From positions 1-64,000 of the forward strand of contig NZ_JBCEXH010000002.1 in assembly GCF_038751955.1 (NCBI RefSeq): DNA of 64,000 nucleotides, given 5' to 3'. A program made the position numbers and the translations under genes. The stretch is from Methanocalculus natronophilus (GTDB lineage Archaea; Halobacteriota; Methanomicrobia; Methanomicrobiales; Methanocorpusculaceae). Below, piece by piece: positions 1-64,000 of this stretch; within the stretch, counting starts at the first letter, position 1; the number at the start of each line of letters is the position of its first letter. The notes under the pieces are model-generated. The model was not told the origin of the DNA, ran no database searches, and saw only the letters and a list, made by a program, of their open reading frames with translations.

Positions 1-86
1 ACGACCCTGAATTTCATCCCATCAAATCAGGAGGGGTGTTGTTTTGATGGCCTCAGTGTAGAGAGAGAAAAACCATGAAAATAAGT

Positions 87-833
87 TTAGAAGCTTTTTA
101 TTGAATCCATCAGCCTGCAATCCATAAGCCCTTTTATTGCCAGGGTCGTGACAGGATGGCCATCTTCCTTCATGGCAGCAAAGGGATTTGTTCCCCCGAC
201 TGCGACCACACCCATATACTGCGGGCTGACAGATACGCCAAGGAGTGAGGCATTTGGCATACCAACCTCAAGTATACCTGAGAAGTGGCTGCTTGCGCAT
301 TCATCGAGGATTTCGGCAAGGAGGGGTTCAGCCTCCATATGGCACTCCCTGATATTCCCAAGTATATGGCCGTTTCCCTCCCGCATCACCCGGTTCACCG
401 AGGTCAGATCCTGGGATGCCATCACCTGGAGCGGGTCGAAGGTGGTGGCTTCATAGAGGATGATATGTGTAAACCTGTTGGGAATATTTGCCTCCACCTC
501 AATGAGACCTCCCCCGATTGCGTTTGTGGCAATGCCCCTCCTGAGCAGGATGCCGTCAAGGGTGATGCTGCAGAGGGTGCAGATCCCAAGTTTTCCTTCC
601 GGGATACCAACACCATCCAGAGTCTCGCCAGCTTCAATGAACCTGACCATGTCGCCGACCATGATTCCGGCAGAAACCACGTTCTTCAGGGTTGAGATGG
701 CATATTCCCGCTCATGTTCCGGGATGATAAAGAGATTATAGACAACATTTCCCTCGTTTTCGACAGGATTGTAGGTTACCTGCATAGAGTATTCGACAAT
801 ATGATTATGGATAAATTTGAGAGGCAGATCCAT
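87..833 (-). CDS. NrpR-type regulatory domain protein (DUF128), no DNA-binding domain
   Basis: The 248-residue product matches the NrpR regulatory domain family (DUF128), which senses 2-oxoglutarate in methanogens and controls nitrogen assimilation genes. It consists of one domain only, starting almost at residue 1. Glycine-rich stretches resembling the family are visible (LDGVGIPEGKLGIC near 73-86 and a VGGTNPFAAMKEDG-like segment near the C-terminus). There is no winged-helix domain, unlike full-length NrpR. In Methanothermobacter NrpR is split into a helix-turn-helix protein (NrpRI) and a domain-only protein (NrpRII), and this resembles NrpRII. The partner is not in the window. The gene diverges from its right neighbour across a very short spacer. 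The role in nitrogen control is inferred from the family. Confidence 0.75.
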   Translation of the reverse strand: MDLPLKFIHNHIVEYSMQVTYNPVENEGNVVYNLFIIPEHEREYAISTLKNVVSAGIMVGDMVRFIEAGETLDGVGIPEGKLGICTLCSITLDGILLRRGIATNAIGGGLIEVEANIPNRFTHIILYEATTFDPLQVMASQDLTSVNRVMREGNGHILGNIRECHMEAEPLLAEILDECASSHFSGILEVGMPNASLLGVSVSPQYMGVVAVGGTNPFAAMKEDGHPVTTLAIKGLMDCRLMDSIKSF

Positions 834-848
834 TACCTATACCTCGAG

Positions 849-865
849 GGGTTTCAATAAAACCC
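849..865. promoter_or_regulatory. 6-5-6 inverted repeat in the divergent spacer
   Basis: GGGTTT and AAACCC flank the 5-base spacer CAATA in the short gap between the NrpR-like gene (minus) and the unknown gene (plus). The spot would suit an operator or promoter element for either gene. It is not the GGAA-N6-TTCC operator described for NrpR. Support is only the symmetry and the position. Confidence 0.3.
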
Positions 866-918
866 TTCGCCTGCTCTTCAGGCTGAATCGAAATATTGTT
901 CTGTTCAAGGGCACCTGT

Positions 919-1860
919 ATGGGTATGGATGATTCAGTGAAGAGTCGTGCCCTGATTGAGATCCGCCGGATCCTTGAAATTGCAGGGTATGATATCGAAG
1001 AAGAAGGGGATCCCTTCGATCTCTCTGCTTTTTTTGGTGATGATTGTATTCTGATTCTTGTCTCAGATGACCAGGCATGTGCGCGGACATTTGATAAGAA
1101 GCAATATAACCTTGAGGAAAACGGGGAGAAGATACCATGCAGAAAACTGATCGTTACCATGAATGAGCAGATCAGGCCTGCTGACTCCGCACTCTGGACA
1201 TTTGATGACCTCAGGCAGCTGGCTGGTGAGGCGGCAATAGCCCGTATCACCGAAAAGCCACTGTTAATCCAGTGGGAGACGACCAGGGGCAATCAGCGTG
1301 AAATCCAGAAACCAACCCAGACACCGGGGCAGATAACCTCCCTTCCTGTCCGTGTGAGCATGCAGGAGGCGATACGGATCTCCGGGGAGAAGGGGAAAAC
1401 CAGCCTCAGGCTGATACCGCACTGGGCATACCGGTATAGCTGTTCGGGAGATGCTGCATATAAAGGAAAGCAGATCAGTTTTGATGCTGAAGGTGCCGGC
1501 GTGATCAGCGCCATTAACGGACTTCCACAGGATGTCAACCCGGATGAGGCAAAGGAGAGCGAGATCCCAACAGATTCCGAGCTTGTAAGGCCATCCATCA
1601 CCGCGAATGAAGCCGAAGAAAAGATCATCTCTGCATTGATTGCCACGCTCTCAAAGCGGGTAAGGATTAAAACTGAGAGCGGAGATGCGATCTTTTCTGA
1701 AGAGAAGACCTTCAAACCCTCCCGGGAACAGATCGAAAGGGTATTCTGGCTCATGTATGTCCCCATCTGGCAGATCCGCGGCAGGCAGATTGTCGAGGTG
1801 AACGCATACACCGGCGAGATACTCTCTGAACCGATGGATGAGGGAGTAGAGCTCCTGTAA
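919..1860 (+). CDS. Conserved protein of unknown function
   Basis: I do not recognise the family. The product is about 313 residues from the ATG at 919. An in-frame start at 817 would overlap the divergent gene on the other strand and is less likely; an ATG at 925 is also possible. The protein looks soluble, mixed alpha/beta, with no signal peptide, membrane segment or cysteine cluster. The N-terminal half (ALIEIRRILEIAGYDIEEEG) resembles restriction-endonuclease-like folds in archaeal proteins, but catalytic residues cannot be assigned. The C-terminus (VFWLMYVPIWQIRG, then VEVNAYTGEIL) resembles PepSY-like segments that end in a Tyr-Thr-Gly-Glu turn. It ends 11 bases before the next gene and is probably co-transcribed with it. 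Confidence 0.6.
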   Translation: MGMDDSVKSRALIEIRRILEIAGYDIEEEGDPFDLSAFFGDDCILILVSDDQACARTFDKKQYNLEENGEKIPCRKLIVTMNEQIRPADSALWTFDDLRQLAGEAAIARITEKPLLIQWETTRGNQREIQKPTQTPGQITSLPVRVSMQEAIRISGEKGKTSLRLIPHWAYRYSCSGDAAYKGKQISFDAEGAGVISAINGLPQDVNPDEAKESEIPTDSELVRPSITANEAEEKIISALIATLSKRVRIKTESGDAIFSEEKTFKPSREQIERVFWLMYVPIWQIRGRQIVEVNAYTGEILSEPMDEGVELL

Positions 1861-1871
1861 GCGGTGAGTGT

Positions 1872-3197
1872 ATGCTGCTTGTGCTTGGTGGAGGGCCAGC
1901 CGGACGGCTGGCAGCAATCAGGGCTGCTGAAGCTGGTGTGGAGGTTACGCTGGTTGAGAAGCGGAGCCTTGGCGGCCAGTGTCTCCATGACGGGTGCATG
2001 CAGGTCTGCGGGTTGAATGATATCGCCAGGATCCTGGATGCGGCAGGATTGGCAGAGAGGGCTGGCATTACCCGTGGCAGGCTGGAGATTGATTTTCCCG
2101 GACTTATCAGGGAAATATCAGCGATACAGCAGACTATTGCCTCCATTCTCGATGATGAGACACGGAGTGCCGGTGTTGAGGTCATCTATGGCGCAGCCGG
2201 TGAGATCAGGGAAGGGAAACCATATATCGATGGCAGGGCAGCAGATGCAGAAAAGGTTATTGTCGCGACAGGATCGCGACCAAATATTCCAGACATTGAA
2301 GGGATTACACGTCCGGGCGTCTTCACACCACATACCCTGAAAGAGATCCCAGGGCTGCCGGAGCGGATCGGGATCATCGGCGGAGGTGTGATGGCAGCAG
2401 AGTTTGCCTATATCTTCTCCAAAATGGGAGCGGAAACCCATCTCTTCAGCCGGAGCAGGTTTCTTCACCAGATCCCCCCACGCCTTGCAAAAGAGGCAGC
2501 AAAAGATCTGGCTTCTGTTATCATCCATGAAGATGCGAACGTTTCTGCATGCCTTGGAGAGGAGAGGGTTACCGGGGTACGGCTGGATGGCACAACCCTT
2601 GACCTCGACTGCATCCTGATCGCAGCCGGACTCCTGCCAGACAGCGGCATGGTTACCGGTGTCAGGAAAGGCGAACATAATGAGATCCTGGTGAACAGCA
2701 GGTTTGAGACGAGTGTACCCGGCATCTATGCCTGCGGTGACGTGATTGGAGAGCCATGCCTCACCCCGGTTGCCCGTCTCCAGGGTGTAGCTGCAGCAGA
2801 TGCCGCTCTTGGCAGGGATAGTGCAGCTGATCTCACCTGCCTGCCGCGTTCGATGAGTCTTGGGTATGAATATACCTGGATGGATGCTGATGATGACGAA
2901 GGTGTATCCCTCACGCTCCCCGGCCCTGCCGGACCAGGTACATTCTGGTCTGTACCGGAGAGGAGAACCGGTATTGCGTCTTTGACAATCAACGAGGAGA
3001 GCGGCAGAGTCCTTGGGTTTGCCGAAGCTTCCCCGGCTGCCGGTGTTATGGGTATGTATCTTGGATACCTGGCAAAGAAGGGGGAGAGCGTTTGTGATCT
3101 GAGGGAGATCTTTGAAGTGCATCCAACCGCAGACGGGATGTATACGGCGATCAGGTATAGCGATTATCTCCTGAAAAAGAAGAGAGAAAAACCCTGA
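1872..3197 (+). CDS. FAD-dependent pyridine nucleotide-disulfide oxidoreductase (dihydrolipoamide dehydrogenase-like)
   Basis: This is a 441-residue flavoprotein of the dihydrolipoamide dehydrogenase/mercuric reductase group. The N-terminal FAD-binding motif GGGPAG is at residues 6-11, and the redox-active pair is C37 and C42 (GGQCLHDGC). A second dinucleotide motif (GIIGGGVMAAEFA) near residue 166 would bind NAD(P)H, and GIYACGD near residue 285 is the second FAD motif. The C-terminal dimerization domain carries VHPTADG, which keeps the active-site His-Pro pair but has Asp where the family usually has Glu. No lipoyl-complex genes are nearby, so a role in 2-oxoacid dehydrogenase is not supported; disulfide or coenzyme reduction is more likely. 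It follows the upstream gene by 11 bases. Confidence 0.85.
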   Translation: MLLVLGGGPAGRLAAIRAAEAGVEVTLVEKRSLGGQCLHDGCMQVCGLNDIARILDAAGLAERAGITRGRLEIDFPGLIREISAIQQTIASILDDETRSAGVEVIYGAAGEIREGKPYIDGRAADAEKVIVATGSRPNIPDIEGITRPGVFTPHTLKEIPGLPERIGIIGGGVMAAEFAYIFSKMGAETHLFSRSRFLHQIPPRLAKEAAKDLASVIIHEDANVSACLGEERVTGVRLDGTTLDLDCILIAAGLLPDSGMVTGVRKGEHNEILVNSRFETSVPGIYACGDVIGEPCLTPVARLQGVAAADAALGRDSAADLTCLPRSMSLGYEYTWMDADDDEGVSLTLPGPAGPGTFWSVPERRTGIASLTINEESGRVLGFAEASPAAGVMGMYLGYLAKKGESVCDLREIFEVHPTADGMYTAIRYSDYLLKKKREKP

Positions 3198-3225
3198 AAG
3201 CCTAAAAATATCCTAATGATAGGAT

Positions 3226-4407
3226 TCAACAATTTTTTGGCAGTACAAGTGACGAGTAGAGCCGGTTAAAGTACCGATCCGTCATGCCTGCAATAAAGTC
3301 CCGTACAGCACCCGCAGGAGAAATTGTGTTCTTGTACTCCTGCGAGAGCCAGGGAGTATCGAGGAAATCCAAAAATATCTTAGATTGCCTGCGATCTTTT
3401 TCCAAATCCTCTTTCAGGACATTGAAGACCAGGTCAAACATCCTCTCTATGATCTGGTCCTGGGAGCGCGTCTTTTGGTTCTCATAAATCTCTTCGTAAT
3501 TAAACCTTTTCAGGCGGTTTAAGGCAACACCCACCTCATCTGAGAAACCTATCCTGCATATGCCGTCTGTTCTGCTTGATGTCATCAGGTCAAGGGTGAG
3601 GTGGTTGATAATCTCCCGCTCATCATCACCGAGGACAGACCGTATGTCTGCGGGAAGATCAGAAAAACCGGCTATCAGGCCAACTTCAGCTGCATCCCTG
3701 AGATCGCGGGCGATATAGGCGATGGTATCGGCAAACCGGACGACACACCCTTCCGGTGTGGCAGGGATCACCGCTTCTCCGGCGGCAGCTCTCTTCAGGC
3801 GCTCATGAAAGGCTGCAAACCCGTCTTTTTCCGGTATTGGATCAGGAGTCAGCTCTGTTGCATTTGATTCTCCGTCATGGCAGAGGATTCCGTCAAGCAC
3901 CTGGAGGGTGAGGTCAAGATTTTCAATCTCATCCAGGAAACGGACACCCTGGACATTGTGCCGAAATGATCCGATTCTCTCGTTTTGACAGATCCGGGAG
4001 AGGCACTTCTCTCCAAAATGGCCAAAGGGAATATGGCCGATATCATGGCCAAGCGCAATCGCTTCAAGGAGATCCTCGTTCAGGCAAAGGGATCTCCCGA
4101 CTGTGCGGGATATCTTTGAGACGAGCTGAACATGGAGGACGCGATGGGTGATATGATCATTTTCGACAAGAGAGAATACCTGTGTCTTGTCGATGTAGCG
4201 TGCGTATGCCCGCGAATGGAGAATACGATCTGCGTCACGGGAGTACGGCGACCGGATATCTTCCTTTTTCCGATCATATCTCCGGATTGCATCGCCTGAA
4301 CGTGTGGCATTTTCTGCAAAGAGGGCTTCCCGTTTCAAAAGATAGTCACGTGTCCGTTCAAGGAGATCGCCTGGTGGGATCATGGGTGTGAAGAGTGTTG
4401 TCCTCAC
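3226..4407 (-). CDS. HD-domain phosphohydrolase, dGTPase-like
   Basis: The 393-residue protein matches deoxyguanosinetriphosphate triphosphohydrolase-like HD proteins, which cleave dNTPs to nucleoside and triphosphate. The family start RYDRKKEDIRSPYSRDADRI (residues 44-63) and the metal-binding signature ALGHDIGHIPFGHFGEK are intact, with a later Asp in VRFADTIAYIARDL. The first codon is GTG at 4407; an in-frame ATG at 4383 is an alternative, and neither has a strong ribosome binding site. It lies 80 bases downstream of the PIN/partner pair on the same strand. It is convergent with the oxidoreductase gene, leaving a 28-base gap. Its likely role is control of dNTP pools; substrate specificity cannot be read from the sequence. 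Confidence 0.88.
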   Translation of the reverse strand: MRTTLFTPMIPPGDLLERTRDYLLKREALFAENATRSGDAIRRYDRKKEDIRSPYSRDADRILHSRAYARYIDKTQVFSLVENDHITHRVLHVQLVSKISRTVGRSLCLNEDLLEAIALGHDIGHIPFGHFGEKCLSRICQNERIGSFRHNVQGVRFLDEIENLDLTLQVLDGILCHDGESNATELTPDPIPEKDGFAAFHERLKRAAAGEAVIPATPEGCVVRFADTIAYIARDLRDAAEVGLIAGFSDLPADIRSVLGDDEREIINHLTLDLMTSSRTDGICRIGFSDEVGVALNRLKRFNYEEIYENQKTRSQDQIIERMFDLVFNVLKEDLEKDRRQSKIFLDFLDTPWLSQEYKNTISPAGAVRDFIAGMTDRYFNRLYSSLVLPKNC

Positions 4408-4487
4408 GGATAATCAGGATGCCGGAAGGGGATAAAATGGTGGGGTATTGTATGAGGTGTTTCGTTTTCAGGAGAGGGGGGGGCGAA

Positions 4488-4694
4488 TCACCCCTCACGT
4501 TGCTTTCGGAGTTCCATAATACCCGCTACAACAGAATCAAAATCTTTTTCAAGCCACTGTTTGCGATCTCGTGTATAGTCTCCGCTGCCATGGGAATAAC
4601 TCTGGATAAAGCGGATAGTATCTACAGGGCCAAGGTGTTTTATCAGCACTTCAAAACCCTTGATCCTGACTTCATTGAGTGTTTTTGTTTCCAT
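4488..4694 (-). CDS. Small protein paired with a PIN toxin (putative antitoxin)
   Basis: This is a 68-residue charged protein with no recognised DNA-binding fold. It starts at an ATG preceded by a strong GGAGGTGG ribosome binding site. Its start overlaps the end of the PIN-domain gene by 23 bases, so the two are translationally linked. Small proteins with a GSGDYTRDRKQWLE-like segment commonly accompany PIN proteins, which suggests it neutralises the toxin. The order, toxin first and partner second, is the reverse of a typical VapBC operon. The antitoxin role is inferred from context only. Confidence 0.65.
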   Translation of the reverse strand: METKTLNEVRIKGFEVLIKHLGPVDTIRFIQSYSHGSGDYTRDRKQWLEKDFDSVVAGIMELRKQREG

Positions 4695-5130
4695 TTGATT
4701 CCACCTCCATGAGCCATTGTACTGGATTGTTTACAATAGTAGAGAGTATATCTTTGTGCTTCTTAATACCTCTGACGAGCATGTCATCGGTTGTAAGAAA
4801 TATGGCATTGCAACTTTCAGCAGATGCAATATGCAAAGCATCGAATGTATCAATACCCAAATTATGAATAAATCGGGCACGAGCAATAATATCTGTATTA
4901 ATCGGTATTCTCTCGCTAGAATATTGAAGAATATTTTCAACCGATTTTTTTCTTTCTGCATCTATCATTTGGGCGATCTCATATTCTACAACCTCACTGC
5001 TAACGAAAACCCAATTAACCATACACTGGCTGATTATTGCAATTATCGCTTCGGTCTCTATTCTGATCCGGTGTGACTCCTGATCATCAAAAGGTCGGCA
5101 TAAACAGCACACATCAAAATATACCTTCAT
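4672..5130 (-). CDS. PIN-domain ribonuclease (VapC-like toxin)
   Basis: The 152-residue product is a PIN-domain nuclease. The acidic metal-binding positions are visible: the N-terminal Asp in MKVYFDVCCLCRPFDD, an acidic residue in the VVEYEI segment, DTFDALHIASAE, and LTTDDMLVRG near the C-terminus. The ATG at 5130 is chosen because PIN proteins begin directly with the first strand; a GTG at 5148 would add six residues. Such proteins cut tRNA or mRNA as toxins. It overlaps the small partner gene downstream. The long spacer to the right probably contains its promoter. Confidence 0.85.
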   Translation of the reverse strand: MKVYFDVCCLCRPFDDQESHRIRIETEAIIAIISQCMVNWVFVSSEVVEYEIAQMIDAERKKSVENILQYSSERIPINTDIIARARFIHNLGIDTFDALHIASAESCNAIFLTTDDMLVRGIKKHKDILSTIVNNPVQWLMEVESNGNKNTQ

Positions 5131-5263
5131 GAACTCATCCAGTGCCACTATTAACCCACATCCACTTAAAACCAGTGTTTATTCGAATATAGCCATTCTA
5201 TCAAGTCGATGCGGGAAAGTATGTTGTTTACCTGGGATCCAGAGACTACAATCAAGCAGGAAG

Positions 5264-5273
5264 AAAATTTATG
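5264..5273 (+). promoter_or_regulatory. TATA-like box upstream of the structured RNA
   Basis: AAAATTTATG preceded by purine-rich GGAAGA resembles an archaeal BRE plus TATA box. Transcription would begin about 25 bases downstream, near 5295, just before the first hairpin of the structured region. This is positional evidence only. Confidence 0.35.
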
Positions 5274-5295
5274 ACTCTTCTCCAAAATTCTGATT

Positions 5296-5641
5296 GCCAG
5301 GTTTTCCTGAATTCTTCGGAACGTGGGAAAAGATCCTGAGTAGAGATCCTGATGCAGCAACCGGATAATTGGGAGTTGAGTGAAGCAGTTGCGGCGCGGG
5401 TATCGGGGGGCGGGGTCAATCGATGAGGATCAGGCGGACAGAGGTGATAAGCCCTTGCTCGAAAGAGCAATCCGTCAGGACGATTCGTAGAATCGGGGCA
5501 TATCTCCTCTGGCTGCCCCCGGAGTATTCCCGCCCCTCCCGCGCCAGCATCTGCGTTCAGCCAGTACAACCTCTCTTGCGAAGCATTTGCGGACGGGAAC
5601 GCGGGCGGTGGGGGCTTCTGACACGCAAATATCAGAGCCCT
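5296..5641 (+). ncRNA. Candidate structured non-coding RNA of unknown family
   Basis: Base pairing can be followed through most of this spacer by eye. A hairpin at 5302-5331 is capped by C(UUCG)G. A long arm pairs 5381-5400 with 5538-5559 (UGAA/UUCA, GCAG/CUGC, then GGCGCGGG/CCCGCGCC). It continues with GGGGCGGG (5407-5414) on CCCGCCCC (5529-5536). Further in, AGAGG-U-GAUA-A-GCCC (5440-5454) pairs with 5496-5510 across two 1x1 mismatches. It then closes a junction of three directly abutting hairpins: UUGCUC-GAAA-GAGCAA, UCC-GUCA-GGA and CGAUUC-GUA-GAAUCG (5455-5495). Downstream, 5612-5640 forms a hairpin whose loop CGCAAAU (5624-5630) can pair with AUUUGCG (5585-5591). GAAA and UUCG loops occur only when read on the plus strand. 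I found no RNase P or SRP RNA signature. Ends are approximate. Confidence 0.5.
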
Positions 5642-5986
5642 TATCCAACGTAACCCCATGCCTATCTCTGACTCTTCTACTACCAATAAGCTTAAGGACA
5701 GAAGATGAAGTAAATTTATGAATGTCAGAATATATTATGAATTTTACTAATTACATTGGTCAGACAATAGCGAATTGAGACTATTCATGTATTATTATGA
5801 CCTTTGGATAGTAATGACCTTCAGAAATATGGAGAAGAACCCGTAAAGTGCAACCCGGAAAGAGGGTGCAATTCAAGTGAAACTAATGGAGCGGGAAGAA
5901 GACATGAGCAGATACTTTTACCTCTGATCAGGGTGAGTACCACCGAAAGGAGGCGATGACGTCTGGACATCAGGGAAGAAGACGAA
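5642..5986. other. AT-rich spacer upstream of the HEAT-repeat gene
   Basis: No coding potential is visible here. The part around 5700-5810 is AT-rich, with several TATA-like stretches on both strands, and probably contains the promoter of the HEAT-repeat gene. An AGGAGG motif at 5949-5954 lies 32 bases before the chosen start of that gene and has no suitably placed in-frame ATG. Confidence 0.4.
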
Positions 5987-6499
5987 ATGGAGGTGCTCCA
6001 GAGGAAGGTGCTCAGGGATGGCAAGAGTGTGAATATTCTGGTTGAACAACTCACCCATGTCAGCATCCCGTACCGGGTGAAGGCGGCAACCGAACTTGGA
6101 AAGATTCACCATCCACTTGCGGTATCTGCGCTTATCCGATCCCTCTCTGATCCGGAGGGCGATGTGGTCTTTGTCGTGATCAGGTCACTTGGTGCCATTG
6201 GGGATCCGGATGCGGTCGAGCCCCTGATCAGCTGTCTTGATGGTGCAGACCGCTGGATCCGGCGGGGGGTGGCTTCTGCGCTCGGGGAGATCCATGACCC
6301 TCGCGCTATTCCCACACTCTCACGCCTGCTTGGAGATGAGCGGGCAGAGGTCCGGGCAGCGGCTGCAGAGGCGCTTGGGAAGATCGGCGATCCTGCTGTT
6401 GCTGAACTGATCCGTCCCCTGCTTGAGGATGAAAAAGATATTGTCCAGGATGCCGCATGGGAGGCGCTCCGGGTGCTCTCGGAGCGGACAGAAGGATAA
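5987..6499 (+). CDS. HEAT-repeat (PBS lyase-like) protein
   Basis: The 170-residue protein is built of about five HEAT-like helical repeats with a period of about 31 residues. Each carries the signature of small archaeal/cyanobacterial PBS-lyase HEAT proteins: AATELGKIHHPLAVSALIRSL, then variants with IGDPDAVEPL, IHDPRAIPTL and IGDPAVAELI. Such proteins are protein-protein scaffolds; no enzyme function should be assumed from the phycobilisome name. The start is uncertain: the ATG at 5987 has only a weak purine-rich upstream sequence, and the best ribosome-binding-like motif lies further upstream after an in-frame stop. No partner is evident nearby. Confidence 0.8.
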   Translation: MEVLQRKVLRDGKSVNILVEQLTHVSIPYRVKAATELGKIHHPLAVSALIRSLSDPEGDVVFVVIRSLGAIGDPDAVEPLISCLDGADRWIRRGVASALGEIHDPRAIPTLSRLLGDERAEVRAAAAEALGKIGDPAVAELIRPLLEDEKDIVQDAAWEALRVLSERTEG

Positions 6500-6656
6500 G
6501 AGCAGCAATGGAAGTGCTATTAGCGCTACAGGCCTCAATGCGGGGCGGTTTGCAGCAGCAGGAGAGTCAGAACAGGAGAAGAGTCAGAGATGGAGGAGAA
6601 AACGCGATCAGAACAGGGGGTTCTGACCTGTTCTCTCGAGAGAGCAATATAATAAC

Positions 6657-6944
6657 TTACGGTTTCCGTCTTGCATTCTCCCTGACATATGCAACCCCTT
6701 CCTCATCCCGCACCCGAAGAAGATAGGTGCCAAAACATGGCTTTGTATAGGGGAGTATAACAGTATCTTCACCCTCAATAGCAAGTGCAATCGGGGGGAC
6801 TCCGATCATCCGCTTTTCAAAGAGGAGAAATCCTGGATCAACGAAGTAAATCTCGCTGAAGTGCTTCTCGATATATGCCCTGCATTCTTTGAATGAGGTA
6901 TATTCAAGTATTACCTCATATCCAAGGTTCTGTACGCATCCCAT
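6657..6944 (-). CDS. DUF1894 family methanogen protein
   Basis: The 95-residue protein resembles the DUF1894 family, small proteins of methanogens encoded next to DUF1890 genes. Its sequence (LGYEVILEYTSFKECRAYIE, then IYFVDPGFLLF) and size fit the family from memory. It has two cysteines (C3, C20) plus one in the TKPCFGTYLLRV segment. The function is unknown. It lies 122 bases downstream of the DUF1890 gene on the same strand, as expected for the pair. A moderately long gap leaves open whether they share a transcript. Confidence 0.65.
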   Translation of the reverse strand: MGCVQNLGYEVILEYTSFKECRAYIEKHFSEIYFVDPGFLLFEKRMIGVPPIALAIEGEDTVILPYTKPCFGTYLLRVRDEEGVAYVRENARRKP

Positions 6945-7066
6945 CCTGCATCACCAGAAAATTGTGAGAGAGCAATTGGCGGGTTCAGGCAGCCTGCTTC
7001 CAAACACTACAAATGATTGCTGATTTTGAAATAGACGACATTTCTTTAGAAAATCTATCCTCAATA

Positions 7067-7600
7067 TCATGTCACCCACCCCATCAGCTGGTCCAGTCTT
7101 CTCCTGATTTTGTTTGGGTTATGGACTGCCGGGTCCATCACGAGATCACATGGTATTTCCAGATCTGTGGTGAGTTCTTCGGCATTCCTGCCAAAGACAA
7201 GCACAACCATGCGTCCCTGAAAGAGAAAGCGGATCGTCTGTGTATAGGATACGCCCGCATCACTGTGGACGAAGGAAAAAACCAGATCCGGTATTCTTTG
7301 TTCTGCAGATACTTCTTCAATACATCGTTCAAGCTCAACAAGCTCCCGGATGTACACCTTCTTGGGATCCGAGACCTTGAGAAGGTGCAATACTGCAGGA
7401 TTCCCGGCAATGGTCAGGTTCCAGCCGTCGTCATTGAGCCGGTCAGCAAGATAGAGGGCCAGTGCCTGCTGTACCGGGACTTCCGGACAGCCAAGAACGA
7501 TGAGTGCGTCTTTTGGTTCCTCGTCCTGGATCTGCAATCCGGAGACCTTCCCCTGACTGAGCATGATAGCTGATGGTCTGCCTGCGATACCTGATGACAT
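7067..7600 (-). CDS. DUF1890 family methanogen protein (MTH777-like)
   Basis: The product matches DUF1890, a methanogen family whose structural representative is MTH777 of Methanothermobacter. The best match is the segment ALIVLGCPEVPVQQALALYL, followed by NPAVLHLLKVSDP, a region with VELERCIEE, and the C-terminal HNPNKIRRRLDQLM. The fold is Rossmann-like alpha/beta. The function is not known. The start is uncertain: ATG codons at 7600 and 7564 are both possible, and the conserved domain begins around residue 32. It is transcribed toward the DUF1894 gene and diverges from the sulfur-carrier gene. Confidence 0.8.
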   Translation of the reverse strand: MSSGIAGRPSAIMLSQGKVSGLQIQDEEPKDALIVLGCPEVPVQQALALYLADRLNDDGWNLTIAGNPAVLHLLKVSDPKKVYIRELVELERCIEEVSAEQRIPDLVFSFVHSDAGVSYTQTIRFLFQGRMVVLVFGRNAEELTTDLEIPCDLVMDPAVHNPNKIRRRLDQLMGWVT

Positions 7601-7745
7601 AGGTCAGGTACATGCCTTGGTGCTTCTTGGGGATAAACAATACTGATCCCGGTCATTGCCAGGGGGCAGGTGGGAAGAGGCCGGGAGAGGTGTTCCCCTG
7701 AATCAGGAAGTTTATGACGCTGTATGATCCAGATTAGTATACGCT

Positions 7746-7940
7746 ATGCAGGTGATTCTTCCAGACAGGAGTAGCCATACCCTCCCACCAGACCCGGTTC
7801 AAATCACTGAACTGCTCCGAATGTATGGATGCAACCCGACAACCGTGATCGTTATCAGGAATGGAACAGTTGTGCCGGAAGATGTCATGGCAGAAGGAGA
7901 TGATCTCATCAGGATCGTTGCTGTCTCACATGGAGGATGA
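7746..7940 (+). CDS. MoaD/ThiS/SAMP-type sulfur carrier protein
   Basis: This is a 64-residue beta-grasp protein ending in Gly-Gly (VSHGG), the hallmark of carriers activated at the C-terminus as adenylate and thiocarboxylate. The body fits the MoaD/ThiS/Urm1 fold (LRMYGCNPTTVIVIRNGTVV, then GDDLIRIV). The next gene is an NcsA-type tRNA thiolation enzyme and the one after it an E1-like enzyme. It is therefore most likely the sulfur donor for 2-thiouridine formation, as SAMP2/Urm1 are in haloarchaea and eukaryotes, rather than a molybdopterin subunit. A separate MoaD with MoaE is encoded at 17.7 kb. A TATA-like GTTTATGAC lies about 30 bases upstream. Confidence 0.85.
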   Translation: MQVILPDRSSHTLPPDPVQITELLRMYGCNPTTVIVIRNGTVVPEDVMAEGDDLIRIVAVSHGG

Positions 7941-7985
7941 GTACATACCTGCTGGTCATTGAATTAGTTTTCTGGATGGTAGAAA

Positions 7986-8942
7986 ATGGAAGAGCAGATG
8001 GTACAACAGCCTGGTGAGCAGGATGAGGGATGCTCCATATGCACAAAACCAGCTGTTGCCAGGCTCACCTCCCCTGACCGCCTGCTCTGTGCAGACCACT
8101 TCAGAATGGATTGTGAAGAGCGGGTGAAGTCAGCGATCATGACCATGATAACTCCCGGAGACCGGATTGCTGTTGGTCTCTCCGGCGGCAAAGACAGCAC
8201 CGCTCTTCTGTTGATCCTGACTGAGATTCTGGATCCACCAGGAGACGTCTCCCTCACCGCCATCACCATTGATGAGGGTATTGACGGATACCGCGAGGAG
8301 ACGAGAGCTGCTGCAACGAACCTGACCCGGCAGCTTGGGATCGACCAGATCGAAATATCGTTCTCCGAACTGTATGGACATGATCTTGATGCAATGCTTG
8401 CCGGCCGGGAAAACGAAGCCTGCACTGTCTGCGGCGTGCTCCGGAGGCGTGCACTGCTTGAAGGAGCACGCAGGGCGGGGGCAACAAAGATAGCAACCGG
8501 CCATAACCTTGATGACGAGAGCCAGTCAGTCCTGATGAATGTCCTGAGAGGGGATCTTCCCCGGCTCGTGATGGATACCGCTTCCGGATACCCGGACTGC
8601 TTCATTCCGAGGATAAAACCGCTCTCCCCCCTCTCGGAGAAAGAGATTGTCATCTACCTGATGGTCAGGGGAGCGTTTCCGGATCTGCCTGAATGCCCGT
8701 ATGCCCATACCGCACTCCGGGGTGAGGTCCGGGAGATGATTGCCGAGCTGGAGCTGCACCATCCCGGAACAAAGATGAACCTTATCGCAGCACGTGACGG
8801 AGTACGGGAACTATTTGGGGGAGACTGTGCCACAGATGCGTTACCGGGGAGTGGTAGTGTGACCTGGTGCCGGCGCTGCGGTGAGGTCTGTAGCGGGGAT
8901 ATCTGTTCTGTCTGCCGGGTGCTGAGCGGGCTGGATACGTAA
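7986..8942 (+). CDS. ncsA: tRNA 2-thiolation enzyme, NcsA/Ncs6-like PP-loop ATPase
   Basis: The 318-residue protein belongs to the TtcA/Ncs6 (TIGR00269) group that thiolates wobble uridine in tRNA after adenylation. The PP-loop SGGKDS is at residues 66-71. Zinc-binding cysteines flank the catalytic core: CSICTKP near residue 16 with CADH near 35, and a C-terminal WCRRCGEVCSGDICSVC. Internal CTVCGVLRRR and the ATGHNLDDESQ motif carry the cysteine and substrate residues typical of the family. It sits 45 bases after the sulfur carrier and about 100 bases before the E1-like gene, forming a compact sulfur-transfer unit. The exact tRNA target is inferred from the family. Confidence 0.88.
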   Translation: MEEQMVQQPGEQDEGCSICTKPAVARLTSPDRLLCADHFRMDCEERVKSAIMTMITPGDRIAVGLSGGKDSTALLLILTEILDPPGDVSLTAITIDEGIDGYREETRAAATNLTRQLGIDQIEISFSELYGHDLDAMLAGRENEACTVCGVLRRRALLEGARRAGATKIATGHNLDDESQSVLMNVLRGDLPRLVMDTASGYPDCFIPRIKPLSPLSEKEIVIYLMVRGAFPDLPECPYAHTALRGEVREMIAELELHHPGTKMNLIAARDGVRELFGGDCATDALPGSGSVTWCRRCGEVCSGDICSVCRVLSGLDT

Positions 8943-9048
8943 TTTGAAGGAACAGGATGCTTTTTTTATGGGCAAAGACATCTGGTTGAGATATGAAGAA
9001 AAGAGAGATAAGAGAAGAGAGCGATTGGAGTACTACAGGGGATAATAC

Positions 9049-9774
9049 GTGCTGTCTGAAGACGAACAGGAACGATACATCCGCCAGATCATGATGATTG
9101 GCGAAGACGGCCAGGAGAGACTGAAGCAGGCAACCATCTTCATAGCGGGAGCTGGAGGTCTTGGATCACCCATCGGGCTCTACCTTGCGGCTGCCGGTGT
9201 GGGCAGACTGATTCTTGCAGATTATGATACCGTTGATCTCTCGAACCTGAACCGCCAGGTACTTCATGGAACTGCCGATCTCGGGAGGAGAAAGGTTGAT
9301 TCTGCCCGCCGGAAACTTGAGGCAATCAATCCTGAGATAACAATCGAGACCGAGTCTGTCACAATTGATGATAACAACCTGCCGGAGTTAGTCGGTGATG
9401 CTGATGGTATTGTTGATGCGATGGATAACTTCGGAACACGATATCTCTTGAACAGAGCGGCGCTCCAAAAGGAGATCCCGTTCTTCCATGGAGGCATAAA
9501 CGGATTCTCAGGCCAGGCAACAACGATAGTGCCGGGAACGACAGCCTGCCTCAGGTGCATCTTCCCCCATCCCCCGCCACAGGAGACGTTCCCGGTGCTT
9601 GGAACAACTGCCGGGTTCATCGGTGTGGTGCAGGCAAACGAGGTTCTCAGGTATCTCCTCGGCAGAGGTGAGCTCCTCACAAACCGGCTGCTCCTCTGGG
9701 ATGGCGAACGGGCGAAAGTGGATGAGATAGCAGTTGAACAGAACCCATCCTGTTCGGACTGCGGACGCAGGTGA
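9049..9774 (+). CDS. ThiF/MoeB/HesA-type E1-like adenylyltransferase
   Basis: The 241-residue protein adenylates the C-terminal glycine of ubiquitin-like sulfur carriers. The nucleotide-binding motif GAGGLGSP and the catalytic Arg/Asn segment DLSNLNRQVLH are intact. Two Cys pairs, CLRC and CSDC near the C-terminus, would hold structural zinc. Where MoeB and ThiF have a conserved cysteine before GVxGP, this protein reads PPPQETFPVLGTTAG, with no cysteine, so it may only adenylate and not form an acyl disulfide. The start is GTG at 9049 with GGGGAT upstream. A T-rich TATA-like tract follows the ncsA stop, so it may have its own promoter. Likely partners are the 7.7-kb carrier and/or the 17.7-kb MoaD. 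Confidence 0.87.
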   Translation: MLSEDEQERYIRQIMMIGEDGQERLKQATIFIAGAGGLGSPIGLYLAAAGVGRLILADYDTVDLSNLNRQVLHGTADLGRRKVDSARRKLEAINPEITIETESVTIDDNNLPELVGDADGIVDAMDNFGTRYLLNRAALQKEIPFFHGGINGFSGQATTIVPGTTACLRCIFPHPPPQETFPVLGTTAGFIGVVQANEVLRYLLGRGELLTNRLLLWDGERAKVDEIAVEQNPSCSDCGRR

Positions 9775-9907
9775 GACAGAAGAGGTGGGGGTGTTGTCAT
9801 GCAGATGACACCCTGGAGCAGGGATGGGTCAGCCGGCATAGAGATTGTATAATAGAGAGTGACTGATTACCAGGATAACAAGAGGATAACAAGAGGAGAA
9901 AGGAGCT

Positions 9908-10768
9908 ATGAAAGAGAGAAGAGATGAACATATTATCGAGGCGATTGGCAGGGCACGTATTGTGATCAGGGATGGTGAAGTCATCACGGTCAGCAAGCCA
10001 CTGATCCGCGACTGCCCGCTTGCGAAGCGGTTTGCATATCCGATCCCGGAGATGACAGAAGAGCATATTGCCACAAACATTGCCCACCGGATACAGGCAT
10101 TCGGGATGTGCACCCCGGACCGGCAGGTCGAGGATGACCGGGAATTTGTCGGGTTCGGTGCTTCCGAGATGATCAGTTTCGGGATGAAAGCCGGCATGCT
10201 GGATGCGGCAGTTCTTGCCTGTGATGGTGCAGGAACGGTCATTGCGACACGGCCATCAATGGTACAGGGAATTGGTGGGCGGATGTCGGGGCTTGTCTCC
10301 ACCACACCATACCAGTCGGTGATTGATCGGATAGAGGCTGGCGGAGGTATCGTCATCTATCCTGAGACTGCAACAATTGATCAGGTTGGAGGCGCTGCCC
10401 GTGCGTTTGCAGAAGGGTTTACCGGAATCGCAGTCACGGTGGCACTGCCGCAGGACGCAGAAGCCATACGGGGGCTGTATCCGAATGTGCTGATCATTGG
10501 TGTCCATACAACCGGGCTCACCTGGGAGGAGGCAGAAGCGCTCGTGGACGCATCTGATCTTGTGACAGCCTGTGCGTCAGGGCCAGTCCGGCAGCTTGCC
10601 GGTGAGAGAGCGCTTTTGCAGGCCGGGATATCGGTCCCGGTCTTTGCAATGACAGAGAAAGGAAAAGAACTGATCATCGAAAAGATCCGGCAGTCTGGTG
10701 AACAGGTCCTGATCAAACAAGCAAAGCTCCCGGCAACCGGGGGAAATATGCCGGAACCGCTGGTGTAG
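9908..10768 (+). CDS. Methanogenesis marker protein 8 (DUF2099)
   Basis: The 286-residue protein matches the DUF2099 family, catalogued as putative methanogenesis marker 8, which occurs in genomes able to make methane and lacks a proven function. The N-terminal part has RDCPLAKRFAYPIPEMTEEH, followed by a glycine-rich region (QGIGGRMSGLVSTTPY) and an alternation of strands and helices through the C-terminus. Cysteines C36 and C87 and a Cys in TPDRQ-proximal GMCTP are candidates for metal or cofactor contact. The start ATG has a good AAGGAG site. It is a single gene, convergent with the DUF5591 gene. Confidence 0.78.
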   Translation: MKERRDEHIIEAIGRARIVIRDGEVITVSKPLIRDCPLAKRFAYPIPEMTEEHIATNIAHRIQAFGMCTPDRQVEDDREFVGFGASEMISFGMKAGMLDAAVLACDGAGTVIATRPSMVQGIGGRMSGLVSTTPYQSVIDRIEAGGGIVIYPETATIDQVGGAARAFAEGFTGIAVTVALPQDAEAIRGLYPNVLIIGVHTTGLTWEEAEALVDASDLVTACASGPVRQLAGERALLQAGISVPVFAMTEKGKELIIEKIRQSGEQVLIKQAKLPATGGNMPEPLV

Positions 10769-10783
10769 AGGGCTGGTTTACTC

Positions 10784-10791
10784 TTTTTTTT
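10784..10791 (+). terminator. Oligo-T tract after the marker 8 gene
   Basis: Eight consecutive T residues lie 15 bases after the stop codon of the marker 8 gene, between convergent genes. Oligo-T tracts end transcription in archaea. It touches the last codon region of the opposite gene. Confidence 0.5.
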
Positions 10792-11410
10792 AGTGTTTGT
10801 TTCTGAACAGAACCAGCTCTTCACAGAGCTCCCCAAGATATTCGTCCATTGAGAGTGAACCTTCCTGGAAGGCACAATCCCCCTGCTCAACGATCAGGTT
10901 GATGACATCTGTTGTCGGGAGGATGAGATCAATTTTGACACCCGCCTGCTCTGCCCCCCTGATGAATGCCTCCCGGAAGATCCCAAGGCAGTAGGCGATC
11001 CGGTACCGGTAGAGATGGCGGGTCTTCTCCAGGTACCCTGCGACCCGGTCGGTCTCGATCCTGAGAAAGTCATCAAGGACCTGCTGGTCATTGCATTTGC
11101 CGAGCATGTACTTGTAATGGGCATAGGGGTACATCTCCTCAAGCTCTGACGGCACAATCCCGCAGGTTCCAAAGACAACGATATGATACTGATCTTCAGA
11201 GAAGACCTGTGAGATGATCATTTTGATGAGCTGGTGGCTTGGGCTTGTGCTGTAGGGCTTCCGCATGGCACAGGGAATGAATATACCGATATCCTTTGGC
11301 TCGACAGCATACTCATTGATGATGTACCGGTGGGACTCCTCAAATTCTCGCAGGTAGAAGGGGGGGTCGGTGAGGAGGGGCTTTTCGTTTGGGTTTATTG
11401 TGCCGCCCAT
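10790..11410 (-). CDS. DUF5591 protein (stand-alone archaeosine synthase core-like domain)
   Basis: The 206-residue protein carries the DUF5591 motif IPCAMRKPYSTSPSH (residues 44-58), which matches the PCSxKKPYS signature of archaeosine synthase ArcS, the enzyme that adds lysine to preQ0 at tRNA position 15. Only this core domain is present; the TGT-like and PUA domains of full ArcS are absent. Similar stand-alone proteins occur in methanogens, so it may be a split ArcS subunit or have a different substrate. CGIVPSELEE and YCLGIFREAF are further conserved-looking segments. It stands alone, convergent with the marker 8 gene. Confidence 0.72.
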   Translation of the reverse strand: MGGTINPNEKPLLTDPPFYLREFEESHRYIINEYAVEPKDIGIFIPCAMRKPYSTSPSHQLIKMIISQVFSEDQYHIVVFGTCGIVPSELEEMYPYAHYKYMLGKCNDQQVLDDFLRIETDRVAGYLEKTRHLYRYRIAYCLGIFREAFIRGAEQAGVKIDLILPTTDVINLIVEQGDCAFQEGSLSMDEYLGELCEELVLFRNKH

Positions 11411-11769
11411 GGTTGTCTGATAGATGTTGGTGGTGACGGGGGATGAAGGGTGTGGATGAGTCTATAGCAGATCAGGGGGAGAGGTGAAGAGACGGGGTGT
11501 CACGATAGGCGGCTTCTGGCTGTTCCTCTGAAGAGATGGAGAAATTTTATCACTTTTAAGGTATTCAATAACACAAAGTTCGATCATTTGACGAGAATGT
11601 TTATTACACGTTCCAATCAATCATACAGTATCGGGATCCGCTGTGTGAGAGAGGAACACCCATTATTTCAGCGTTTGCTTCCTGGGGCTTCAATAAACGA
11701 GTGAAGAAAACAAAGCAGGCGATGTGGTGTTGCCCATAAAATGAATTTTTTTCTTTGGAGTTGTGTTCC
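11411..11769. other. Spacer upstream of the small membrane protein pair
   Basis: No gene is recognised in these 359 bases. AT-rich stretches around 11550-11580 (AAATTTTATCACTTTTAAGG) are TATA-like and could serve either flanking gene. The right end supplies a TTGGAG ribosome binding site for the gene starting at 11770. Confidence 0.4.
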
Positions 11770-11985
11770 ATGAAACAGAAAACAAAAGTTGGTTTGCTCA
11801 TAACCTCGTGCTTTTTCGTATTGCTTTTTCTTGCCATTATCCTCATACGTCATTATGAAGGCGCAATTCATGGGATTTCAGAGGGCGTGTTCATATTTGG
11901 AGTCACACTGGGAATGGCGTATGCATATGTCCTATCTCGCATAGATTCACACTTTACAAAACGGGGAGAGGGGGAAGCGTTATGA
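11770..11985 (+). CDS. Small two-helix membrane protein, unknown function
   Basis: The 71-residue protein begins at the ATG at 11770, which follows TTGGAGTTG; an upstream in-frame ATG at 11755 overlaps that site and is less likely. Two hydrophobic segments are visible (VGLLITSCFFVLLFLAIILI near residues 6-25 and ISEGVFIFGVTLGMAYAYVL near 36-55), with a short charged tail. It overlaps the next gene by four bases (ATGA), so the two are made together. I do not recognise the family. Confidence 0.65.
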   Translation: MKQKTKVGLLITSCFFVLLFLAIILIRHYEGAIHGISEGVFIFGVTLGMAYAYVLSRIDSHFTKRGEGEAL

Positions 11986-12317
11986 ATAGTACAGGTAGAG
12001 AGTGGATGATCGTCATTATTCTGCTATGCTGTATCGTTTTCAGCAATGGAATAGTGTATGCTACCGGTCATCTGGTTGAAGAGAATGAGATCGGATTGTC
12101 ACATACCCTGCTTTCGGTGACAGAAACAGAACAAGCCACACAAATTGCTTCAGATACGCACATTCAGGGCGATACAGTGGCCTATAGCGGATCTAAAAGT
12201 GTTTTTAGCGCTTTTTACCACCCTGTTCTTCTGGCAGGCACCATGCTTGGAGTTGTGCTCTTGTTTGTCGTCATATACTATCGCAAATGGAAGTGGAGAG
12301 AGGGAGAAAACAGATAA
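11982..12317 (+). CDS. Small exported/membrane protein, unknown function
   Basis: The 111-residue protein has an N-terminal hydrophobic signal or anchor (MIVIILLCCIVFSNGIVYATG), an extracytoplasmic stretch rich in Thr, Ser and Glu of about 55 residues, and a C-terminal membrane segment (LLAGTMLGVVLLFVVIYYRK) followed by a basic tail. The gene overlaps the upstream small membrane gene by four bases. No known domain is recognised. The two proteins may form a small membrane complex, which is an inference from their coupling. Confidence 0.65.
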   Translation: MNSTGREWMIVIILLCCIVFSNGIVYATGHLVEENEIGLSHTLLSVTETEQATQIASDTHIQGDTVAYSGSKSVFSAFYHPVLLAGTMLGVVLLFVVIYYRKWKWREGENR

Positions 12318-12348
12318 AACTGGTAATTGATCTCTTCTGCGTCACCCC

Positions 12349-12388
12349 CTGCCACGCCTGCAACAGGTGTAGCCCTGGAGGCTGGCAG
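12349..12388. other. Compact three-way-junction RNA-like element
   Basis: CUGCC (12349-12353) pairs with GGCAG (12384-12388). The enclosed bases form two hairpins, CGCCUG-CAA-CAGGUG (12355-12369) and AGCC-CUGGA-GGCU (12371-12383), with only one unpaired base before each. It lies between convergent genes, 31 bases after the membrane protein stop and 54 bases beyond the stop of the DUF4177-like gene. It could be a 3' UTR structure or processing signal for either transcript. The strand cannot be decided. Confidence 0.35.
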
Positions 12389-12442
12389 ATTATAACACAT
12401 CAACTATTCGGACTATCATCTTCTGCTTCAGCCTGAAGGCCA

Positions 12443-12586
12443 TCAATTGAGCGGTCTTTTGAAATAATGATAGATCCATACGACATCAACAAGTTCCCAT
12501 CCCTGCTGACCATATTCATTTAAAATTTTTGTTGTTCGTTCCCCCATCCCAACAATTGCCACACATAGATACTCATACTTTTGCAT
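12443..12586 (-). CDS. DUF4177-like small protein (47 residues)
   Basis: Reading the minus strand from the ATG at 12586 gives a 47-residue protein, MQKYEYLCVAIVGMGERT at the start and WELVDVVWIYHYFKRPLN at the end. The pattern of an N-terminal KYEY strand, an ILNEYGQQGWELV helix-turn and a terminal YFKRP strand is that of DUF4177, a family of very small proteins of unknown function. An AGGAGTGA ribosome binding site sits seven bases before the ATG. It is convergent with the small membrane gene pair. Confidence 0.7.
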   Translation of the reverse strand: MQKYEYLCVAIVGMGERTTKILNEYGQQGWELVDVVWIYHYFKRPLN

Positions 12587-12868
12587 TATCCGGTCACTCC
12601 TGGTTCTGTTGCTCTGTTTCTATCGTGAAACAGGATTCCCTGCTCATACTATCCTTCTACAGGAATGCTCATAAATATTGGTTTTTTTCCTGCCTCTGAA
12701 TCTCTTCTCTAAACATATGAGACAGGAGAGCTTGTTTCCCACCTCTGCTGGCAATCATCAAACTGTCTCCCGGTATAGGTATGATGCTATTTTGTTTGGA
12801 GGTCCCAGAGGATCAGGGATCATAGGTGGCAAATAGAGATGTATAGGTATAGTATCGCCGGAGCAGGC
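12587..12868. other. Spacer between the DUF4177-like and XRE-ImmA genes
   Basis: No gene is recognised. A minus-strand TATA-like CAATATTTATGAG around 12668-12680 could start the DUF4177-like transcript. The rest shows nothing I can interpret. Confidence 0.35.
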
Positions 12869-12908
12869 TGGTTTACAATAACCACAATTATTAAAAATTT
12901 GTAAACCA
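12869..12908 (+). promoter_or_regulatory. Palindromic operator around the TATA box of the XRE-ImmA/PIN operon
   Basis: TGGTTTACAA (12869-12878) and TTGTAAACCA (12899-12908) are exact 10-base inverted repeats. They enclose an AT-rich TATA-like core (TTATTAAAAATTT). The core lies about 30 bases before the GTG start, as expected for a promoter with a very short leader. A repressor bound here would block TBP. The XRE protein encoded immediately downstream is the natural candidate, giving autoregulation; that link is inferred. Confidence 0.6.
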
Positions 12909-12925
12909 AACACACACCAGAGACG

Positions 12926-14125
12926 GTGATTGAGGTGGTTTCAAAGAATATAATCGGGGAGCGGATCAAAGCCGCCCGGAAGATGGCGGGTTTATCACAG
13001 CAGGTTCTGGCCGACCAGGTTAACATATCAAAAATGATGATCTCCAAGTACGAAAACGGTCTGGCGATTCCGGGATCGGGGATGTTGCTTGCGCTTGGAA
13101 AGGTACTTGGTGTGAGGGTAGAGTACTTTTTAAGGCCAGTATCAGGTACACTGCAATTACCCAGATACCGGCGGAGGAAAGCCCTCCCGAAGAGAGAAGA
13201 AGCAATGATCCTCGCCCGCACCCAGGACTGGCTTGAGCGGTACCTGACAATCGAGCGGATTCTTGGAGAAGAGCAATACCTCGATCTACCGGGTCAGGAT
13301 GACTGCAGGATCAGGTCACCGGATGATATTGAGGATCTGGCTCTAAAGATCAGAAAAGACTGGTCACTTGGCCTTGAACCCATCATGAATGTGATCGATC
13401 TCCTTGAGCAGCATGGGATCAGGGTTTTTGTAGTTGCTGCATCTGAGAAGTTTGATGCCCTGACCCTCTGGTATAACGAACACCCGATCATTGTTGTGAA
13501 TAAAAATATGACCTGGGGCAGGCAGCGGTTCAGTCTCGCTCATGAACTTGGTCATCTCCTGTTGAAGATAGAGCCTGAGTTTATAACGGCCATCGGGATG
13601 GATTCCTGGCTCACTCCTGGAAAAAATACTATTCAGGACAGTGGAGTGTGGAGCGTTGCAGAAGCGGGGGTACGATCCGAGGAAATTCCTGAAAAAGTCT
13701 CTGAATTCGCAGCAAAACGCTTTGCTGCTGCGTTTCTTGTGCCATGTGATTCTGTTGTCAATGAACTGGGCTCAAAACGAACACGACTTGAGTTCCGTGA
13801 GCTCCGGCTCCTGAAACTGAAGTACGGGTTGAGTATGGCAGCATGGGTATACCGGGCAAAGGATTGCGGTATCATCAATAAAGATGCAACAGCACGCCAT
13901 TGTATAGAACTGAATGCCCGTGGATGGCGAAAGAAAGAACCAGGAGAGAAGCCGCCAGAGTTTCCCACACGAATGAAGCTCCTCCTCCTTCATGCCCTGA
14001 GCGAAAAGATGATCACAGAATCACGCTACCTGGAGCTGGCTGATAACGATGAGTTGGTGGAGAATGACGCAGATCCGGTCTCTTCCACTCAGGTGAACCA
14101 TGGGATGGAGGAGACGTGTGGGTAG
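12926..14125 (+). CDS. XRE-family helix-turn-helix protein with ImmA/IrrE metallopeptidase domain
   Basis: The 399-residue protein has an N-terminal lambda-repressor-like helix-turn-helix (about residues 8-70: IGERIKAARKMAGLSQQVLA, SKYENG) and a central ImmA/IrrE zinc peptidase domain. The zinc site HELGH appears in FSLAHELGHLLLKIEPEF near residue 209, followed by EFAAKRFAAAFLVP. Such two-domain proteins act as repressors that are cleaved or released under stress, or as antitoxins. The start is GTG at 12926 (GTG at 12935 is an alternative). The C-terminal part, about 330-399, is helical and unassigned. It overlaps the PIN gene that follows, which makes it the likely antitoxin/regulator of that nuclease. 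Confidence 0.88.
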   Translation: MIEVVSKNIIGERIKAARKMAGLSQQVLADQVNISKMMISKYENGLAIPGSGMLLALGKVLGVRVEYFLRPVSGTLQLPRYRRRKALPKREEAMILARTQDWLERYLTIERILGEEQYLDLPGQDDCRIRSPDDIEDLALKIRKDWSLGLEPIMNVIDLLEQHGIRVFVVAASEKFDALTLWYNEHPIIVVNKNMTWGRQRFSLAHELGHLLLKIEPEFITAIGMDSWLTPGKNTIQDSGVWSVAEAGVRSEEIPEKVSEFAAKRFAAAFLVPCDSVVNELGSKRTRLEFRELRLLKLKYGLSMAAWVYRAKDCGIINKDATARHCIELNARGWRKKEPGEKPPEFPTRMKLLLLHALSEKMITESRYLELADNDELVENDADPVSSTQVNHGMEETCG

Positions 14126-14669
14126 AGAGATCAGCATGAATGAAGCACCAGATAAAGGTGACAAGAAAGAGATCACCTGTATTCTCGATGCATCGGTCAT
14201 GCTGGATCTCATTGTAGGGGAGATAGAGAGCTGCCTTCTCTCCTGTCCGTGTATGTTCATCACTTCGGATATCATCGCCGATGAGGAGATCAACCGATCA
14301 TATACCCGCACTCAGTTACAAGAACTTGGAATCAGTATCAATGAGCTTGAACCAGATGAATTAATCAGGATTATGGAAATCATGGAGAGACACCCTGAAC
14401 TCTCTCCCAAAGACCTCTCTGCCTATCTCTTTTCGGTCAAGTATGGCGGAATCCTGATATCAGGTGATGGAGCCCTAAGAACGTTTGCTGAAGCTCACCA
14501 AATCACCTGCCATGGAACGCTCTGGCTTCTCGATCATCTGGTGAACAGAAGACTGCTCGTTCCTCCTGAAGGAGCCAATGCTCTAAAGAGAATGTTAAAG
14601 GGAAAGCGCTGGCTCCCAAGGGCAGAGTGCGAAATGAGAATACAGGTGTGGAGAAGAAGACTCAGGTAG
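14118..14669 (+). CDS. PIN-domain protein coupled to XRE-ImmA
   Basis: The 183-residue protein is a PIN-like nuclease related to the DUF3368 group. Acidic positions fit: CILDASVMLDLI at the start of the domain, the DIIADEEIN segment, and ILISGDGALRTFAE. GTG at 14118 is chosen because GGAGGAG lies four bases upstream; ATG at 14136 (177 residues) and ATG at 14100 are alternatives. It overlaps the XRE-ImmA gene by eight bases from this start. The C-terminus is strongly basic (WRRRLR). Together with the upstream regulator it forms a likely toxin-antitoxin or defence-type module; the toxic activity is not shown. Confidence 0.8.
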   Translation: MGREISMNEAPDKGDKKEITCILDASVMLDLIVGEIESCLLSCPCMFITSDIIADEEINRSYTRTQLQELGISINELEPDELIRIMEIMERHPELSPKDLSAYLFSVKYGGILISGDGALRTFAEAHQITCHGTLWLLDHLVNRRLLVPPEGANALKRMLKGKRWLPRAECEMRIQVWRRRLR

Positions 14670-14873
14670 TGGATTCGTCAATGAGAGGGGGCGTATTTTG
14701 CCGTTCTATGACGGTTGGCACACCAATCATTCATTTACCTGATGCTCTGCTCCCCTGATCAGAACAATATGTTCCAGCCTCCTGATACACCAGCTCTATT
14801 CATTGGAGCAGAACCCGGAAAGCGTTGGAGCTAATACCCGGAAAAAACCAGTTCAGAGATTAAACCCGATATT

Positions 14874-15710
14874 TCAGAACAATGTAGTCCCCTTCAGCCG
14901 GATATACATCCCATACACCCCAAGACCGACCAGGCATGCCCATGGCACAAGCAGCATAGCCATGATCCCGCTGCCTCCTGTTGTAAATGCCAGAATGAGT
15001 AGAGAAAGACAGAGCAGTCCGGCCGCCTGAACCCGTCCTTTATCAAGGGGATCTCCGGTTTTGTCACCAGGAGATCGAACCTGTCCGGGCCTCGTTATAA
15101 CGGAGAGGAAGAGAAGGGGTGCAAGGAGAAGAAGCCAGGATAGGGGAGATGAGCCGGGTAAAATCATATGAGGAAGATCTCCATAGAGAAGAAGACCGAT
15201 CATTCCAGAAAATCCAATGGCAGCAAACCAGCATTGGCGGGGATTTGGATCTTTTGACCTCCAGTCAATGAGAAAAGCCAGCACAGCTGCTGGTCCAGCC
15301 ACCCAGAACCCCCCCTGGAAGAGCCAGCCGCCCAGCAGGAGAAGGGCTGCTGAGTCAAGCACCCCGGCTGGCTGGCCGGTTGTCCGGTTTATTATCCTGA
15401 GAAGCAGCAGCAGGAAGAGAGCGACAAGAAGTCCTGGCTGCGGGATGAAGGCGAAAAGGCAGATGCAGATCAGGGGAGGCAGAAACGCAGCATACTCAGA
15501 GTCCGGATCAAGCTCCCTTGCAATTGCCCATGCAAGAAATACTGCAAGAGCCCACGACGTTCCCGACAGGATCCCGCCTGCGAAGTCAGCACCCAGGTAT
15601 AGGGAGAGGCCAAGCCCTCCGGCAAAAACAAGGAGCGTCAGGATGGTGATCGCATTGTTCGTCGGGTACGAGGGATCAAGGGGACGGGCAATGGTTGTCA
15701 GCTGCTGCAT
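14874..15710 (-). CDS. Polytopic membrane protein, unknown function
   Basis: The 278-residue protein has about eight hydrophobic segments, beginning with ITILTLLVFAGGLGLSLYL and ending with a helix before YGMYIRLKG. A hydrophilic loop (RPGQVRSPGDKTGDPLDKG) separates the last two helices. No transport or enzyme motif is recognised. It is the last gene of a minus-strand series after LarE and the 4Fe-4S protein, with 82 bases between it and the latter. A shared role with those genes is possible but unsupported. Confidence 0.65.
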   Translation of the reverse strand: MQQLTTIARPLDPSYPTNNAITILTLLVFAGGLGLSLYLGADFAGGILSGTSWALAVFLAWAIARELDPDSEYAAFLPPLICICLFAFIPQPGLLVALFLLLLLRIINRTTGQPAGVLDSAALLLLGGWLFQGGFWVAGPAAVLAFLIDWRSKDPNPRQCWFAAIGFSGMIGLLLYGDLPHMILPGSSPLSWLLLLAPLLFLSVITRPGQVRSPGDKTGDPLDKGRVQAAGLLCLSLLILAFTTGGSGIMAMLLVPWACLVGLGVYGMYIRLKGTTLF

Positions 15711-15792
15711 GGGTATAGACCAGTCAGGGAATGGTCAGCCATCTGGAGCGTTCGGAAACACTTTTGCCAGACAGCTGTCCAAAGAGCGGTAC

Positions 15793-16626
15793 TTACCGCA
15801 ACCCCCCCTCTATTGTGATCGTCTTCTCTTCAATCGGCATATCCACTCCTGCCTCCTCAAGTGCCCGTTCAACAACATACCGCAGGCCGCTGCAGCAGGG
15901 AACCTCCATATGAACCACCAGAATCGAACGGAGCCTGTGATAGGTGAGGATCTCAGTCATGGTCTGAATATACCCTTCAATATCCGAATCAAGTTTCGGG
16001 CAGAAGATCAGAAGGACACGATCTTTCAGAAAGTCCGCATGGAAGTTTCCGTATGCAAACGGGACGCAGTCCGCAGAGATGAGGAGATCCGCATCATCAA
16101 AACAGGGGGCAGCCGGATTGAGAAGGCGGAGCTGGACAGGCCACTGCCGCAGCTCTGAAGCGCCGCTGCCCATCCCGGCATCCCCGGCAGTATCCCCTGC
16201 CCTGCTGATGGGTCCCCCGCTGCTGCCGGGGCAGTCAGGGTGGGTGCAGGCATCACCCTGCGGCCCACGTTCCTGGTAGGGTACAGGTATATCATGTTCC
16301 TGGAGGTAGGCAACCGCCTGTTCATAGAGATCCAGCTGGCCATGTGAGTCAAGATGTTCAAGATGGGCACGGATCACCGCATCGCCTTTCCGGACGATAC
16401 CACGCATCACCTCCCATTCGTCATAGGGCTCTGCCTCGCGTTCGATGATGGATATGGCACCCTCCGGACAGGTACCGATACAGGCGCCAAGTCCGTCGCA
16501 GAAGATATCACTGATCAGCCTTGCTTTTCCCTCAATGATCTGGATTGCACCTTCCGGGCAGTCGGGGATGCATTCACCGCAGCCGGTGCAGAGCTCGTCA
16601 TTAATACTGATAATCTGTCGTTTCAT
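15793..16626 (-). CDS. Two-cluster 4Fe-4S ferredoxin-like protein
   Basis: The 277-residue protein starts with a bacterial-type ferredoxin domain holding two cysteine motifs, CTGCGECIPDCPEG (residues 16-29) and CDGLGACIGTCPEG (43-56). The second has two residues between the first and second cysteine replaced by Asp-Gly-Leu-Gly-Ala, so cluster ligation may differ. The remainder contains a CTHPDCPGSSGG loop, a domain with CFDDADLLISADCVPFAYG, and LLIFCPKLD and EVPCCSGL cysteines. This layout is common in anaerobe proteins annotated as 4Fe-4S binding, with unknown redox partners. It lies 102 bases downstream of larE. Confidence 0.8.
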   Translation of the reverse strand: MKRQIISINDELCTGCGECIPDCPEGAIQIIEGKARLISDIFCDGLGACIGTCPEGAISIIEREAEPYDEWEVMRGIVRKGDAVIRAHLEHLDSHGQLDLYEQAVAYLQEHDIPVPYQERGPQGDACTHPDCPGSSGGPISRAGDTAGDAGMGSGASELRQWPVQLRLLNPAAPCFDDADLLISADCVPFAYGNFHADFLKDRVLLIFCPKLDSDIEGYIQTMTEILTYHRLRSILVVHMEVPCCSGLRYVVERALEEAGVDMPIEEKTITIEGGLR

Positions 16627-16728
16627 GGGTTTTACCTCTGATATTTGAATTATTGTGGCAGTGGTTCACAGAAGAGATCCCGCAGACCATCCATAAGACA
16701 CGTTCAGACACCATAACGTATAGTACAA

Positions 16729-17526
16729 CTATTTACCCCCATCCATACTCCCGCTCCGAAACCCTTCGAGATCGAGGGTGACATAGCAGAATCCAAGTTC
16801 TCTGACAATCTTCACGATCTCCTGCCTTCTGGCAAGGACAATTGGAAATTCATCAGGATGTACCTCAATTCTGGCACTATCCCCATGAGCACGGAGGCGG
16901 CACTGCGAAACGCCGAACTTCCTGAGAACCGCCTCACCAGCTTCAGCCCCAAGCAATGTCTCAGGCAGAACCCGATTCCAATAGGGGATCCGGGTGGCAA
17001 GACAGGCATCTGAGGGTTTGTTCCAGAATGAATAGCCACAATTTCGTGCCAGCTCCCGGACACCGTTCTTATCGATTCCGGCTTCAATGAAGGGATGGAT
17101 AATCCCTTCTGCATCGGCGACAGCAAGGCCCGGCCTGTATTCACCACGATCCGAGAGATTTGCACCATCCGCAACGACCGCACCCTCAGCAAGCTCTTTG
17201 AGGATGCGTGATGAGGCCTGTTTGCAGAGTGCGCAGCGATCAAATGGGTTCTCGCAGAACTGTTTGTCTTCAAGGATTGGAAACGGCACTATCTCCAGAT
17301 CAATACCGATCTCTTCTGCAATCAGAAGAGCATCAGCATATGCATGCCGGGAGAGGAGAGGTGAGTCAAGGAGGGCGAACCTGGCCATCCCCGGGATCGT
17401 CCGGGCAGCAATCGCAGCAAGAACCGAGCTATCCACACCGCCTGAGAATGAGATGATGAGGGGAGCTTTTGCTCTCAGCACTGCCTGTAGTTTCTGTATT
17501 TGATCATTCATCCTCAACCCGGCCAC
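16729..17526 (-). CDS. larE: LarE-type ATP-dependent sulfur transferase
   Basis: The 265-residue protein matches LarE, a PP-loop enzyme that donates sulfur to the nickel-pincer cofactor precursor in lactobacilli. The PP-loop SGGVDS is at residues 28-33 and the substrate segment KPSDACLATRIPY at 170-182. C175 corresponds to the sacrificial cysteine of the single-cysteine enzyme. A CxxC pair at 98 and 101 (FDRCALCKQ) adds two more cysteines, which fits the 4Fe-4S-dependent LarE variant that does not destroy itself. No LarB or LarC gene is in the window, so the sulfur acceptor is unknown. An ATG at 17511 is an alternative start. It diverges from moaD. Confidence 0.85.
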   Translation of the reverse strand: MAGLRMNDQIQKLQAVLRAKAPLIISFSGGVDSSVLAAIAARTIPGMARFALLDSPLLSRHAYADALLIAEEIGIDLEIVPFPILEDKQFCENPFDRCALCKQASSRILKELAEGAVVADGANLSDRGEYRPGLAVADAEGIIHPFIEAGIDKNGVRELARNCGYSFWNKPSDACLATRIPYWNRVLPETLLGAEAGEAVLRKFGVSQCRLRAHGDSARIEVHPDEFPIVLARRQEIVKIVRELGFCYVTLDLEGFRSGSMDGGK

Positions 17527-17699
17527 CCTGCCAGAGCCCTCCCCGGTAATCAGGAAGAGAGGATTCCCTCGGTCCAGACCGGTACACCTGGAAAATTGTT
17601 AAGGTATCAGACGATAAATATCTTCGCTATCGGCCCAGTATTCCCCGGTTATTCTGGCTGAATCGTATCGTTGGTTGAGAGAAACAAAGAGAGAAAGCA

Positions 17700-17978
17700 A
17701 TGAAGATCAGAGTGCAGTCATTTGCCCGGTTTCGGGAGATATTTGGATCAGAACAGATCAGGGAGATGGAGGAAGGCGCAACACTTGCAGCACTCCTTCT
17801 GGAGATGGCAGCAGAGAACCATGCTGCTCGCGCTGCCCTCTTTGATGAGAACGGAACCGTGCGACGGTACATCATCCTGATGCTGAATAAAAAACGCATT
17901 GACAGGGAAGAACTGGAGAAAACCACCCTCTCGGATGGGGACGAGCTGGCACTCTATCCACCGGTTGCCGGAGGCTGA
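17700..17978 (+). CDS. moaD: MoaD, molybdopterin synthase small subunit
   Basis: The 92-residue beta-grasp protein ends in PPVAGG, with the terminal Gly-Gly used for thiocarboxylate formation. The sequence follows MoaD from RVQSFARFREIFG to LSDGDELALYPPVAGG. MoaE follows five bases later, so this is the molybdopterin synthase carrier, which gives sulfur to precursor Z for the molybdenum/tungsten cofactor used by formylmethanofuran and formate dehydrogenases. The pair is divergent from larE. The E1-like enzyme at 9.0 kb may activate it. Confidence 0.9.
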   Translation: MKIRVQSFARFREIFGSEQIREMEEGATLAALLLEMAAENHAARAALFDENGTVRRYIILMLNKKRIDREELEKTTLSDGDELALYPPVAGG

Positions 17979-17983
17979 ATACT

Positions 17984-18388
17984 ATGGTTGTGACAGTCAC
18001 GCACGAAGACTTTGCTATCAACAGGCTGATTGAGGAGAGAAAAAACCCTGAGATGGGCGCAATGGTCTCCTTCATCGGGGTTGTCAGGGATGACGGGATT
18101 GAGCGGATCGAGCTTGAGGCACACCAGGAGGTTGCTGTCGAGGAGCTTGAGGTGATCCGTGATGAGGCGTTTGCGAAGTTTCCGATCAAGTCCGTTGATA
18201 TCATCCACCGGATCGGAGATCTGAATGTCGGCGACAACATCGTCCTGATCCTGGTCGGGGCAGGCCACCGGCGGGAAGCCTTTGAAGGATGCGAATACAT
18301 CATAGAGCGGCTGAAGGAGCGGGTTCCGATCTGGAAGAAGGAGTATACAAAAGAGGGAGAACGCTGGGTTCCGGGCAAAGGTGAATGA
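17984..18388 (+). CDS. moaE: MoaE, molybdopterin synthase large subunit
   Basis: The 134-residue protein matches MoaE. The family segments are MGAMVSFIGVVRD near residue 24, EVAVEELEVIRDEA, IIHRIGDLNVGDNIVLILVG, and the catalytic-end motif ERVPIWKKEYTKEGERWV with the conserved lysines. The large subunit places MoaD thiocarboxylates at the precursor. It follows moaD by five bases. A long inverted repeat lies just after its stop codon. Confidence 0.93.
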   Translation: MVVTVTHEDFAINRLIEERKNPEMGAMVSFIGVVRDDGIERIELEAHQEVAVEELEVIRDEAFAKFPIKSVDIIHRIGDLNVGDNIVLILVGAGHRREAFEGCEYIIERLKERVPIWKKEYTKEGERWVPGKGE

Positions 18389-18392
18389 GGTT

Positions 18393-18446
18393 GGTATTAT
18401 GAATACATAATATATGCAACTGAATAAAAAATGTATTCATAATGCC
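18393..18446. repeat. 16-base inverted repeat after moaE
   Basis: The left arm GGTATTATGAATACAT (18393-18408) and right arm ATGTATTCATAATGCC (18431-18446) pair along 16 bases with one T-G, including 13 exact complementary bases. The loop is 22 bases and A-rich. It sits between the convergent moaE and zinc-finger genes, so it may mark transcript ends on both strands. It could also be a small mobile-repeat remnant. Confidence 0.6.
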
Positions 18447-18489
18447 CTTCATAGCAGATCACTGAAGCAGACGCAGACACACGGAATCA

Positions 18490-18678
18490 TCACCAGAGCG
18501 TCCCGTCTGCCATCTCTGCATACTCGCACTCTTCGCACATCCTGCCAAGTGCATCCCACTCACGGTCGGTATAGGGGCCAAGAGATCCTTTCCCACAGTA
18601 CTCACAGGTGCGATACCTGCCGGGCGAGGTATCAGGTTTTGGCGAGAGTGCGGATCTGATACGGTCAAGAAAACCCAT
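18490..18678 (-). CDS. Small zinc-finger protein
   Basis: The product of about 62 residues contains two Cys pairs, CEYCGKGSLG and CEECEYAEM, separated by about 20 residues, forming a four-cysteine zinc ribbon. A basic, proline-containing N-terminal stretch (MGFLDRIRSALSPKPDTS) precedes it. The ATG at 18678 is preferred over one at 18687. Similar tiny zinc ribbons are frequent in methanogens, with unknown roles. It is convergent with moaE. Confidence 0.7.
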   Translation of the reverse strand: MGFLDRIRSALSPKPDTSPGRYRTCEYCGKGSLGPYTDREWDALGRMCEECEYAEMADGTLW

Positions 18679-18845
18679 AAAACACATCCATGATGAACGT
18701 AGACCTTAAATAAACCTTTTTTCTGGAGTTAGTCTCCACTGAAGCCAGTCAGATCGGTTTGCCATGTCTGATTGTCAGAAGGATGCTCTGGATTAATAAG
18801 TATTATGGAAAACATATAACTATCAAAATATAATACCCCGATATC

Positions 18846-19226
18846 ATGCACACCCATCTCCGCCTCCTCCTCTACGGGACACTCACCTGGCTCATTCCTT
18901 TCGTCTTCTCCCTCTTCCTGTATAGACCCGATTGGCACGCTTGCAATTGATATGTTCGCCTTCAATAGCCTGATTACCATCTCAGGCGCAGCAGGCGGCA
19001 CCCTCCTCATAGACCTCTGCCAGGGGTTCCTCCCTCCAAGGCACACAAAGGCTTGCAGCCGGTATAGCAGTCGGCACCAGCTGGCCTTTTGATCAACTGG
19101 GCACTCGGACCTTCTGGTGAATGGTCGCTCGCTTCGGTATGGGTGAGCCGGAGTGGTTATATTGAGATCAGCTCACGGTACCAGGTCAGCCCGGCAATGG
19201 CAATCCTTTGCCTTGGCTTCGGCTGA
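18846..19226 (+). pseudogene. Decayed small membrane protein gene
   Basis: From the ATG at 18846 the reading gives a hydrophobic start (MHTHLRLLLYGTLTWLIPFV) but hits a stop. Continuing in other frames recovers DPIGTLAIDMFAFNSLITI, then AAGIAVGTSW, then LLINWALGPSGEWSLA and ISSRYQVSPAMAILCLGFG before the final stop at 19226. At least three frame changes are needed (near 18925, between 19020 and 19060, and near 19087). The order of pieces fits a four-helix membrane protein family common in archaea and bacteria. Its promoter-like AT-rich upstream region remains. Confidence 0.65.
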
Positions 19227-19273
19227 GCCTGGAAGTTAATAAAAGAGAAGAATTCCAGAATACCAGCCTGAGC

Positions 19274-19759
19274 CTACCAAAGCCTGAACCCGCAGGAATG
19301 GCCCTGCTTTCTGAAGTACTGCTGGTGGTACTCCTCGGCTGGCCAGAAGATTCTGGCAGGCAGAATCTCTGTGACGATCGGCCTGCGAAACCGGCCCGAT
19401 GCATCCATCCGGTCACGTGAAGCGATCGCCTGCTGGTATTGCCTATCAGAATGGGTGAAGATGGCTGATCGGTACTGGCTCCCGATATCCGGGCCCTGCC
19501 GGTCTTTTGTTGTCGGATCGTGGAGAGACCAGAACCTGATCAGCAGATGATCATATGGAACACGAGAGGGATCAAAGACTACTTCAACTGCTTCTGCATG
19601 ACCGGTTGTCCCGGTGCAGACCTCCTCGTACGTCGGATTGGCAACACTCCCGCCACTATAGCCGACCCGTGTCGATACAACACCGGCAATCTCTGCAAAC
19701 GCAGCCTCAACACCCCAGAAGCAGCCTGCAGCAAAGGTTGCTTTCTCATATTCCGTCAT
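19274..19759 (-). CDS. msrA: Peptide methionine sulfoxide reductase MsrA
   Basis: From the ATG at 19759 the protein has 161 residues and starts with [20 protein letters not shown], carrying the GCFWG active site cysteine. Further MsrA hallmarks are [33 protein letters not shown] and [28 protein letters not shown] at the C-terminus holds the likely resolving cysteine. The enzyme reduces methionine-S-sulfoxide in oxidised proteins. It starts 10 bases after the FTR-rubredoxin gene, which could supply electrons. An upstream in-frame start at 19855 would overlap that gene and is not used. Confidence 0.92.
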
Positions 19760-19769
19760 AATGTCAGGT

Positions 19770-20267
19770 TCAGGCAAACCGTTCGAACCGCTCCTTAGAA
19801 ACACCACAGATAGGACATTTCTCAGGAGGGTTCTCCCTTGCACAGAGATATCCACAGACCTTGCACCGGAGAACCGGCAGAGAGAACCCGCCAGCCACAG
19901 CGGCTGCTTTCTTAGCCCGCGCTGTTCGTGGCGGCCGACGCTCCGGAATAGGCTGAATCTCCTCCCGGCCGCTCTTTACCGCTTCTGAGACATAGAGCGA
20001 GCAATAGCAGGCACCATATGCAATCACATCCGCATCACGGTAATCACAGGGGCAGATGATATCGAGATCGTCCTCCTTTTTTCCGGTTGATAGGCGGCAC
20101 GGACAGGATGGATAGCCATACCGCCTTGTATTCACGATGACCCCCTTCACAAGCGCCCGGACAGCCTCCCGATCAGGGCTCAGGCTGTACCCGTGGCTTG
20201 ATGCCTCGTTCTCCAGCACCTCTTCAAGCGCGTCAATCTCCTCAATTGAGGGTTCGTCAATCTTCAT
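19770..20267 (-). CDS. Ferredoxin:thioredoxin reductase catalytic chain fused to rubredoxin-like domain
   Basis: The 165-residue protein has an N-terminal FTR beta-chain-like domain with the cysteine pattern CPC, CPC and CYC ([21 protein letters not shown]), where plant FTR has CHC. This holds a 4Fe-4S cluster next to a redox disulfide. After a basic, Pro-rich linker, a rubredoxin/rubrerythrin-like domain follows ([20 protein letters not shown]). Fusions of this kind are known in methanogens and reduce disulfides with ferredoxin electrons. It overlaps the glutaredoxin gene by four bases and precedes msrA by 10 bases, so it probably feeds one or both. Confidence 0.9.
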
Positions 20268-20542
20268 CCAAGCACCTTCCGGATCTCTTTTTCCTTGTAT
20301 CCGATGATGACATCTTTTCCATTGATCACCAGTGTTGGAAACGATCCCGCCGGGTTGAACCGCTCCACCTCAATTAGGATCTGATCGAGCTCGTCAGGCT
20401 GAAGAAGATCCGCATAAATATACCTGAATTTCACATTCAGGCTCTGGAGAAGTTCTTTTGTCAGATTGCACCACCGGCATGTGGAGAGGGCATAGAGCAC
20501 CAGATCTCCCCGATCCTCTCCATCAACAACAGTATATTCCAT
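20264..20542 (-). CDS. Glutaredoxin-like protein
   Basis: The 92-residue thioredoxin-fold protein has the active site STCRWCNLTKELL (CxxC) and the cis-proline segment GSFPTLVINGKDVIIGY typical of glutaredoxins. It is first in a three-gene operon with the FTR-rubredoxin and MsrA genes, overlapping the former by four bases. The likely path is ferredoxin to FTR, to this glutaredoxin, to MsrA or other disulfide substrates. That electron route is inferred from the gene order. Confidence 0.9.
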   Translation of the reverse strand: MEYTVVDGEDRGDLVLYALSTCRWCNLTKELLQSLNVKFRYIYADLLQPDELDQILIEVERFNPAGSFPTLVINGKDVIIGYKEKEIRKVLG

Positions 20543-20749
20543 AGATATCCAGACAGTTTCCAGAAAACTTAAGAGTATCGGAAGGGATACTCAGCAGCAT
20601 TGGAGCCCGCATAGAGAGAACCCGATCCGGATGACTCCGATAAGACCGGTTTATACTCATGAGCAACACCCATTTTTTTGCGGATGCAAAACCAATCCAA
20701 AGGCTTTATAATGGTTTGATCCGAGTACAATTCAGAGAAGGGGGTTGCC

Positions 20750-21754
20750 ATGAACGAAGAGCGAGAGGGGAATGGTACTGAGTTTGAGATGTTGAAGCGG
20801 ACCTTCCATGCAATCGAGGATCCGATCTTCTTCCTTGATATGGACGGAATCATACGCTATGCAAACACGGCTTCGGCTGATCTCCTCCAAAGGCCCCTGG
20901 ACGGGATCATCGGAGTACACTGCCACCGGGTTGTACACCAGACCCTGACACATATCCGCGGATGCCCGTTTGTGAAGGCAAAACAGACAAAGCAGCGGGA
21001 GACCTACACCGTCAAACTCGGGGATCACTGGTACCAGGTGGCAATTGATCCGGTTCTCACACGTGACGGGGAGATGACCGGTGCAGTGCATATCCTGACG
21101 AATATTGACACAATAAAGAAGAATCACGAACTCCGTGCTATCCTCGGGGCAATCATCGAGACAACCCATGACCCGATCATCGGCGAGACTCCTGATGGAC
21201 GGGTCATCTCATGGAACAAAGGCGCAGAAGAGACCTTCGGCTATACCGCAGAAGAGATGGTCGGGGAAAGCATCATCACCATAATACCAGAACCCCTCCG
21301 CGATCAGTGGAAAAAGACACTTCAAAAGGTGCAGCGGGGCGAACCTGTTCAGGATATCGAGACACGGAGGATCACAAAGGACGGAAGAGAACTCGAATTA
21401 TCACTCTCACTCTCCCCGATCCTTGATGAGCGGGGGATCACCACCGGAATTGCTGTCATCGGACGGAATCTCACCGAGATTCGAACGGCTGAACGGGCTC
21501 TGGTCGCCTATATCACCGAGGCAGCTCTCAGGCTGAAAAACCCGGTTCAGATCATTGCGCACACCCTTGAGGAACTGAGTGAACTCCATATCAGGGGAGA
21601 GATTGATGATGAGGAATTTACCTCAGGTATCAGGATCCAGGCGCGGCACGCCTACCAGATCGTCGAGAATATCCAGGAACTCCAGCAGGGAATCATCCAT
21701 AATATGAATGACATTCCAGAAACCTACAGGAAGTTCCTGATGGATGAGGAGTAA
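20750..21754 (+). CDS. Two-PAS-domain sensor protein with a degenerate kinase helix
   Basis: The 334-residue protein has a PAS domain at about 12-125 (FFLDMDGIIRYANTASADLL) and a second at about 130-250 (ISWNKGAEETFGYTAEEMVG). A C-terminal helical region (about 250-320) resembles the HisKA dimerisation helix but has ITEAALRLKNPVQIIAHTLEE, lacking the phospho-accepting His. No ATPase domain is present. C76 lies in HIRGCPFVK and could bind a ligand. A TATA-like CTTTATAATGG and a GAAGGGGG ribosome binding site precede it. It is followed after six bases by a RecA/KaiC-like protein, likely its signalling partner. Confidence 0.82.
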   Translation: MNEEREGNGTEFEMLKRTFHAIEDPIFFLDMDGIIRYANTASADLLQRPLDGIIGVHCHRVVHQTLTHIRGCPFVKAKQTKQRETYTVKLGDHWYQVAIDPVLTRDGEMTGAVHILTNIDTIKKNHELRAILGAIIETTHDPIIGETPDGRVISWNKGAEETFGYTAEEMVGESIITIIPEPLRDQWKKTLQKVQRGEPVQDIETRRITKDGRELELSLSLSPILDERGITTGIAVIGRNLTEIRTAERALVAYITEAALRLKNPVQIIAHTLEELSELHIRGEIDDEEFTSGIRIQARHAYQIVENIQELQQGIIHNMNDIPETYRKFLMDEE

Positions 21755-21760
21755 TCCGGC

Positions 21761-22303
21761 ATGGGATTTATGGACGCCAACGAGTCATCGATATACCTCT
21801 ACATCTCTGAAGCCGCCAGGATGAAGATGACAAACATGGAGATCGTGTCACAGCTCACCGCACAGGGCACTGCCTGCATCATTGTAACAACAAACATTCC
21901 CTCCTCAATCCTGACAAACCTCTATACAAAACAGGGTATCGCTATCGAGAGACTTCATTTCATTGATGCCATCACGAAGTATTCGCTTGGAAGTGTGCCG
22001 GTCAACAGTACAAACACTACCTTCACCTCAAACCCCGGTAACCTGACCGAACTGGGCATCGCCATATCAGAGGCATTAAAGAAGAGATCCGGGGAAGATA
22101 CCGCACTCATCTTTGATTCGATCAGTACGCTTCTCATCTACCTCTCTTCAGCCAACATCTCAAAATTCATCCACTTCATATCAAATAAGATCCGGCTCCT
22201 TGACCTGAAAGCCGTGTACCTGAGTGCCGATAAGGGGCTTGACCCTCTCCTCTTCACCCAGATCAGCTCCATTGTCGATGAAGTGATAGATGATCAAAAA
22301 TAA
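21761..22303 (+). CDS. KaiC/RecA-fold protein without P-loop (DUF7504-like)
   Basis: The 180-residue protein has a RecA-like alternation of strands and helices: TACIIVTTNIPSSILTNLY, then ALIFDSISTLLIYLS as a Walker-B-like strand, then LKAVYLSADKGLD. There is no GxxxxGK(T/S) motif, so ATP hydrolysis is unlikely. Similar proteins accompany sensor or PAS proteins in archaea, and their function is unknown. It follows the PAS protein by six bases and is convergent with pgk. Confidence 0.65.
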   Translation: MGFMDANESSIYLYISEAARMKMTNMEIVSQLTAQGTACIIVTTNIPSSILTNLYTKQGIAIERLHFIDAITKYSLGSVPVNSTNTTFTSNPGNLTELGIAISEALKKRSGEDTALIFDSISTLLIYLSSANISKFIHFISNKIRLLDLKAVYLSADKGLDPLLFTQISSIVDEVIDDQK

Positions 22304-22331
22304 TGTCAGGGATCAGACCCTGACCAAAGTC

Positions 22332-23555
22332 CTACGCACCCCGGAAAAAGTGTTCCCAGGATGCCTCCAGTGCAGCCACCGCCGGGAGCTTTTTCCCTGT
22401 CAAAAACTCGATGCAGGCCCCTCCCCCTGTTGAGAGATGTGAATAGGATGACGCCAGGCCCATCTGCTCGATCACTGCTGCGGTATGGCCACCTCCGACA
22501 ACCGAGAAACCGGCAGTCGACGCAGCCCTGATCAGTTCATAGGTGCCGATTGCAAAGTCCGGATCCTCAAACACTCCTGCAGGGCCGTTGAAGACGATCG
22601 TCTCCGATCGCCTGATCTCAGCTACCATTGACCGGATTGAATCCGATCCGAGATCGAGGATCGGGGTATCGGAAGGGATCTCTGAAACCGGATATTCCAT
22701 GCGTTCACCCGCTTCCCGCACCGCAACTGTTGCAGGCAGAACCACCCGGTCGCCATAGGTTTTGAGGATCTCTCCTGCTCTTTCGATCTCTGATCCATAC
22801 CCGAGGCCGAGAATTGCCTGCTGTGACGGATTACCGATATCCACACCACTGCCTGCAAGGAAGACATTGCCGACAACACCAATGGCAAGGATACGATCAG
22901 CGATGCCGTGTTCAAGGACATTGGATGCAACAGCGATCGAGTCATCGACCTTGGTTCCCCCCAGGATGAAGGTAATCGGCCGGGGCGCATCCGTAAAGAC
23001 ACGGGAGAGCATCGAGACCTCCTTCTCCATCAGGAGCCCGGCAACGGATCTCAATACCATCGGGAGGCCAACCATCGTCGGTTGCGACCGGTGTGCCGTG
23101 CCGAATGCATCATTGACATAGAGATCTCCCATTGCAGCAAGGTTCTGTACACAATGTGTCTTCATCGCCCAATCCGGCTTCATTGTCAGGTTCTCCTCAG
23201 CATTGAACCTGAGGTTTTCCAGCATCACAATATCGCCGTTTCGCATTGAAGAGATGCTTTCCCTGGCATAACGGCCGAAGATATCGTCGACATAGGTGAC
23301 CGGCCGGTTTATCATCCGCTCAAGGAGATCAGCATGGGACCTGAGTGTCGTAAAATCCTTCTTACCGGGCCTGCTCTGGTGGGTGAGGATAACGACTTTT
23401 GCATCTTCAAGTGCCATTATCGTTGGAAGGTGCTCCTGAAACCGTTTATTATCAAGAATTGTCCCTGATGAGGGATCAATGGGAGAATTAAAATCCACCC
23501 GCAAAAGTACGATCTTTCCCTCTATCTGAATATCCTCGAGTGTGCCAAAAACCAT
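22332..23555 (-). CDS. pgk: Phosphoglycerate kinase
   Basis: The 407-residue protein interconverts 1,3-bisphosphoglycerate and 3-phosphoglycerate with ADP/ATP. Hallmarks are the N-terminal VLLRVDFNSPID, the substrate region LTHQSRPGKKD, LENLRFNAEEN, AFGTAHRSQPTMVG, the hinge ILGGTKVDDSI and the C-terminal VGGGHTAAVIEQ with STGGGACIEFLTGKKLP. The length fits archaeal PGK. It is a single gene, diverging from the methyltransferase gene across an 81-base spacer. In a methanogen it probably works in gluconeogenesis. Confidence 0.96.
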   Translation of the reverse strand: MVFGTLEDIQIEGKIVLLRVDFNSPIDPSSGTILDNKRFQEHLPTIMALEDAKVVILTHQSRPGKKDFTTLRSHADLLERMINRPVTYVDDIFGRYARESISSMRNGDIVMLENLRFNAEENLTMKPDWAMKTHCVQNLAAMGDLYVNDAFGTAHRSQPTMVGLPMVLRSVAGLLMEKEVSMLSRVFTDAPRPITFILGGTKVDDSIAVASNVLEHGIADRILAIGVVGNVFLAGSGVDIGNPSQQAILGLGYGSEIERAGEILKTYGDRVVLPATVAVREAGERMEYPVSEIPSDTPILDLGSDSIRSMVAEIRRSETIVFNGPAGVFEDPDFAIGTYELIRAASTAGFSVVGGGHTAAVIEQMGLASSYSHLSTGGGACIEFLTGKKLPAVAALEASWEHFFRGA

Positions 23556-23636
23556 AAACCAGCCCTTCCAGTACTCCTGCTATACAATTGAGGAGTAAGA
23601 CAATATTAATTTCTCCCTACACCAAACGTGTCTTAA

Positions 23637-24353
23637 ATGGATGTTATTTTTCAATTCTTTGAGGACCTGCCGATGCAGGGGCCGGGTGACGATACCGTAA
23701 CAAAAGAGATTCTAACCTCACTCTCTCCAGGAAGGGAAGCGCTCATCCTCGATATCGGATGCGGCACAGGCAGGCAGACCCGCATACTCGCAGAAGAATC
23801 TCGTGATGCACGGATCATCGCAGTCGATCTGCATATCCCCTATCTTCAGTCCCTGCCGGATCACCCGCATCTCCAGGCAATCGGAGCATCGATGGATGCT
23901 CTCCCACTCAAGGAGAAGGCCGTCGATCTCATCTGGAGTGAGGGTGCGATCTACAATATAGGATTTCAAGCCGGTCTGGATGCATGGAAGCCTCTGCTCA
24001 AAGACGGGGGATCGGTTGTTGTATCTGAATTATGCTGGCATGAGCCTGATCCCCCAGAAGACGTTCGACGTTTCTTTGAGGAGGATTGTCCGGGAACAGG
24101 TACAGAAGCAGACCGGATCAGGGATGCAGAAGATGCCGGATATACCGTACTGCAGACAATACGGCTACCAGTTAGAGCCTGGGAGGCGTATTACCGGCCC
24201 ATGCCATCACGTATAGAATTATGGAGAGAACGGGAGCAAAACCCTGATGTACTTGCATTCCTCGATATGATGGAGCAGGAGATAGCCATCTTCAGGGAGT
24301 ATGGATCCTGGTACGGTTATACCTTCTTTGTTCTTGCAAAAAAGAGAGAATGA
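23637..24353 (+). CDS. Class I SAM-dependent methyltransferase
   Basis: The 238-residue protein has the SAM-binding motif ILDIGCGTGRQTRIL at about residues 37-51, the acidic loop IAVDLH, and GASMDALPLKEKAVDLIWSEG as later motifs. The substrate cannot be told from the sequence; small-molecule or protein targets are equally possible. The C-terminal part is rich in aromatic and charged residues (YYRPMPSRIELWRERE). It ends immediately next to the stop of atpD on the opposite strand. Confidence 0.85.
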   Translation: MDVIFQFFEDLPMQGPGDDTVTKEILTSLSPGREALILDIGCGTGRQTRILAEESRDARIIAVDLHIPYLQSLPDHPHLQAIGASMDALPLKEKAVDLIWSEGAIYNIGFQAGLDAWKPLLKDGGSVVVSELCWHEPDPPEDVRRFFEEDCPGTGTEADRIRDAEDAGYTVLQTIRLPVRAWEAYYRPMPSRIELWREREQNPDVLAFLDMMEQEIAIFREYGSWYGYTFFVLAKKRE

Positions 24354-24983
24354 TCAGGCTTCAGTTCTTGCCTTGATCTTCTTTAAGCGGAAGAGTTCTT
24401 CACGCTCCATCTCATCAAGACGCATCTTGATAAAATCACGAGCCTCGGTGAGTTCAGGGATGACCTTGAACTCCAGAGCATTCACACGCCGTTTGGTGCT
24501 CTCGATCTCATCCAGCAGCCGTTTCATGGTCGTCTCGATCTCAGCACTATGAATGATGGATTCGAGGAGATCCTCAAACGAGTCTGCTGCTTCGTCGATA
24601 ACTGACGATGTGCCGATAATACCATATCCACGCTCAGTCGGACTCTTCCGGACACTGGAAGACTGGATTTCCGGCACGACAACACCCATGATGTTCTTGC
24701 TCTTCAGTTCAATTGTGGGGATATCCCCGACAGAGAAGGCGGCGGCTTTGACACCGATTGCGCCTTCCACTGTATCTGCAATGGCGATCATCTCCTGTGC
24801 CCGCTCATATTTCCGCCCCAGTTCGTCACGGGTATCCTTGGCCTGTTCAAGGATCTTGAAGAACTCAAGGATAAGCCCGTCACGCTTCATCTTCAGGAGC
24901 TTGTAGCCGCGCTCTGAAAGCTGAATCCGCCGCTTCAGGGCAATCAGTTCAGATCGTGTAGGCTTTACATCGCGGAGCGCCAT
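24354..24983 (-). CDS. atpD: A-type ATP synthase subunit D
   Basis: The 209-residue coiled-coil protein matches V/A-type subunit D, the central rotor shaft. It begins with DVKPTRSELIALKRRIQLSERGYKLLKMKRDGLI and ends with helices around LIEVPELTEARDFIK-like residues and MEREELFRLKKIK. It is the last gene of the nine-gene operon and follows atpB by six bases. It transmits torque from the c-ring, via subunits F and C, to the A3B3 head. Confidence 0.95.
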   Translation of the reverse strand: MALRDVKPTRSELIALKRRIQLSERGYKLLKMKRDGLILEFFKILEQAKDTRDELGRKYERAQEMIAIADTVEGAIGVKAAAFSVGDIPTIELKSKNIMGVVVPEIQSSSVRKSPTERGYGIIGTSSVIDEAADSFEDLLESIIHSAEIETTMKRLLDEIESTKRRVNALEFKVIPELTEARDFIKMRLDEMEREELFRLKKIKARTEA

Positions 24984-24989
24984 AAGCGG

Positions 24990-26366
24990 TTACTCCTTCC
25001 GGTACTTTGGATGGAATTTCTTAATCAGGTCACGGTCAATTCTGACGAGCTGCTCTTCGGGGAGGGTTGCAAGGAGCTTCCAGCCAACATCAAGCGTACC
25101 TGCGATGGAGCGGTCTTCGCTGATATCCTGGCGGACAAACTGATCCTCGAAGTAATCTGCCATCTCAAGGAAGAGCTGATCACGCTCGGATAAAGCATCC
25201 TTTCCGACGATAGCAACAAGTCCACGGAGATCGTTTCCTTCTGCATATCCTGCATAGAGCTGGTCGGAGACTTTCTTGTGATCCTCACGCGTCAGGCCCT
25301 CGCCGATACCGAGATTCATCAGACGCGACAGCGACGGAAGAACATTGATCGGAGGATAAATACCTTTCCGGTGAAGCTCACGTGACACCACAATCTGCCC
25401 TTCGGTGATGTAGCCGGTCAGGTCAGGGATTGGGTGGGTGATATCGTCACCAGGCATCGTCAGGATCGGGATCTGGGTCACAGAGCCCTGGACTCCCGTG
25501 ATGATACCGGCTCGCTCATAGATATTGGCCAGATCGGTATACATGTACCCGGGATAGCCACGCCTGCCAGGAACCTCTTCACGGGCAGCACCGATCTGAC
25601 GGAGTGCCTCACAGTAGTTGGTCATGTCTGTCAGGACGACCAGCACATGGTACCCAAGCTCATAGGCGAGGTACTCTGCAGTCGTCAGTGCAAGACGCGG
25701 GGTAATGATACGCTCAACTGCCGGATCGTCTGCAAGGTTCAGGAAGACGACCGCACGCTCAAGGGCACCGGTCCGCTCGAAGTCCTCCATGAAGTGGTTT
25801 GCTTCCTCTTTTGTGATACCCATCGCAGCAAAGACGACCGCAAACGACTCGGTTGAACCGGGTACTTTTGCCTGTCGGGCAATCTGCAGTGCAATATCAT
25901 TGTGGGGAAGACCTGAACCCGAGAAGATCGGGAGTTTCTGACCACGAACAAGGGTATTTGTCCCATCGATTGTGGAGATACCGGTCTGGATGAAATCCTT
26001 TGGGTTGCCACGTGCATACGGGTTGATCGCAGCACCGGTGATATCCAGCCGTTTCTCAGGCACGATATCAGGACCGCCGTCGATTGGTTTACCGCCTCCG
26101 GAGAGGATACGGCCGAGCATCTCAACGCCCACAGGCATCTTGATCGCTTCACCGAGGAACCTGATACCGGAATCCTTCCCGATACCGGCAGTCGTCTCAA
26201 AGACCTGGACAACCACGAGATCATCGCTTGTATCAAGGACCTGGCCACGCTTGATGGATCCATCAGAAAGCACGATGTTGACCAGTTCCTGGTACCCGAC
26301 CGGTTCGGTCTTCTCAACAAAGACAAGCGGGCCGGCGATCTTTGTAACTGTCTTATACTCTTTCAT
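24990..26366 (-). CDS. atpB: A-type ATP synthase subunit B
   Basis: The 458-residue non-catalytic nucleotide-binding subunit of the A3B3 head. Family segments include [20 protein letters not shown] in the degenerate P-loop region, [33 protein letters not shown] and [20 protein letters not shown]. The length fits. It overlaps atpA by four bases and leads atpD by six bases. Confidence 0.97.
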
Positions 26367-28111
26367 GCTCCTGCCCTCAGTGTATTGAACTCGGATTCCA
26401 TGCCTTTGAGAATCTCCTCAAGCATTGGCTTGTAGTCACGGGTGAACTTGATCTGCGGCAGATCTCCCTTTGCCTTGATACCAATAACCTGTGCCGGAGC
26501 AACACCTGCACTCTGAGCAGCATATGCATGGTCGCCATAGATCTTAATTGCCTTCATGATGTCGAACTGCTTGGTCATGTCACAGTAGGTATCAACATCA
26601 TCGTATGCATTCTGCTGGAGGAAGATCTCACGAAGCATCCGTGCAATTTCTATGGTGATCTGCTCGGACTCGGGGAGTGCGTCAGATCCGACAAGCTGGA
26701 CAATCTCCTGTAGTTCGGACTCTTTCTGGAGAACTTCCATCGCCCATGAACGGAGCTTGTTCCATTCGGGAGAGACATGCTCGTTGTAGTAGTCCTGGAG
26801 CTGATCCAGGTAGAGTGAATAGGAGTTTAACCAGTTGATAGCCGGGAAATGGCGACGCTGCGAGAGTTTTGCATCCAGTGCCCAGAAGACCTTCACGATA
26901 CGGAGGGTATTCTGCGTCACAGGTTCAGAGAAGTCACCACCAGGCGGCGATACCGCACCGATGACCGAGACTGAACCAGAGTCGCCTGCAAGGGTCTCAA
27001 CAAGACCGGCACGCTCATAGAACTCTGAGAGACGTGCTGCAAGGTATGCCGGATACCCTTCCTCACCTGGCATCTCTTCGAGACGGCTAGAGATCTCACG
27101 CATTGCTTCTGCCCAGCGGGAGGTCGAGTCTGCCATCAGGGAGACGTCATAGCCCATGTCACGGAAGTACTCCGCGATGGTGATTCCGGTATAGACCGAA
27201 GCTTCACGGGCTGCAACAGGCATATTGGATGTGTTTGCGATCAGAACCGTCCGCTCCATGAGCGGTTTTCCGGTCTTTGGATCATCAAGATGCGGGAACT
27301 CAGTCAGAACCTCCGTCATCTCGTTGCCACGCTCTCCACAGCCGATATAGACGACTATCTCTGCATCAGACCATTTTGCCAGCTGCTGCTGGGTAACCGT
27401 CTTCCCTGAGCCAAAAGGCCCTGGAATCGCGGCTGTACCGCCTTTTGCGATCGGGAAGAGACCATCCAGAATACGCTGACCGGTATTCAGCGGGATCTTT
27501 GGGTTCTTCTTCTCCCCTACCGGACGGGGTACACGAACCGGCCATTTCTGCATCATCGGGTACGTGGATCCATCCTCAAGAGCAATCACGGTCTCATCGA
27601 CTGTAAATGATCCTGATTTAATCTCTTTCACGACACCGCCTTTTACATTGGGCGGGATCATGATCCGATGCATCTTGTTCGTTTCCTGTACCTCACCGAT
27701 GATCTGGCCGGGCTCAACGTGTTCGCCAGCTTTGACAAGCGGCTTGAACTCCCACTTCTTCTCACGGTCAAGACCCGGTGCTGTGACACCACGTTCGATG
27801 AAGTTGCCCATCTTTTCGACAAGCACTTCGAGAGGCCGCTGAATACCATCGTAGATACTGGTGAGGAGCCCGGGCCCGAGCTCGACTGCGAGCGAGAGAC
27901 CCGTGTTTGTGACAGGCTCACCCGGTTTGATGCCTGAGGTATCCTCATAGACCTGGATGATGATATGCTCACCATCGATCTTGATCACCTCACCCATCAG
28001 CTCCTCATCACCAACCTTGACGACATCATACATGTGTGCCTCAAGGTTCACCGCGGTGACCACCGGCCCCGCGATCCTTTTGAGAATTCCTGATTTCTTC
28101 TTTACTTCCAC
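26363..28111 (-). CDS. atpA: A-type ATP synthase catalytic subunit A
   Basis: The 582-residue catalytic subunit binds and makes ATP at the A/B interface. The Walker [12 protein letters not shown] is the form typical of archaeal A subunits, and [34 protein letters not shown] and [16 protein letters not shown] are also present. The bulge domain specific to A subunits lies between residues about 110 and 200. No intein is present at the P-loop, where some archaea carry one. It overlaps the neighbours on both sides by a few bases. Confidence 0.98.
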
Positions 28112-28407
28112 AGATCAACACCCACTGATCGCTTAATCCGCTCTCTCAGGGAGAGACCACCCGTTTCGCCACCGATGGAGATGACGGTCGGTTTTACCGA
28201 GTTCTCAAGTGCTACCTGGAGCCTTCTTGGAACCTGTTCCATATCGGCGCTCTGGAGGACGAGAATTCCGACATTCGGATCATCCAATGTCCTCGTGATC
28301 GCCTCCGTGAGCTTCTCAGGAGTATCGGCTGCATAGGTCTTCTGGAGACCCGCAAGCCTGAAACCCAGGATGAACTCTTCTCTTCCGATTACTGCGATCT
28401 CCATCAT
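28102..28407 (-). CDS. atpF: A-type ATP synthase subunit F
   Basis: The 101-residue protein is the small central-stalk subunit F. It begins [19 protein letters not shown], the family start, and continues with [18 protein letters not shown]. It overlaps atpC by four bases and atpA by ten. It modulates the rotor together with subunits C and D. Confidence 0.93.
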
Positions 28408-29462
28408 ATCACCAGATAGTTTTCGATCCGGTCAGCCGGAAGGTTTGCCTGCTTTCCACGGGCGAGCGCCCTGAGATTGATCACTTCGTACTTCTTCTTC
28501 TCTAAGTACACCAGGATCGGATAGATCGAGAAGGGGTTTCTCTTTGAAAGCCGATCCAGGTAATCCAGTTTTGCCCGGGTGAGGGAGTTCTCCACCTCGT
28601 GGATCGCTTTCTCTTCCCGAAGCCCCTCAAGTGCAAGAACAAGTGCAGAACTCGAGACCTTCTTTCTCAGGGTATCAACCACCTCGTTGATATCGTCCTC
28701 CTGGGAGAGTTGTTTGAGTTCATCAACTGTAAATGATGCGCCGGGAATCCAGACCTCAGGAGTCTCTTCAGCTGGAACCGGATGCGGTCTCAGGCGGAAG
28801 AGTGTCTTGATATTCCGGATATCGATATCAAGCTGTATCGATTTGAGGAAATCTTTCCCTCCCTTCAGCCCTCCACTCGCTTCTTCAATGAGATCGGCAT
28901 AGAACTGGCGATACAGCTCGTTCTCGAGACGCCCAAACGATCCCTGTTCCAGTGCTTTTGGGTATTCCCGTTCCACGACTGGGTAGAGGGGCTGGCCTTT
29001 CAGCATCTCGATGGCACGATCAAGAGAATCCTCGGCGATCATCTTGTCCAGAAACTGGACATCAAGCGTTCCTGCAGGTACAAGCACTTCTTTGATCTTT
29101 CCTGCGCTCATTCCCTGGTTTTTGCCACGGATGATGGTGAGGGCATTCTGGATATCCCACCCACGGAGATACGACTGGGTAAACTGTTTTAAGATGCCGG
29201 GGGTGATCTCCAGGATCTTCTGGAACTCTTTTGCAAGATTCCAGGAGAGAGCTTCCTCAACAAGATCGATGCCGCTGAATGACGCGGCAAGTTCATCAAT
29301 CTCTTTTTTATATTCCATCTCCTCGATGAGACGGGTGATCTGGGGAAGGCTCATATTCAGCATCCGGAGATATTCTTCCCTCGGCAACAGCTTTGACTTG
29401 CGCACACGCATTCGGGTGCAGACATAGACATACGGAGCCGGACCACCTTTCACCACAGACAT
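28404..29462 (-). CDS. atpC: A-type ATP synthase subunit C
   Basis: The 352-residue helical protein connects the membrane c-ring to the central stalk. Sequence features fit V/A subunit C/d: [20 protein letters not shown] at the start, then repeated helical units containing [20 protein letters not shown] and [20 protein letters not shown]. The C-terminus [12 protein letters not shown] is also typical. It lies 12 bases after atpE and overlaps atpF by four bases. Confidence 0.94.
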
Positions 29463-29474
29463 CAGTATAACCCC

Positions 29475-30053
29475 CTACCCAAAGAGAATATCCGAGGCGT
29501 CTTTTAACCCGGACTCCCAGACATCTTCCAGGAAGGTCTGATAACTGAGATCTATAGTCAATTGTCCGTCTGCGCTCCTGACGACGACTCCGCCATCGAT
29601 ATCGACGGTCCCGCCAAATGAGTATCCGCTCAGAGTCTTCAGATCTGAGAGGGCAGATTCCACTGCTTTCTGATCACGGCTGCTGCAGAAGACGACGCCA
29701 TCCTTGATCTCTTTTGCCACCTTCTTCAGAAGTTCACGGACCGCCTTCTCGTGGAAGGTGGCCGGAAGTTCTGAGATGGCTGTTTTTGTCTCACTGAAAA
29801 CCTCATTGAGCATCTCTTTCTGCGCATTGAGGAGCTCGCGCTTGACCAGGAGTTTGGCAGCTGAAGACTCCTGGGTCATGATATGCCCGGCCTGCTGCTC
29901 AAGCTCCGTCTCTACTTCCTGTTTGATCAACGATGCACGCTCTGCTGCTGCCGCAAGGATGCGATCGGCCTCTGCATTGGCCTCATTCCGGATGGCAGTG
30001 GCTTCTCTCCGCCCCATCTCACCGATCTCTTCGACGACAACTTCAAGTCCCAT
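29475..30053 (-). CDS. atpE: A-type ATP synthase subunit E
   Basis: From the ATG at 30053 the product has 192 residues and begins MGLEVVVEEIGEMGRREATA, a long Ala/Glu-rich helix (peripheral stalk) followed by a globular C-terminal domain that binds the A3B3 head. A longer in-frame reading upstream would run through the proteolipid gene and is rejected. It begins 14 bases after atpK. Together with subunit H it forms the stator stalk. Confidence 0.93.
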   Translation of the reverse strand: MGLEVVVEEIGEMGRREATAIRNEANAEADRILAAAAERASLIKQEVETELEQQAGHIMTQESSAAKLLVKRELLNAQKEMLNEVFSETKTAISELPATFHEKAVRELLKKVAKEIKDGVVFCSSRDQKAVESALSDLKTLSGYSFGGTVDIDGGVVVRSADGQLTIDLSYQTFLEDVWESGLKDASDILFG

Positions 30054-30067
30054 TGTAGACTCCGCTT

Positions 30068-30325
30068 TTAGAAGAGAATCAGCAGTGAGACGACAAGGCC
30101 GAAGATGACAATCGTTTCCGGGATAACAGTCAGCAGGAGCGCCATACCGAAGACGTCCTTGTTCTCTGCTGTTGCGCCAACAGCTGCCGAGCCGATGGAT
30201 GACTCTGCCCATCCCGATGCAAGACCGGTGATACCGACAGCGAGTGCTGCTGCGAGTGCCTTCATTCCTTCCTGCGATGCTTCAACCATTTCAAGTGTTA
30301 ATACTGCAGTTCCTAAATCTACCAT
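30068..30325 (-). CDS. atpK: A-type ATP synthase proteolipid (rotor c) subunit K
   Basis: The 85-residue protein is a single helical hairpin. The first helix (AAALAVGITGLASGWAESSI) and second helix (MALLLTVIPETIVIFGLVV) are joined by a short polar loop. The ion-binding Glu lies in the VIPETIV segment. Single-hairpin size shows no duplication or fusion of c subunits. The ETI context alone does not decide whether protons or sodium are used. It lies between atpI and atpE with very short gaps. Confidence 0.94.
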   Translation of the reverse strand: MVDLGTAVLTLEMVEASQEGMKALAAALAVGITGLASGWAESSIGSAAVGATAENKDVFGMALLLTVIPETIVIFGLVVSLLILF

Positions 30326-30326
30326 T

Positions 30327-32303
30327 TTAATCCTCCGTTAATTCTCTTTTCTTTCCAAATGGACGATATATCTCTCCACCGCCTTTGTAGAATTTGGTGA
30401 AGAACTCAACATACTGCAACCTCAGGGACTGCAATCCTCCTCCAAGGAGACCAAGTGCCGTATTGAGAAGGTGGCCAAGGAGAAGGACAAGGATCCCAAA
30501 GATTACAAAGACAATTCCAAGTACCGTCAGCTCACCGAGCTGCGGTTCGATCAACATCTCAATAGCGATGAAATTGACGACCATCGCAATCGCAACAGAT
30601 GAAAGACCGACAGCTGCCAGACGCGTGTAGGAGAGCGAATGGCTGATGATCGAAGGTATTTCGATCAGTTCGAGAGGCGATTCCCGTGCAATACCGATGA
30701 GTCCAAGCACGACCAGGACCGCACCGGCTATCCCGGCGATGTTTAAGCCCATGGCAATTGCCGGAAGACCTGTTAAGTCAGGCATCAGCGGAAGCGCTGC
30801 AATTGACCAGATGATAAAGAGTACACCCCACATCAGTGCGATCCATCCAATCTGCCCGGCAACATGGGACATATGCTGGTGACGGTAATGATTTACCACA
30901 CTCATGGCTCGCCCAAGCGTCATCTGCAGAATACCAAACCAGACCGCAAAGACCAGCAGAACCGTAATATCAGCCTGATAGTACGCATGCGATCCGATCA
31001 GCAGGTGCCTGCTTATGATCGGTTCCCAGAGATGGATGTCAATTGCACCCGGGTGTGCCCCAAATGCTTCAGCATAGACGATACCAAAGAAGATCGCCGA
31101 AATGCTTGCATTTCGCAGGACAGCAAGAAGACGCTGAACAGTATCACCAACCAGCATTCTCCGGAGTGCAAGTGCAAGCACAAGAAGAATACCACCATAG
31201 GCGATATCTCCGAGTATAATACCGAAGAATAACGGGAAGATGATCGAGATCATCAGTGTCGGATCAAGTTCATCATACCTCGGCCGGGAGTAGATATCGA
31301 CAATCGCCTCTGTTGGTTTGGCGAATTTCGGATTCTCATACTCCACGGGGGGTGCGTGTTCTTCTTCTTCTTCTTTTTCATCAACTTCCATAACCAGGAT
31401 CCGGCCTCCGGTCGCCTGTGACAGCCCTGATTTGAGACCTTCAATCTCTTCAGACGGAACCCAGCCGTCTGCGACAAAGACAAGATCAGTTGTCGCAAAC
31501 CGGAGCGGTACTTCCGCCTGTTCGACTTCGGCACTCAGCGCTTCATCACATGCAGCCAGAAAAGTCCCGTTCTTCTCCTTGATCTCCTCAAGCAACGCAT
31601 CGCAATCAGCGATTGTAGCATTGAGTCTGGAGATTTCGGACTGGTAATAATCCAGACGCTGCCGCACAGAACCTTCTTCCTCGGGAATCGATATCTGCTG
31701 GAACGGCGTTTCTGACAGCACTGCATCTACTTCGGTTTTATCCTGGTTTCTAAAGAAGAGTACCAGGACACCGCCCCCCTTGCCTGCAGCAAAGAATTTC
31801 TCGCAGGGAACCGGGATCTCAATATCACGGGAAGTTTTACCAGCTATGACTGATATTGACTCATACCCGCGGTACAATCCAAGTTCAAGAGGAATAGAAA
31901 GGAATGGTGTCAGTTCAGCAATCCGTTGTTCATAGATCCTGATCTGTGCCTCGGCCCCGGATCGTTTTGCCGTGAGATCGCTGACCTCAGATTCGATTCT
32001 GGAAAGGTCACGCTCAATAATCTCTCTGATCGAGGCCGAGTGACGTTTTGGAATGCCGATATACGCATCAGGGGAGATGTCAAAGGTATTTTCGATCGAA
32101 CGGATCGAGATCAGGTTTGTTGAGAGTTCTGTTGCACCTGCCATGGGCTGGCCGATGCGGAACCCTTCATACCCTTCTGCACCCTGGTCTGTATAATCGG
32201 TGATATGAAATACGTGGTGACGGTAAAGTTCAGTCACAGCTGACGACATCTGCTCTTTCGAGCCTACGATGAGCAGACGCGTCATTGTCTTAGGCTGTAA
32301 CAT
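30327..32303 (-). CDS. atpI: A-type ATP synthase membrane subunit I (a)
   Basis: From the ATG at 32303 the product has 658 residues and starts MLQPKTMTRLLIVGSKE, as usual for this subunit; an ATG at 32285 is possible. The first half is a soluble coiled-coil arm with an acidic stretch (EVDEKEEEEEHAP) before the first membrane helix. The second half has about seven membrane helices. The essential Arg-containing region fits SLSYTRLAAVGLSSVAIAMV, and HLLNTALGLLGGGLQSLRLQ is near the C-terminus. It overlaps atpH by 14 bases. Confidence 0.95.
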   Translation of the reverse strand: MLQPKTMTRLLIVGSKEQMSSAVTELYRHHVFHITDYTDQGAEGYEGFRIGQPMAGATELSTNLISIRSIENTFDISPDAYIGIPKRHSASIREIIERDLSRIESEVSDLTAKRSGAEAQIRIYEQRIAELTPFLSIPLELGLYRGYESISVIAGKTSRDIEIPVPCEKFFAAGKGGGVLVLFFRNQDKTEVDAVLSETPFQQISIPEEEGSVRQRLDYYQSEISRLNATIADCDALLEEIKEKNGTFLAACDEALSAEVEQAEVPLRFATTDLVFVADGWVPSEEIEGLKSGLSQATGGRILVMEVDEKEEEEEHAPPVEYENPKFAKPTEAIVDIYSRPRYDELDPTLMISIIFPLFFGIILGDIAYGGILLVLALALRRMLVGDTVQRLLAVLRNASISAIFFGIVYAEAFGAHPGAIDIHLWEPIISRHLLIGSHAYYQADITVLLVFAVWFGILQMTLGRAMSVVNHYRHQHMSHVAGQIGWIALMWGVLFIIWSIAALPLMPDLTGLPAIAMGLNIAGIAGAVLVVLGLIGIARESPLELIEIPSIISHSLSYTRLAAVGLSSVAIAMVVNFIAIEMLIEPQLGELTVLGIVFVIFGILVLLLGHLLNTALGLLGGGLQSLRLQYVEFFTKFYKGGGEIYRPFGKKRELTED

Positions 32304-32619
32304 GTACCTGCTCCTTAAAACGCTCAACAAACAGCGAAACGGCCTCTTTCAGCCTTTTTCTTCCCTTATCCCTGATATTGGCTGCCTGTTTCTTGCCTTC
32401 ATCAAGGATCCGGGCATGTTCCTTCGCTGCTTCACTCCGTGCATCCGCCAGACGCTTCTTTTTATACTCTTCGGCAACAGCAGTTGCCTTGGCAATCTGG
32501 TTGTCAGCCTCAAGGCGGGCATTTGCAATAATCTGCTCCCGCTCCTTGTGTGCCTTGTCAACCAGCTGACGATACTCCTCTTCGGTCTTTTTGATGCTCT
32601 TCAGAACCTCAGTTTTCAT
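32290..32619 (-). CDS. atpH: A-type ATP synthase subunit H
   Basis: The 109-residue, almost entirely helical protein (Lys, Glu, Ala and Arg rich; EEEYRQLVDKAHKEREQIIA) forms the right-handed coiled-coil stator stalk with subunit E. It is the first gene of the atpHIKECFABD operon, with a strong GGAGGG ribosome binding site. The gap to the upstream unknown gene is 46 bases, so transcription may begin further upstream. Confidence 0.9.
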   Translation of the reverse strand: MKTEVLKSIKKTEEEYRQLVDKAHKEREQIIANARLEADNQIAKATAVAEEYKKKRLADARSEAAKEHARILDEGKKQAANIRDKGRKRLKEAVSLFVERFKEQVHVTA

Positions 32620-32665
32620 CCAACCCTCCTCTCACGGCAACAGAATAATTGGTGGACGGTATCTC

Positions 32666-33145
32666 TTATATTTGTTGTTCTGTATCTGAGGCAGTTTCTG
32701 GGAGATATTCCCAGGATGCTGCCTCTGGAAGGTTATTGATACAAATAGAGCCATTTTCTCCGTATATTTCCGCTCCGGCAAGTTCGGCTGATGAACAGAG
32801 AAGATGCTGCTCCGGGTGTGTGCCCCGCACAATCTCGCAGGAGAGCAGTATGCGGGGTCCGGCGGATGTGAGATACCTGAGTCGGCGGGTGGCCGGGTGA
32901 TCGCGTGGGAGCACGAGAAGGGGCTGTTCCCAGAGACGGACGAGGTCCAGAAGGCACCGGGCAGGGGCTACTGATCCGCCTTCGGGTGCAGAAACTGCAA
33001 TGATGTCATCTGCGCCCAATCCCTGGACAAATTCCTCATCAACGGTCTCTATCAGCAGCGGAAAGCTCCTGCCTGCACGTGCAAGAAGCAAAAAAGAGTC
33101 TCTACCCCGGATAAGAACAATCCGGTTACCGGGGGATATAATCAT
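32666..33145 (-). CDS. Protein of unknown function upstream of the ATP synthase operon
   Basis: The 159-residue protein is not recognised. It looks soluble, alpha/beta, with VLIRGRDSFLLLARAGRSFP at the start, a central GLGADDIIAVSAPEGG, and LRYLTSAGPRILLSCEIVRG. Two cysteines lie at CLLDL and SCEIV. Its first codon overlaps the stop of a small zinc-ribbon gene by four bases, and its stop lies 46 bases before atpH. The setting suggests co-expression with the ATP synthase, but no role is known. Confidence 0.6.
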   Translation of the reverse strand: MIISPGNRIVLIRGRDSFLLLARAGRSFPLLIETVDEEFVQGLGADDIIAVSAPEGGSVAPARCLLDLVRLWEQPLLVLPRDHPATRRLRYLTSAGPRILLSCEIVRGTHPEQHLLCSSAELAGAEIYGENGSICINNLPEAASWEYLPETASDTEQQI

Positions 33146-33294
33146 ACTTCTTCAACATCTTCAGACTGACAGGATGGGCACATCGGCCTCTTCCCGACAC
33201 TTTTGAACTGCTCGTTGCAGGTTTTGCAGAGATAATTCTTCCCTTTTATACCTTCTTCAAAGTCCATATCTGTTGGATTGCCAACGCTGCACAT
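33142..33294 (-). CDS. Small zinc-ribbon protein (50 residues)
   Basis: Reading the minus strand from the ATG at 33294 gives a 50-residue protein with two CxxC pairs, LCKTCNEQF and MCPSCQSEDVEEV, plus an N-terminal cysteine. GGTGA lies upstream as a weak ribosome binding site. The stop overlaps the following gene by four bases, which strongly supports translation. Zinc ribbons of this size often bind nucleic acid or proteins. The partner is unknown. Confidence 0.75.
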   Translation of the reverse strand: MCSVGNPTDMDFEEGIKGKNYLCKTCNEQFKSVGKRPMCPSCQSEDVEEV

Positions 33295-33364
33295 TGTTTT
33301 TTCACCAGATATAGACTCTTTATCCAGTCATCATAAGGTTATCGCACGCCCGGCAGATGGGGGA

Positions 33365-35302
33365 TCAGATCAGTGCAAAGATCAAAAATGCCGCAAGCAC
33401 CATGATACAGGAATGTTTTACTCCCGCGGTGAGGGATCCTTCTCCCATAATGCCAGCGATGAGGCCTGAGCAGATCGCCTGGATTATCACGGCATGGTAG
33501 AAAATACGGCCATAGGTGAGAGCAGTAATCCCACCGACAGCTGAGAAGGCTGAACCATGGGGTGCATCAACCGGATCAAGCATCTCCACGACCGGGAGGA
33601 ACTGGGTGCCGATGACCATAACAACAAAAATGAAGACGAAGAACGCCAGATAGACAACAGCGGTGTAGAGGAACATCTCTCCTTTCCGCTCCCGTTTCAG
33701 GGTCTCGCTCATCTCGGCGTCACTTGCAGCGATATTGAGCACCTGGCCGATATCGCCGCTCATCGCACTTGCCCGGGTAATCAGGGTTACTGTCCGTGAG
33801 ATTGCCGGAGTGGAGAGCCTCTCTTCAAACCTGACGAGTGCGTCCTCGACATTTGCACCCCAGTCGAGATCACGCTTGATCTTTTTGATCTCATAGCTGA
33901 GAAGGCCGAGGTTTGTCCGGACCAGGATGGAGAGTGCTTTGGCGATCGTGAGGCCAACCTCGTTGATACCGGCAAGCCGTTGGAGGAAATCGGGAAGAGA
34001 GATCTCGATCTCACTGATCCGGCTGCTCCAGATGAAATGGGCGATGGCATAGGGGATGAATATGATCAGAAATGTTGCGATGACATAATCGTCAAAGACG
34101 GAGATGAAGAACTCGAAATCACCATATTCGGGGATCTGGAAGTACCAGAAGACCAGGTAGGCAAGGCCTGCTGGAATACTGACAAAGAAGACCCGGTAGG
34201 GAAGCACCACGAAGTAGTGGAGAGGGTCTGAGATGAATTCACGGATAGCTGTCCAGCGGTCATACTGTCTGAGGGCTGTAATAAATCCCGTCTCTCTCTC
34301 TTTCTGATGTTCCCGTACCACAACATCGGGGTACTCACGGAGTTCCTGGATGAAGGTATAGCGTCTCACGCCTTCGGGCTGGGATGAGATCATATCAATA
34401 AAGACGATGAAAATGGCGGTTCCAATGGGAATCAAAGCGTAGATGACGATGTTTAGTTGCGTAAGAGCGCCAGGACCCATCAGCCCCATGACAACCATGA
34501 CGATGATCAGAAAGAGCGGACCTGCCACAAAGAGGGTAACATACCCTTCCGCAACAAGCGAGAGCGTGTTGAGGTACTGCTTCTGTTCGAACCGGGCCTC
34601 ATCCTGGTACATGCTGACCCTTGCCTTGAAGAAAGAGGACATATCACCCCCGCTCTCAATGACAGAGAGGAGATCCTGGATGAAATCCTTGAGCTTGGCA
34701 GACGGGGTGGTCAGCTGGAGTTCGCGGAGAGCTGAGATGATATCGTGAGCAAAGAGATCACAGTCCCTGACAACCTGGCGAAACTCCAGTGAAACCTCCC
34801 CATAGACGTGAGCGTTCTCTGAGAGTGAGCGGAATATCTCAATCAGCTCTGCCCCGCCGCGCCGCATGGCGTACATATAGGCGACGGCATTATGGAGTGT
34901 CAGGTTAATCCTGGCCGCACGGTTGGTTTTGATAAATGATGGAAAGGCAAGGGTTGCCCGGTAACCGAGGTATGAGCCAAGCACAAAGACAATTATTGAG
35001 ACGAGTGACCGGAAGAAGACATCCTCAAGCGGGAGATCCCTGATAAGCGGGATGAAGAGTTTGTTCTGCCTGGTGAATTCGTATGCTGCCTGCGGCACAA
35101 CGATCGGCTCAAAGATCCCTGCCAGGAAGAAGAAGAAGAACCCAAAAGCCGCACCAAGACCAAGGCCTCCGAGAATGCCATAATAAAAAAGCCGCTCTAC
35201 CGTGATTCCCATTCGTGCAGATATGATGTTGTTCCGTATCTGCTGGAAGCGCACCGGATCCCTTCGGGAGAACCGTCGAATACGCTCGTACATTGGAATC
35301 AT
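33365..35302 (-). CDS. Type II secretion/TadC (FlaJ-like) membrane platform protein
   Basis: The 645-residue protein has two T2SSF-type helical domains (LHNAVAYMYAMRRGGAELIEI and LPDFLQRLAGINEVGLTIA), each followed by membrane helices, with about nine hydrophobic segments overall. This double layout is that of the archaeal type IV pilus/archaellum platform proteins (FlaJ, TadC). It overlaps the ATPase gene by four bases, and both would assemble one surface filament or secretion machine. No pilin or prepilin peptidase gene is in the window. An archaellum is not supported because fla/arl companions are absent. Confidence 0.87.
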   Translation of the reverse strand: MIPMYERIRRFSRRDPVRFQQIRNNIISARMGITVERLFYYGILGGLGLGAAFGFFFFFLAGIFEPIVVPQAAYEFTRQNKLFIPLIRDLPLEDVFFRSLVSIIVFVLGSYLGYRATLAFPSFIKTNRAARINLTLHNAVAYMYAMRRGGAELIEIFRSLSENAHVYGEVSLEFRQVVRDCDLFAHDIISALRELQLTTPSAKLKDFIQDLLSVIESGGDMSSFFKARVSMYQDEARFEQKQYLNTLSLVAEGYVTLFVAGPLFLIIVMVVMGLMGPGALTQLNIVIYALIPIGTAIFIVFIDMISSQPEGVRRYTFIQELREYPDVVVREHQKERETGFITALRQYDRWTAIREFISDPLHYFVVLPYRVFFVSIPAGLAYLVFWYFQIPEYGDFEFFISVFDDYVIATFLIIFIPYAIAHFIWSSRISEIEISLPDFLQRLAGINEVGLTIAKALSILVRTNLGLLSYEIKKIKRDLDWGANVEDALVRFEERLSTPAISRTVTLITRASAMSGDIGQVLNIAASDAEMSETLKRERKGEMFLYTAVVYLAFFVFIFVVMVIGTQFLPVVEMLDPVDAPHGSAFSAVGGITALTYGRIFYHAVIIQAICSGLIAGIMGEGSLTAGVKHSCIMVLAAFLIFALI

Positions 35303-37518
35303 GTCAGAACCACGCTGAGATCATCAATATTGTCAAAGATTACATCAGGAGTTATGGCAAATATCGAGAAGATCTCAGATACCGATCTGAAATCCCTGAT
35401 ATTTTGTTCATGAAGCGCCTGGATCACCTGCCGCCTCTTCCCGACTTCACGGGCAAGCTCTTCCCGGCTCCATCCACGGTTCGCTGCTATTGCCGAGTAG
35501 ACATGCGATCTGCCGGAATACCGCATCTCGTCTGAGACGGGATCATACTCAAAGACATTATTCACCAGGATGTTGCCGGAGTTTGGCTCAATGCCGGTGA
35601 TCTCAACGATCTCCTGGCAGCGCCGCACACGCTCGCTTCCCCTGAAGATGAGGCCCTGGACGGATATGATATTCAATGCCTGCAGCATATTACGGGGAAC
35701 ATTCAGCGGTTCACTCTCAAGCCGGTGGATGGTGGCATCGACTCCGCCGGCATGCATCGTTGAGTACGTAGTATGACCGGTATTCATCGCCTGGAAGAGG
35801 GTCTGCGCCTCAGGTCCACGGACCTCTCCCACGATGATGAATTCAGGCCTCTGCCGCATTGCTGCTTTCAGAAGGTCGAACATGTTGATGCTCCTGCTCC
35901 CCTCTGCGGTGAGCGATTCACGGGTGACACTGGCAATCCAGTTCTCGCGATAGAGCATGATCTCACGGGTATCCTCAATGGAGACGACCTTGGCAAGCGG
36001 CGGGATGAAGAGTGACATCGCATTCAGGGATGATGTCTTCCCGGATGCTGTTCCCCCGATGTAGAGGAGGCTCTTGTTGTTCTCGATAGCCAGCCAGAAG
36101 TAGACGAGCTGATCAACGGTGAATGTCCCTTTCTCCATCAGTTCAATCGGGGTGAACGGCTCGGGCCTGAACTTCCGGATGGTAAACGATGACCCCCTGC
36201 TTGTCACCTCTGTTCCAAGCGTCAGCTGAAGGCGGGAGCCATCCGGGAGTGTCGAGTCAAGGATAGGGTTTCCGATCGAGATGTGCTTGCCTGAACGCTG
36301 GGCAAGCGATATGGCAAGCGAGTTCAGCTGCTGTTCGGGGAACCGGATGCTTGTCCTGATGTTCCTGTGTCTTCTGTGGTAGAGGAAGAGCGGGATGTCA
36401 TGGCCGTCACAGGAGATATCCTCGATGTCAAGGTCCTTCATGAGGGGGTCGATACGGGACCAGCCAAGGAAGTTCCGTTTCAGGTAGTACCGCAGCTTGT
36501 AGACGGTCTCTGTCGGGAGGTTCAACCCGTACTGCGAGAGGAGAGCTTCGATCTTTCTGAAGAGAAGGGTTCGCGGTTGTTCACGGATCTCCTCGTCTGT
36601 CAGGATCAGGATGTCACGGAGATCTTCATAGAGCCGTTCCAGGAGTTCGTATTCAAATGGTGAGAGAACCGGCTCAAATAGATGGTACTCGTTCAGCCGG
36701 GTAATGCGGTTATAGGTGATTGAGACGAGGGAGAGGCCTTTCTCAACCCAGTACCCGTCAACCTCTTCCTCATCTTCGGTGAGTTCAGCCCTGACAAGAG
36801 GACCGGTTGTCTCGTAGTCATACTCCGGAACCTGAAGCATCGTCTCTTTTTTCCGAAATGCCCTGAGAAGAGAGCGGCGTTCCGGGACGGATTCTTCCTC
36901 TGCCGCTGCCGGGACAGGATCCTCGCGGGAGAACGGAAGAAGAGACTCAGGAGGGGTTGATTCTGCCAGTGGCTGTTCTGATTCGGTTGCTCTCGTCTCA
37001 CCGGATGCAACCGGAGCAGCGGGATACGCATGGACATCCACCCGGGATTCATCTTCCTCCACGTGCACATCCCCAGGTTCGGATCCAGGATATGGGTGCG
37101 GAGAGGCTGGAGGTTCTGGTTCGGCTTCATCTGGTTCGGCTTCATCTGGTTCAGCATCATCCAAGATGGCGTGATCTGCATCCCTGGTTTCGGAAAGGGG
37201 ATCCCGGGGCGTCTCTGCCTCTTCTCTCATCCCGGGTGGATCGATATCCCGGGCTCCCCTGGAATCGCTCTCATCCTCCAAGGTATCTGAGGACTCTTGA
37301 TCAGCAGCTGAAACGCCCTCTTCGCTCTCCGTCACGGTATCCTGCGATGGTGCATCATCCCAGGGGTTCGTAACGGGTCTGGAGTTGTTATAATCATTTT
37401 TACTCAAAAATCTTGAGAAAAAACCTTTTTTCCGGGCTGGTTTTTTCTCTGAGCCGAAATGGTCACTATCGGGAGCAAAGAGATCCCGCCTCTCATCCTT
37501 CTTCTCTTCTTCATCCAC
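35299..37518 (-). CDS. Type IV pilus/secretion ATPase (GspE/VirB11 family)
   Basis: The 739-residue protein has a GTG start. About 215 N-terminal residues are acidic and low complexity, with an EAEPDEAEPDEAEP repeat, and are likely disordered. The ATPase core follows: LYIGGTASGKTSSLNAMSLF (Walker A), VVSIEDTREIML (Asp box), EFIIVGEVRGPEAQTLF (Walker B) and the His box TTYSTMHAGGVDATIHR. The N2-like domain carries DPLMKDLDIEDISCDG. The ATPase drives filament assembly through the TadC-like partner, whose gene overlaps by four bases. The unusually long disordered extension may tether partners. Confidence 0.9.
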   Translation of the reverse strand: MDEEEKKDERRDLFAPDSDHFGSEKKPARKKGFFSRFLSKNDYNNSRPVTNPWDDAPSQDTVTESEEGVSAADQESSDTLEDESDSRGARDIDPPGMREEAETPRDPLSETRDADHAILDDAEPDEAEPDEAEPEPPASPHPYPGSEPGDVHVEEDESRVDVHAYPAAPVASGETRATESEQPLAESTPPESLLPFSREDPVPAAAEEESVPERRSLLRAFRKKETMLQVPEYDYETTGPLVRAELTEDEEEVDGYWVEKGLSLVSITYNRITRLNEYHLFEPVLSPFEYELLERLYEDLRDILILTDEEIREQPRTLLFRKIEALLSQYGLNLPTETVYKLRYYLKRNFLGWSRIDPLMKDLDIEDISCDGHDIPLFLYHRRHRNIRTSIRFPEQQLNSLAISLAQRSGKHISIGNPILDSTLPDGSRLQLTLGTEVTSRGSSFTIRKFRPEPFTPIELMEKGTFTVDQLVYFWLAIENNKSLLYIGGTASGKTSSLNAMSLFIPPLAKVVSIEDTREIMLYRENWIASVTRESLTAEGSRSINMFDLLKAAMRQRPEFIIVGEVRGPEAQTLFQAMNTGHTTYSTMHAGGVDATIHRLESEPLNVPRNMLQALNIISVQGLIFRGSERVRRCQEIVEITGIEPNSGNILVNNVFEYDPVSDEMRYSGRSHVYSAIAANRGWSREELAREVGKRRQVIQALHEQNIRDFRSVSEIFSIFAITPDVIFDNIDDLSVVLT

Positions 37519-37645
37519 CCTGCAATTCCCCCATCCGCACTATCTGGCTTTCGCACAATACAGGTATCCTCTCCCGCAGAAGAGATATATCTTATCCCGA
37601 TCAGGAAAGTATATACCCGCTATTCCCTCATACGGAGAGTTACAT

Positions 37646-38473
37646 ATGCAGAGAGAGACCAGCAGCAGGATGCCCACCGGGATCGTTTCACTCGACCCGG
37701 TCTTAAACGGAGGAGTTGTGCCAGGCTCACTCATCCTCCTTCTTTCAGACATCGGTGCAGGGGGTGCAGAGTTTGCGTACACTTCGCTCTTATCCCTCTC
37801 CGCTGAGAAGAGAGAGCACAGAGGAGGAGACCTTCCTGAAGAGACCCGGTTTATCAGTATCACCCGGACAAAAGAGGATATTATCGGAGAGATTAACCGG
37901 TCATTCAAAAGCGACCTGACTGCCGGGATCGCGGATTCGGTCACGTTCAGGGATCTCTCTGCAGGATACTTTGAGCGGAGTGTCGTCCCTTCAAACTGGT
38001 ATGACGGGGAGGGAGGGGTTGTTGCCCGGATGCAGCGAAAGAAGACCGAGCATGACAATATACTAGCCGACCTCATCGGGGCGCTTGAGGAGGGGAAACA
38101 CCACAGTTTCGTCATCATCGATTCGCTCACCGATATTGCAGGGCTTCATACCGAACCTGACCGGTGGAAAGGGCTTGTTGCATTTCTCCGGGGGCTCCAA
38201 CGGGTCGTCAAGACCTGGAATACGACCATATTCCTCCACCTGACACGAGGCATCCTTGACTCATCGAGGGAAATTGAGATATGTGATTGTGCAGATGCTG
38301 TCCTGCTCTTCAAGTGGGAGGAGGGAACCGGACAGCGGAGGCAGCGGATCATGTACTTCACGAAGTTCCGAGGGGTGATGCCATACCTTGAAGAGCGTGA
38401 TCTTGTGAAGTTTGCAGTTCGGATCAGCGCGTCCGGCGGATTCGATGTGGAGAATATCAGGATGGTGATTTAG
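37646..38473 (+). CDS. KaiC/RecA-like protein with degenerate Walker A
   Basis: The 275-residue protein follows the KaiC layout (TGIVSLDPVLNGGVVPGSLILL, Walker-B-like HHSFVIIDSLTDIAG, and a C-terminal FTKFRGVMPYLEERDLVKFA). The P-loop reads SDIGAGGAEFA, with the lysine and the Ser/Thr lost, so ATP binding is doubtful. It ends exactly where the next gene, an intact KaiC-like ATPase, begins. It may be the inactive half of a paired ATPase. Both diverge from the pilus-type ATPase gene, which suggests a regulator of that machine, comparable in position to ArlH with ArlI; this is an inference. Confidence 0.75.
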   Translation: MQRETSSRMPTGIVSLDPVLNGGVVPGSLILLLSDIGAGGAEFAYTSLLSLSAEKREHRGGDLPEETRFISITRTKEDIIGEINRSFKSDLTAGIADSVTFRDLSAGYFERSVVPSNWYDGEGGVVARMQRKKTEHDNILADLIGALEEGKHHSFVIIDSLTDIAGLHTEPDRWKGLVAFLRGLQRVVKTWNTTIFLHLTRGILDSSREIEICDCADAVLLFKWEEGTGQRRQRIMYFTKFRGVMPYLEERDLVKFAVRISASGGFDVENIRMVI

Positions 38474-39451
38474 GTGGATGGCGACGTTCCTGCACCGGAT
38501 CAGGATGAGAGAAGAGAGAGTGAGCGGGCAATCCCCCCGGCACGGCAGCCCCGGCAGGCAGAGCATGGTTTTGTTTCACGGCAGGCATATCAAGACTCAG
38601 AAGAGCCAGCAGAGAATGGTGACGAGATCCCTGATTTTGATGAGGTCTTTGAGTTTGAGGATACGGAGGTTTCAGAAGATGCCGGGGGCTTTCAGCCTGC
38701 ACAACAGGGGGAGAAACCTGATCGGACGGCGTCAGTGAGGGCTGATGTCCAGAAGCGGGTTGACCGCGTCAGGCTCGGGATCGAGGGGCTGGACGAGATG
38801 CTTGGCGGAGGCCTGATCAAGCACTCGGTATCTGCCATCATCGGCACATATGGTACAGGCAAAACCACGTTTGCCATCAATTTTATTTTTGAGGGCCTGG
38901 AACAGGGAGAGACCTGCATCTTCATCAGCCTTGACGAACGGGCGGATATGCTCAGGGAGAGTATCATCAGGCGGGGTTTTGATCTCGATGCGTATCTTGA
39001 CAGGACATTTTACCTGATCAAGCTTGATCCAACAGATTTCACGCTCGCTATCAACAGCATCAAAAATGAGATACCATCCCTCATCCGCGAGACAAAGGCA
39101 TCACGGATCGTTATTGATCCGATATCCCTCTTCGAGGGACTGCTCCCTGATGAGGCAAGCCGGAGAATGGAGATGTTCAAGTTCGTCGAGAGGATGCGTG
39201 ATGCGAACTGCACCCTTCTTCTGACAAGCGAGACTGATACGCAGATACCATATGCAAGCAAGTACGGTCTCGTTGAGTACCTCGTCGACTGTGTCATCCT
39301 CCTGCGGTATGTCCGGGCAAGCGATCTCTCCGGCACCCATCTTGCCGCAGAAGTGGTGAAGATGCGGAGATCCAGCCATTCACGTGAGATCAAGCCCTAT
39401 GAGATCCAGCCCGACGATGTTGTGGTCTATTCCGAGGCAAGTGTCTTCTAA
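38474..39451 (+). CDS. KaiC-like RecA-superfamily ATPase
   Basis: The 325-residue protein starts with GTG directly after the stop of the preceding gene. About 95 N-terminal residues are acidic and low complexity (EFEDTEVSEDAGGF), and the KaiC domain begins at RVRLGIEGLDEMLGGGL. Walker A is IIGTYGTGKTTFAINF, an ATPase glutamate pair is plausible in CIFISLDERADML, and Walker B is ASRIVIDPISLFEGLL. It probably acts with the degenerate partner upstream. Its end overlaps the opposite queG-like gene by four bases. Confidence 0.83.
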   Translation: MDGDVPAPDQDERRESERAIPPARQPRQAEHGFVSRQAYQDSEEPAENGDEIPDFDEVFEFEDTEVSEDAGGFQPAQQGEKPDRTASVRADVQKRVDRVRLGIEGLDEMLGGGLIKHSVSAIIGTYGTGKTTFAINFIFEGLEQGETCIFISLDERADMLRESIIRRGFDLDAYLDRTFYLIKLDPTDFTLAINSIKNEIPSLIRETKASRIVIDPISLFEGLLPDEASRRMEMFKFVERMRDANCTLLLTSETDTQIPYASKYGLVEYLVDCVILLRYVRASDLSGTHLAAEVVKMRRSSHSREIKPYEIQPDDVVVYSEASVF

Positions 39452-40248
39452 AGGGAACCGTATGACCGTACATGCTCCCAGGATCGTTTCAAAGGCGTAT
39501 CGGGAGCATCTTTTCTATAGATGCTGACATCCTCCCGGTCATAGAAGGCCCGGTCCCTGCCTATCGGGCAGACCTTGATGCAGATACCGCAGGGTGAGAT
39601 CTGTTTTTTCGCGAGTGCGGCACTGTATTTGGCACATGCGATGGAATTGGTCTTTCCTTCCGGATAACCGGCACTATTGACGGCACGTACCGGACACTGC
39701 TCCACACATTCCATGCAGCGGGTGCAGAGCTGATCCCCGGGAAGGGGATCGGGCTCGATTGCAAGGGTTGTCAGCACTGACCCAAACCTGGCACGCGGCC
39801 CGTATGCTGGTGTGAGAAGCATATTATTCAGCCCAAATGTCCCAAGGCCTGCCCGGTGGGCTGCATGCCGGTGGGAGAAGAATGTAACCGGGTTCTTCAG
39901 AAGTGCCTGGATGCCCCCATACCCGTCCCGCGGTATTGCAATTGAGGGGTGGCCTTCCTGGTTCAGCCGTTCTGCGATCCGGTAGGTATACTGGTCAAGA
40001 AGGGTGTTGATGGTCCGGTACAGCTCGCTATACTGGACAGATGGTGAGGATTCAAGTGACGGCAGATGAACCGGCAGGCCGATGACGATAACGGATTGTG
40101 TGCCGGAAAAGATCGAATCAGGACGAAATGGCAATGGAATGTCTGGAATGATTGCCGGATCATGCCAGCGGCCTGCATCTGCTATCCCGAGGAGCGGGAT
40201 CTCGTGGTTGTCACACCACGACCGGAGTGCATCTTTTGAGAGCGTCAT
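39448..40248 (-). CDS. QueG-like iron-sulfur (epoxyqueuosine reductase family) protein
   Basis: The 266-residue protein has the corrinoid-enzyme-related N-terminal domain of QueG-type proteins (KNPVTFFSHRHAAHRAGLGT, FGLNNMLLTPAYGPRARFG). It also has two 4Fe-4S motifs, CTRCMECVEQCPVRA and CGICIKVCPIG, with an extra IACAKY cysteine. Archaea make archaeosine rather than queuosine, so another substrate is likely; related methanogen proteins include reductive activators of corrinoid proteins. It is the last gene of the lonB operon, two bases after the BofA-like gene. Confidence 0.78.
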   Translation of the reverse strand: MTLSKDALRSWCDNHEIPLLGIADAGRWHDPAIIPDIPLPFRPDSIFSGTQSVIVIGLPVHLPSLESSPSVQYSELYRTINTLLDQYTYRIAERLNQEGHPSIAIPRDGYGGIQALLKNPVTFFSHRHAAHRAGLGTFGLNNMLLTPAYGPRARFGSVLTTLAIEPDPLPGDQLCTRCMECVEQCPVRAVNSAGYPEGKTNSIACAKYSAALAKKQISPCGICIKVCPIGRDRAFYDREDVSIYRKDAPDTPLKRSWEHVRSYGSL

Positions 40249-40250
40249 GG

Positions 40251-40514
40251 TCAGATGATTATCCCTGCGATTGCAAGCAAAATAAGAATGACGGCTCCCG
40301 GAATACCACCAAATGCACAGATCAACACTGTTGCCCAGGTTATCGGGATATCCGGAGCCCCAAAGATCGAGAGGATCTCAAAGGTATTGACGAGAAACAG
40401 GATAATGAGCCCAAGGGCTGCATTGGCAAGAAGCGTCATCCCTTTTTTGATGAAATAGTAGGCTGTGAGCGCAAGCACGACGACAAGCAGCAGAAGAAGA
40501 AGCGTATCCAGCAT
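40251..40514 (-). CDS. BofA-like membrane protein
   Basis: The 87-residue protein is nearly all hydrophobic, with about three segments (LLLLLLVVVLALTAYYFIKK, ALGLIILFLVNTFEILSIFG and AVILILLAIAGIII). The sequence around GLIILFLVNTFEI and FGGIPGAVILILLAIAGIII matches the BofA family, named for a Bacillus inhibitor of membrane protease SpoIVFB. Its role in archaea is unknown. Location between pmbA and a queG-like gene, downstream of membrane LonB, allows a role in membrane proteolysis. Confidence 0.75.
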   Translation of the reverse strand: MLDTLLLLLLVVVLALTAYYFIKKGMTLLANAALGLIILFLVNTFEILSIFGAPDIPITWATVLICAFGGIPGAVILILLAIAGIII

Positions 40515-40524
40515 TTTTTATGTA

Positions 40525-41817
40525 TCACCCGACCAGGTGCATGGCATGTACCCGGACAGAAGAGACGATTGTATCTCCGACACGCCTGGGCTCAGCACCC
40601 ATTCCGACTATTCCCTCCAGCATTCCGAATATATTGCCTGCAAGCATCGCTTTTCGAATCGGCTCCTGGATATGGCCGTCTTCCATAAAGAATGCGTTCT
40701 GGATCTCAACTGAGAAGTCCCCGGTGAGCGGGTTGGCGGTATGTGCTCCAATGACTTCATTCACCAGTACACACCGGCCTTCACCGGGTTCTTTCATCGT
40801 CTCACCGGTAAAGACCAGGTTGTGCATGCCAATTGAGACACCGCCTCCAAGACCCCCACGGGATGCGTTTCCGGTGCTCTCATGGCCACAGCGGTACCCG
40901 GTCTTGAGATCATAGGTAAAGGTGTTGAGATAGCCAGAATCGATGATGGTGTTCTTCCGTGTCGGCACACCTTCCGCATCAAAGCGGGTACTGCCCAGAC
41001 CCCCCGGATAGAATGGATCATCAACGACCATGAGGTGTTCCGGGGCGATCTGCGTGCCGAGTTTGTCTGCCAGAAATGATCGGCCCATCAGTACACTCCG
41101 GCCATTGACCGCCTGTTTGAGAAGTGGAGCACAGAGACTGGCAAATGCATGGGGAGAGAGGAGGAGATCATAGGTTCCCGTCTCAATCGGCAGGCCGTTT
41201 CGCGAGGTTGCAGCGAGTTCGGCAGCTCTCCTCCCGATTGCACAGGCGTCAATGTCTGCTGAGACTGAGCGGTCATACTCAAAACCGGTTGAGTGATCTG
41301 CGATCGCCTCAAGCGAGGCAGATACTGAGGTGTGCTCCTCAACATACCTGATGCCTGCAGAGTTTGCAAGAAGAACCGATCCTCGTGAGAGACCTGCACC
41401 TCCCCCGACAACAGCAGCTTCGGGGAATTCGGTTGCACCTGCGAGGAGTTCCTTGCAGTACGTGAGAGCAACGTCGGGATCAGGTCTCACAGAGCTGTCA
41501 AAGGAGAGGGATGGACCCTCAATCGGCACAGGGCCGGGGAGTCCTCGCCAGGGGATTGGTTCTGCAAGATGAGCGCTTGCTATGGCAGAATCAAGACAGT
41601 TTCGCCAGTTTGTAAGAGTACTGGTGCTGGATGATCCAATTTTTCCTTCATGGATCACCCTGATAATCAGTCCGGTTCCGTGAGATTCTCCGGCATGTGC
41701 CGGATGGGACTGTTTCAGTTCAATGGAGACGCTCTCGCTTTCCAGAAGTGCGACTTCAACTTCGTCTGCATGCGCACGTCCTGCCCTGATGATATCATCC
41801 ACAATCTCCTCAGACAC
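40525..41817 (-). CDS. pmbA: TldD/PmbA-family protein, PmbA subunit
   Basis: The 430-residue protein starts at GTG 41817 (VSEEIVDDIIRAG); GGAGGG lies seven bases upstream and the start overlaps the tldD end. Family segments include LLANSAGIRYVEEHTSVSAS, GRSFLADKLGTQIAPEHLMV and FDAEGVPTRKNTIIDSGYL. In TldD/E complexes PmbA (TldE) lacks the metal site and TldD holds it, together cleaving peptides in a TldD-formed chamber. The 40525 end lies ten bases before the BofA-like gene. Confidence 0.92.
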   Translation of the reverse strand: MSEEIVDDIIRAGRAHADEVEVALLESESVSIELKQSHPAHAGESHGTGLIIRVIHEGKIGSSSTSTLTNWRNCLDSAIASAHLAEPIPWRGLPGPVPIEGPSLSFDSSVRPDPDVALTYCKELLAGATEFPEAAVVGGGAGLSRGSVLLANSAGIRYVEEHTSVSASLEAIADHSTGFEYDRSVSADIDACAIGRRAAELAATSRNGLPIETGTYDLLLSPHAFASLCAPLLKQAVNGRSVLMGRSFLADKLGTQIAPEHLMVVDDPFYPGGLGSTRFDAEGVPTRKNTIIDSGYLNTFTYDLKTGYRCGHESTGNASRGGLGGGVSIGMHNLVFTGETMKEPGEGRCVLVNEVIGAHTANPLTGDFSVEIQNAFFMEDGHIQEPIRKAMLAGNIFGMLEGIVGMGAEPRRVGDTIVSSVRVHAMHLVG

Positions 41818-43147
41818 CGGCACTCCCTCCAACAATTGCTTCTGAGAGAAGGATATGTGGTGAACCATCCGAGACCGGAACGGTCTGGCCGCCTTTTCCA
41901 CAATATCCCGGGAACATGTTGAGATCATTGCCACAGAGAGATATGGCATGGAGCGTGGAGAGGATCTCTCCTGAAAGCGAGACGTCACGAACCATCCCTT
42001 TCAGTTCACCACCTTCAATGAGATACCCGTATTCCGCATTGAACTGGAATACGCCCCTGCCGGGGTCCACCTGTCCCCCACGGGAACCTGCAAGCAGGAT
42101 ACCGTCCCTGCACTCCTCGATGATCTCCTCGTACGTCCAGTCTCCGGGAGCAATATAGGTGTTGCTCATCCTGACAATCGGGAGATCACCTGGCATTGCC
42201 CTTGCATGGCCTGCATCACCGGATCCGACTGCTGCCAGTGTCTCGCGGGAGTGAAGGTACCGCTTCAGAACGCCATTCTCGATGATTGCCGTTTTTGATC
42301 CGGCAACACCTTCGGCATCGACTGGTTCAAACCCGAATCCATGCATTGTGGGGTCGTCGATGATGGTAGTTGCCGGACTCCCGATCAGCTCCCCGATCTG
42401 CCCTTTCAGAACAGATGCTCCTTCCTTGACGAGATCACCCTCGCTTGCATGGCCGACTGCCTCATGGGCAAAGACGCCTCCAAGTTCCGGGTTCAGCACC
42501 GCTTTCATCCTGCCGCCGTGTACTGCTTGTGCCTGCAGCAGGTCAAGCGCCCGCCTGCCAGCCCTGATCCCATCTTCAGTTCTGTTCCTGAGATTGAGAC
42601 CGTCGATGGCGTGATCACGGACATATCCCATCTGCATCTCACCGTTCTCTTTTGCCACTGCCATGACGCTGAAGCCTGACCGGCAGGTTGTATAGGACGC
42701 TTCGTACCCTGTAGAGTCAAGGAACCGAACCTCTTCGAGCCGTTCGATATAGTTGCCCCGGGTGTTTGAGACACCCGCCAGCGAGGCGGCGTCTGTAATA
42801 GCCTTAAGAAGCGCTGCCTTCTCTTCAAGCGGCACGTCAGAGGGGTTCTCTATAACCCGGGGAACGGGAAGAAGGGTCCGGGGCCCGGGTTCTGCAAGCC
42901 TGACATCTTCAGAGGTCACTGCTGCTGCTTTCTCTGCCCTGGCAAGGTAGCGGGAGAGCGATCCTTTGTCATCCGGATCAAAAGGTGCTACCGATACAAT
43001 ACCCCATCCACGGGGGCCAAGCGCCCTGATGATCGCACGGGAGAAGAAAGAGACGCCTGACGACTCGATTTCCCCGTTATCAATATCTATGCCGGTATGT
43101 TCTCCGGCGACGTGTCGGACGTCCCAGTACCGCAGGCCTGCATCCAT
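41810..43147 (-). CDS. tldD: TldD, metalloprotease subunit of the TldD/PmbA complex
   Basis: The 445-residue protein contains the zinc-site region GGVFAHEAVGHASEGDLVKEG, which includes the HExxxH motif of TldD, and IIDDPTMHGFGFEPVDAEGV with the later Cys-containing region near the C-terminus. The start is the ATG at 43147 with GGGAG nine bases upstream. It lies one base from the lonB stop. In bacteria TldD/E trims peptides, for example in microcin maturation; in archaea it likely degrades unfolded peptides generated by proteases such as LonB. Confidence 0.94.
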   Translation of the reverse strand: MDAGLRYWDVRHVAGEHTGIDIDNGEIESSGVSFFSRAIIRALGPRGWGIVSVAPFDPDDKGSLSRYLARAEKAAAVTSEDVRLAEPGPRTLLPVPRVIENPSDVPLEEKAALLKAITDAASLAGVSNTRGNYIERLEEVRFLDSTGYEASYTTCRSGFSVMAVAKENGEMQMGYVRDHAIDGLNLRNRTEDGIRAGRRALDLLQAQAVHGGRMKAVLNPELGGVFAHEAVGHASEGDLVKEGASVLKGQIGELIGSPATTIIDDPTMHGFGFEPVDAEGVAGSKTAIIENGVLKRYLHSRETLAAVGSGDAGHARAMPGDLPIVRMSNTYIAPGDWTYEEIIEECRDGILLAGSRGGQVDPGRGVFQFNAEYGYLIEGGELKGMVRDVSLSGEILSTLHAISLCGNDLNMFPGYCGKGGQTVPVSDGSPHILLSEAIVGGSAGV

Positions 43148-43148
43148 G

Positions 43149-45083
43149 CTAGACAACTCCCGGTTCGGGTTCGCTCTGGCCCTGCTGTGTCGGCGCTACC
43201 GCATGCTCGGCGAGTTTCTTCAGCTTGGCCAGGAAGCCGTCACGGTTGGCTGGTACAAGGGCCTGTTCGAGGATCTCCTCGATATGGGTGACCGGGATGA
43301 TCGTGACCATCTTCCGGTACCGATCTTCGATCAGGACATCTGCTTCATTTGATTTCGGGATGAAGACGTACTTGATGCCTGCTTTTGCGGCTGCCTCGAT
43401 CTTGTAGGTGACACCGCCAACCGGGAGCACGTCTCCCCTTACGGAAAGCGAGCCGGTCATCGCGACGTCCTGCCTGACAGGGATTCCCTCGATCGCCGAT
43501 ATAACCGCTGTTGCGACCGAGACCGAAGCAGAGTCGCCCTCGACACCCTGGTAGGTGCCGATGAACTGGACATGGATATCGATGTTTCTGATATCCTTCC
43601 CGGTGAACTTCTTCAGGAGTGCAGAGACGTTCTTGATCGACTCCTGTGCGATCTCTTTTAAAAGACCGGTCGCGATGACGGTGCCCGACGCCCCCTGGGC
43701 GGGAGTGACTTCAGCGACGATTGGAAGTACCGACCCCGAGTCGCTTCCCATCACTGCAAGGCCGTTTACCTTCCCTATGGCTGTTCCAGAGACGATGGTG
43801 AGATCATAATCCCTGCTCCGCCTGATGTACTCGTCTGAGATCTGATCTTCGACCGAGCGTGCAGTCTCTTTTGCTGCCAGGACATGCCGGACGCTGGTGA
43901 TTTCTGCTCCTTCGCCACGGGCGATATCGCCTGCAACCCTGACAAGCCCGCCGAGATCACGGAGTTTCAGGGTCAGGTGGCCCTTCCGGTTCGATCTCCT
44001 GCGTGCCTCACGAATCACCTCGATGATGGCACTCCTGTCAAACGGAGGGATTCTCCCGTCATTTTTCACTTCCTGGGCGATGAAGCGGATGAACTTCTCG
44101 CGGTTTGCAGGCGTGTCATCGATCGTCTCCTTCATGAAGACCTCGTAACCATATCCCCGGATACGGGAACGGAGCGCTGGGTGCATGCCCTGCATCGCAT
44201 CAAGGTTGCCTGCTGCTATCATCACGAACCTGCAGGGGACAGGTTCTGTCCTGACCATTGCGCCGCTTGACCGTTCGCTCTGGCCGGTGATGGGGAACTC
44301 ACCTTCCTGGAGGGCCGTGAGGAGGTTCTGCTGGGAGTGGGGTGTGAGGGTATTGATCTCGTCGATGAAGAGGACGCCTTTATGCGATCTGTGGATTGCA
44401 CCTGCCTCGACCCGGTCATGGGACGGGGTTTCCAGGCCCCCTGACTGGAAGGGGTCATGCCTGACATCGCCAAGCAGTGCACCTGCGTGCGAGCCGGTTC
44501 CATCGATGAACGGGGCTTTTGCATCTTGCGAGGTTGATACCAGGAGTTTGGGCACCATGACATCGTCACGGGGCATCATTGTCCTGAATGCCAGGAAGAT
44601 GAAGGCAACAGCGATGATACCCATCAGGAGCATGCCAGAGATGAGGGCATACCCGATGATACCAAAAACGAGCATCAGCATCAGCATATTCCGCATCTGC
44701 GATCGTTTCCGTGCTTCCATCTTGTGTGCTGCCACGATCTCCTTTCCCCGTCCCGCAGGAACGGTCCTGATCAGCGGGTTGTTATTGTCATCAGAGTTTG
44801 GATAGACCAGCAGGTCCTGCATCTCTTCTTTTGGGAGGAGTTCGGCCATTGCTTTTGCCAGCATCGATTTGCCGGTTCCGGGTGTGCCGATCATCATGAC
44901 GTGCCGCCGCTGGGTGGCAGCTTTCCGTATCACTTCAACGGCATGCTCCTGGCCGATTACCTGGTCGATGAGACCTGACGGCACCTCTATATCTGCTGTT
45001 GTTGCGAGATCAATATCCCTGAAGGTCTCGTCTTCTTCCGGTGTATCGTCTCCTGGCATCTCTGTCAGTGTTTCTGTCCCCAT
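43149..45083 (-). CDS. lonB: Membrane-anchored archaeal Lon protease (LonB)
   Basis: The 644-residue protease has Walker A MMIGTPGTGKSMLAKAMAE, two membrane helices inserted in the AAA domain (MLMLMLVFGIIGYALISGML and IIAVAFIFLAFRTM), and Walker B GVLFIDEINTL. The C-terminal Ser-Lys protease domain has EGDSASVSVATAVIS (catalytic Ser) and GGVTYKIEAAAKAG (catalytic Lys). These features mark LonB. The ATG at 45083 is chosen over an upstream TTG. It heads an operon with tldD, pmbA, a BofA-like gene and a queG-like gene, and diverges from prs across a shared AT-rich spacer. Confidence 0.96.
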   Translation of the reverse strand: MGTETLTEMPGDDTPEEDETFRDIDLATTADIEVPSGLIDQVIGQEHAVEVIRKAATQRRHVMMIGTPGTGKSMLAKAMAELLPKEEMQDLLVYPNSDDNNNPLIRTVPAGRGKEIVAAHKMEARKRSQMRNMLMLMLVFGIIGYALISGMLLMGIIAVAFIFLAFRTMMPRDDVMVPKLLVSTSQDAKAPFIDGTGSHAGALLGDVRHDPFQSGGLETPSHDRVEAGAIHRSHKGVLFIDEINTLTPHSQQNLLTALQEGEFPITGQSERSSGAMVRTEPVPCRFVMIAAGNLDAMQGMHPALRSRIRGYGYEVFMKETIDDTPANREKFIRFIAQEVKNDGRIPPFDRSAIIEVIREARRRSNRKGHLTLKLRDLGGLVRVAGDIARGEGAEITSVRHVLAAKETARSVEDQISDEYIRRSRDYDLTIVSGTAIGKVNGLAVMGSDSGSVLPIVAEVTPAQGASGTVIATGLLKEIAQESIKNVSALLKKFTGKDIRNIDIHVQFIGTYQGVEGDSASVSVATAVISAIEGIPVRQDVAMTGSLSVRGDVLPVGGVTYKIEAAAKAGIKYVFIPKSNEADVLIEDRYRKMVTIIPVTHIEEILEQALVPANRDGFLAKLKKLAEHAVAPTQQGQSEPEPGVV

Positions 45084-45115
45084 TATGAGCAATACCTCGT
45101 TTCAACGTTCAATGC

Positions 45116-45123
45116 TTATATAT
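45116..45123. promoter_or_regulatory. TATA box shared by lonB and prs
   Basis: TTATATAT lies in the spacer of the divergent lonB and prs genes. Its near-palindromic nature would let it serve both directions. The distance to the lonB start (about 33 bases) predicts a very short leader there, while prs would have a leader of about 25 bases. Confidence 0.5.
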
Positions 45124-45170
45124 CAGAGGCCAATAGTTTAAGTAGTTTCAGTACAGGGAGATAGCAGGCA

Positions 45171-46016
45171 ATGAAGGTCATATGCACGGAAAAGACGCAG
45201 ATTCTTGCTGCGCGAATTGCAGGGATTCTCAATGTCCCCCTGGGGGATGTGAAGAGGGAACGGTTTCCTGACGGAGAGCTCTATATCCGGGCAGATGATC
45301 CCGATCCGGATACCGTGATCATCTCCTCGATCCAGGATGCGGATTCCTTTCTCGAACTGCTCCTCCTGCTTGATGCCCATGAGGGATCCGACATCAGGCT
45401 CGTCATCCCGTACATGGGGTATGCACGCCAGGACAAACGGTTCCAGCCGGGCGAGCCGATCAGCATCCGGGCAGTTGCGGGTGCAATAGGGAGAGGGGTA
45501 TCGCGGATTCTGACGGTCAATATCCATGAAACATCTGTCCTGCAGTACTTCGGGGCTCCTGCCGAGAACCTCTCGATAGCTCCGGCTGTTGGCAGGTACC
45601 TGGCAGGCCAGGCAATAGACAATCCCCTGATTCTGGCTCCGGATGCCGGAGCACGTGAGTTTGCAGAACGTGTTGCAGAAGCACATGCCTGGGATTTTGA
45701 TCATCTCGATAAGACCAGGATGTCCGGGGAAGAGGTCAGGATCAAGCCAAAGACGATGGAAGTTGCCGGGAGGAACGTGGTGATTGTTGATGACATCATC
45801 TCAACCGGTGGAACGATTGCCACTGCGGCACTGCTCCTTCGCAGACAGGGAGCCCGCGATATCAGGACGGCATGTGTCCACGGGGTCTTCTCAGGAGGCG
45901 GGTATGCACGCCTGAGCCAGGCCGGGATATCGGCTATTGCCTCAAGCGACACCATTGAACGGGCGTCTTCCGTCTTCTCAGCAGCCGATACGATTGCACA
46001 GGCACTGAAGCGATGA
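45171..46016 (+). CDS. prs: Ribose-phosphate pyrophosphokinase
   Basis: The 281-residue enzyme makes PRPP from ribose 5-phosphate and ATP. Visible motifs are YMGYARQDKRFQPGEPISIR (ATP and Arg/Gln loop), ILTVNIHETSVLQYF, and the PRPP loop NVVIVDDIISTGGTIATAA. Its size fits the archaeal enzyme. It overlaps rtcA by four bases and leads an operon prs-rtcA-nob1 that links nucleotide and RNA metabolism; gfcR, which binds PRPP, follows. Confidence 0.95.
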   Translation: MKVICTEKTQILAARIAGILNVPLGDVKRERFPDGELYIRADDPDPDTVIISSIQDADSFLELLLLLDAHEGSDIRLVIPYMGYARQDKRFQPGEPISIRAVAGAIGRGVSRILTVNIHETSVLQYFGAPAENLSIAPAVGRYLAGQAIDNPLILAPDAGAREFAERVAEAHAWDFDHLDKTRMSGEEVRIKPKTMEVAGRNVVIVDDIISTGGTIATAALLLRRQGARDIRTACVHGVFSGGGYARLSQAGISAIASSDTIERASSVFSAADTIAQALKR

Positions 46017-46972
46017 TAGTAATCGATGGGGGGATGCTCGAGGGGGGCGGCCAGATTGTCAGAAGTGCTGTTGCTCTTGCATCTGTAACCACTACGCCTC
46101 TCAAAATCGTGAATATCCGTGCCAACCGGAAGACACCCGGCCTGGCTGCGCAGCACCTGGCAGCTATCCGGGCTGCAGCGGCGATCTCGTCTGCTGACGT
46201 GCATGGCGGGTACGTCGGATCCAGCGAGATCGTCTTTCTCCCGAACAAGCCAGCCTGGACAATGGAGCAGATCGATATTGGAACTGCCGGGAGCATTCCC
46301 CTTGTCCTCTCTGCCTGGCTGCCGGGAGCGCTTGCCTGTGGCGGGGAGATTACCGTTTGCGGAGGCACAGAGGTTCCGAATGCGCCGACGATAGATTATT
46401 TTGAGGAGGTCTTCCTCGAATACCTGAGACGGCACGGTGCAAAGGTATCCCTCTCCATAGAGTCAAGAGGGTATTACCCGACCGGCGGGGGCATCGTTCA
46501 TCTCGCTGTTCAGCCCTCTGAGATTGCACCACTTGGGAGGGGTGCCGGGAAAACAAACGGGATCGTCTCCGCAACATCCGGGCTGCCGGATCATGTCGCA
46601 ACCCGGCAGGCAGACGCAGCAGCAGCGATCGCAGGAGATCTGCCCATCCGAATCGTCAGGCAGGAGCAACCGGGTGTCGGGTCCTCCTGCACGGTCTTTT
46701 CAGATGGGCACGGGGGATCAGCTCTTGGGAGACGCGGGCTGGCCGCAGAGGAGGTCGGAAGGCAGGCTGGCCGCACCTGGCGTGCTGGCGGATCCTGTGG
46801 TATCGACTGCCATCTCGCGGATCAGCTGTTGCTGTACCTTGCGATCTATGGAGGATCTATTTGGACCGGGCAGCTTACACCTCATGCAGAGACGATGATC
46901 CGGCTGCTTGCCCGGTTCGGATATACGCTTCTCTCCAGCCACGAGGGGGATTGTGTGGAGGTGTCCCTGTGA
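46013..46972 (+). CDS. rtcA: RNA 3'-terminal phosphate cyclase
   Basis: The 319-residue protein converts 3'-phosphate RNA ends to 2',3'-cyclic phosphates through an adenylated intermediate. Its start IDGGMLEGGGQIVRSAVALA and the C-terminal region CGIDCHLADQLLLYLAIYGG match RtcA, including the His (in DCHLADQ) in the position of the AMP-accepting histidine. Lys/Arg residues in RANRKTPGLAAQHLAA are also characteristic. It overlaps prs at the start and nob1 at the end. Confidence 0.93.
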   Translation: MIVIDGGMLEGGGQIVRSAVALASVTTTPLKIVNIRANRKTPGLAAQHLAAIRAAAAISSADVHGGYVGSSEIVFLPNKPAWTMEQIDIGTAGSIPLVLSAWLPGALACGGEITVCGGTEVPNAPTIDYFEEVFLEYLRRHGAKVSLSIESRGYYPTGGGIVHLAVQPSEIAPLGRGAGKTNGIVSATSGLPDHVATRQADAAAAIAGDLPIRIVRQEQPGVGSSCTVFSDGHGGSALGRRGLAAEEVGRQAGRTWRAGGSCGIDCHLADQLLLYLAIYGGSIWTGQLTPHAETMIRLLARFGYTLLSSHEGDCVEVSL

Positions 46973-47424
46973 GGATCGTCTGTGATGCGTCGTTCTTCTT
47001 TGGCACGTATCCTCTGGATGGAGAGCTCTGCACCACACCGCAGGTGCTTGCCGAACTCAGGGATCTGCAGTCAAAATGCCGATTTGACACCCTGAAGGAG
47101 GATGGGCTCGCCCTCATTGAGCCGGATTCAGTCTCCATGAGCAGGGTGTGGGAGGCGGCTGCCGAAACCGGGGATCTCGCTGTCCTCTCGGAAACCGATG
47201 CCAGCGTCCTTGCACTTGCACTTGAGGTTGAGGGCGAGGTTGCAACAGATGATTTTGCGATCCAGAATGTGGCTGCGGCCCTTGGGATCCGGGTCAGGCC
47301 GCTTCTGCAGCGGCGGGCGAAGAGGCGTGCGTGGAAGATGGTCTGTACCGGATGCGGGCGTGTGGCTGATGGCGAGCCGGACTGCCCGGTCTGCGGCTCT
47401 CCCCTCTCCCGAAGGCATAAATAG
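46969..47424 (+). CDS. nob1: Nob1-like PIN-domain and zinc-ribbon endonuclease
   Basis: From the GTG at 46969 the protein has 151 residues, starting [18 protein letters not shown] with the first PIN aspartate. [12 protein letters not shown] and [13 protein letters not shown] carry further acidic residues, and the C-terminal zinc ribbon is [18 protein letters not shown]. Nob1 trims the 3' end of 16S rRNA in archaea. GGAGGTG lies five bases before the start, and the codon overlaps the rtcA stop by four bases. A longer in-frame ATG further upstream lies inside rtcA and is rejected. Confidence 0.9.
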
Positions 47425-47446
47425 ATATTGTATCCATCGTACTGCT

Positions 47447-48049
47447 ATGTCAAACCTCGCGGATCTGAAAGAGCGGGCGCGATCCCTCCTCGAAGAGGGG
47501 CACAGTCCGGGCCAGATCGCCGATGAGCTCTCACTCTCAACAGAGACCGTCACCTGGCTTCTGACCCAGTCAAAGGGTGCTGCAGCGCCGCGTGATGTGC
47601 ATATCGACTGGACTGCGATCAGCTGCGATTCCACGCTTCTTGAGTCGGCAGCATCAATGATGATCGATCACTATAGTCCACCAGCCAGCCGGACAGAGCC
47701 ACTTGATGCAGACGTGATTGTTGGTATCGCCATATCAGGCGTCCCACTTGCCACCCTGATCAGTGCACGGGAGGGATGCCGCCTGGCTGTCTACCATCCT
47801 GCAAAGCATGCAGTCACCGAGAAACCTATTGGATCCATCTCCGGTAATTTTGCACAGGTGAAGGATAAACGCTGTATCATCGTTGATGATGTCATCACCT
47901 CAGGAAAGACGCTGCATGAAGTGGTTGCCTATCTCAGGAGGCATGGCGGCATCCCTGTTGCGGTCTGGGTCCTCTTTGACAAGCGCGGTATCACCGAGGT
48001 GGATGGAGTTTCTGTCTACTCACTCTTCAGAGTCTCCAGAATTGACTGA
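47447..48049 (+). CDS. gfcR: GfcR-like transcriptional regulator (HTH-phosphoribosyltransferase)
   Basis: The 200-residue protein starts with a helix-turn-helix ([20 protein letters not shown], residues about 18-37), followed by an orotate phosphoribosyltransferase-like domain with the PRPP loop [18 protein letters not shown]. This is the architecture of GfcR, a regulator of sugar/central metabolism in haloarchaea. The DNA-binding N-terminus distinguishes it from PyrE. A TATA-like GCATAAATAGATA lies inside the end of nob1, about 30 bases before the ATG, so gfcR may also be expressed from its own promoter without a leader. Confidence 0.92.
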
Positions 48050-48072
48050 GTGGCAGCCTGTAAAGGATAACA

Positions 48073-48080
48073 TTATATAG
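48073..48080 (+). promoter_or_regulatory. TATA box of the thermosome gene
   Basis: TTATATAG lies about 40 bases before the GTG start. AGGAGG at 48105-48110 is eight bases before that start, so a short leader with a ribosome binding site fits. Confidence 0.6.
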
Positions 48081-48118
48081 ACGTTCAATTCCATTTTTAC
48101 TAACAGGAGGATTACAGA

Positions 48119-49714
48119 GTGGCACAACAAAACCAGTTAACCGGCCAGCCGGTCATTATTTTACGGGATAACGTAGAGCAGACCCGCGGATACGAAGCGC
48201 AGCGATCGAATATTCTTGCAGCAAAAGCGGTCTCTGAAGCGGTCAGAACAACCCTTGGTCCACGGGGTATGGACAAGATGCTTGTCGCAGGAGATGATAT
48301 CACCCTCACAAATGATGGTGCGACGATCCTCTCCGAGCTCTCTGTCCAGCACCCTGGTGCAAAGATGGTTGTCGAGGTGGCTACCGCACAGGATGACGAG
48401 TGCGGGGATGGCACCACAACCGCAGCCATCATGGTCGGATCGTTCATGGAGCAGGCCGAGCGTCTCCTCAAACTGGGTATCCACCCAACCAATATCTCCA
48501 AGGGCTACTCGCTTGGGATGAGGAAAGCGCTTGAGATCCTCTCTGAGCTCGCAATCACAGTCTCCCCTGATGATAAGGAGAGCTTAAAGAAGATCGCAAC
48601 AACCGCAATGGTCGGCAAGACGATTGAGGCTGTCAGGGAGAAGGCCTCTGACATCGTGGTTGATGCGGTGGCAACAGTTGCCACCAGGACCGATGAGAAG
48701 ATCACAATCGATGAGGATGACATCCTCGTCAAGACCCAGAAGGGCGATTCGATGGATGATATCGAGCTTGTCCAGGGAGTTATCATCGGAAAGTCCCGTG
48801 TCGACGAACAGATGCCACGGATCGTCAAGGGCGCTAAAGTCGCAATGATCGGTTCGCCTCTTGAGATCACCAAGACCCAGACAAAGGCAAAGATCAAGAT
48901 CTCAAGTTCAGAGCAGGTTGCAGCGTTTGGCGATGCCGAGCGGGAGCAGCTGAAGAAGCTTGCAGACCAGATCATTGATTCAGGCGCAAATGTCCTTCTC
49001 TGCCAGAAGGGTATTGCAGATCCGGTGCAGTACTACCTTGCAAAAGCAGGCATCTACGCAGTTGAGGATGTCCCCGAGAAGGAGATGAAGTATGCTGCCA
49101 AGGCACTGTGTGGTGAGATCGTCAACAAGCCAGAGGATCTGAGCCTTGAGACGCTTGGAACCGCCGACCAGGTGGAGAAGCTCTATGGCGAGGACCTGAC
49201 AAAGATCTCGGGATGCGAGAATGCAAAGGCTGTCACGATCTTTATCCGGGGATCAACCCAGTACCTGGTGGACGAGCTTGACCGTGCCATCAATGATGCA
49301 AAGCGTGTCATCCAGGACGCAATGGAAGATGGGAAATACACCATTGGCGGCGGATCTGTTGAGACAGAGATGCTCGTCCGTATCCGCGACTATGCCACAA
49401 CCGTCGGCGGACGCGAGCAGATCGCTATCGAGGCGTTTGCAAGTGCGTTTGAAATTATTCCGATTACGCTTGCAGAGAACTCAGGCTTCAACCCGATCGA
49501 CAAGCTGGTTGAACTGAAGAAGGCTCATGTCGATGGGCAGAAGTATGCCGGTCTGAATGTCTTCACCGGCAAAATTGTCGATATGGAGAAAGAGGGTGTC
49601 TATGAGCCGATGCGTGTCAAGCGCCAGGCTATCCAGAGTGCGTCTGAGATCGCATCCCTCCTGATCCGGGTCGACGATATGATGGTGACCCAGTCACACG
49701 GACCCGGGATGTAA
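48119..49714 (+). CDS. thsA: Thermosome subunit (group II chaperonin)
   Basis: The 531-residue chaperonin subunit folds proteins in an ATP-driven double ring. Characteristic segments are AVRTTLGPRGMDKMLV, LTNDGATILSELSVQHPGAK, DECGDGTTTAAIMVG and FIRGSTQYLVDELDRAINDA, then GGGSVETEML. The GGM-rich tail common in many archaeal subunits is short here (SHGPGM). The start is GTG. It is a single gene between gfcR and an oligo-T terminator, with its own TATA box. Confidence 0.97.
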   Translation: MAQQNQLTGQPVIILRDNVEQTRGYEAQRSNILAAKAVSEAVRTTLGPRGMDKMLVAGDDITLTNDGATILSELSVQHPGAKMVVEVATAQDDECGDGTTTAAIMVGSFMEQAERLLKLGIHPTNISKGYSLGMRKALEILSELAITVSPDDKESLKKIATTAMVGKTIEAVREKASDIVVDAVATVATRTDEKITIDEDDILVKTQKGDSMDDIELVQGVIIGKSRVDEQMPRIVKGAKVAMIGSPLEITKTQTKAKIKISSSEQVAAFGDAEREQLKKLADQIIDSGANVLLCQKGIADPVQYYLAKAGIYAVEDVPEKEMKYAAKALCGEIVNKPEDLSLETLGTADQVEKLYGEDLTKISGCENAKAVTIFIRGSTQYLVDELDRAINDAKRVIQDAMEDGKYTIGGGSVETEMLVRIRDYATTVGGREQIAIEAFASAFEIIPITLAENSGFNPIDKLVELKKAHVDGQKYAGLNVFTGKIVDMEKEGVYEPMRVKRQAIQSASEIASLLIRVDDMMVTQSHGPGM

Positions 49715-49732
49715 ATCCCCCAAAGAAAACTC

Positions 49733-49739
49733 TTTTTTT
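49733..49739 (+). terminator. Oligo-T tract after the thermosome gene
   Basis: Seven T residues occur 18 bases after the thermosome stop codon, preceded by an A-rich/C-rich run without clear hairpin. This fits archaeal intrinsic termination. Confidence 0.5.
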
Positions 49740-49816
49740 ACCCGTTGTACGCAGATCAGATCCGGATTTCTGCGCATACCAACAGTTGAATAAGCAAAAG
49801 AATGATGACCCGGACT

Positions 49817-50482
49817 TCACCCGGATCTGCCAAAGAGGTAGTCCAGCAGCTCGTGCATATCAGAAACGACTCTCTCAACGTGTGGGTGTCCGGTGAAGCG
49901 GTCGGGATCACCTGCTGCCACCCGTGCAATGAACCTGACACCGGTTTTTTCTGCTGCTTCGAGGTCCTGTGGGGCGTCGCCGATGAAGAGAGCAGATGTG
50001 GGATCTATCCGGGATGTTGCAAGTATCTCCCGGATGCAGTCTGCTTTTGAACGGGGAGAGCCATAGATCCTGACAAAATAGTCTTTGAGCCCTTGTTTCT
50101 CTGCTATCATCAGCATCTCGTCTTCAGGGGTTGCAGAGACGATATAGAGAGGAAGCCGGGTGCTGCAGGTGCTGAGGAGTTTGTCTGCACCCGGCACAAG
50201 CGGGATGGTATACATCTTTTCGCGGACAAGGCCTGCATACCGATCACCCAGGCGCTGCTCCTGATCCCTGGTGAGTTCCTGGCAGAGGATCTCCCTGTAG
50301 ATAAAGCGGAACTTGGCATACCGATTCATCCCGCCGTTATCAAGGTGGTACTGCACGATCTCGTCCTGATGCCTGGGGACAAACGAGAACGTCTCCCTGA
50401 ATGCCTCTGCCTTCATTGCGATGGACTCGGCGATGACGCCATCGAAGTCGAAGATGATCAGGCAAAGCGGCGGGTGCTGCAT
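49817..50482 (-). CDS. HAD-family phosphatase (phosphoglycolate phosphatase-like)
   Basis: The 221-residue hydrolase has motif I IFDFDGVIAES, motif II near YIVSATPE, a Lys in RSKADCIREIL, and motif III ALFIGDAPQDLEAAEKTG. The cap between motifs I and II is helical (class C1). The overall layout fits phosphoglycolate phosphatase-like and beta-phosphoglucomutase-like enzymes, and the true substrate is unknown. It is convergent with the thermosome gene. The next downstream element on the right is a tRNA gene. Confidence 0.87.
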   Translation of the reverse strand: MQHPPLCLIIFDFDGVIAESIAMKAEAFRETFSFVPRHQDEIVQYHLDNGGMNRYAKFRFIYREILCQELTRDQEQRLGDRYAGLVREKMYTIPLVPGADKLLSTCSTRLPLYIVSATPEDEMLMIAEKQGLKDYFVRIYGSPRSKADCIREILATSRIDPTSALFIGDAPQDLEAAEKTGVRFIARVAAGDPDRFTGHPHVERVVSDMHELLDYLFGRSG

Positions 50483-50633
50483 GCAGGTGTTTTTGTCTTT
50501 GTGAGTTCTTAGTCGTGACTGATCGGGGTTGTGATGATGAAGTGACTGAGATCACGTCCGGGAAGGGGACGCATGACCCGGCCCTTCAGAAGCCTTAATA
50601 CCGCTCAAAATAAAATTCTATATCCCGATCCAG

Positions 50634-50717
50634 GCCGAGGTAGTCTAGTCCGGGAAGGCGGTGGCCTCGAAAGCCACTGGTGGTTTCACCTCGGGAGTTC
50701 AAATCTCCCCCTCGGCG
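50634..50717 (+). tRNA. tRNA-Ser(CGA)
   Basis: The acceptor stem GCCGAGG/CCTCGGC closes a cloverleaf with anticodon loop CTCGAAA (anticodon CGA, Ser). A long variable arm typical of class II tRNAs and the TTCAAAT T-loop follow. The discriminator base is G, as expected for serine, and CCA is not encoded. An AT-rich box (AAAATAAAA) about 30 bases upstream suits a tRNA promoter, and T-runs follow. Confidence 0.95.
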
Positions 50718-50851
50718 TTCTTTTCCCATTGTGTTTCTTTTTTGCCGTTTTTTCTGTCAGCACCTTGTGAAACGGCATCTTCCTGATGCGTGGAGCAGGC
50801 AATTCCGCAGCCTTTTTATGACCAAAGAACAGTCTTTGTATACGAACAACC

Positions 50852-51469
50852 ATGGCAATCCTGACACCGATGCAGATAGATGCATTAAATGAGCTTGGCA
50901 ATATCGGCTCATCACATGCTGCCAATGCACTCTCTGCCCTCCTGATGCACCAGATCGAACTGACTGTGCCAGCTGTTGAGATCGTTGATCTTGCTGAAGT
51001 CCACGAATATGTCACTGATGATCCCTTTGCGATCATCCTCTTTGAGATGCAGGGTGAGATCGATCACGCGGGCTATATCCTCTTCCTGCTTCCCCTCTCT
51101 TCTGCTATCCGGATGATCAACGTGATGATGGGCATGGATGACGAGAACCGCGAGATTGGCGAGATGGACGAAAGCGCACTCCAGGAGATCGGAAATATCA
51201 TGGCGTCCGCATTTCTCAATGCAACAGCAGAGCTCCTCAGTGTCATTATGATGCCCTCCCCCCCAAACCTCGTCATCGATATGGGCCATGCCGTGATCGA
51301 GGAGATACTGACGGATCTGGCAGTTGAGGTGAACGAGGTGATCATCTTCCAGACATCCCTTTCCTGTGACCAGTATTCGATCAGTGGAAACCTGATGATG
51401 CTGCCAGCAATTGATACTCTCAGAGAGATTCTCAGTATTATGGATCAGATGCTGGAAGATTCCGCCTGA
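50852..51469 (+). CDS. cheC: CheC-type phosphatase
   Basis: The 205-residue protein is a CheC family member that removes phosphate from CheY. Two copies of the active-site pattern are visible: QIDALNELGNIGSSHAANAL (residues 8-27) and ESALQEIGNIMASAFLNA. A TATA-like CTTTTTATGA lies about 35 bases upstream, so the message may have almost no leader. It stands alone, convergent with a histidine kinase. A second CheC is encoded in the operon at 54.2 kb. Confidence 0.9.
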   Translation: MAILTPMQIDALNELGNIGSSHAANALSALLMHQIELTVPAVEIVDLAEVHEYVTDDPFAIILFEMQGEIDHAGYILFLLPLSSAIRMINVMMGMDDENREIGEMDESALQEIGNIMASAFLNATAELLSVIMMPSPPNLVIDMGHAVIEEILTDLAVEVNEVIIFQTSLSCDQYSISGNLMMLPAIDTLREILSIMDQMLEDSA

Positions 51470-51570
51470 AGAGACTGGATAGAGAGCGGGAGGGCGGATA
51501 TTTTCCTTCTCTTTTGCACCCCTTTGTCTCTGGAACAGTCCGGAAATCAACAATGTATGGTATGAACCGT

Positions 51571-52992
51571 TTATATGCTGTCAACCAGGCATTCCTGCCC
51601 GTATCTATTCTGGAATCCGCCTTCCGGGACAAGCAGTTCAAACCGCACACCCTCGCCGGGAGTGCCGGTCTCGCTGATTGTGATTCCGGTGATGCTGAGG
51701 ATCTCGCGGATAAAGAAGAGGCCAAAGCCCGTGTGTTTCCCATAGCCATACTCAAAAATAAGTTCCTTCTGATCAGCGGGGATGCCCACGCCGTCATCTT
51801 CCCAGATGATAGCAAGTGAAGAGGGACGGTGTTTGCAGGTGACCTGCACGCGGACTGCACCCTCTGCATGCCGGAGTGTGTTATCATAGAGGTTCTGGAA
51901 GACTTTTGAGAGCATCGGATCGGCATAGATTAACACGCCAGAACAGTCATGGTGAATCGGGACACCCGATGTATCAAGTTCGGAGAGGCAATCTTCAAGA
52001 GATACCCAGTCGGGCTCATTCACCCCGAGCGACTCATAAAACCGGGTAAATTCCAGCTGATGCTCAATAGAGGCTGCTGCCGCCTCGATTTGTGTGAGAT
52101 AGTCAGAAAGGGTCTTATCTTCCTTGTGATCGGAGAGGAGCTCAAGATAGCCCTGGATGACCATAATCTTATTTCTGACATCATGGCGGGTGATAGACGA
52201 GAGGAGCTGGAGTTTTTTGTTTGCGAGATGGAACGCCTTCTCCGCCCGTCTCCGGTCAGTCACATCATCCAGGATGACCCGGCCACCGATAATGTCTGGC
52301 TGGCCACCACCATGAGGAGGACTCTCGGTGCTGCCCCCTCCAAAGGCCACATCCTGAGAAGCCCCGGTATGCTTTAGTATCGGCGAGATATGTGCCCGGT
52401 ACTGAAGGGGTTTTCCCTCTGGCGAGGGAAACTCGATCTCAATTGTGGCGGGCACGGCACCGTTATGCAGCGTTTTTTCAAGGAGAGCTGAGAATCCCGT
52501 CTGGGCGAGGGGCTGGTATGTGAGCAGGTTACATGATGAAATTATGCCTTCTGTTCCCTGCAGACCAAGCATTGTGAGTGCCCGGTGGTTGGCAAAGGTT
52601 ATCACGCCTCCTTTGTCTGTTGTCAGAATGCCTATTGGAGCGTTTTCCGAGAGATCAGAGAACTGCTCCTGGCTGAAACGCAGGTCCTGTTCAGCTTTCT
52701 GCCTCCTGATGATGTCCAGGGCGAGTGCAATGAGGCCAATGGTGACGAGAATGTATGCAAAGCCACGGATAAAGACAAACTCCACCCGATAGGAGTCTAT
52801 CACGCTGAGAAGGTTTGCCAGATGCGATATCCCGAAGAACCCAAATGCAAGACCGATAGAGAGGGGGATCATACTCTCTGTGCGATAGCTCCACCAGATA
52901 CTGATTGCCAGGATGAGTATGCAGGCGATGAGATTGAGTGTTGTGATTGGATCAGCAAGCTGCATCAGGCAATGCTCCAGACGATTACTCAT
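51571..52992 (-). CDS. Membrane histidine kinase with PAS domain (HK1)
   Basis: The 473-residue protein has three N-terminal membrane helices (LIACILILAISIWWSY, IPLSIGLAFGFFGISHL, FIRGFAYILVTIGLIALAL), a PAS domain (about 110-245), and a kinase core. The H-box is ITRHDVRNKIMVIQGYLELL, followed by the ATPase boxes NLYDNTLRHAEGAVRV (N), EDDGVGIPADQKEL (G1) and TGFGLFFIREIL (G2). The core belongs to the methanogen type with HDxxNK at the phospho-acceptor. Its last 99 bases are very similar to those of the next kinase. It is last in a cheY-cheC-HK2-HK1 series. Its response regulator is probably the CheY-like protein. Confidence 0.88.
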   Translation of the reverse strand: MSNRLEHCLMQLADPITTLNLIACILILAISIWWSYRTESMIPLSIGLAFGFFGISHLANLLSVIDSYRVEFVFIRGFAYILVTIGLIALALDIIRRQKAEQDLRFSQEQFSDLSENAPIGILTTDKGGVITFANHRALTMLGLQGTEGIISSCNLLTYQPLAQTGFSALLEKTLHNGAVPATIEIEFPSPEGKPLQYRAHISPILKHTGASQDVAFGGGSTESPPHGGGQPDIIGGRVILDDVTDRRRAEKAFHLANKKLQLLSSITRHDVRNKIMVIQGYLELLSDHKEDKTLSDYLTQIEAAAASIEHQLEFTRFYESLGVNEPDWVSLEDCLSELDTSGVPIHHDCSGVLIYADPMLSKVFQNLYDNTLRHAEGAVRVQVTCKHRPSSLAIIWEDDGVGIPADQKELIFEYGYGKHTGFGLFFIREILSITGITISETGTPGEGVRFELLVPEGGFQNRYGQECLVDSI

Positions 52993-53058
52993 TCTCAGAA
53001 ACGATATAGGTTTCTCTGATTCATCGCCTGAAAGATTGGAAAAAACAGAGATTCCGGA

Positions 53059-54159
53059 TTAATCGTACCGGAATCCGCCTTCGGGGACAAGCAGTTCAAA
53101 CCGCACACCCTCGCCGGGAGTGCCCGTCTCGCTGATGGCAATTCCGGTGATGCTGAGGATTTCGCGGATCAGGAAGAGGCCAAGGCCGGTATTCCTGCCA
53201 AATCCACGGTTGAAGACATCTGCCTTGTCATCGTCTGGGATACCCGGCCCGTCATCTTCCCAGGTGATCACAAGTCCTGATCCGGTTCTCTGGCAGGCGA
53301 CCCGGACATGGGTTGCCCCGTCTGCGTGGCGCAGGGTGTTGTCATAGAGATTGGAGAAGACTTTCCGGAGCATTGGATCGGCATGGACTGAGATGCCGGG
53401 GCAGTCGCAGGAGACCGGGATATCACCGGGCTCGATCTCCTGTACCTGGGCCTCAATCGAGAGCCAGGCAGGATCGCTCTGGCCTATCTTCTCATATTCA
53501 CGGTTGAAGAGCAGGATATTCTGGATGATCATCGCTGCTGCCCGCACATGCTCCAGGTATTCGGCCAGTGTGGGATCGGTTGCCATCTCTTCGGCAAAGC
53601 CGAGGAATCCGTCGATGACCATAACCTTGTTCAGGATGTCATGCCGGGTGACGCTGGAGAGGAGATGTAGTTTTGCATTGAGTTGTTCAAGGGATTCCTC
53701 AGCAGCTTTCCGCTCTCCGGCGAGCCGAAGTGCCTGATCCCTCATATTCCTGGCTGAACGGATCTCCTGGTCAAGCTCTGTGACATCCTCGATGATGATG
53801 AGTGCTGACACAGTATCGGGATCACCACCAGGATACCTGATGATTGAAGTCTGCTGGACACGGGGTGTGCCATCCGGATGCCTGCAGTCAAACAGTGAGG
53901 GATGAAGCTGGGATGAGAAGACTGCGGGCGGGCCTCCGTTCAGAACCTGGTCGATCCGGGTCTGGTATGACGGTCTTTTGAGATTTGGATAGATTTCATC
54001 AAGAAGCAAGCCGATCGTCTCTTCGCTTTTCTTTCCGCTCCAGTCAGCAAGGGTTCTGTTCCAGAGGATGATACGCCGATCCCACCCGATGACGCAGATG
54101 CCAACAGGCAGTGCATCTGAGAACCTGAGAATATCCCTTCCAATTGCGTCTGTACCCAT
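53059..54159 (-). CDS. PAS-domain histidine kinase (HK2)
   Basis: The 366-residue soluble kinase has a PAS domain (about 8-125: LPVGICVIGWDRRIILWNRT) and a kinase core with the H-box VTRHDILNKVMVIDGFLGFA. ATPase boxes are NLYDNTLRHADGATHV, WEDDGPGIPDDDKA and NTGLGLFLIREIL. It has no membrane segment. It shares the kinase core with HK1 and lies 28 bases after cheC in a cheY-cheC-HK2-HK1 operon. HK1 and HK2 look like recent duplicates of the core with different sensor parts. Confidence 0.88.
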   Translation of the reverse strand: MGTDAIGRDILRFSDALPVGICVIGWDRRIILWNRTLADWSGKKSEETIGLLLDEIYPNLKRPSYQTRIDQVLNGGPPAVFSSQLHPSLFDCRHPDGTPRVQQTSIIRYPGGDPDTVSALIIIEDVTELDQEIRSARNMRDQALRLAGERKAAEESLEQLNAKLHLLSSVTRHDILNKVMVIDGFLGFAEEMATDPTLAEYLEHVRAAAMIIQNILLFNREYEKIGQSDPAWLSIEAQVQEIEPGDIPVSCDCPGISVHADPMLRKVFSNLYDNTLRHADGATHVRVACQRTGSGLVITWEDDGPGIPDDDKADVFNRGFGRNTGLGLFLIREILSITGIAISETGTPGEGVRFELLVPEGGFRYD

Positions 54160-54187
54160 TGATTACCCACCATAATCCCGGGCGCAA

Positions 54188-54802
54188 CTAGCCTCTCTGC
54201 ATCTCCCTGACCCGGCTGATGAGGGTCTCAAATGAGAGTGTTCCCATAATGATCAGGATCTTCCCCTCAATATCGAGTGATCGTATGAACATGCGTGTTT
54301 CAGCAAGGAGAATCGCTTCCCGGTGTTCTTTCTGGACGTTCTGTATCAATGAGGGGATATCTGCTTCAGCATAGGCGGGCAGGGTATAGACGAGGTTACT
54401 GCCAAGTACGTTTGTTATGGATCCCATGACGCCGTTGATGAGGATATTGCCGACTTCCTTTAAGGTTTCTGTACTGATCGAATTGACATCGGTGTCGGCA
54501 CTGTCATGATCCAACGCGTCTCCGGTCACTGCGTGAATGAGGATATGTGCACTCTCGCCGGGGAAGATCGAGTAGGTCATCCCCGAGAATCCTCCCTCAA
54601 AGCCAAGAGATATAGCTGAATACCGGCCTTCTCCAAGAGATCTCGAGACATCCCTGAATTCTTCCTCAGAATAGATGCTGACCTCTGGTATCCGGAGCTC
54701 AATTGTTGATCCCGTCAGCTCAGACAGGATGCCGGCAGCTTTTCCGACCCCGATGTTCACGAGTTCCCGTATGGCATCAAGGTCATCAGCATGAATCTCC
54801 AT
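54188..54802 (-). CDS. CheC-type phosphatase (second copy)
   Basis: The 204-residue CheC-like protein has two active-site helices, DLDAIRELVNIGVGKAAGIL (residues 7-26) and ETLKEVGNILINGVMGSITN. Six bases separate it from the CheY-like gene upstream, and the HK2 gene follows 28 bases later. It therefore probably dephosphorylates this CheY. It shares limited sequence with the 50.8-kb CheC and is a different subgroup. Confidence 0.88.
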   Translation of the reverse strand: MEIHADDLDAIRELVNIGVGKAAGILSELTGSTIELRIPEVSIYSEEEFRDVSRSLGEGRYSAISLGFEGGFSGMTYSIFPGESAHILIHAVTGDALDHDSADTDVNSISTETLKEVGNILINGVMGSITNVLGSNLVYTLPAYAEADIPSLIQNVQKEHREAILLAETRMFIRSLDIEGKILIIMGTLSFETLISRVREMQRG

Positions 54803-54808
54803 ACCTTT

Positions 54809-55192
54809 TCACCGTCCAGTCTCGCCAGGGGACTCGAGGATTGCCTGGATGGCAGGTATGATCTCCTCGCGCCTGAGTGGTTTATTCAGAAACGATCGCG
54901 CACCGAGCTCGAGGCAGAGCGACCGGGTGGTGTCCTGGATATCGGAAGTCAGTACAATGACCGGAACATCGAGCTTTTGTTCCTGCACACTCTTCAGAAA
55001 CGAGAACCCATCCATATCGGGCATCAGAAGATCAAGGAGGATGATATCCGGCTGATCCGTTTCTGCCATCTCAAGTCCAAGCCTGCCATTGCCTGCCTCA
55101 ATACAACTGTATCCTTCGGAGAGAAGTGTCTTTTTGATTAACGTACGCTGAAAGGATGAATCATCAATGATCAGAACGGTTGTCATAGGCAT
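54809..55192 (-). CDS. cheY: CheY-like response regulator
   Basis: The 127-residue single receiver domain carries VLIIDDSSFQR (acidic pocket), DIILLDLLMPDMDG (phospho-Asp), VIVLTSDIQ (Thr) and FLNKPLRREEI (Lys). It has no output domain. It is first in the operon with cheC, HK2 and HK1. A start at 55186 is an alternative (MTTVLIIDD). Confidence 0.93.
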   Translation of the reverse strand: MPMTTVLIIDDSSFQRTLIKKTLLSEGYSCIEAGNGRLGLEMAETDQPDIILLDLLMPDMDGFSFLKSVQEQKLDVPVIVLTSDIQDTTRSLCLELGARSFLNKPLRREEIIPAIQAILESPGETGR

Positions 55193-55612
55193 CTGCTCAT
55201 TGGTATGTATAGTTTCATCCAGATTAGTGTATCTTCTCCCAACACATCCCGGGTCGCTCCTTTATGCCCGGGAGGCAGAGACGGAGGAGAGAGAAACAAA
55301 GAATTTAGCTGGGAATTGGCAGGCTCTACGTTATCATCTTCATCAGGTACCATTGTACTCGGATTACCGGCACCTGTATTGATCAAAATCAAATCGTAAC
55401 GCTTTTTATCATATACTCATATAGTCCACTGATCCTTATGCATATCAAATATAGATATCATATAGGTTAATTAAATATGAAATGCCTAACTGCCGGATAC
55501 AGAAGTATGATCAGATCCATCTGATCAGGCAGGAGCGGGATACCCCGATTCCTTCCAGTGCCTGCCAATCATCTTCTCCATTCTCCGGCATGGTTGGCTA
55601 TGGAGAGAACAG
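55193..55612. other. Spacer between cheY and the first chemoreceptor
   Basis: No gene is seen. The stretch 55380-55490 is AT-rich with several TATA-like elements (ATATAGATATCATATAGG) that probably contain the chemoreceptor promoter. GGAGAGAAC just before the ATG at 55613 acts as ribosome binding site. Confidence 0.4.
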
Positions 55613-58600
55613 ATGTCGCAGACTATTGCAGCACGATTTGGGAACATGAAGATCGGGACGAAGATCCTGATCATCTCCCTTGCACTGATTATCATCCCGA
55701 CAACCCTTCTTGGCGTCGTCGCATACAATTCTGCAAGTGGAGCAATTGAAGAGCAGATAGAAGAACAGCTTGAGATACTTGCCCAGGAAAACCTGGATAA
55801 TATCGGGAATACCTATACAGTAACGATGCAGCTGGTTCAATCCGGCCTGAATGTCCTCAGGTACAACTTCCAGAGCCATGGAACACCGGAGATCCGTGAC
55901 GGGCAACTGGTGCTTGTTGATGCTGCGGGCGGGGTGTATGTTGTTAATGATAATCACCAGATCGTTGATGGCATCTCCCGCCAGTTTGACGGAGCAGCAG
56001 CCACCATCTTCCAGGTGAGGGACAACCAGGCGATACGGATTGCAACCTCGGTCTATGGTGCAGACGGAAGGCGCGTTGTCGGGACACCGGTTGCACAGGA
56101 TGTCTATGATGTGGTGGTTGTACGCGGAGAGACATTCTATGGAGAAGCCAATGTGGTTGGTGTCGACTATATCACCGCCTATGAGCCGATCCGCGGACCT
56201 GGCGGGAATGTGATCGGCATCCTCTTTGTGGGCATCCCTCAACGCGAGACACTCGGTGTAGTGCATGAGAGTATCCGGGATTAGGTCATCGGCATAAACG
56301 GGTATATGTATATCATGGACAGTACCGGGGACCTGATAGTCCATCCACACATTGAAGGGGACAATGTCGGCCAGCATGAGTTTGCACGCGATATCATCGC
56401 GCAGCAGGAAGGCATCATGCATTACTTCTGGGAAGGCGAAGATAAGATCGCCGCATTCACCTATTATGCTCCCCTTGATTACTATATCGTCGCCGGTGCG
56501 GACTGGGTGGACTTCACAGGACCGATAAATGATATCAGGAATGCAATTCTGATCATCGTCATCGGTGCGATTATCATAGGCGGTGCAATTGCTGTTCTCT
56601 TCGGGAGAGGTATCGCACGCAGGATGGATGATCTTGTCAATCTCGGCAGGCGTGTCCAGGACGGGGATTTCTCCGGAACAGTCCAGACAGATACGAGCGG
56701 TGATGAGATTGGCCAGGTGGCAGGCGCATTCGGCGGCGTCGTTGCGACGATCCAGCAGTTCGGCTCAGAGATGAACATGATCAGTGCCGCCGCCACCGAG
56801 GGGCGGCTTGACACCCGGGGCGATGCAACAAAATTCAAGGGCGACTATGGAGCAATCATCGGTGGTGTCAATGAAACACTTGATGCAATCATCGGGCCGC
56901 TCAATGTTGCAGCAGAATATGTCGACCGCATCAGCAAGGGAGATGTGCCGGAAAAGATCACCGAACACTATTCCGGAGACTTCTATGAAGTGAAGGAGAA
57001 CCTGAATGCCTGTATCGATGCGGTGAATTTACTCGTTGAAGATTCATTAGTGCTATCAGAGGCAGCGATGGAAGGAAAACTCAGCACACGTGCAGATGCA
57101 GCAAAACACAGGGGAGACTTCAGGAAGGTTGTGGATGGTGTCAACAACACGCTTGATGCCGTCATCGGGCCGCTCAATGTTGCAGCAGAATATGTTGACC
57201 GCATCAGCAGCGGAGACATTCCTGAGAAGATAACAGACAACTACAACGGAGACTTCAACGAGATAAAGAACAACCTCAATACATGCATCGATGCAGTGAA
57301 TCTCCTCGTTGCAGATGCTAACATACTATCAAAAGCAGCGGTTGAAGGACAACTTGATACACGGGCAGATGCATCTAAGCACCAGGGAGACTTCAGAGCA
57401 ATCGTTGATGGCGTCAATCAAACCCTTGACGCCGTCATCGGGCCGCTCAATGTTGCAGCAGAATATGTCGACCGCATCAGCAGCGGAGACATTCCTGAGA
57501 AGATAACAGACAACTACAATGGAGACTTCAACGAGATAAAGAACAACCTCAATACATGCATCGATGCGGTGAATCTCCTCGTTGCAGATGCTAACATACT
57601 ATCAAAAGCAGCGGTTGAAGGAAAACTCAGCACCCGTGCAGATGCTTCGAAACACCAGGGAGACTTCAGAGCAATAGTCGATGGTGTCAATCAAACCCTT
57701 GACGCCGTCATATCCCCGGTGAATGAGACGATCAGAATAGCCGATGCTTTTGCCAATGCCGACTTCAGTGTCCGATTCTCAGATGAGATTGCTGCCAAGG
57801 GCGATATGGAGCAGCTGAAGAAATCTCTGAATAACGTCAGTACTCAAATATCGAGCGCAGTCGCAGAAGTCAGCCGGATGATGGGCGAACTCGCCGCCAT
57901 CTCTGAGGAAGCAAACGCCAGTATCGAAGAGGTCTCCTCAAGTGCCCAGCAGGTCGCACGCAACACCGGTAAAGTCAGCGAGAACTCCGAGAAGGCAAAC
58001 AACGGCGGCCAGCAGGTGCTCAGGGCAATGGAAGACCTCTCTGCAGCAGTTGAGGAGGTTACCTCGAATGCCGAGTCGGTTGCCGCACTCGCACGGAATG
58101 CAAACGACCAGTCAAAGGAAGGGGCAAGGCTTGCCGCTGCCGCTGAGCAGGGAATCGGCGAGATCAGCCAGTCCACAGGAGATGTTGACCAGATCATCAA
58201 GGGCATCAACGAGCAGATGGAGCAGATCGGAAAAATTGTCGGGCTTATCGCAGACATCTCCAACCAGACAAACCTGCTCGCACTCAATGCCGCAATCGAG
58301 GCAGCACGGGCTGGAGATGCGGGACGCGGATTTGCAGTTGTTGCAGCTGAAGTCAAATCACTTGCACAGGAGTCGGGATCATCGGCTGAGAATATCGCCA
58401 ACATGATCGGAGAACTCCAGGCACAGGCGAAGAAGGCAGCCGAGGCGATGGGAACCGCAAACACTGCTGTTGAAGCCGGATCTGAACAGATGGAGAAGAC
58501 GATTTCCGCATTCAACGATATCGTCGATGGTGTCGAGAAGATCTCACGTGCCATTGAGGAGGTTGCCAGTGCCGCAGAAGAGCAGGCGGCAACCGTTGAG

Positions 58601-58789
58601 GAGATCACAGCAAGCGTTCATGAAGTCACAGGACTGATCGAGGAGAATGCTAAAGAAGCAGGTGATGCAGCAGCTGCAACCGAAGAGGCTTCTGCAGGCA
58701 TTGACGAGGTCGCCAATATGATCCAGAACGTCAGTTCAGTTGCGAACAAGACACTCCAGGCGAACCAGAAGTTCAGGCTGGCAGAGTAG
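55613..58789 (+). pseudogene. Methyl-accepting chemotaxis protein interrupted by in-frame TAG (MCP1)
   Basis: One reading frame runs 1,058 codons but has a TAG at 56282-56284 (codon 224). The N-terminal part has a membrane helix (ILIISLALIIIPTTLLGVVA) and a Cache-type sensor domain, which continues after the stop ([20 protein letters not shown]). Then follow a second membrane helix ([20 protein letters not shown]), HAMP, a poly-HAMP array of 273-base repeats, and an MCP signalling domain with [20 protein letters not shown]. The paralogue at 61187 has ACC (Thr) at the same codon number. A single nonsense mutation is simplest, but readthrough or pyrrolysine cannot be excluded. CheW follows after 11 bases. 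The 3' half from 56306 has no ribosome binding site. Confidence 0.8.
56894..57712 (+). repeat. 273-base tandem repeats encoding HAMP pairs in MCP1
   Basis: Three units with a 273-base period begin at 56894, 57167 and 57440 (marker GGGCCGCTCAATGTTGCAGC). Each codes for 91 residues, about two HAMP-like modules ([20 protein letters not shown] and [20 protein letters not shown]). The second and third units are almost identical at DNA level, the first is more diverged. The array ends where the sequence changes to [14 protein letters not shown] before the signalling domain. Confidence 0.88.
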
Positions 58790-58800
58790 GTGGATGCACT

Positions 58801-59313
58801 ATGGTAAGTGAGGCACAACGGGAAGACGCGGGCTCAATAGCCGGATCGATCCAGGTTGTTGAGTTCATCCTCGGGGATGAGAAGTTTGCAATCGACCTCT
58901 TCGAGGTTCGGGAGGTGGTAGAGTATACCAGGATCTCTGCTCTCCCAAACTCTCCCTCCTATATCAAGGGGATCATTGACTTACGGGGCGAGATCACCAC
59001 CATCATCGATCTGAAGGAACGACTGAATATCAGGAGCTCCGACCGGGCAGAGGAAGAGTCCCGGATCATCGTCCTTGATGAGAATATCACAAAGAAGAAG
59101 GTCGGGATCATGGTCGATGATGTCCTCTCTGTCTCGACATTCGAGATGAGCCAGGTGGATGAGACTGGTGCGGCAGATGATACCGATGAAGATTCATGCA
59201 TTCTTGGGATCATCAAGAAGAAAGGGCAGGCAAAGGAGAGGGATGCAACCGATCTGATCATCTGGGTCGATATCAAACAGCTCCTCGGGGAGATGCTGAA
59301 GACATTACCATGA
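58801..59313 (+). CDS. cheW: CheW coupling protein
   Basis: The 170-residue protein matches CheW, which connects chemoreceptors to CheA. Family elements are VVEFILGDEKFAIDLFEVRE, YIKGIIDLRGEITTIIDLKE and VGIMVDDVLSVSTFEMSQVD. It follows MCP1 by 11 bases and overlaps the next receiver gene by four bases, giving an MCP-CheW-receiver-kinase operon. CheA is not encoded in this window. Confidence 0.94.
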   Translation: MVSEAQREDAGSIAGSIQVVEFILGDEKFAIDLFEVREVVEYTRISALPNSPSYIKGIIDLRGEITTIIDLKERLNIRSSDRAEEESRIIVLDENITKKKVGIMVDDVLSVSTFEMSQVDETGAADDTDEDSCILGIIKKKGQAKERDATDLIIWVDIKQLLGEMLKTLP

Positions 59314-59804
59314 GATCAGTGAAGAGAGACTTCTCGCTTGAATGCGAGAGTCCAAAAGAGATTAAAGAGAGAGCTGTTGTGAATGGCCATGACCTTTCCA
59401 TCCTCTTCATCGACGACGAACCAGGAATACTGGAGATCGGAAAGATCCTGCTTGAGCAAAGCGGCGGGTTGTCGGTATCTCTCGCAGAGAACGCATATAC
59501 CGGTTTGAATCTTCTCTCAAACCGGGATGTCGATGTGATTGTATCAGATTATGAGATGCCGGGGATGGATGGGATTGCCCTTCTCAGGCATATCAGGTCA
59601 GAAGGGTGGGACACACCCTTCATCATCTTTACCGGCCATGACAGGCACCAGTTATTCACAGAGGCTATGAGGAGCGGGGCTGACGCCTTTATCCTGAAAG
59701 GAGGAAATCCAAAGACGCAGTTTGCGATTCTTGCAAAAACAATCCGGGATTCGGCATCAAGCCGTATATCAGGGAAAGAGAAGGGACAAAAGAGACCAGA
59801 TTGA
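59310..59804 (+). CDS. Receiver-domain protein (response regulator)
   Basis: From the ATG at 59310 (overlapping the cheW stop by four bases) the product has 164 residues. The receiver domain carries LSILFIDDEPGILEIGKILL, DVDVIVSDYEMPGMDGIALL (phospho-Asp), FIIFTGHDRHQ (Thr) and AFILKGGNPK (Lys). The first about 24 residues are a charged extension. It is followed by HK3, its likely kinase. It lacks an output domain and may signal by protein interaction. Confidence 0.9.
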   Translation: MRSVKRDFSLECESPKEIKERAVVNGHDLSILFIDDEPGILEIGKILLEQSGGLSVSLAENAYTGLNLLSNRDVDVIVSDYEMPGMDGIALLRHIRSEGWDTPFIIFTGHDRHQLFTEAMRSGADAFILKGGNPKTQFAILAKTIRDSASSRISGKEKGQKRPD

Positions 59805-59816
59805 GAGACAGATGAG

Positions 59817-60950
59817 ATGACTATTGCCGGGTGTATCAGGGAGAGACTGCTGCGGGCTTGGTTTTATATAAATCAAACCAATCCCTCAGGCGGGGAGGGA
59901 CAGGTACCAGACAGTCTCCAACAGAAGAGCTGTCTGAAAACGTACGCTCCGCTGATTGCAATCATACTCTCAACAGCGTTTGGATTTAGTGTCGCAATAT
60001 ACTCCATCTCAATAGGCTATTATATCATCTTCCAGAATCTCTTCTACATTCCAATCATTATCGCCTGCATTTCCTACCTGACCAGGGGGTTCATCTTCTC
60101 CACCCTGCTCGCCTTTCTGTACTTTATTCTTGTCGCTTCATTTACCCTTGAGCCGGTCATTCTCCAGGGCGCCCTTATCCGGGTGGTATTATTCATCGTG
60201 ATTGCGGGTGTTGTCACCCACCTTGCCCTCCTGAAAACCAGAGCCGAAGAGGCTCTTCTCCTCTCAAACCAACAGCTCCACCTCCTCTCTTCCATTACCC
60301 GGCACGATCTGCTGAATAAACTGATGCCGCTTCGGGGCTACCTTGATCTCCTCTCTGAAAGCCGGATGGATCCAACCCAGCAGAGATATCTCAGGGAGGC
60401 GGATCTTCTCACCCGGTCAATGCAGCGTCATATTGATTTTACCAGGGAGTATGAGAAACTCGGGAAGAATAAACCGACATGGCAGTCAGTTACAGGGATC
60501 ATCAAAGAAATAGTGGAAACCACCCTCCCTGTAACCTTCATATGCGATGTTGCCTGCGATGATATCAAAATCTATGCAGATCCCTTGCTGCCGAGAGTCT
60601 TTGAGAAACTGATCGAAAACTCCAATACCCACGCAGAAGGGGCATCGGAAATTATCATCCGGTGTATGATCGATGAATCAGCCCTTGAGATCATCCTGGA
60701 AGACGATGGGTGCGGGATACCTGATGAACACAAAGAAGCGATTTTCTCACGGGGTGTTGGAAGAAACACCGGATATGGTCTTTACCTCTCTCGAAACATA
60801 CTGGGCATCACCGGGATTTCTATCACTGAGGATAGTGAATCCGGCAAAGGGGCACGGTTTCATATAAAGATCCCAAAGACACGGTTTCGGATTGAGACGT
60901 CATACGAGGAGACAGACTACAAGAATCCAGAATACAATACGACAGAATAA
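59817..60950 (+). CDS. Membrane histidine kinase (HK3)
   Basis: The 377-residue kinase has about four membrane helices (between residues about 40 and 140: LIAIILSTAFGFSVAIYSIS, LFYIPIIIACISYLTRGFIF, LAFLYFILVASFTLEPVIL, VVLFIVIAGVVTHLALL). No separate sensor domain is visible. The H-box is ITRHDLLNKLMPLRGYLDLL and the ATPase boxes are KLIENSNTHAEGASEI, LEDDGCGIPDEHKEA and NTGYGLYLSRNILG. It is the same HDxxNK subfamily as HK1 and HK2. It closes the MCP1-cheW-receiver operon. An AT-rich, long spacer follows it. Confidence 0.88.
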   Translation: MTIAGCIRERLLRAWFYINQTNPSGGEGQVPDSLQQKSCLKTYAPLIAIILSTAFGFSVAIYSISIGYYIIFQNLFYIPIIIACISYLTRGFIFSTLLAFLYFILVASFTLEPVILQGALIRVVLFIVIAGVVTHLALLKTRAEEALLLSNQQLHLLSSITRHDLLNKLMPLRGYLDLLSESRMDPTQQRYLREADLLTRSMQRHIDFTREYEKLGKNKPTWQSVTGIIKEIVETTLPVTFICDVACDDIKIYADPLLPRVFEKLIENSNTHAEGASEIIIRCMIDESALEIILEDDGCGIPDEHKEAIFSRGVGRNTGYGLYLSRNILGITGISITEDSESGKGARFHIKIPKTRFRIETSYEETDYKNPEYNTTE

Positions 60951-60998
60951 TCAAATAAAACGCATTCATTTAAACAATTTTATAATAAAATATATTTT

Positions 60999-61006
60999 AA
61001 TATATA
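60999..61006 (+). promoter_or_regulatory. TATA-like sequence upstream of the second chemoreceptor
   Basis: AATATATA in a strongly AT-rich stretch may be the promoter of the MCP2 gene. The leader would then be about 155 bases. Several other TATA-like words lie close by, so the exact box is uncertain. Confidence 0.35.
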
Positions 61007-61186
61007 AGGCTCTATTTAATAAAAAAGCGCCATTCATCCCTTTTCCGAAACAATTAATTAGAGAGTATAACCTCTTAGAAAAGGAAGGAGTGTACTGTAC
61101 CCGCACCGCAGGAAGCAGTTGCAATCCTCACAAATCATCAGTAATTCACGGAGATATCCGCAAGCGTTCACAGGAGGAGAGTTTAT

Positions 61187-64000
61187 ATGGCACAGGGCTT
61201 ATCAGCCAGGTTTGGCAATATGAAGATCGGGACGAAGATTCTGATCATCTGTCTTGCACTTGTTATCATCCCGACGGTGCTCCTCGGGGTTATGGCATAT
61301 AATTCGGCAAGCGGGGCGATTGAAGAACAGATTGAGACAGAATTTACACTTCGTGTAACAGAGAACCTGCAGCAGACGGATGCAACCTATACGCTCACCA
61401 TGGATCTCTTAATGTCGAGCATGAACGTCCTCAGGTACGATTTCCAGGCAAGAGGAACACCTGAGATCCGTGACGGGCAGCTGGTGCTTGTTGATGCCGC
61501 GGGTGAGGAGTATGTTGTTAATGACAACCACGAGATGGTCGATGGCCTCTCCCGCCAGTTTGACGGAGCAGCAGCCACCATCTTCCAGGTGAGGGACAAC
61601 CAGGCGATCCGGATTGCAACCTCGGTCTATGGTGCAGACGGAAGGCGCGTTGTTGGAACACCACTTGCACAGGAGGTCTATGATGTGGTGGTTGTACGCG
61701 GAGAGACATTTTATGGTACTGCCAATGTGGTTGGTGTCGACTATATCACCGCCTATGAGCCGATCCGCGGACCTGGCGGGAATGTGATCGGCGTCCTTTT
61801 CACCGGTGTCCGGGAAGACGCGACACTTGGTGTTCTAATGGATCAATTTAGAGATACCGTCGTTGGAGAGACAGGATACATCTATATCCTCGATTCTGAT
61901 GGAAACTTAATTCTCCACCCGGAAATGGAAGGAGAGAGTGTTGCCCACCTGGATTTCATCCAGGATATCCTGAGAGAGCAGGAAGGGCTTACCCGGTACT
62001 TCTGGGAGGGTGAAGATAGGATCGTCGCCTACACCTACTATGAGCCTCTCGACTGGTACATCGCTGCCGGTGCGGACTGGGCAGACTTCACGGGACCGAT
62101 AAATGATATCAGGAATGCGATTTTAATCATCGTCATCGGTGCGGTTATCATCGGGGGTGCAATTGCTGTTCTCTTCGGGAGAGGTATCGCACGGAGGATG
62201 GAGGATCTCGTCAATCTCGGCAGGCGTGTCCAGGACGGGGATCTCTCAGGGGAGATTCAGACAGACACAGGCGGCGATGAGATCGGCCAGGTGGCAGAGG
62301 CATTCGGCGGCGTTGTTGCGACGATCCAGCAGTTCGGCTCAGAGATGAATATGATCAGTGATTCCGCAAGCGAAGGCAAGCTGGATGTCAGGGGCGACGC
62401 CGCAAATTTCAAGGGCGATTATGCGAATATGATCCATGGGGTCAACGACATCCTTGACGCCGTCATCGGGCCACTCAATGTTGCGGCAGAATATATCGAC
62501 CGAATCAGTGAGGGGCAGATACCTGATCCGATCACCGATGACTACAAAGGCGACTTCAACGAAATCAAGAATAACTTCAATAAATGTATCAATGCGATAA
62601 ACCTCCTCATTGAGGACGCAAATTTGCTTTCCGGATCGGCAATTGAAGGAAGGCTGGATACACGTGCAGATGCATCAAGGCACCAGGGAGACTTCAGGAA
62701 GATCATCACCGGTGTCAATGATACGCTTGACGCCGTCATCGGGCCACTCAATGTTGCGGCAGAATATATCGACCGGATCAGTGATGGCCAGATTCCAGAG
62801 AAGATCACCGATGATTACAAGGGAGACTTCGCCGAGATCAAGAACAATCTTAACAAGTGCCTGGCTGCCATAACGCTCCTTGTCAAGGATTCAAACATGC
62901 TTGCAGATGCAGCAATTGAAGGTCAGCTTGACACCCGTGCAGATGCAGAGGAGCATGAAGGCGACTTCAGGCTGGTTATTGAGGGATTAAATAATGTTCT
63001 TGATGCCGTTGTCAAGCCCATCAAAGGAATGGGCGGAGCGATGAACAAGATCAGCAAAGGCGATATCCCCGAGAAGATCAGCCGTGAGTTCAAAGGCGAG
63101 TATAATGAACTGAAGGATAGTGTGAACCGGTGCATTGATGCAATCAACATGCTTATCGATGATGCAAACCTCCTCGCCGGGGCAGCTGTTGAAGGAAAGC
63201 TCGCCACCCGTGCAGATGCATCCAAGCACCAGGGAGACTACAGGAAAGTCATTGACGGGTTGAACAACACCCTTGACGCGGTCGTCCAGCCGGTGAACGA
63301 GGTCATCAGGATTGCAGATTCCTTTGCCAATACCGACTTCAGCACAAGCTTCTCTGAAGACGTCCCGGCAAAAGGTGACATGGAGCGGCTGAAGAACGCA
63401 CTCAATAACGTCAGTGCCCAGGTGTCTGAGTCGATCGGTGAAGTCAACCGGATGATGGGCGAACTGGCAGCCATATCTGAAGAGGCAAACGCAAGCGTCG
63501 AAGAGGTCTCATCCGGCGCCCAGCAGATTGCACGCAACACCGGTAAAGTCAGCGAGAACTCCGAGAAGGCAAACAACGGCGGCCAGCAGGTGCTCAGGGC
63601 AATGGAAGACCTCTCTGCAGCAGTTGAGGAGGTCACCTCGAATGCCGAGTCGGTTGCCGCACTCGCACGGAATGCAAACGACCAGTCAAAGGAAGGAGCA
63701 AAGCTTGCCTCTGCCGCTGAGAAGGGAATCGGCGAGATCAGCCAGTCCGCAGAAGATGTCGACCAGATCATCAAGGGCATCAACGAGCAGATGGAGCAGA
63801 TCGGAAAAATTGTCGGCCTGATTTCTGACATCTCCAACCAGACCAACCTGCTCGCACTCAATGCCGCAATCGAGGCAGCACGGGCAGGAGATGCTGGACG
63901 CGGATTTGCAGTTGTTGCAGCTGAAGTCAAATCACTTGCACAGGAGTCGGGATCATCGGCTGAGAATATCGCCAACATGATCGGAGAACTCCAGGCACAG
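61187..64000 (+). CDS. Methyl-accepting chemotaxis protein, partial at window end (MCP2)
   Basis: The reading frame is open for 938 codons and leaves the window inside the signalling domain. ATG 61187 has AGGAGGAGA upstream. Domain order equals MCP1: membrane helix ([20 protein letters not shown]), Cache sensor ([20 protein letters not shown], then [19 protein letters not shown]), second helix, HAMP, poly-HAMP repeats and MCP signalling domain ([19 protein letters not shown]). Codon 224 is ACC, where MCP1 has TAG. Long tracts of the Cache and signalling domains are nearly identical in DNA to MCP1. The ligand is unknown. Confidence 0.95.
62468..63013 (+). repeat. 273-base tandem repeats encoding HAMP pairs in MCP2
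   Basis: Two units with a 273-base period begin at 62468 and 62741 (marker GGGCCACTCAATGTTGCGGC), encoding 91 residues each, and a third more diverged unit follows. The period is the same as in MCP1, but the sequences differ more between units. Confidence 0.8.

Follow-up and report, generated by a model that had tools for sequence, protein, structure and literature searches.

The window, by which we mean the whole stretch of 64,000 nucleotides of Methanocalculus natronophilus DNA that was analysed, contains a repeated non-coding element bounded by terminal inverted repeats (TIRs), the features of which are collected in Table 1. A search of the same genome with positions 5180–5700 returned 50 matches at 69–100% identity, the window copy counted, and the stretch common to these copies, fetched with their flanks, runs from about 5273 to 5841. 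This is wider than the unit of 5296–5641 delimited in the first-pass annotation, which gives way to a true unit of 5273–5841 with a conserved core at 5381–5614. The ends of the element are mutually inverted, the left one reading GACTCTTCTCCAAAATTCTGA and the right one, read inwards, GGTTCTTCTCCATATTTCTGA, with TIR arms of 18 nt (5276–5293 and 5821–5838) that are 89% complementary; the element type that has the ends of the window copy is here named frame A. Neither of the two open reading frames that cover the region matches a Pfam family, so that no coding gene was found, as the first-pass annotation had stated, and a protein-coding explanation was rejected. Adjoining the element, a PIN-domain protein is encoded on the minus strand at 4672–5148 (PF01850, E = 5.6e-7); gene and element have no match at the orthologous place in two other genomes (G003, G005), and a similar stretch is located elsewhere in a third (G007).

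Table 1. Features of the element and its left flank, in window coordinates.
Feature	Position	Strand	Remark
Probable remnant of left target-site duplication, AAATTTAT, outside the element	5265–5272	.	
Frame A MITE, whole non-autonomous element, 569 bp	5273–5841	+	extent common to dispersed copies; TIR-bounded
Left terminal inverted repeat, GACTCTTCTCCAAAATTCTGAT	5273–5294	+	91% mean pairwise identity among copies
UUCG-capped hairpin, frame A left arm	5302–5331	+	90% of cells paired, 21 copies; 3 doubly changed cells
Structured core, 234 bp	5381–5614	+	common to frame A, frame C and hybrid elements
34-nt direct repeat, first copy (5' strand of lower stems)	5382–5415	+	
Core hairpin, 170 nt, modelled as R1	5385–5554	+	
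Upper stem (5440–5454/5496–5510) and three-hairpin head (5455–5470, 5471–5480, 5481–5495)	5440–5510	+	minimum-energy fold
34-nt direct repeat, second copy, end of core	5580–5613	+	
Candidate downstream hairpin	5612–5640	+	frame A only; 77% of cells paired
Right terminal inverted repeat, minus reading GGTTCTTCTCCATATTTCTGAAG	5819–5841	-	88% identity among copies

Many copies share with the window only the stretch from 5381 to 5614, and their flanks reveal a second frame, C, which begins with GCCTCCTCGCTATTTCATGTGGGTAG and carries the inverted counterpart at its other end. Intact frame C elements mostly measure about 355–365 bp, within an overall size range of about 355–630 bp for the elements described here. 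Two further elements (L018 and L026) are hybrids that join a C left end to an A right end, and a head variant in which UCCGUCAGGA replaces ACCUGAAAGG is found both in A copies (the window, L009, L010 and L011) and in C copies (L064 and L065). Because of these hybrids and of the head variant common to A and C copies, the core is concluded to be exchanged between frames, for which recombination would be the simplest route. The 34-nt direct repeats of the core are 71% identical and spaced 198 bases apart, and one copy (L036) is devoid of the hairpin, with its junction placed within the direct repeat at the core end. In another sequence (L022, 1360–2065), core units form a partial tandem array that looks like the product of an amplification of part of the direct-repeat unit. 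With the covariance model built for the core hairpin (R1), 26 full core hairpins are identified in the genome of the window. Assembly breaks fall exactly at these terminal repeats in contigs C9, C15 and C35 of G004 and in contig C45 of G001, and further near-identical copies are therefore probably hidden by the assemblies.

Evidence of mobility was obtained from 34 elements with both ends located, by comparing eight bases on each side. The flanks are 82% AT, and the mean number of matching positions is 5.32 of 8, against 2.89 when right flanks are shuffled among elements (maximum 4.15 in 20,000 trials); perfect 8/8 target-site duplications are found in 8 of the 34 elements, against a mean of 0.26 under shuffling. 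Such AT-rich 8-bp duplications are expected of ISL3 derivatives, and the intact ISL3 elements identified in the analysis have them too. In M. taiwanensis, a core-bearing frame A element of full length (L050) is flanked by a perfect 8-bp duplication (AGAATAAA), and perfect duplications likewise flank the frame C elements L023, L028, L066, L067, L069 and L070; the right terminus of L023 was taken from the sequence itself, the BLAST extrapolation being a few bases off. Also among the eight is L113, which has frame-A-type ends and no core. Coreless non-coding elements of greater length, with ends of this type, are seen at L113 1264–2073, where the perfect duplication is TTACTTCT, at L114 ~1300–3172 and at L117 ~950–1756. 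A transposase was looked for within the larger elements L113 and L114, and only short open reading frames, with no evident transposase, were found.

The window copy has no recognisable target-site duplication (1/8), and an empty site for it was not found, the orthologous regions being all rearranged. In the sister species G004, however, two contigs end at termini of this type and continue, respectively, the left and right neighbourhoods of the window; in both of them AATTTATC adjoins the terminus, that is, directly before and after the TIR element at the orthologous site. This sequence, set against the AAATTTAT of window positions 5265–5272, suggests one old insertion shared by both species, the right flank of which would have been rearranged later in the window genome. 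The same observation bears on the TATA-like box pointed out in the first-pass annotation: this AT-rich stretch, at 5265–5272, falls in the target-site flank beyond the left end of the element and does not belong to the repeat, and the presence of AATTTATC beside both G004 termini marks it as target sequence. In G004, the right flank of the orthologous site (L158, G004:C27) contains extra coding-looking sequence between the element end and a HEAT-repeat gene, possibly a gene pair of toxin–antitoxin type as judged by eye; since this sequence is absent from the window, the insertion spot looks like a variable site.

The origin of these elements is indicated by their ends. The C-terminal remnant of an ISL3 transposase (PF01610, E = 1.6e-11) is encoded in the window genome about 330 bp from a TIR of frame A type (L015). 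Elsewhere in the order Methanomicrobiales, an intact ISL3 element (L164) has the frame C end GGTTCTTCGCTATTTCATGTGGGT and the target duplication AAGAAATA, and another ISL3 element (L166) has an end, GGTTCTTCTCCAGATTTAGG, that is close to the frame A end, its duplication being unreadable where the contig ends at one terminus; two more ISL3 elements (L165 and L167) show perfect 8-bp duplications. The ends of both frames thus match those of elements encoding DDE_Tnp_ISL3, through L164 for frame C and through L166 and the L015 remnant for frame A, and on the strength of this match frames A and C are classed as non-autonomous ISL3-type elements. The resemblance lies in the ends; no interior common to the ISL3 elements and the MITEs was seen. 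A recurrent module of the type CATCCTCCGGGGGGGCA...CCATCCCC is found close to the ISL3 remnant (L015 1080) and also behind some of the cores (L064, L073).

The element of the window combines the properties by which MITEs are recognised, namely the lack of a transposase or other gene inside it (its open reading frames are without Pfam match), TIRs like those of autonomous insertion sequences, and multiple dispersed copies with target-site duplications, even if the window copy itself is without an intact one. We hence regard positions 5273–5841 as very probably a copy of a Methanocalculus-specific, non-coding MITE with ISL3-type ends, moved by ISL3-type transposition. In the process that we infer, an ISL3-family (DDE) transposase would act in trans on the TIRs and insert the element with 8-bp AT-rich target duplications. 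The element, devoid of genes, carries as its conserved load the 234-bp core, with its long hairpin and three-hairpin head. This core also travels in another MITE family, the ISL3-type ends of which are different, and the hybrids and the shared head variants point to between-family exchange by recombination. Present-day activity is doubtful, because no intact ISL3 transposase was found in the eight Methanocalculus genomes searched, and the elements may be relics in this genus.

The core has a narrow distribution. The R1 model finds its hairpin in six of the eight Methanocalculus genomes and has no match in 224 genomes of the order outside Methanocalculus, and an exact core motif searched in 84,980 species genomes occurs only in Methanocalculus and in one genome entered under Methanocorpusculaceae (UBA456) that appears to be of the same genus. 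M. taiwanensis and M. chunghsingensis both carry cores. The exact motif is absent from IMG/VR, and distant blastn searches of phages and plasmids gave no match, so that a virus, phage or plasmid origin was rejected. No paper on the core or on Methanocalculus repeats was found in the open literature, which does not prove that none exists.

Elements of this general kind have precedents. Table 4 of Kamoun et al. (2013; PMC3852290) lists for Methanosarcina acetivorans an ISL3-derived MITE of 179 bp in six copies, with ISMac21 as partner, which resembles the Methanocalculus elements in being archaeal, non-coding and multi-copy and in having ISL3-type inverted repeats (22 bp there) and short direct repeats; its entry gives repeats of 7 bp, however, and mentions no structured core, whereas the Methanocalculus elements measure about 355–630 bp, have at least 26 core copies in one genome and 8-bp duplications, and carry their core in two end types. 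The Methanomicrobiales insertion sequences L164, L165 and L167 share with them the terminal repeats and the 8-bp target duplications, but at ~1.29 kb they encode a transposase and have no room for the core. Among bacterial MITEs, Correia/NEMIS and ERIC are likewise mobile repeats of small size that encode no protein and have both TIRs and stable stem-loops, their transcripts fold, and NEMIS RNA has been proposed to influence neighbouring mRNAs via RNase III (Delihas, 2008; PMC2229807). In those elements, the 5' and 3' ends pair into the stem of an element of 100–200 bp (PMC2229807), whereas the Methanocalculus fold occupies a core of its own in the middle of the element, bears a three-hairpin head and does not depend on the type of end. 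The Methanocalculus elements are hence of the same kind as known MITEs, and what sets them apart is a large, separately conserved core, foreign to Rfam, in families with different ends.

Both the long nested pairing and the set of three abutting hairpins described in the first-pass annotation can be read from the sequence and belong to the minimum-energy fold, which on the plus strand reaches −149.3 kcal/mol (z = −3.43), a stability attained by none of 100 shuffles. The minus strand stands out just as much (z = −3.58), as for any palindrome, and folding alone therefore picks no strand; the GAAA loop that had been put forward as plus-strand evidence is not conserved, and most copies have AUCA instead. 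The pairing itself, for which covariation in homologues had been proposed as the check, is conserved. Across 62 distinct homologous hairpins, standard pairs are formed in 95.2% of cells and 15 of 59 pairs contain double changes, with 67 doubly changed cells against 22.0 ± 3.7 in shuffles, a count not to be read as a probability, since the copies are relatives of one another and were aligned so as to fit the structure. Controls with slid partners lower pairing to 38–52%, and in helices 5–8, which make up the upper stem and the head, 91–99% of cells are paired and nine pairs are doubly changed. These figures were derived after realignment to the covariance model, an initial MAFFT/RNAalifold alignment having misplaced two head variants and understated covariation. 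A possible loop pseudoknot of the downstream hairpin with 5585–5591 is paired in 82% of cells, with one pair broken in half of the copies; this value, like those in Table 1 for the UUCG-capped and downstream hairpins, was counted without a control in copies with frame A ends only, and these three features show almost no double changes. Among 12 frame A elements, identity is 92–95% in the outer stems, 88–91% in the ends and 70–76% in the arms, and judging by these values the fold is held about as constant as the ends needed for recognition by the transposase; in the middle segments of the core, the rate of change equals that of the arms.

What role the core has is a separate question from the mobility of the element, and substitution patterns provide some information on it. 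At positions of G-C pairs, G-U is seen in 84 cells and 23 pairs against 25 cells and 15 pairs for A-C, and at sites of equal exposure a tree supports 59 C-to-T against 35 G-to-A events, on a background in the frame A arms of 9.7% for C-to-T and 7.9% for G-to-A. The bias is modest and, because recombination and relatedness inflate the counts from these non-independent sequences, it speaks weakly for a plus strand that pairs as RNA. In a crude call of open reading frames, convergent ones flank half of the 52 copies considered, a setting in which a structured element would fall in the 3' regions of transcripts. On this basis, transcripts from flanking genes may read into the element, in which the hairpin, kept as a plus-strand RNA structure, would stabilise or end them and so make insertions tolerable, a reading that we find quite possible and put forward tentatively. 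It is more doubtful that the core represents a new Methanocalculus-specific class of structured RNA that two or more ISL3-type MITE families with different ends carry and spread, and for which selection on the plus strand would maintain an action on the transcripts of neighbouring genes.

Other explanations compete with the RNA step. The core could be a hairpin extruded at the DNA level, where stalled replication or exposed single strands, for instance, would let it aid movement or recombination of the MITE without any role as RNA. The equal stability of the minus strand, the position of the core where hybrids switch ends, the deletion located in its direct repeats and the lack of a known promoter or own transcript all agree with such a hairpin, but the more than threefold excess of G-U over A-C cells is not predicted by pure DNA pairing, and the ISL3 elements L164, L165 and L167 moved though they have no core of this kind; this leaves it possible, if somewhat unlikely. 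The arms of a hairpin can also stay matched through template switching or gene conversion in the absence of selection, and template switching can correct palindromes, so that the core might be a neutral passenger spread with the MITEs and paired solely through hairpin-driven conversion from arm to arm. The middle segments, evolving at the rate of the arms, fit this idea; outer stems as conserved as the TIRs, next to flanks at 70–76%, do not, and conversion between arms preserves pairing but not, by itself, the same sequence across copies, for which reasons we deem a neutral passenger decidedly unlikely.

An RNA of independent standing faces greater difficulties. A genuine stand-alone non-coding RNA gene carried by transposons would account for the compensated structure, for stems more conserved than their flanks, for the slight plus-strand bias and for the failure to match Rfam, and is nevertheless very improbable, given that 26 diverged copies in one genome misfit an essential RNA gene, that two of eight Methanocalculus genomes are without the core hairpin and that no conserved promoter accompanies it, the TATA-like box being external to the element. 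There is almost no chance that a known large RNA (RNase P RNA, SRP RNA or part of a group II intron) escaped the first reading: size and complexity alone speak for one, whereas the region is multi-copy and bounded by TIRs, and cmscan against Rfam 15 matched nothing in the window but one tRNA at gathering thresholds and yielded a single chance match (E = 5) at a permissive setting, so that a known family was rejected at the sensitivity of Rfam and the earlier failure to place the region in one is borne out. From the initial proposal of a noncoding RNA, possibly novel, there survives a conserved non-coding structure without an Rfam family; the idea of a stand-alone gene, some 345 nt long and preceded by a TATA box of its own, gives way to the core of a multi-copy MITE, and a novel RNA is possible for that core only.

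What looked in a methanogen like a convincing orphan structured RNA thus turns out to be a module borne by a transposon, which marks a trap for the discovery of archaeal non-coding RNAs. It is unusual, moreover, for the cargo of a MITE to have a fold as strongly conserved as the ends of the transposon and common to families with different ends. Were the core to act as RNA, mobile elements would be seeding regulatory RNA structures between the genes of Methanocalculus, a prospect that the 26 copies in this one genome make directly testable.

Follow-up and report, generated by a model that had tools for sequence, protein, structure and literature searches.

Methyl-accepting chemotaxis proteins that combine a Cache_3-Cache_2 sensor domain (PF17201) with tandem HAMP_2 repeats (PF18947) are a known receptor type, with homologues throughout Methanocalculus and also in other Methanomicrobiales. 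MCP1, a chemoreceptor gene in the stretch of 64,000 nucleotides analyzed here (hereafter the window; contig C2:1-64000 of Methanocalculus natronophilus), has the same domains in the same order if one stop codon is ignored. It differs from these receptors in being interrupted at codon 224 by an in-frame TAG, which is true of none of the homologues examined. Methanogens in other lineages read UAG as pyrrolysine, and the genes that encode this residue there (such as mtmB) likewise carry an in-frame UAG. Ordinary nonsense pseudogenes of redundant prokaryotic signaling genes, in turn, share with MCP1 a single stop in a duplicated gene that is intact otherwise. Our comparison of sequences favors the pseudogene: MCP1 is probably a dispensable duplicate receptor that was truncated by a recent nonsense substitution, an ordinary finding.

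The MCP1 frame starts at an ATG (55613) and is 1058 codons long when read through. Codon 224 is its sole internal stop, which separates 223 sense codons from the 834 that follow; the terminal stop (58787–58789) is also TAG. Pfam searches of the two halves returned PF00015, PF00672, PF18947, and PF17201, the domains of a methyl-accepting chemotaxis protein (transmembrane (TM) helices were read from the sequence only). The Cache_3-Cache_2 model spans the stop, with profile positions 2–196 matched upstream and 200–298 downstream. Both halves belong to one gene; chance is ruled out. A first-pass annotation, made from the window alone, had described an in-frame amber codon whose flanks align across it with a paralogue, MCP2, in a gene otherwise intact and followed at once by cheW. 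Each of these observations held: the frame is open on both sides of the TAG, the Cache model continues over it, the 834 downstream codons are open, and cheW comes next. A codon alignment also bore out the reported ACC in MCP2 opposite the TAG, without an indel. The tandem copy MCP2 (61187–64363) and its own cheW occupy 61187–64878, and the MCP2 sensor is 78% identical to that of MCP1 over the first 223 residues. The genome is a 2.0 Mb draft in 143 contigs, 99.7% complete.

Table 1. Coordinates of the MCP1 locus, its paralogue, and the corresponding relic in a sister species (window positions unless stated).
Feature	Position	Strand	Remark
MCP1 5' part, 223 codons: TM helix 1 and initial part of the Cache_3-Cache_2 sensor	55613..56281	+	
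In-frame TAG, codon 224	56282..56284	+	Sole internal stop among 69 spanning homologous matches
MCP1 3' part, 834 codons and terminal TAG: remaining Cache, TM2, HAMP, four HAMP_2 repeats, MCP signaling domain	56285..58789	+	
cheW directly 3' of MCP1	58801..59313	+	PF01584, E 5.9e-31
MCP2, intact paralogue	61187..64000	+	Extends to 64363, past the window end; second cheW then starts at 64375
Receptor relic and shortened cheW	L025 (G001:C1:232000-251900), about 11703-12803	-	Large internal deletions

In homologues, the frame broken by this stop is intact. Of 150 Methanomicrobiales genomes searched with a 171-residue query over the site, 50 gave matches, 80 in all; 69 of these, counted from the list of matches, span the codon-224 site, and MCP1 alone is interrupted by a stop. 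Conservation of UAG, the mark of a pyrrolysine-encoding gene, was absent, as the 68 other spanning matches are free of stops. Within the genus, the residue at codon 224 is mostly Thr, but also Ala, Arg, or Met (a codon table of 14 rows, one of which, G004b, falls short of the column). We also compiled a broader column of 68 rows, the window plus 67 relatives, by removing sequence duplicates from a set of 114 loci; L039–L045 (seven genus records presumed to duplicate included stretches), L030, and L035 lay outside that set. The relatives carry T (28), I (19), K (7), V (5), A and M (3 each), and R and Q (1 each), a variety that marks the position as tolerant. Codons one base from TAG occur in 6 of the 67, one of them being the Gln codon of a receptor relic in the sister species G001. 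Against a nonsense substitution, TAG differs by two or three bases from the codons that intact homologues in the genus have at this site, so an origin in a single step needs an ancestor that resembled the relic's Gln codon or had a Lys codon.

MCP1 carries little trace of decay. Relative to G005a, its nearest homologue, dN/dS (Nei-Gojobori) was 0.094 for codons 1–223 and 0.096 for codons 225–1058, and for MCP2 it was 0.169 before and 0.127 after codon 224; these ratios are rough, as synonymous sites are near saturation (pS 0.5–0.7 for MCP1 versus G005a). Residue changes specific to the MCP1 lineage showed no clear excess 3' of the stop (49 versus 61 with G001 as outgroup, 71 versus 62 with G002a), and the same count with MCP2 as outgroup, 39 versus 91 for MCP1, is affected by gene conversion. 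A search of MCP1 for relaxed constraint or further lesions found neither: it has no other stop or frameshift, and dN/dS is about 0.1 on both sides. A tree of the 13 sensor domains places MCP1 close to G005a, at a weakly supported fork and on a branch (0.19) that is not unusually long. The low dN/dS on both flanks implies that little time has passed since the stop arose, and the lack of decay 3' of it leaves three options: a recent stop, an error, or bypass; the undecayed state of MCP1 is compatible with a recent event.

Unlike in ordinary nonsense pseudogenes, decay in MCP1 is so far unmeasurable. As would be usual for such pseudogenes, a more decayed relic stands at the corresponding place in the sister species G001. 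There, the position of the first receptor holds segments matching MCP1 residues 140–157 and 153–307 in two frames, followed by residues 1004–1058, next to a shortened cheW; residues 1–139 and 308–1003 are gone, and the frame breaks near residue 153. The relic was matched to MCP1 by position and similarity, and its neighbors are HAD-phosphatase and thermosome-like genes, as at the MCP1 locus (named by eye, with HAD alone backed by a profile match). The second receptor is intact in G001, and both are intact in G002. That only a relic stands in place of the first receptor indicates that the genus can do without it.

The MCP1-cheW and MCP2-cheW2 pairs show patchy near-identity, at window positions 55901–56218 and 57901–59129, with identical runs of up to 123 bases. 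Blocks in the signaling domain and the start of cheW are 92–100% identical, and a block of 89–95% identity ends just before the stop. Synonymous difference between the two receptors is 0.20 in the signaling domain versus 0.65 in the HAMP_2 repeats. Gene conversion thus appears to move sequence between the copies. The TAG itself is outside the shared stretch, as the identical run of at least 50 bases nearest to it ends at 56218. Conversion by MCP2 could in principle restore or re-silence the sensor, making MCP1 a reversibly silenced receptor that switches on and off within a population, an idea that we regard as far-fetched. The duplicated Cache receptors of Methanocalculus turn over: one copy is stopped here, only a relic of its counterpart survives in a sister species, and the copies apparently swap segments.

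Pyrrolysine decoding was assessed across the genome. The earlier report that pyl genes are missing, which covered the window only, extends to the whole assembly for pylS, pylC, and pylD: in profile searches, every match to PylS and PylD fell below the curated cut-off, and PylC had no match at E≤0.001, nor did the methylamine methyltransferase MtmB. Methanosarcina acetivorans was among the matching controls in the PylS search, in which one control exceeded the cut-off, and was the only control with an MtmB match. The sub-cut-off PylS matches are as expected for other synthetases. For tRNAs, there were 42 Rfam matches, and ARAGORN called 40 as intronless and 2 as intron-containing; a CTA anticodon was absent from all of them, although Tyr and Trp are missing and the list is therefore incomplete; tRNA-Pyl is poorly fitted by the general tRNA model. 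One tRNA-like gene, L180 (G000:C4:224050-224450), has a long intron and was called Glu(ctc) by ARAGORN, and by eye its loop could be that of Trp (CCA). As the first-pass annotation had noted, TAG also ends other genes: it terminates MCP1 itself and 37 of 244 sampled long open segments (shadows included), and since UAG ends ordinary genes here, it is an ordinary stop in this genome. On the strength of the PylS, PylD, PylC, MtmB, and tRNA searches (the last with an incomplete list), we rejected pyrrolysine or a suppressor tRNA at MCP1; pyrrolysine decoding of this TAG is very unlikely. Among the papers found in searches on Methanocalculus with chemotaxis or with pyrrolysine, none has a title that touches on this subject. 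MCP1 thus differs from pyrrolysine-encoding genes in that its UAG is not conserved and its genome yielded neither pyl genes nor mtmB; finding an amber codon in frame in a methanogen gene does not on its own indicate pyrrolysine.

A scan of 495,664 bases, roughly one quarter of the genome, picked out 103 stops with coding-like sequence on either side. We judged these candidates by eye, 12 of them in translation, and almost all appear to be gene boundaries or antisense frames. Within this sample, wider recoding of TAG was rejected, the single clean further case being a TAA. It lies on the same contig in a second broken sensory gene, a membrane PAS protein (G000:C2:120941-122674, minus strand; L155), at 122333–122335; homologues in G003, G006, and G007 (53–56% identity) span the site without a stop. 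Lesions are therefore not specific to amber codons. The broken PAS gene agrees with ordinary nonsense change among redundant sensory genes, and could alternatively be a sign of wrong bases in the draft. The scan also met a short ORF fragment with a TAG (G000:C2:332194, minus strand) that looks decayed on both sides and presumably resembles the PRiA4_ORF3 family.

A recent nonsense substitution accounts for the observed stop, its intact flanks, the intact homologues, and the missing pyrrolysine machinery, provided that the TAG base is real. A single-position base-call or assembly error would fit equally well: codon 224 would then be a sense codon and the receptor intact. We consider such an error possible, if on balance unlikely. 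One base could suffice, given the codons one base from TAG in 6 of 67 relatives; the remainder of MCP1 is under normal constraint, and the genome is a draft in 143 contigs. Very poor coverage is, however, hard to reconcile with a contig of 355,664 bases, mixing of paralogues is unlikely at a base outside the stretches shared with MCP2, and the loss of the corresponding receptor in G001 makes a real loss plausible. The undecayed 3' part is expected under an error and under real readthrough as well, and so counts against a mutation. Readthrough of the TAG to a full-length receptor, whether by pyrrolysine, a suppressor tRNA, or a programmed mechanism, would agree with the low dN/dS on both flanks and with the use of UAG in other methanogen lineages. 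The pyl and mtmB searches with their positive M. acetivorans control, the lack of a CUA anticodon among the recognized tRNAs (an incomplete list), the absence of the stop from every homologue, and the TAA in the second broken gene make it extremely improbable. The preference for mutation or error over pyrrolysine in the first-pass annotation is strengthened by these genome-wide searches, the PAS gene, and the receptor loss in G001.

The nonsense reading also supposes that the 3' part gives no working product. Translation could instead restart at ATG 56306 or 56318, the 8th and 12th codons past the stop, to make a receptor that lacks TM helix 1 and the greater part of the sensor, so that the gene would function in two pieces. 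The frame is open from there to the end and constraint 3' of the stop is normal, but by eye neither ATG is preceded by a Shine-Dalgarno-like GGAG or GGTG, and the split version is absent among relatives; we think a restart most improbable. If MCP1 is truncated by a nonsense substitution, translation would end once the first part of the extracellular sensor has been made; the resulting fragment would be TM-anchored but lack the HAMP and signaling domains, and the receptor would be lost. Chemotaxis machinery looks present, to judge from the gene content: the genome has four genes with an MCP signaling domain (MCP1 among them), one match to the CheA dimerization domain, and archaellin-family genes. 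Without MCP1, the cell would have one input fewer, for which MCP2 might partly compensate.
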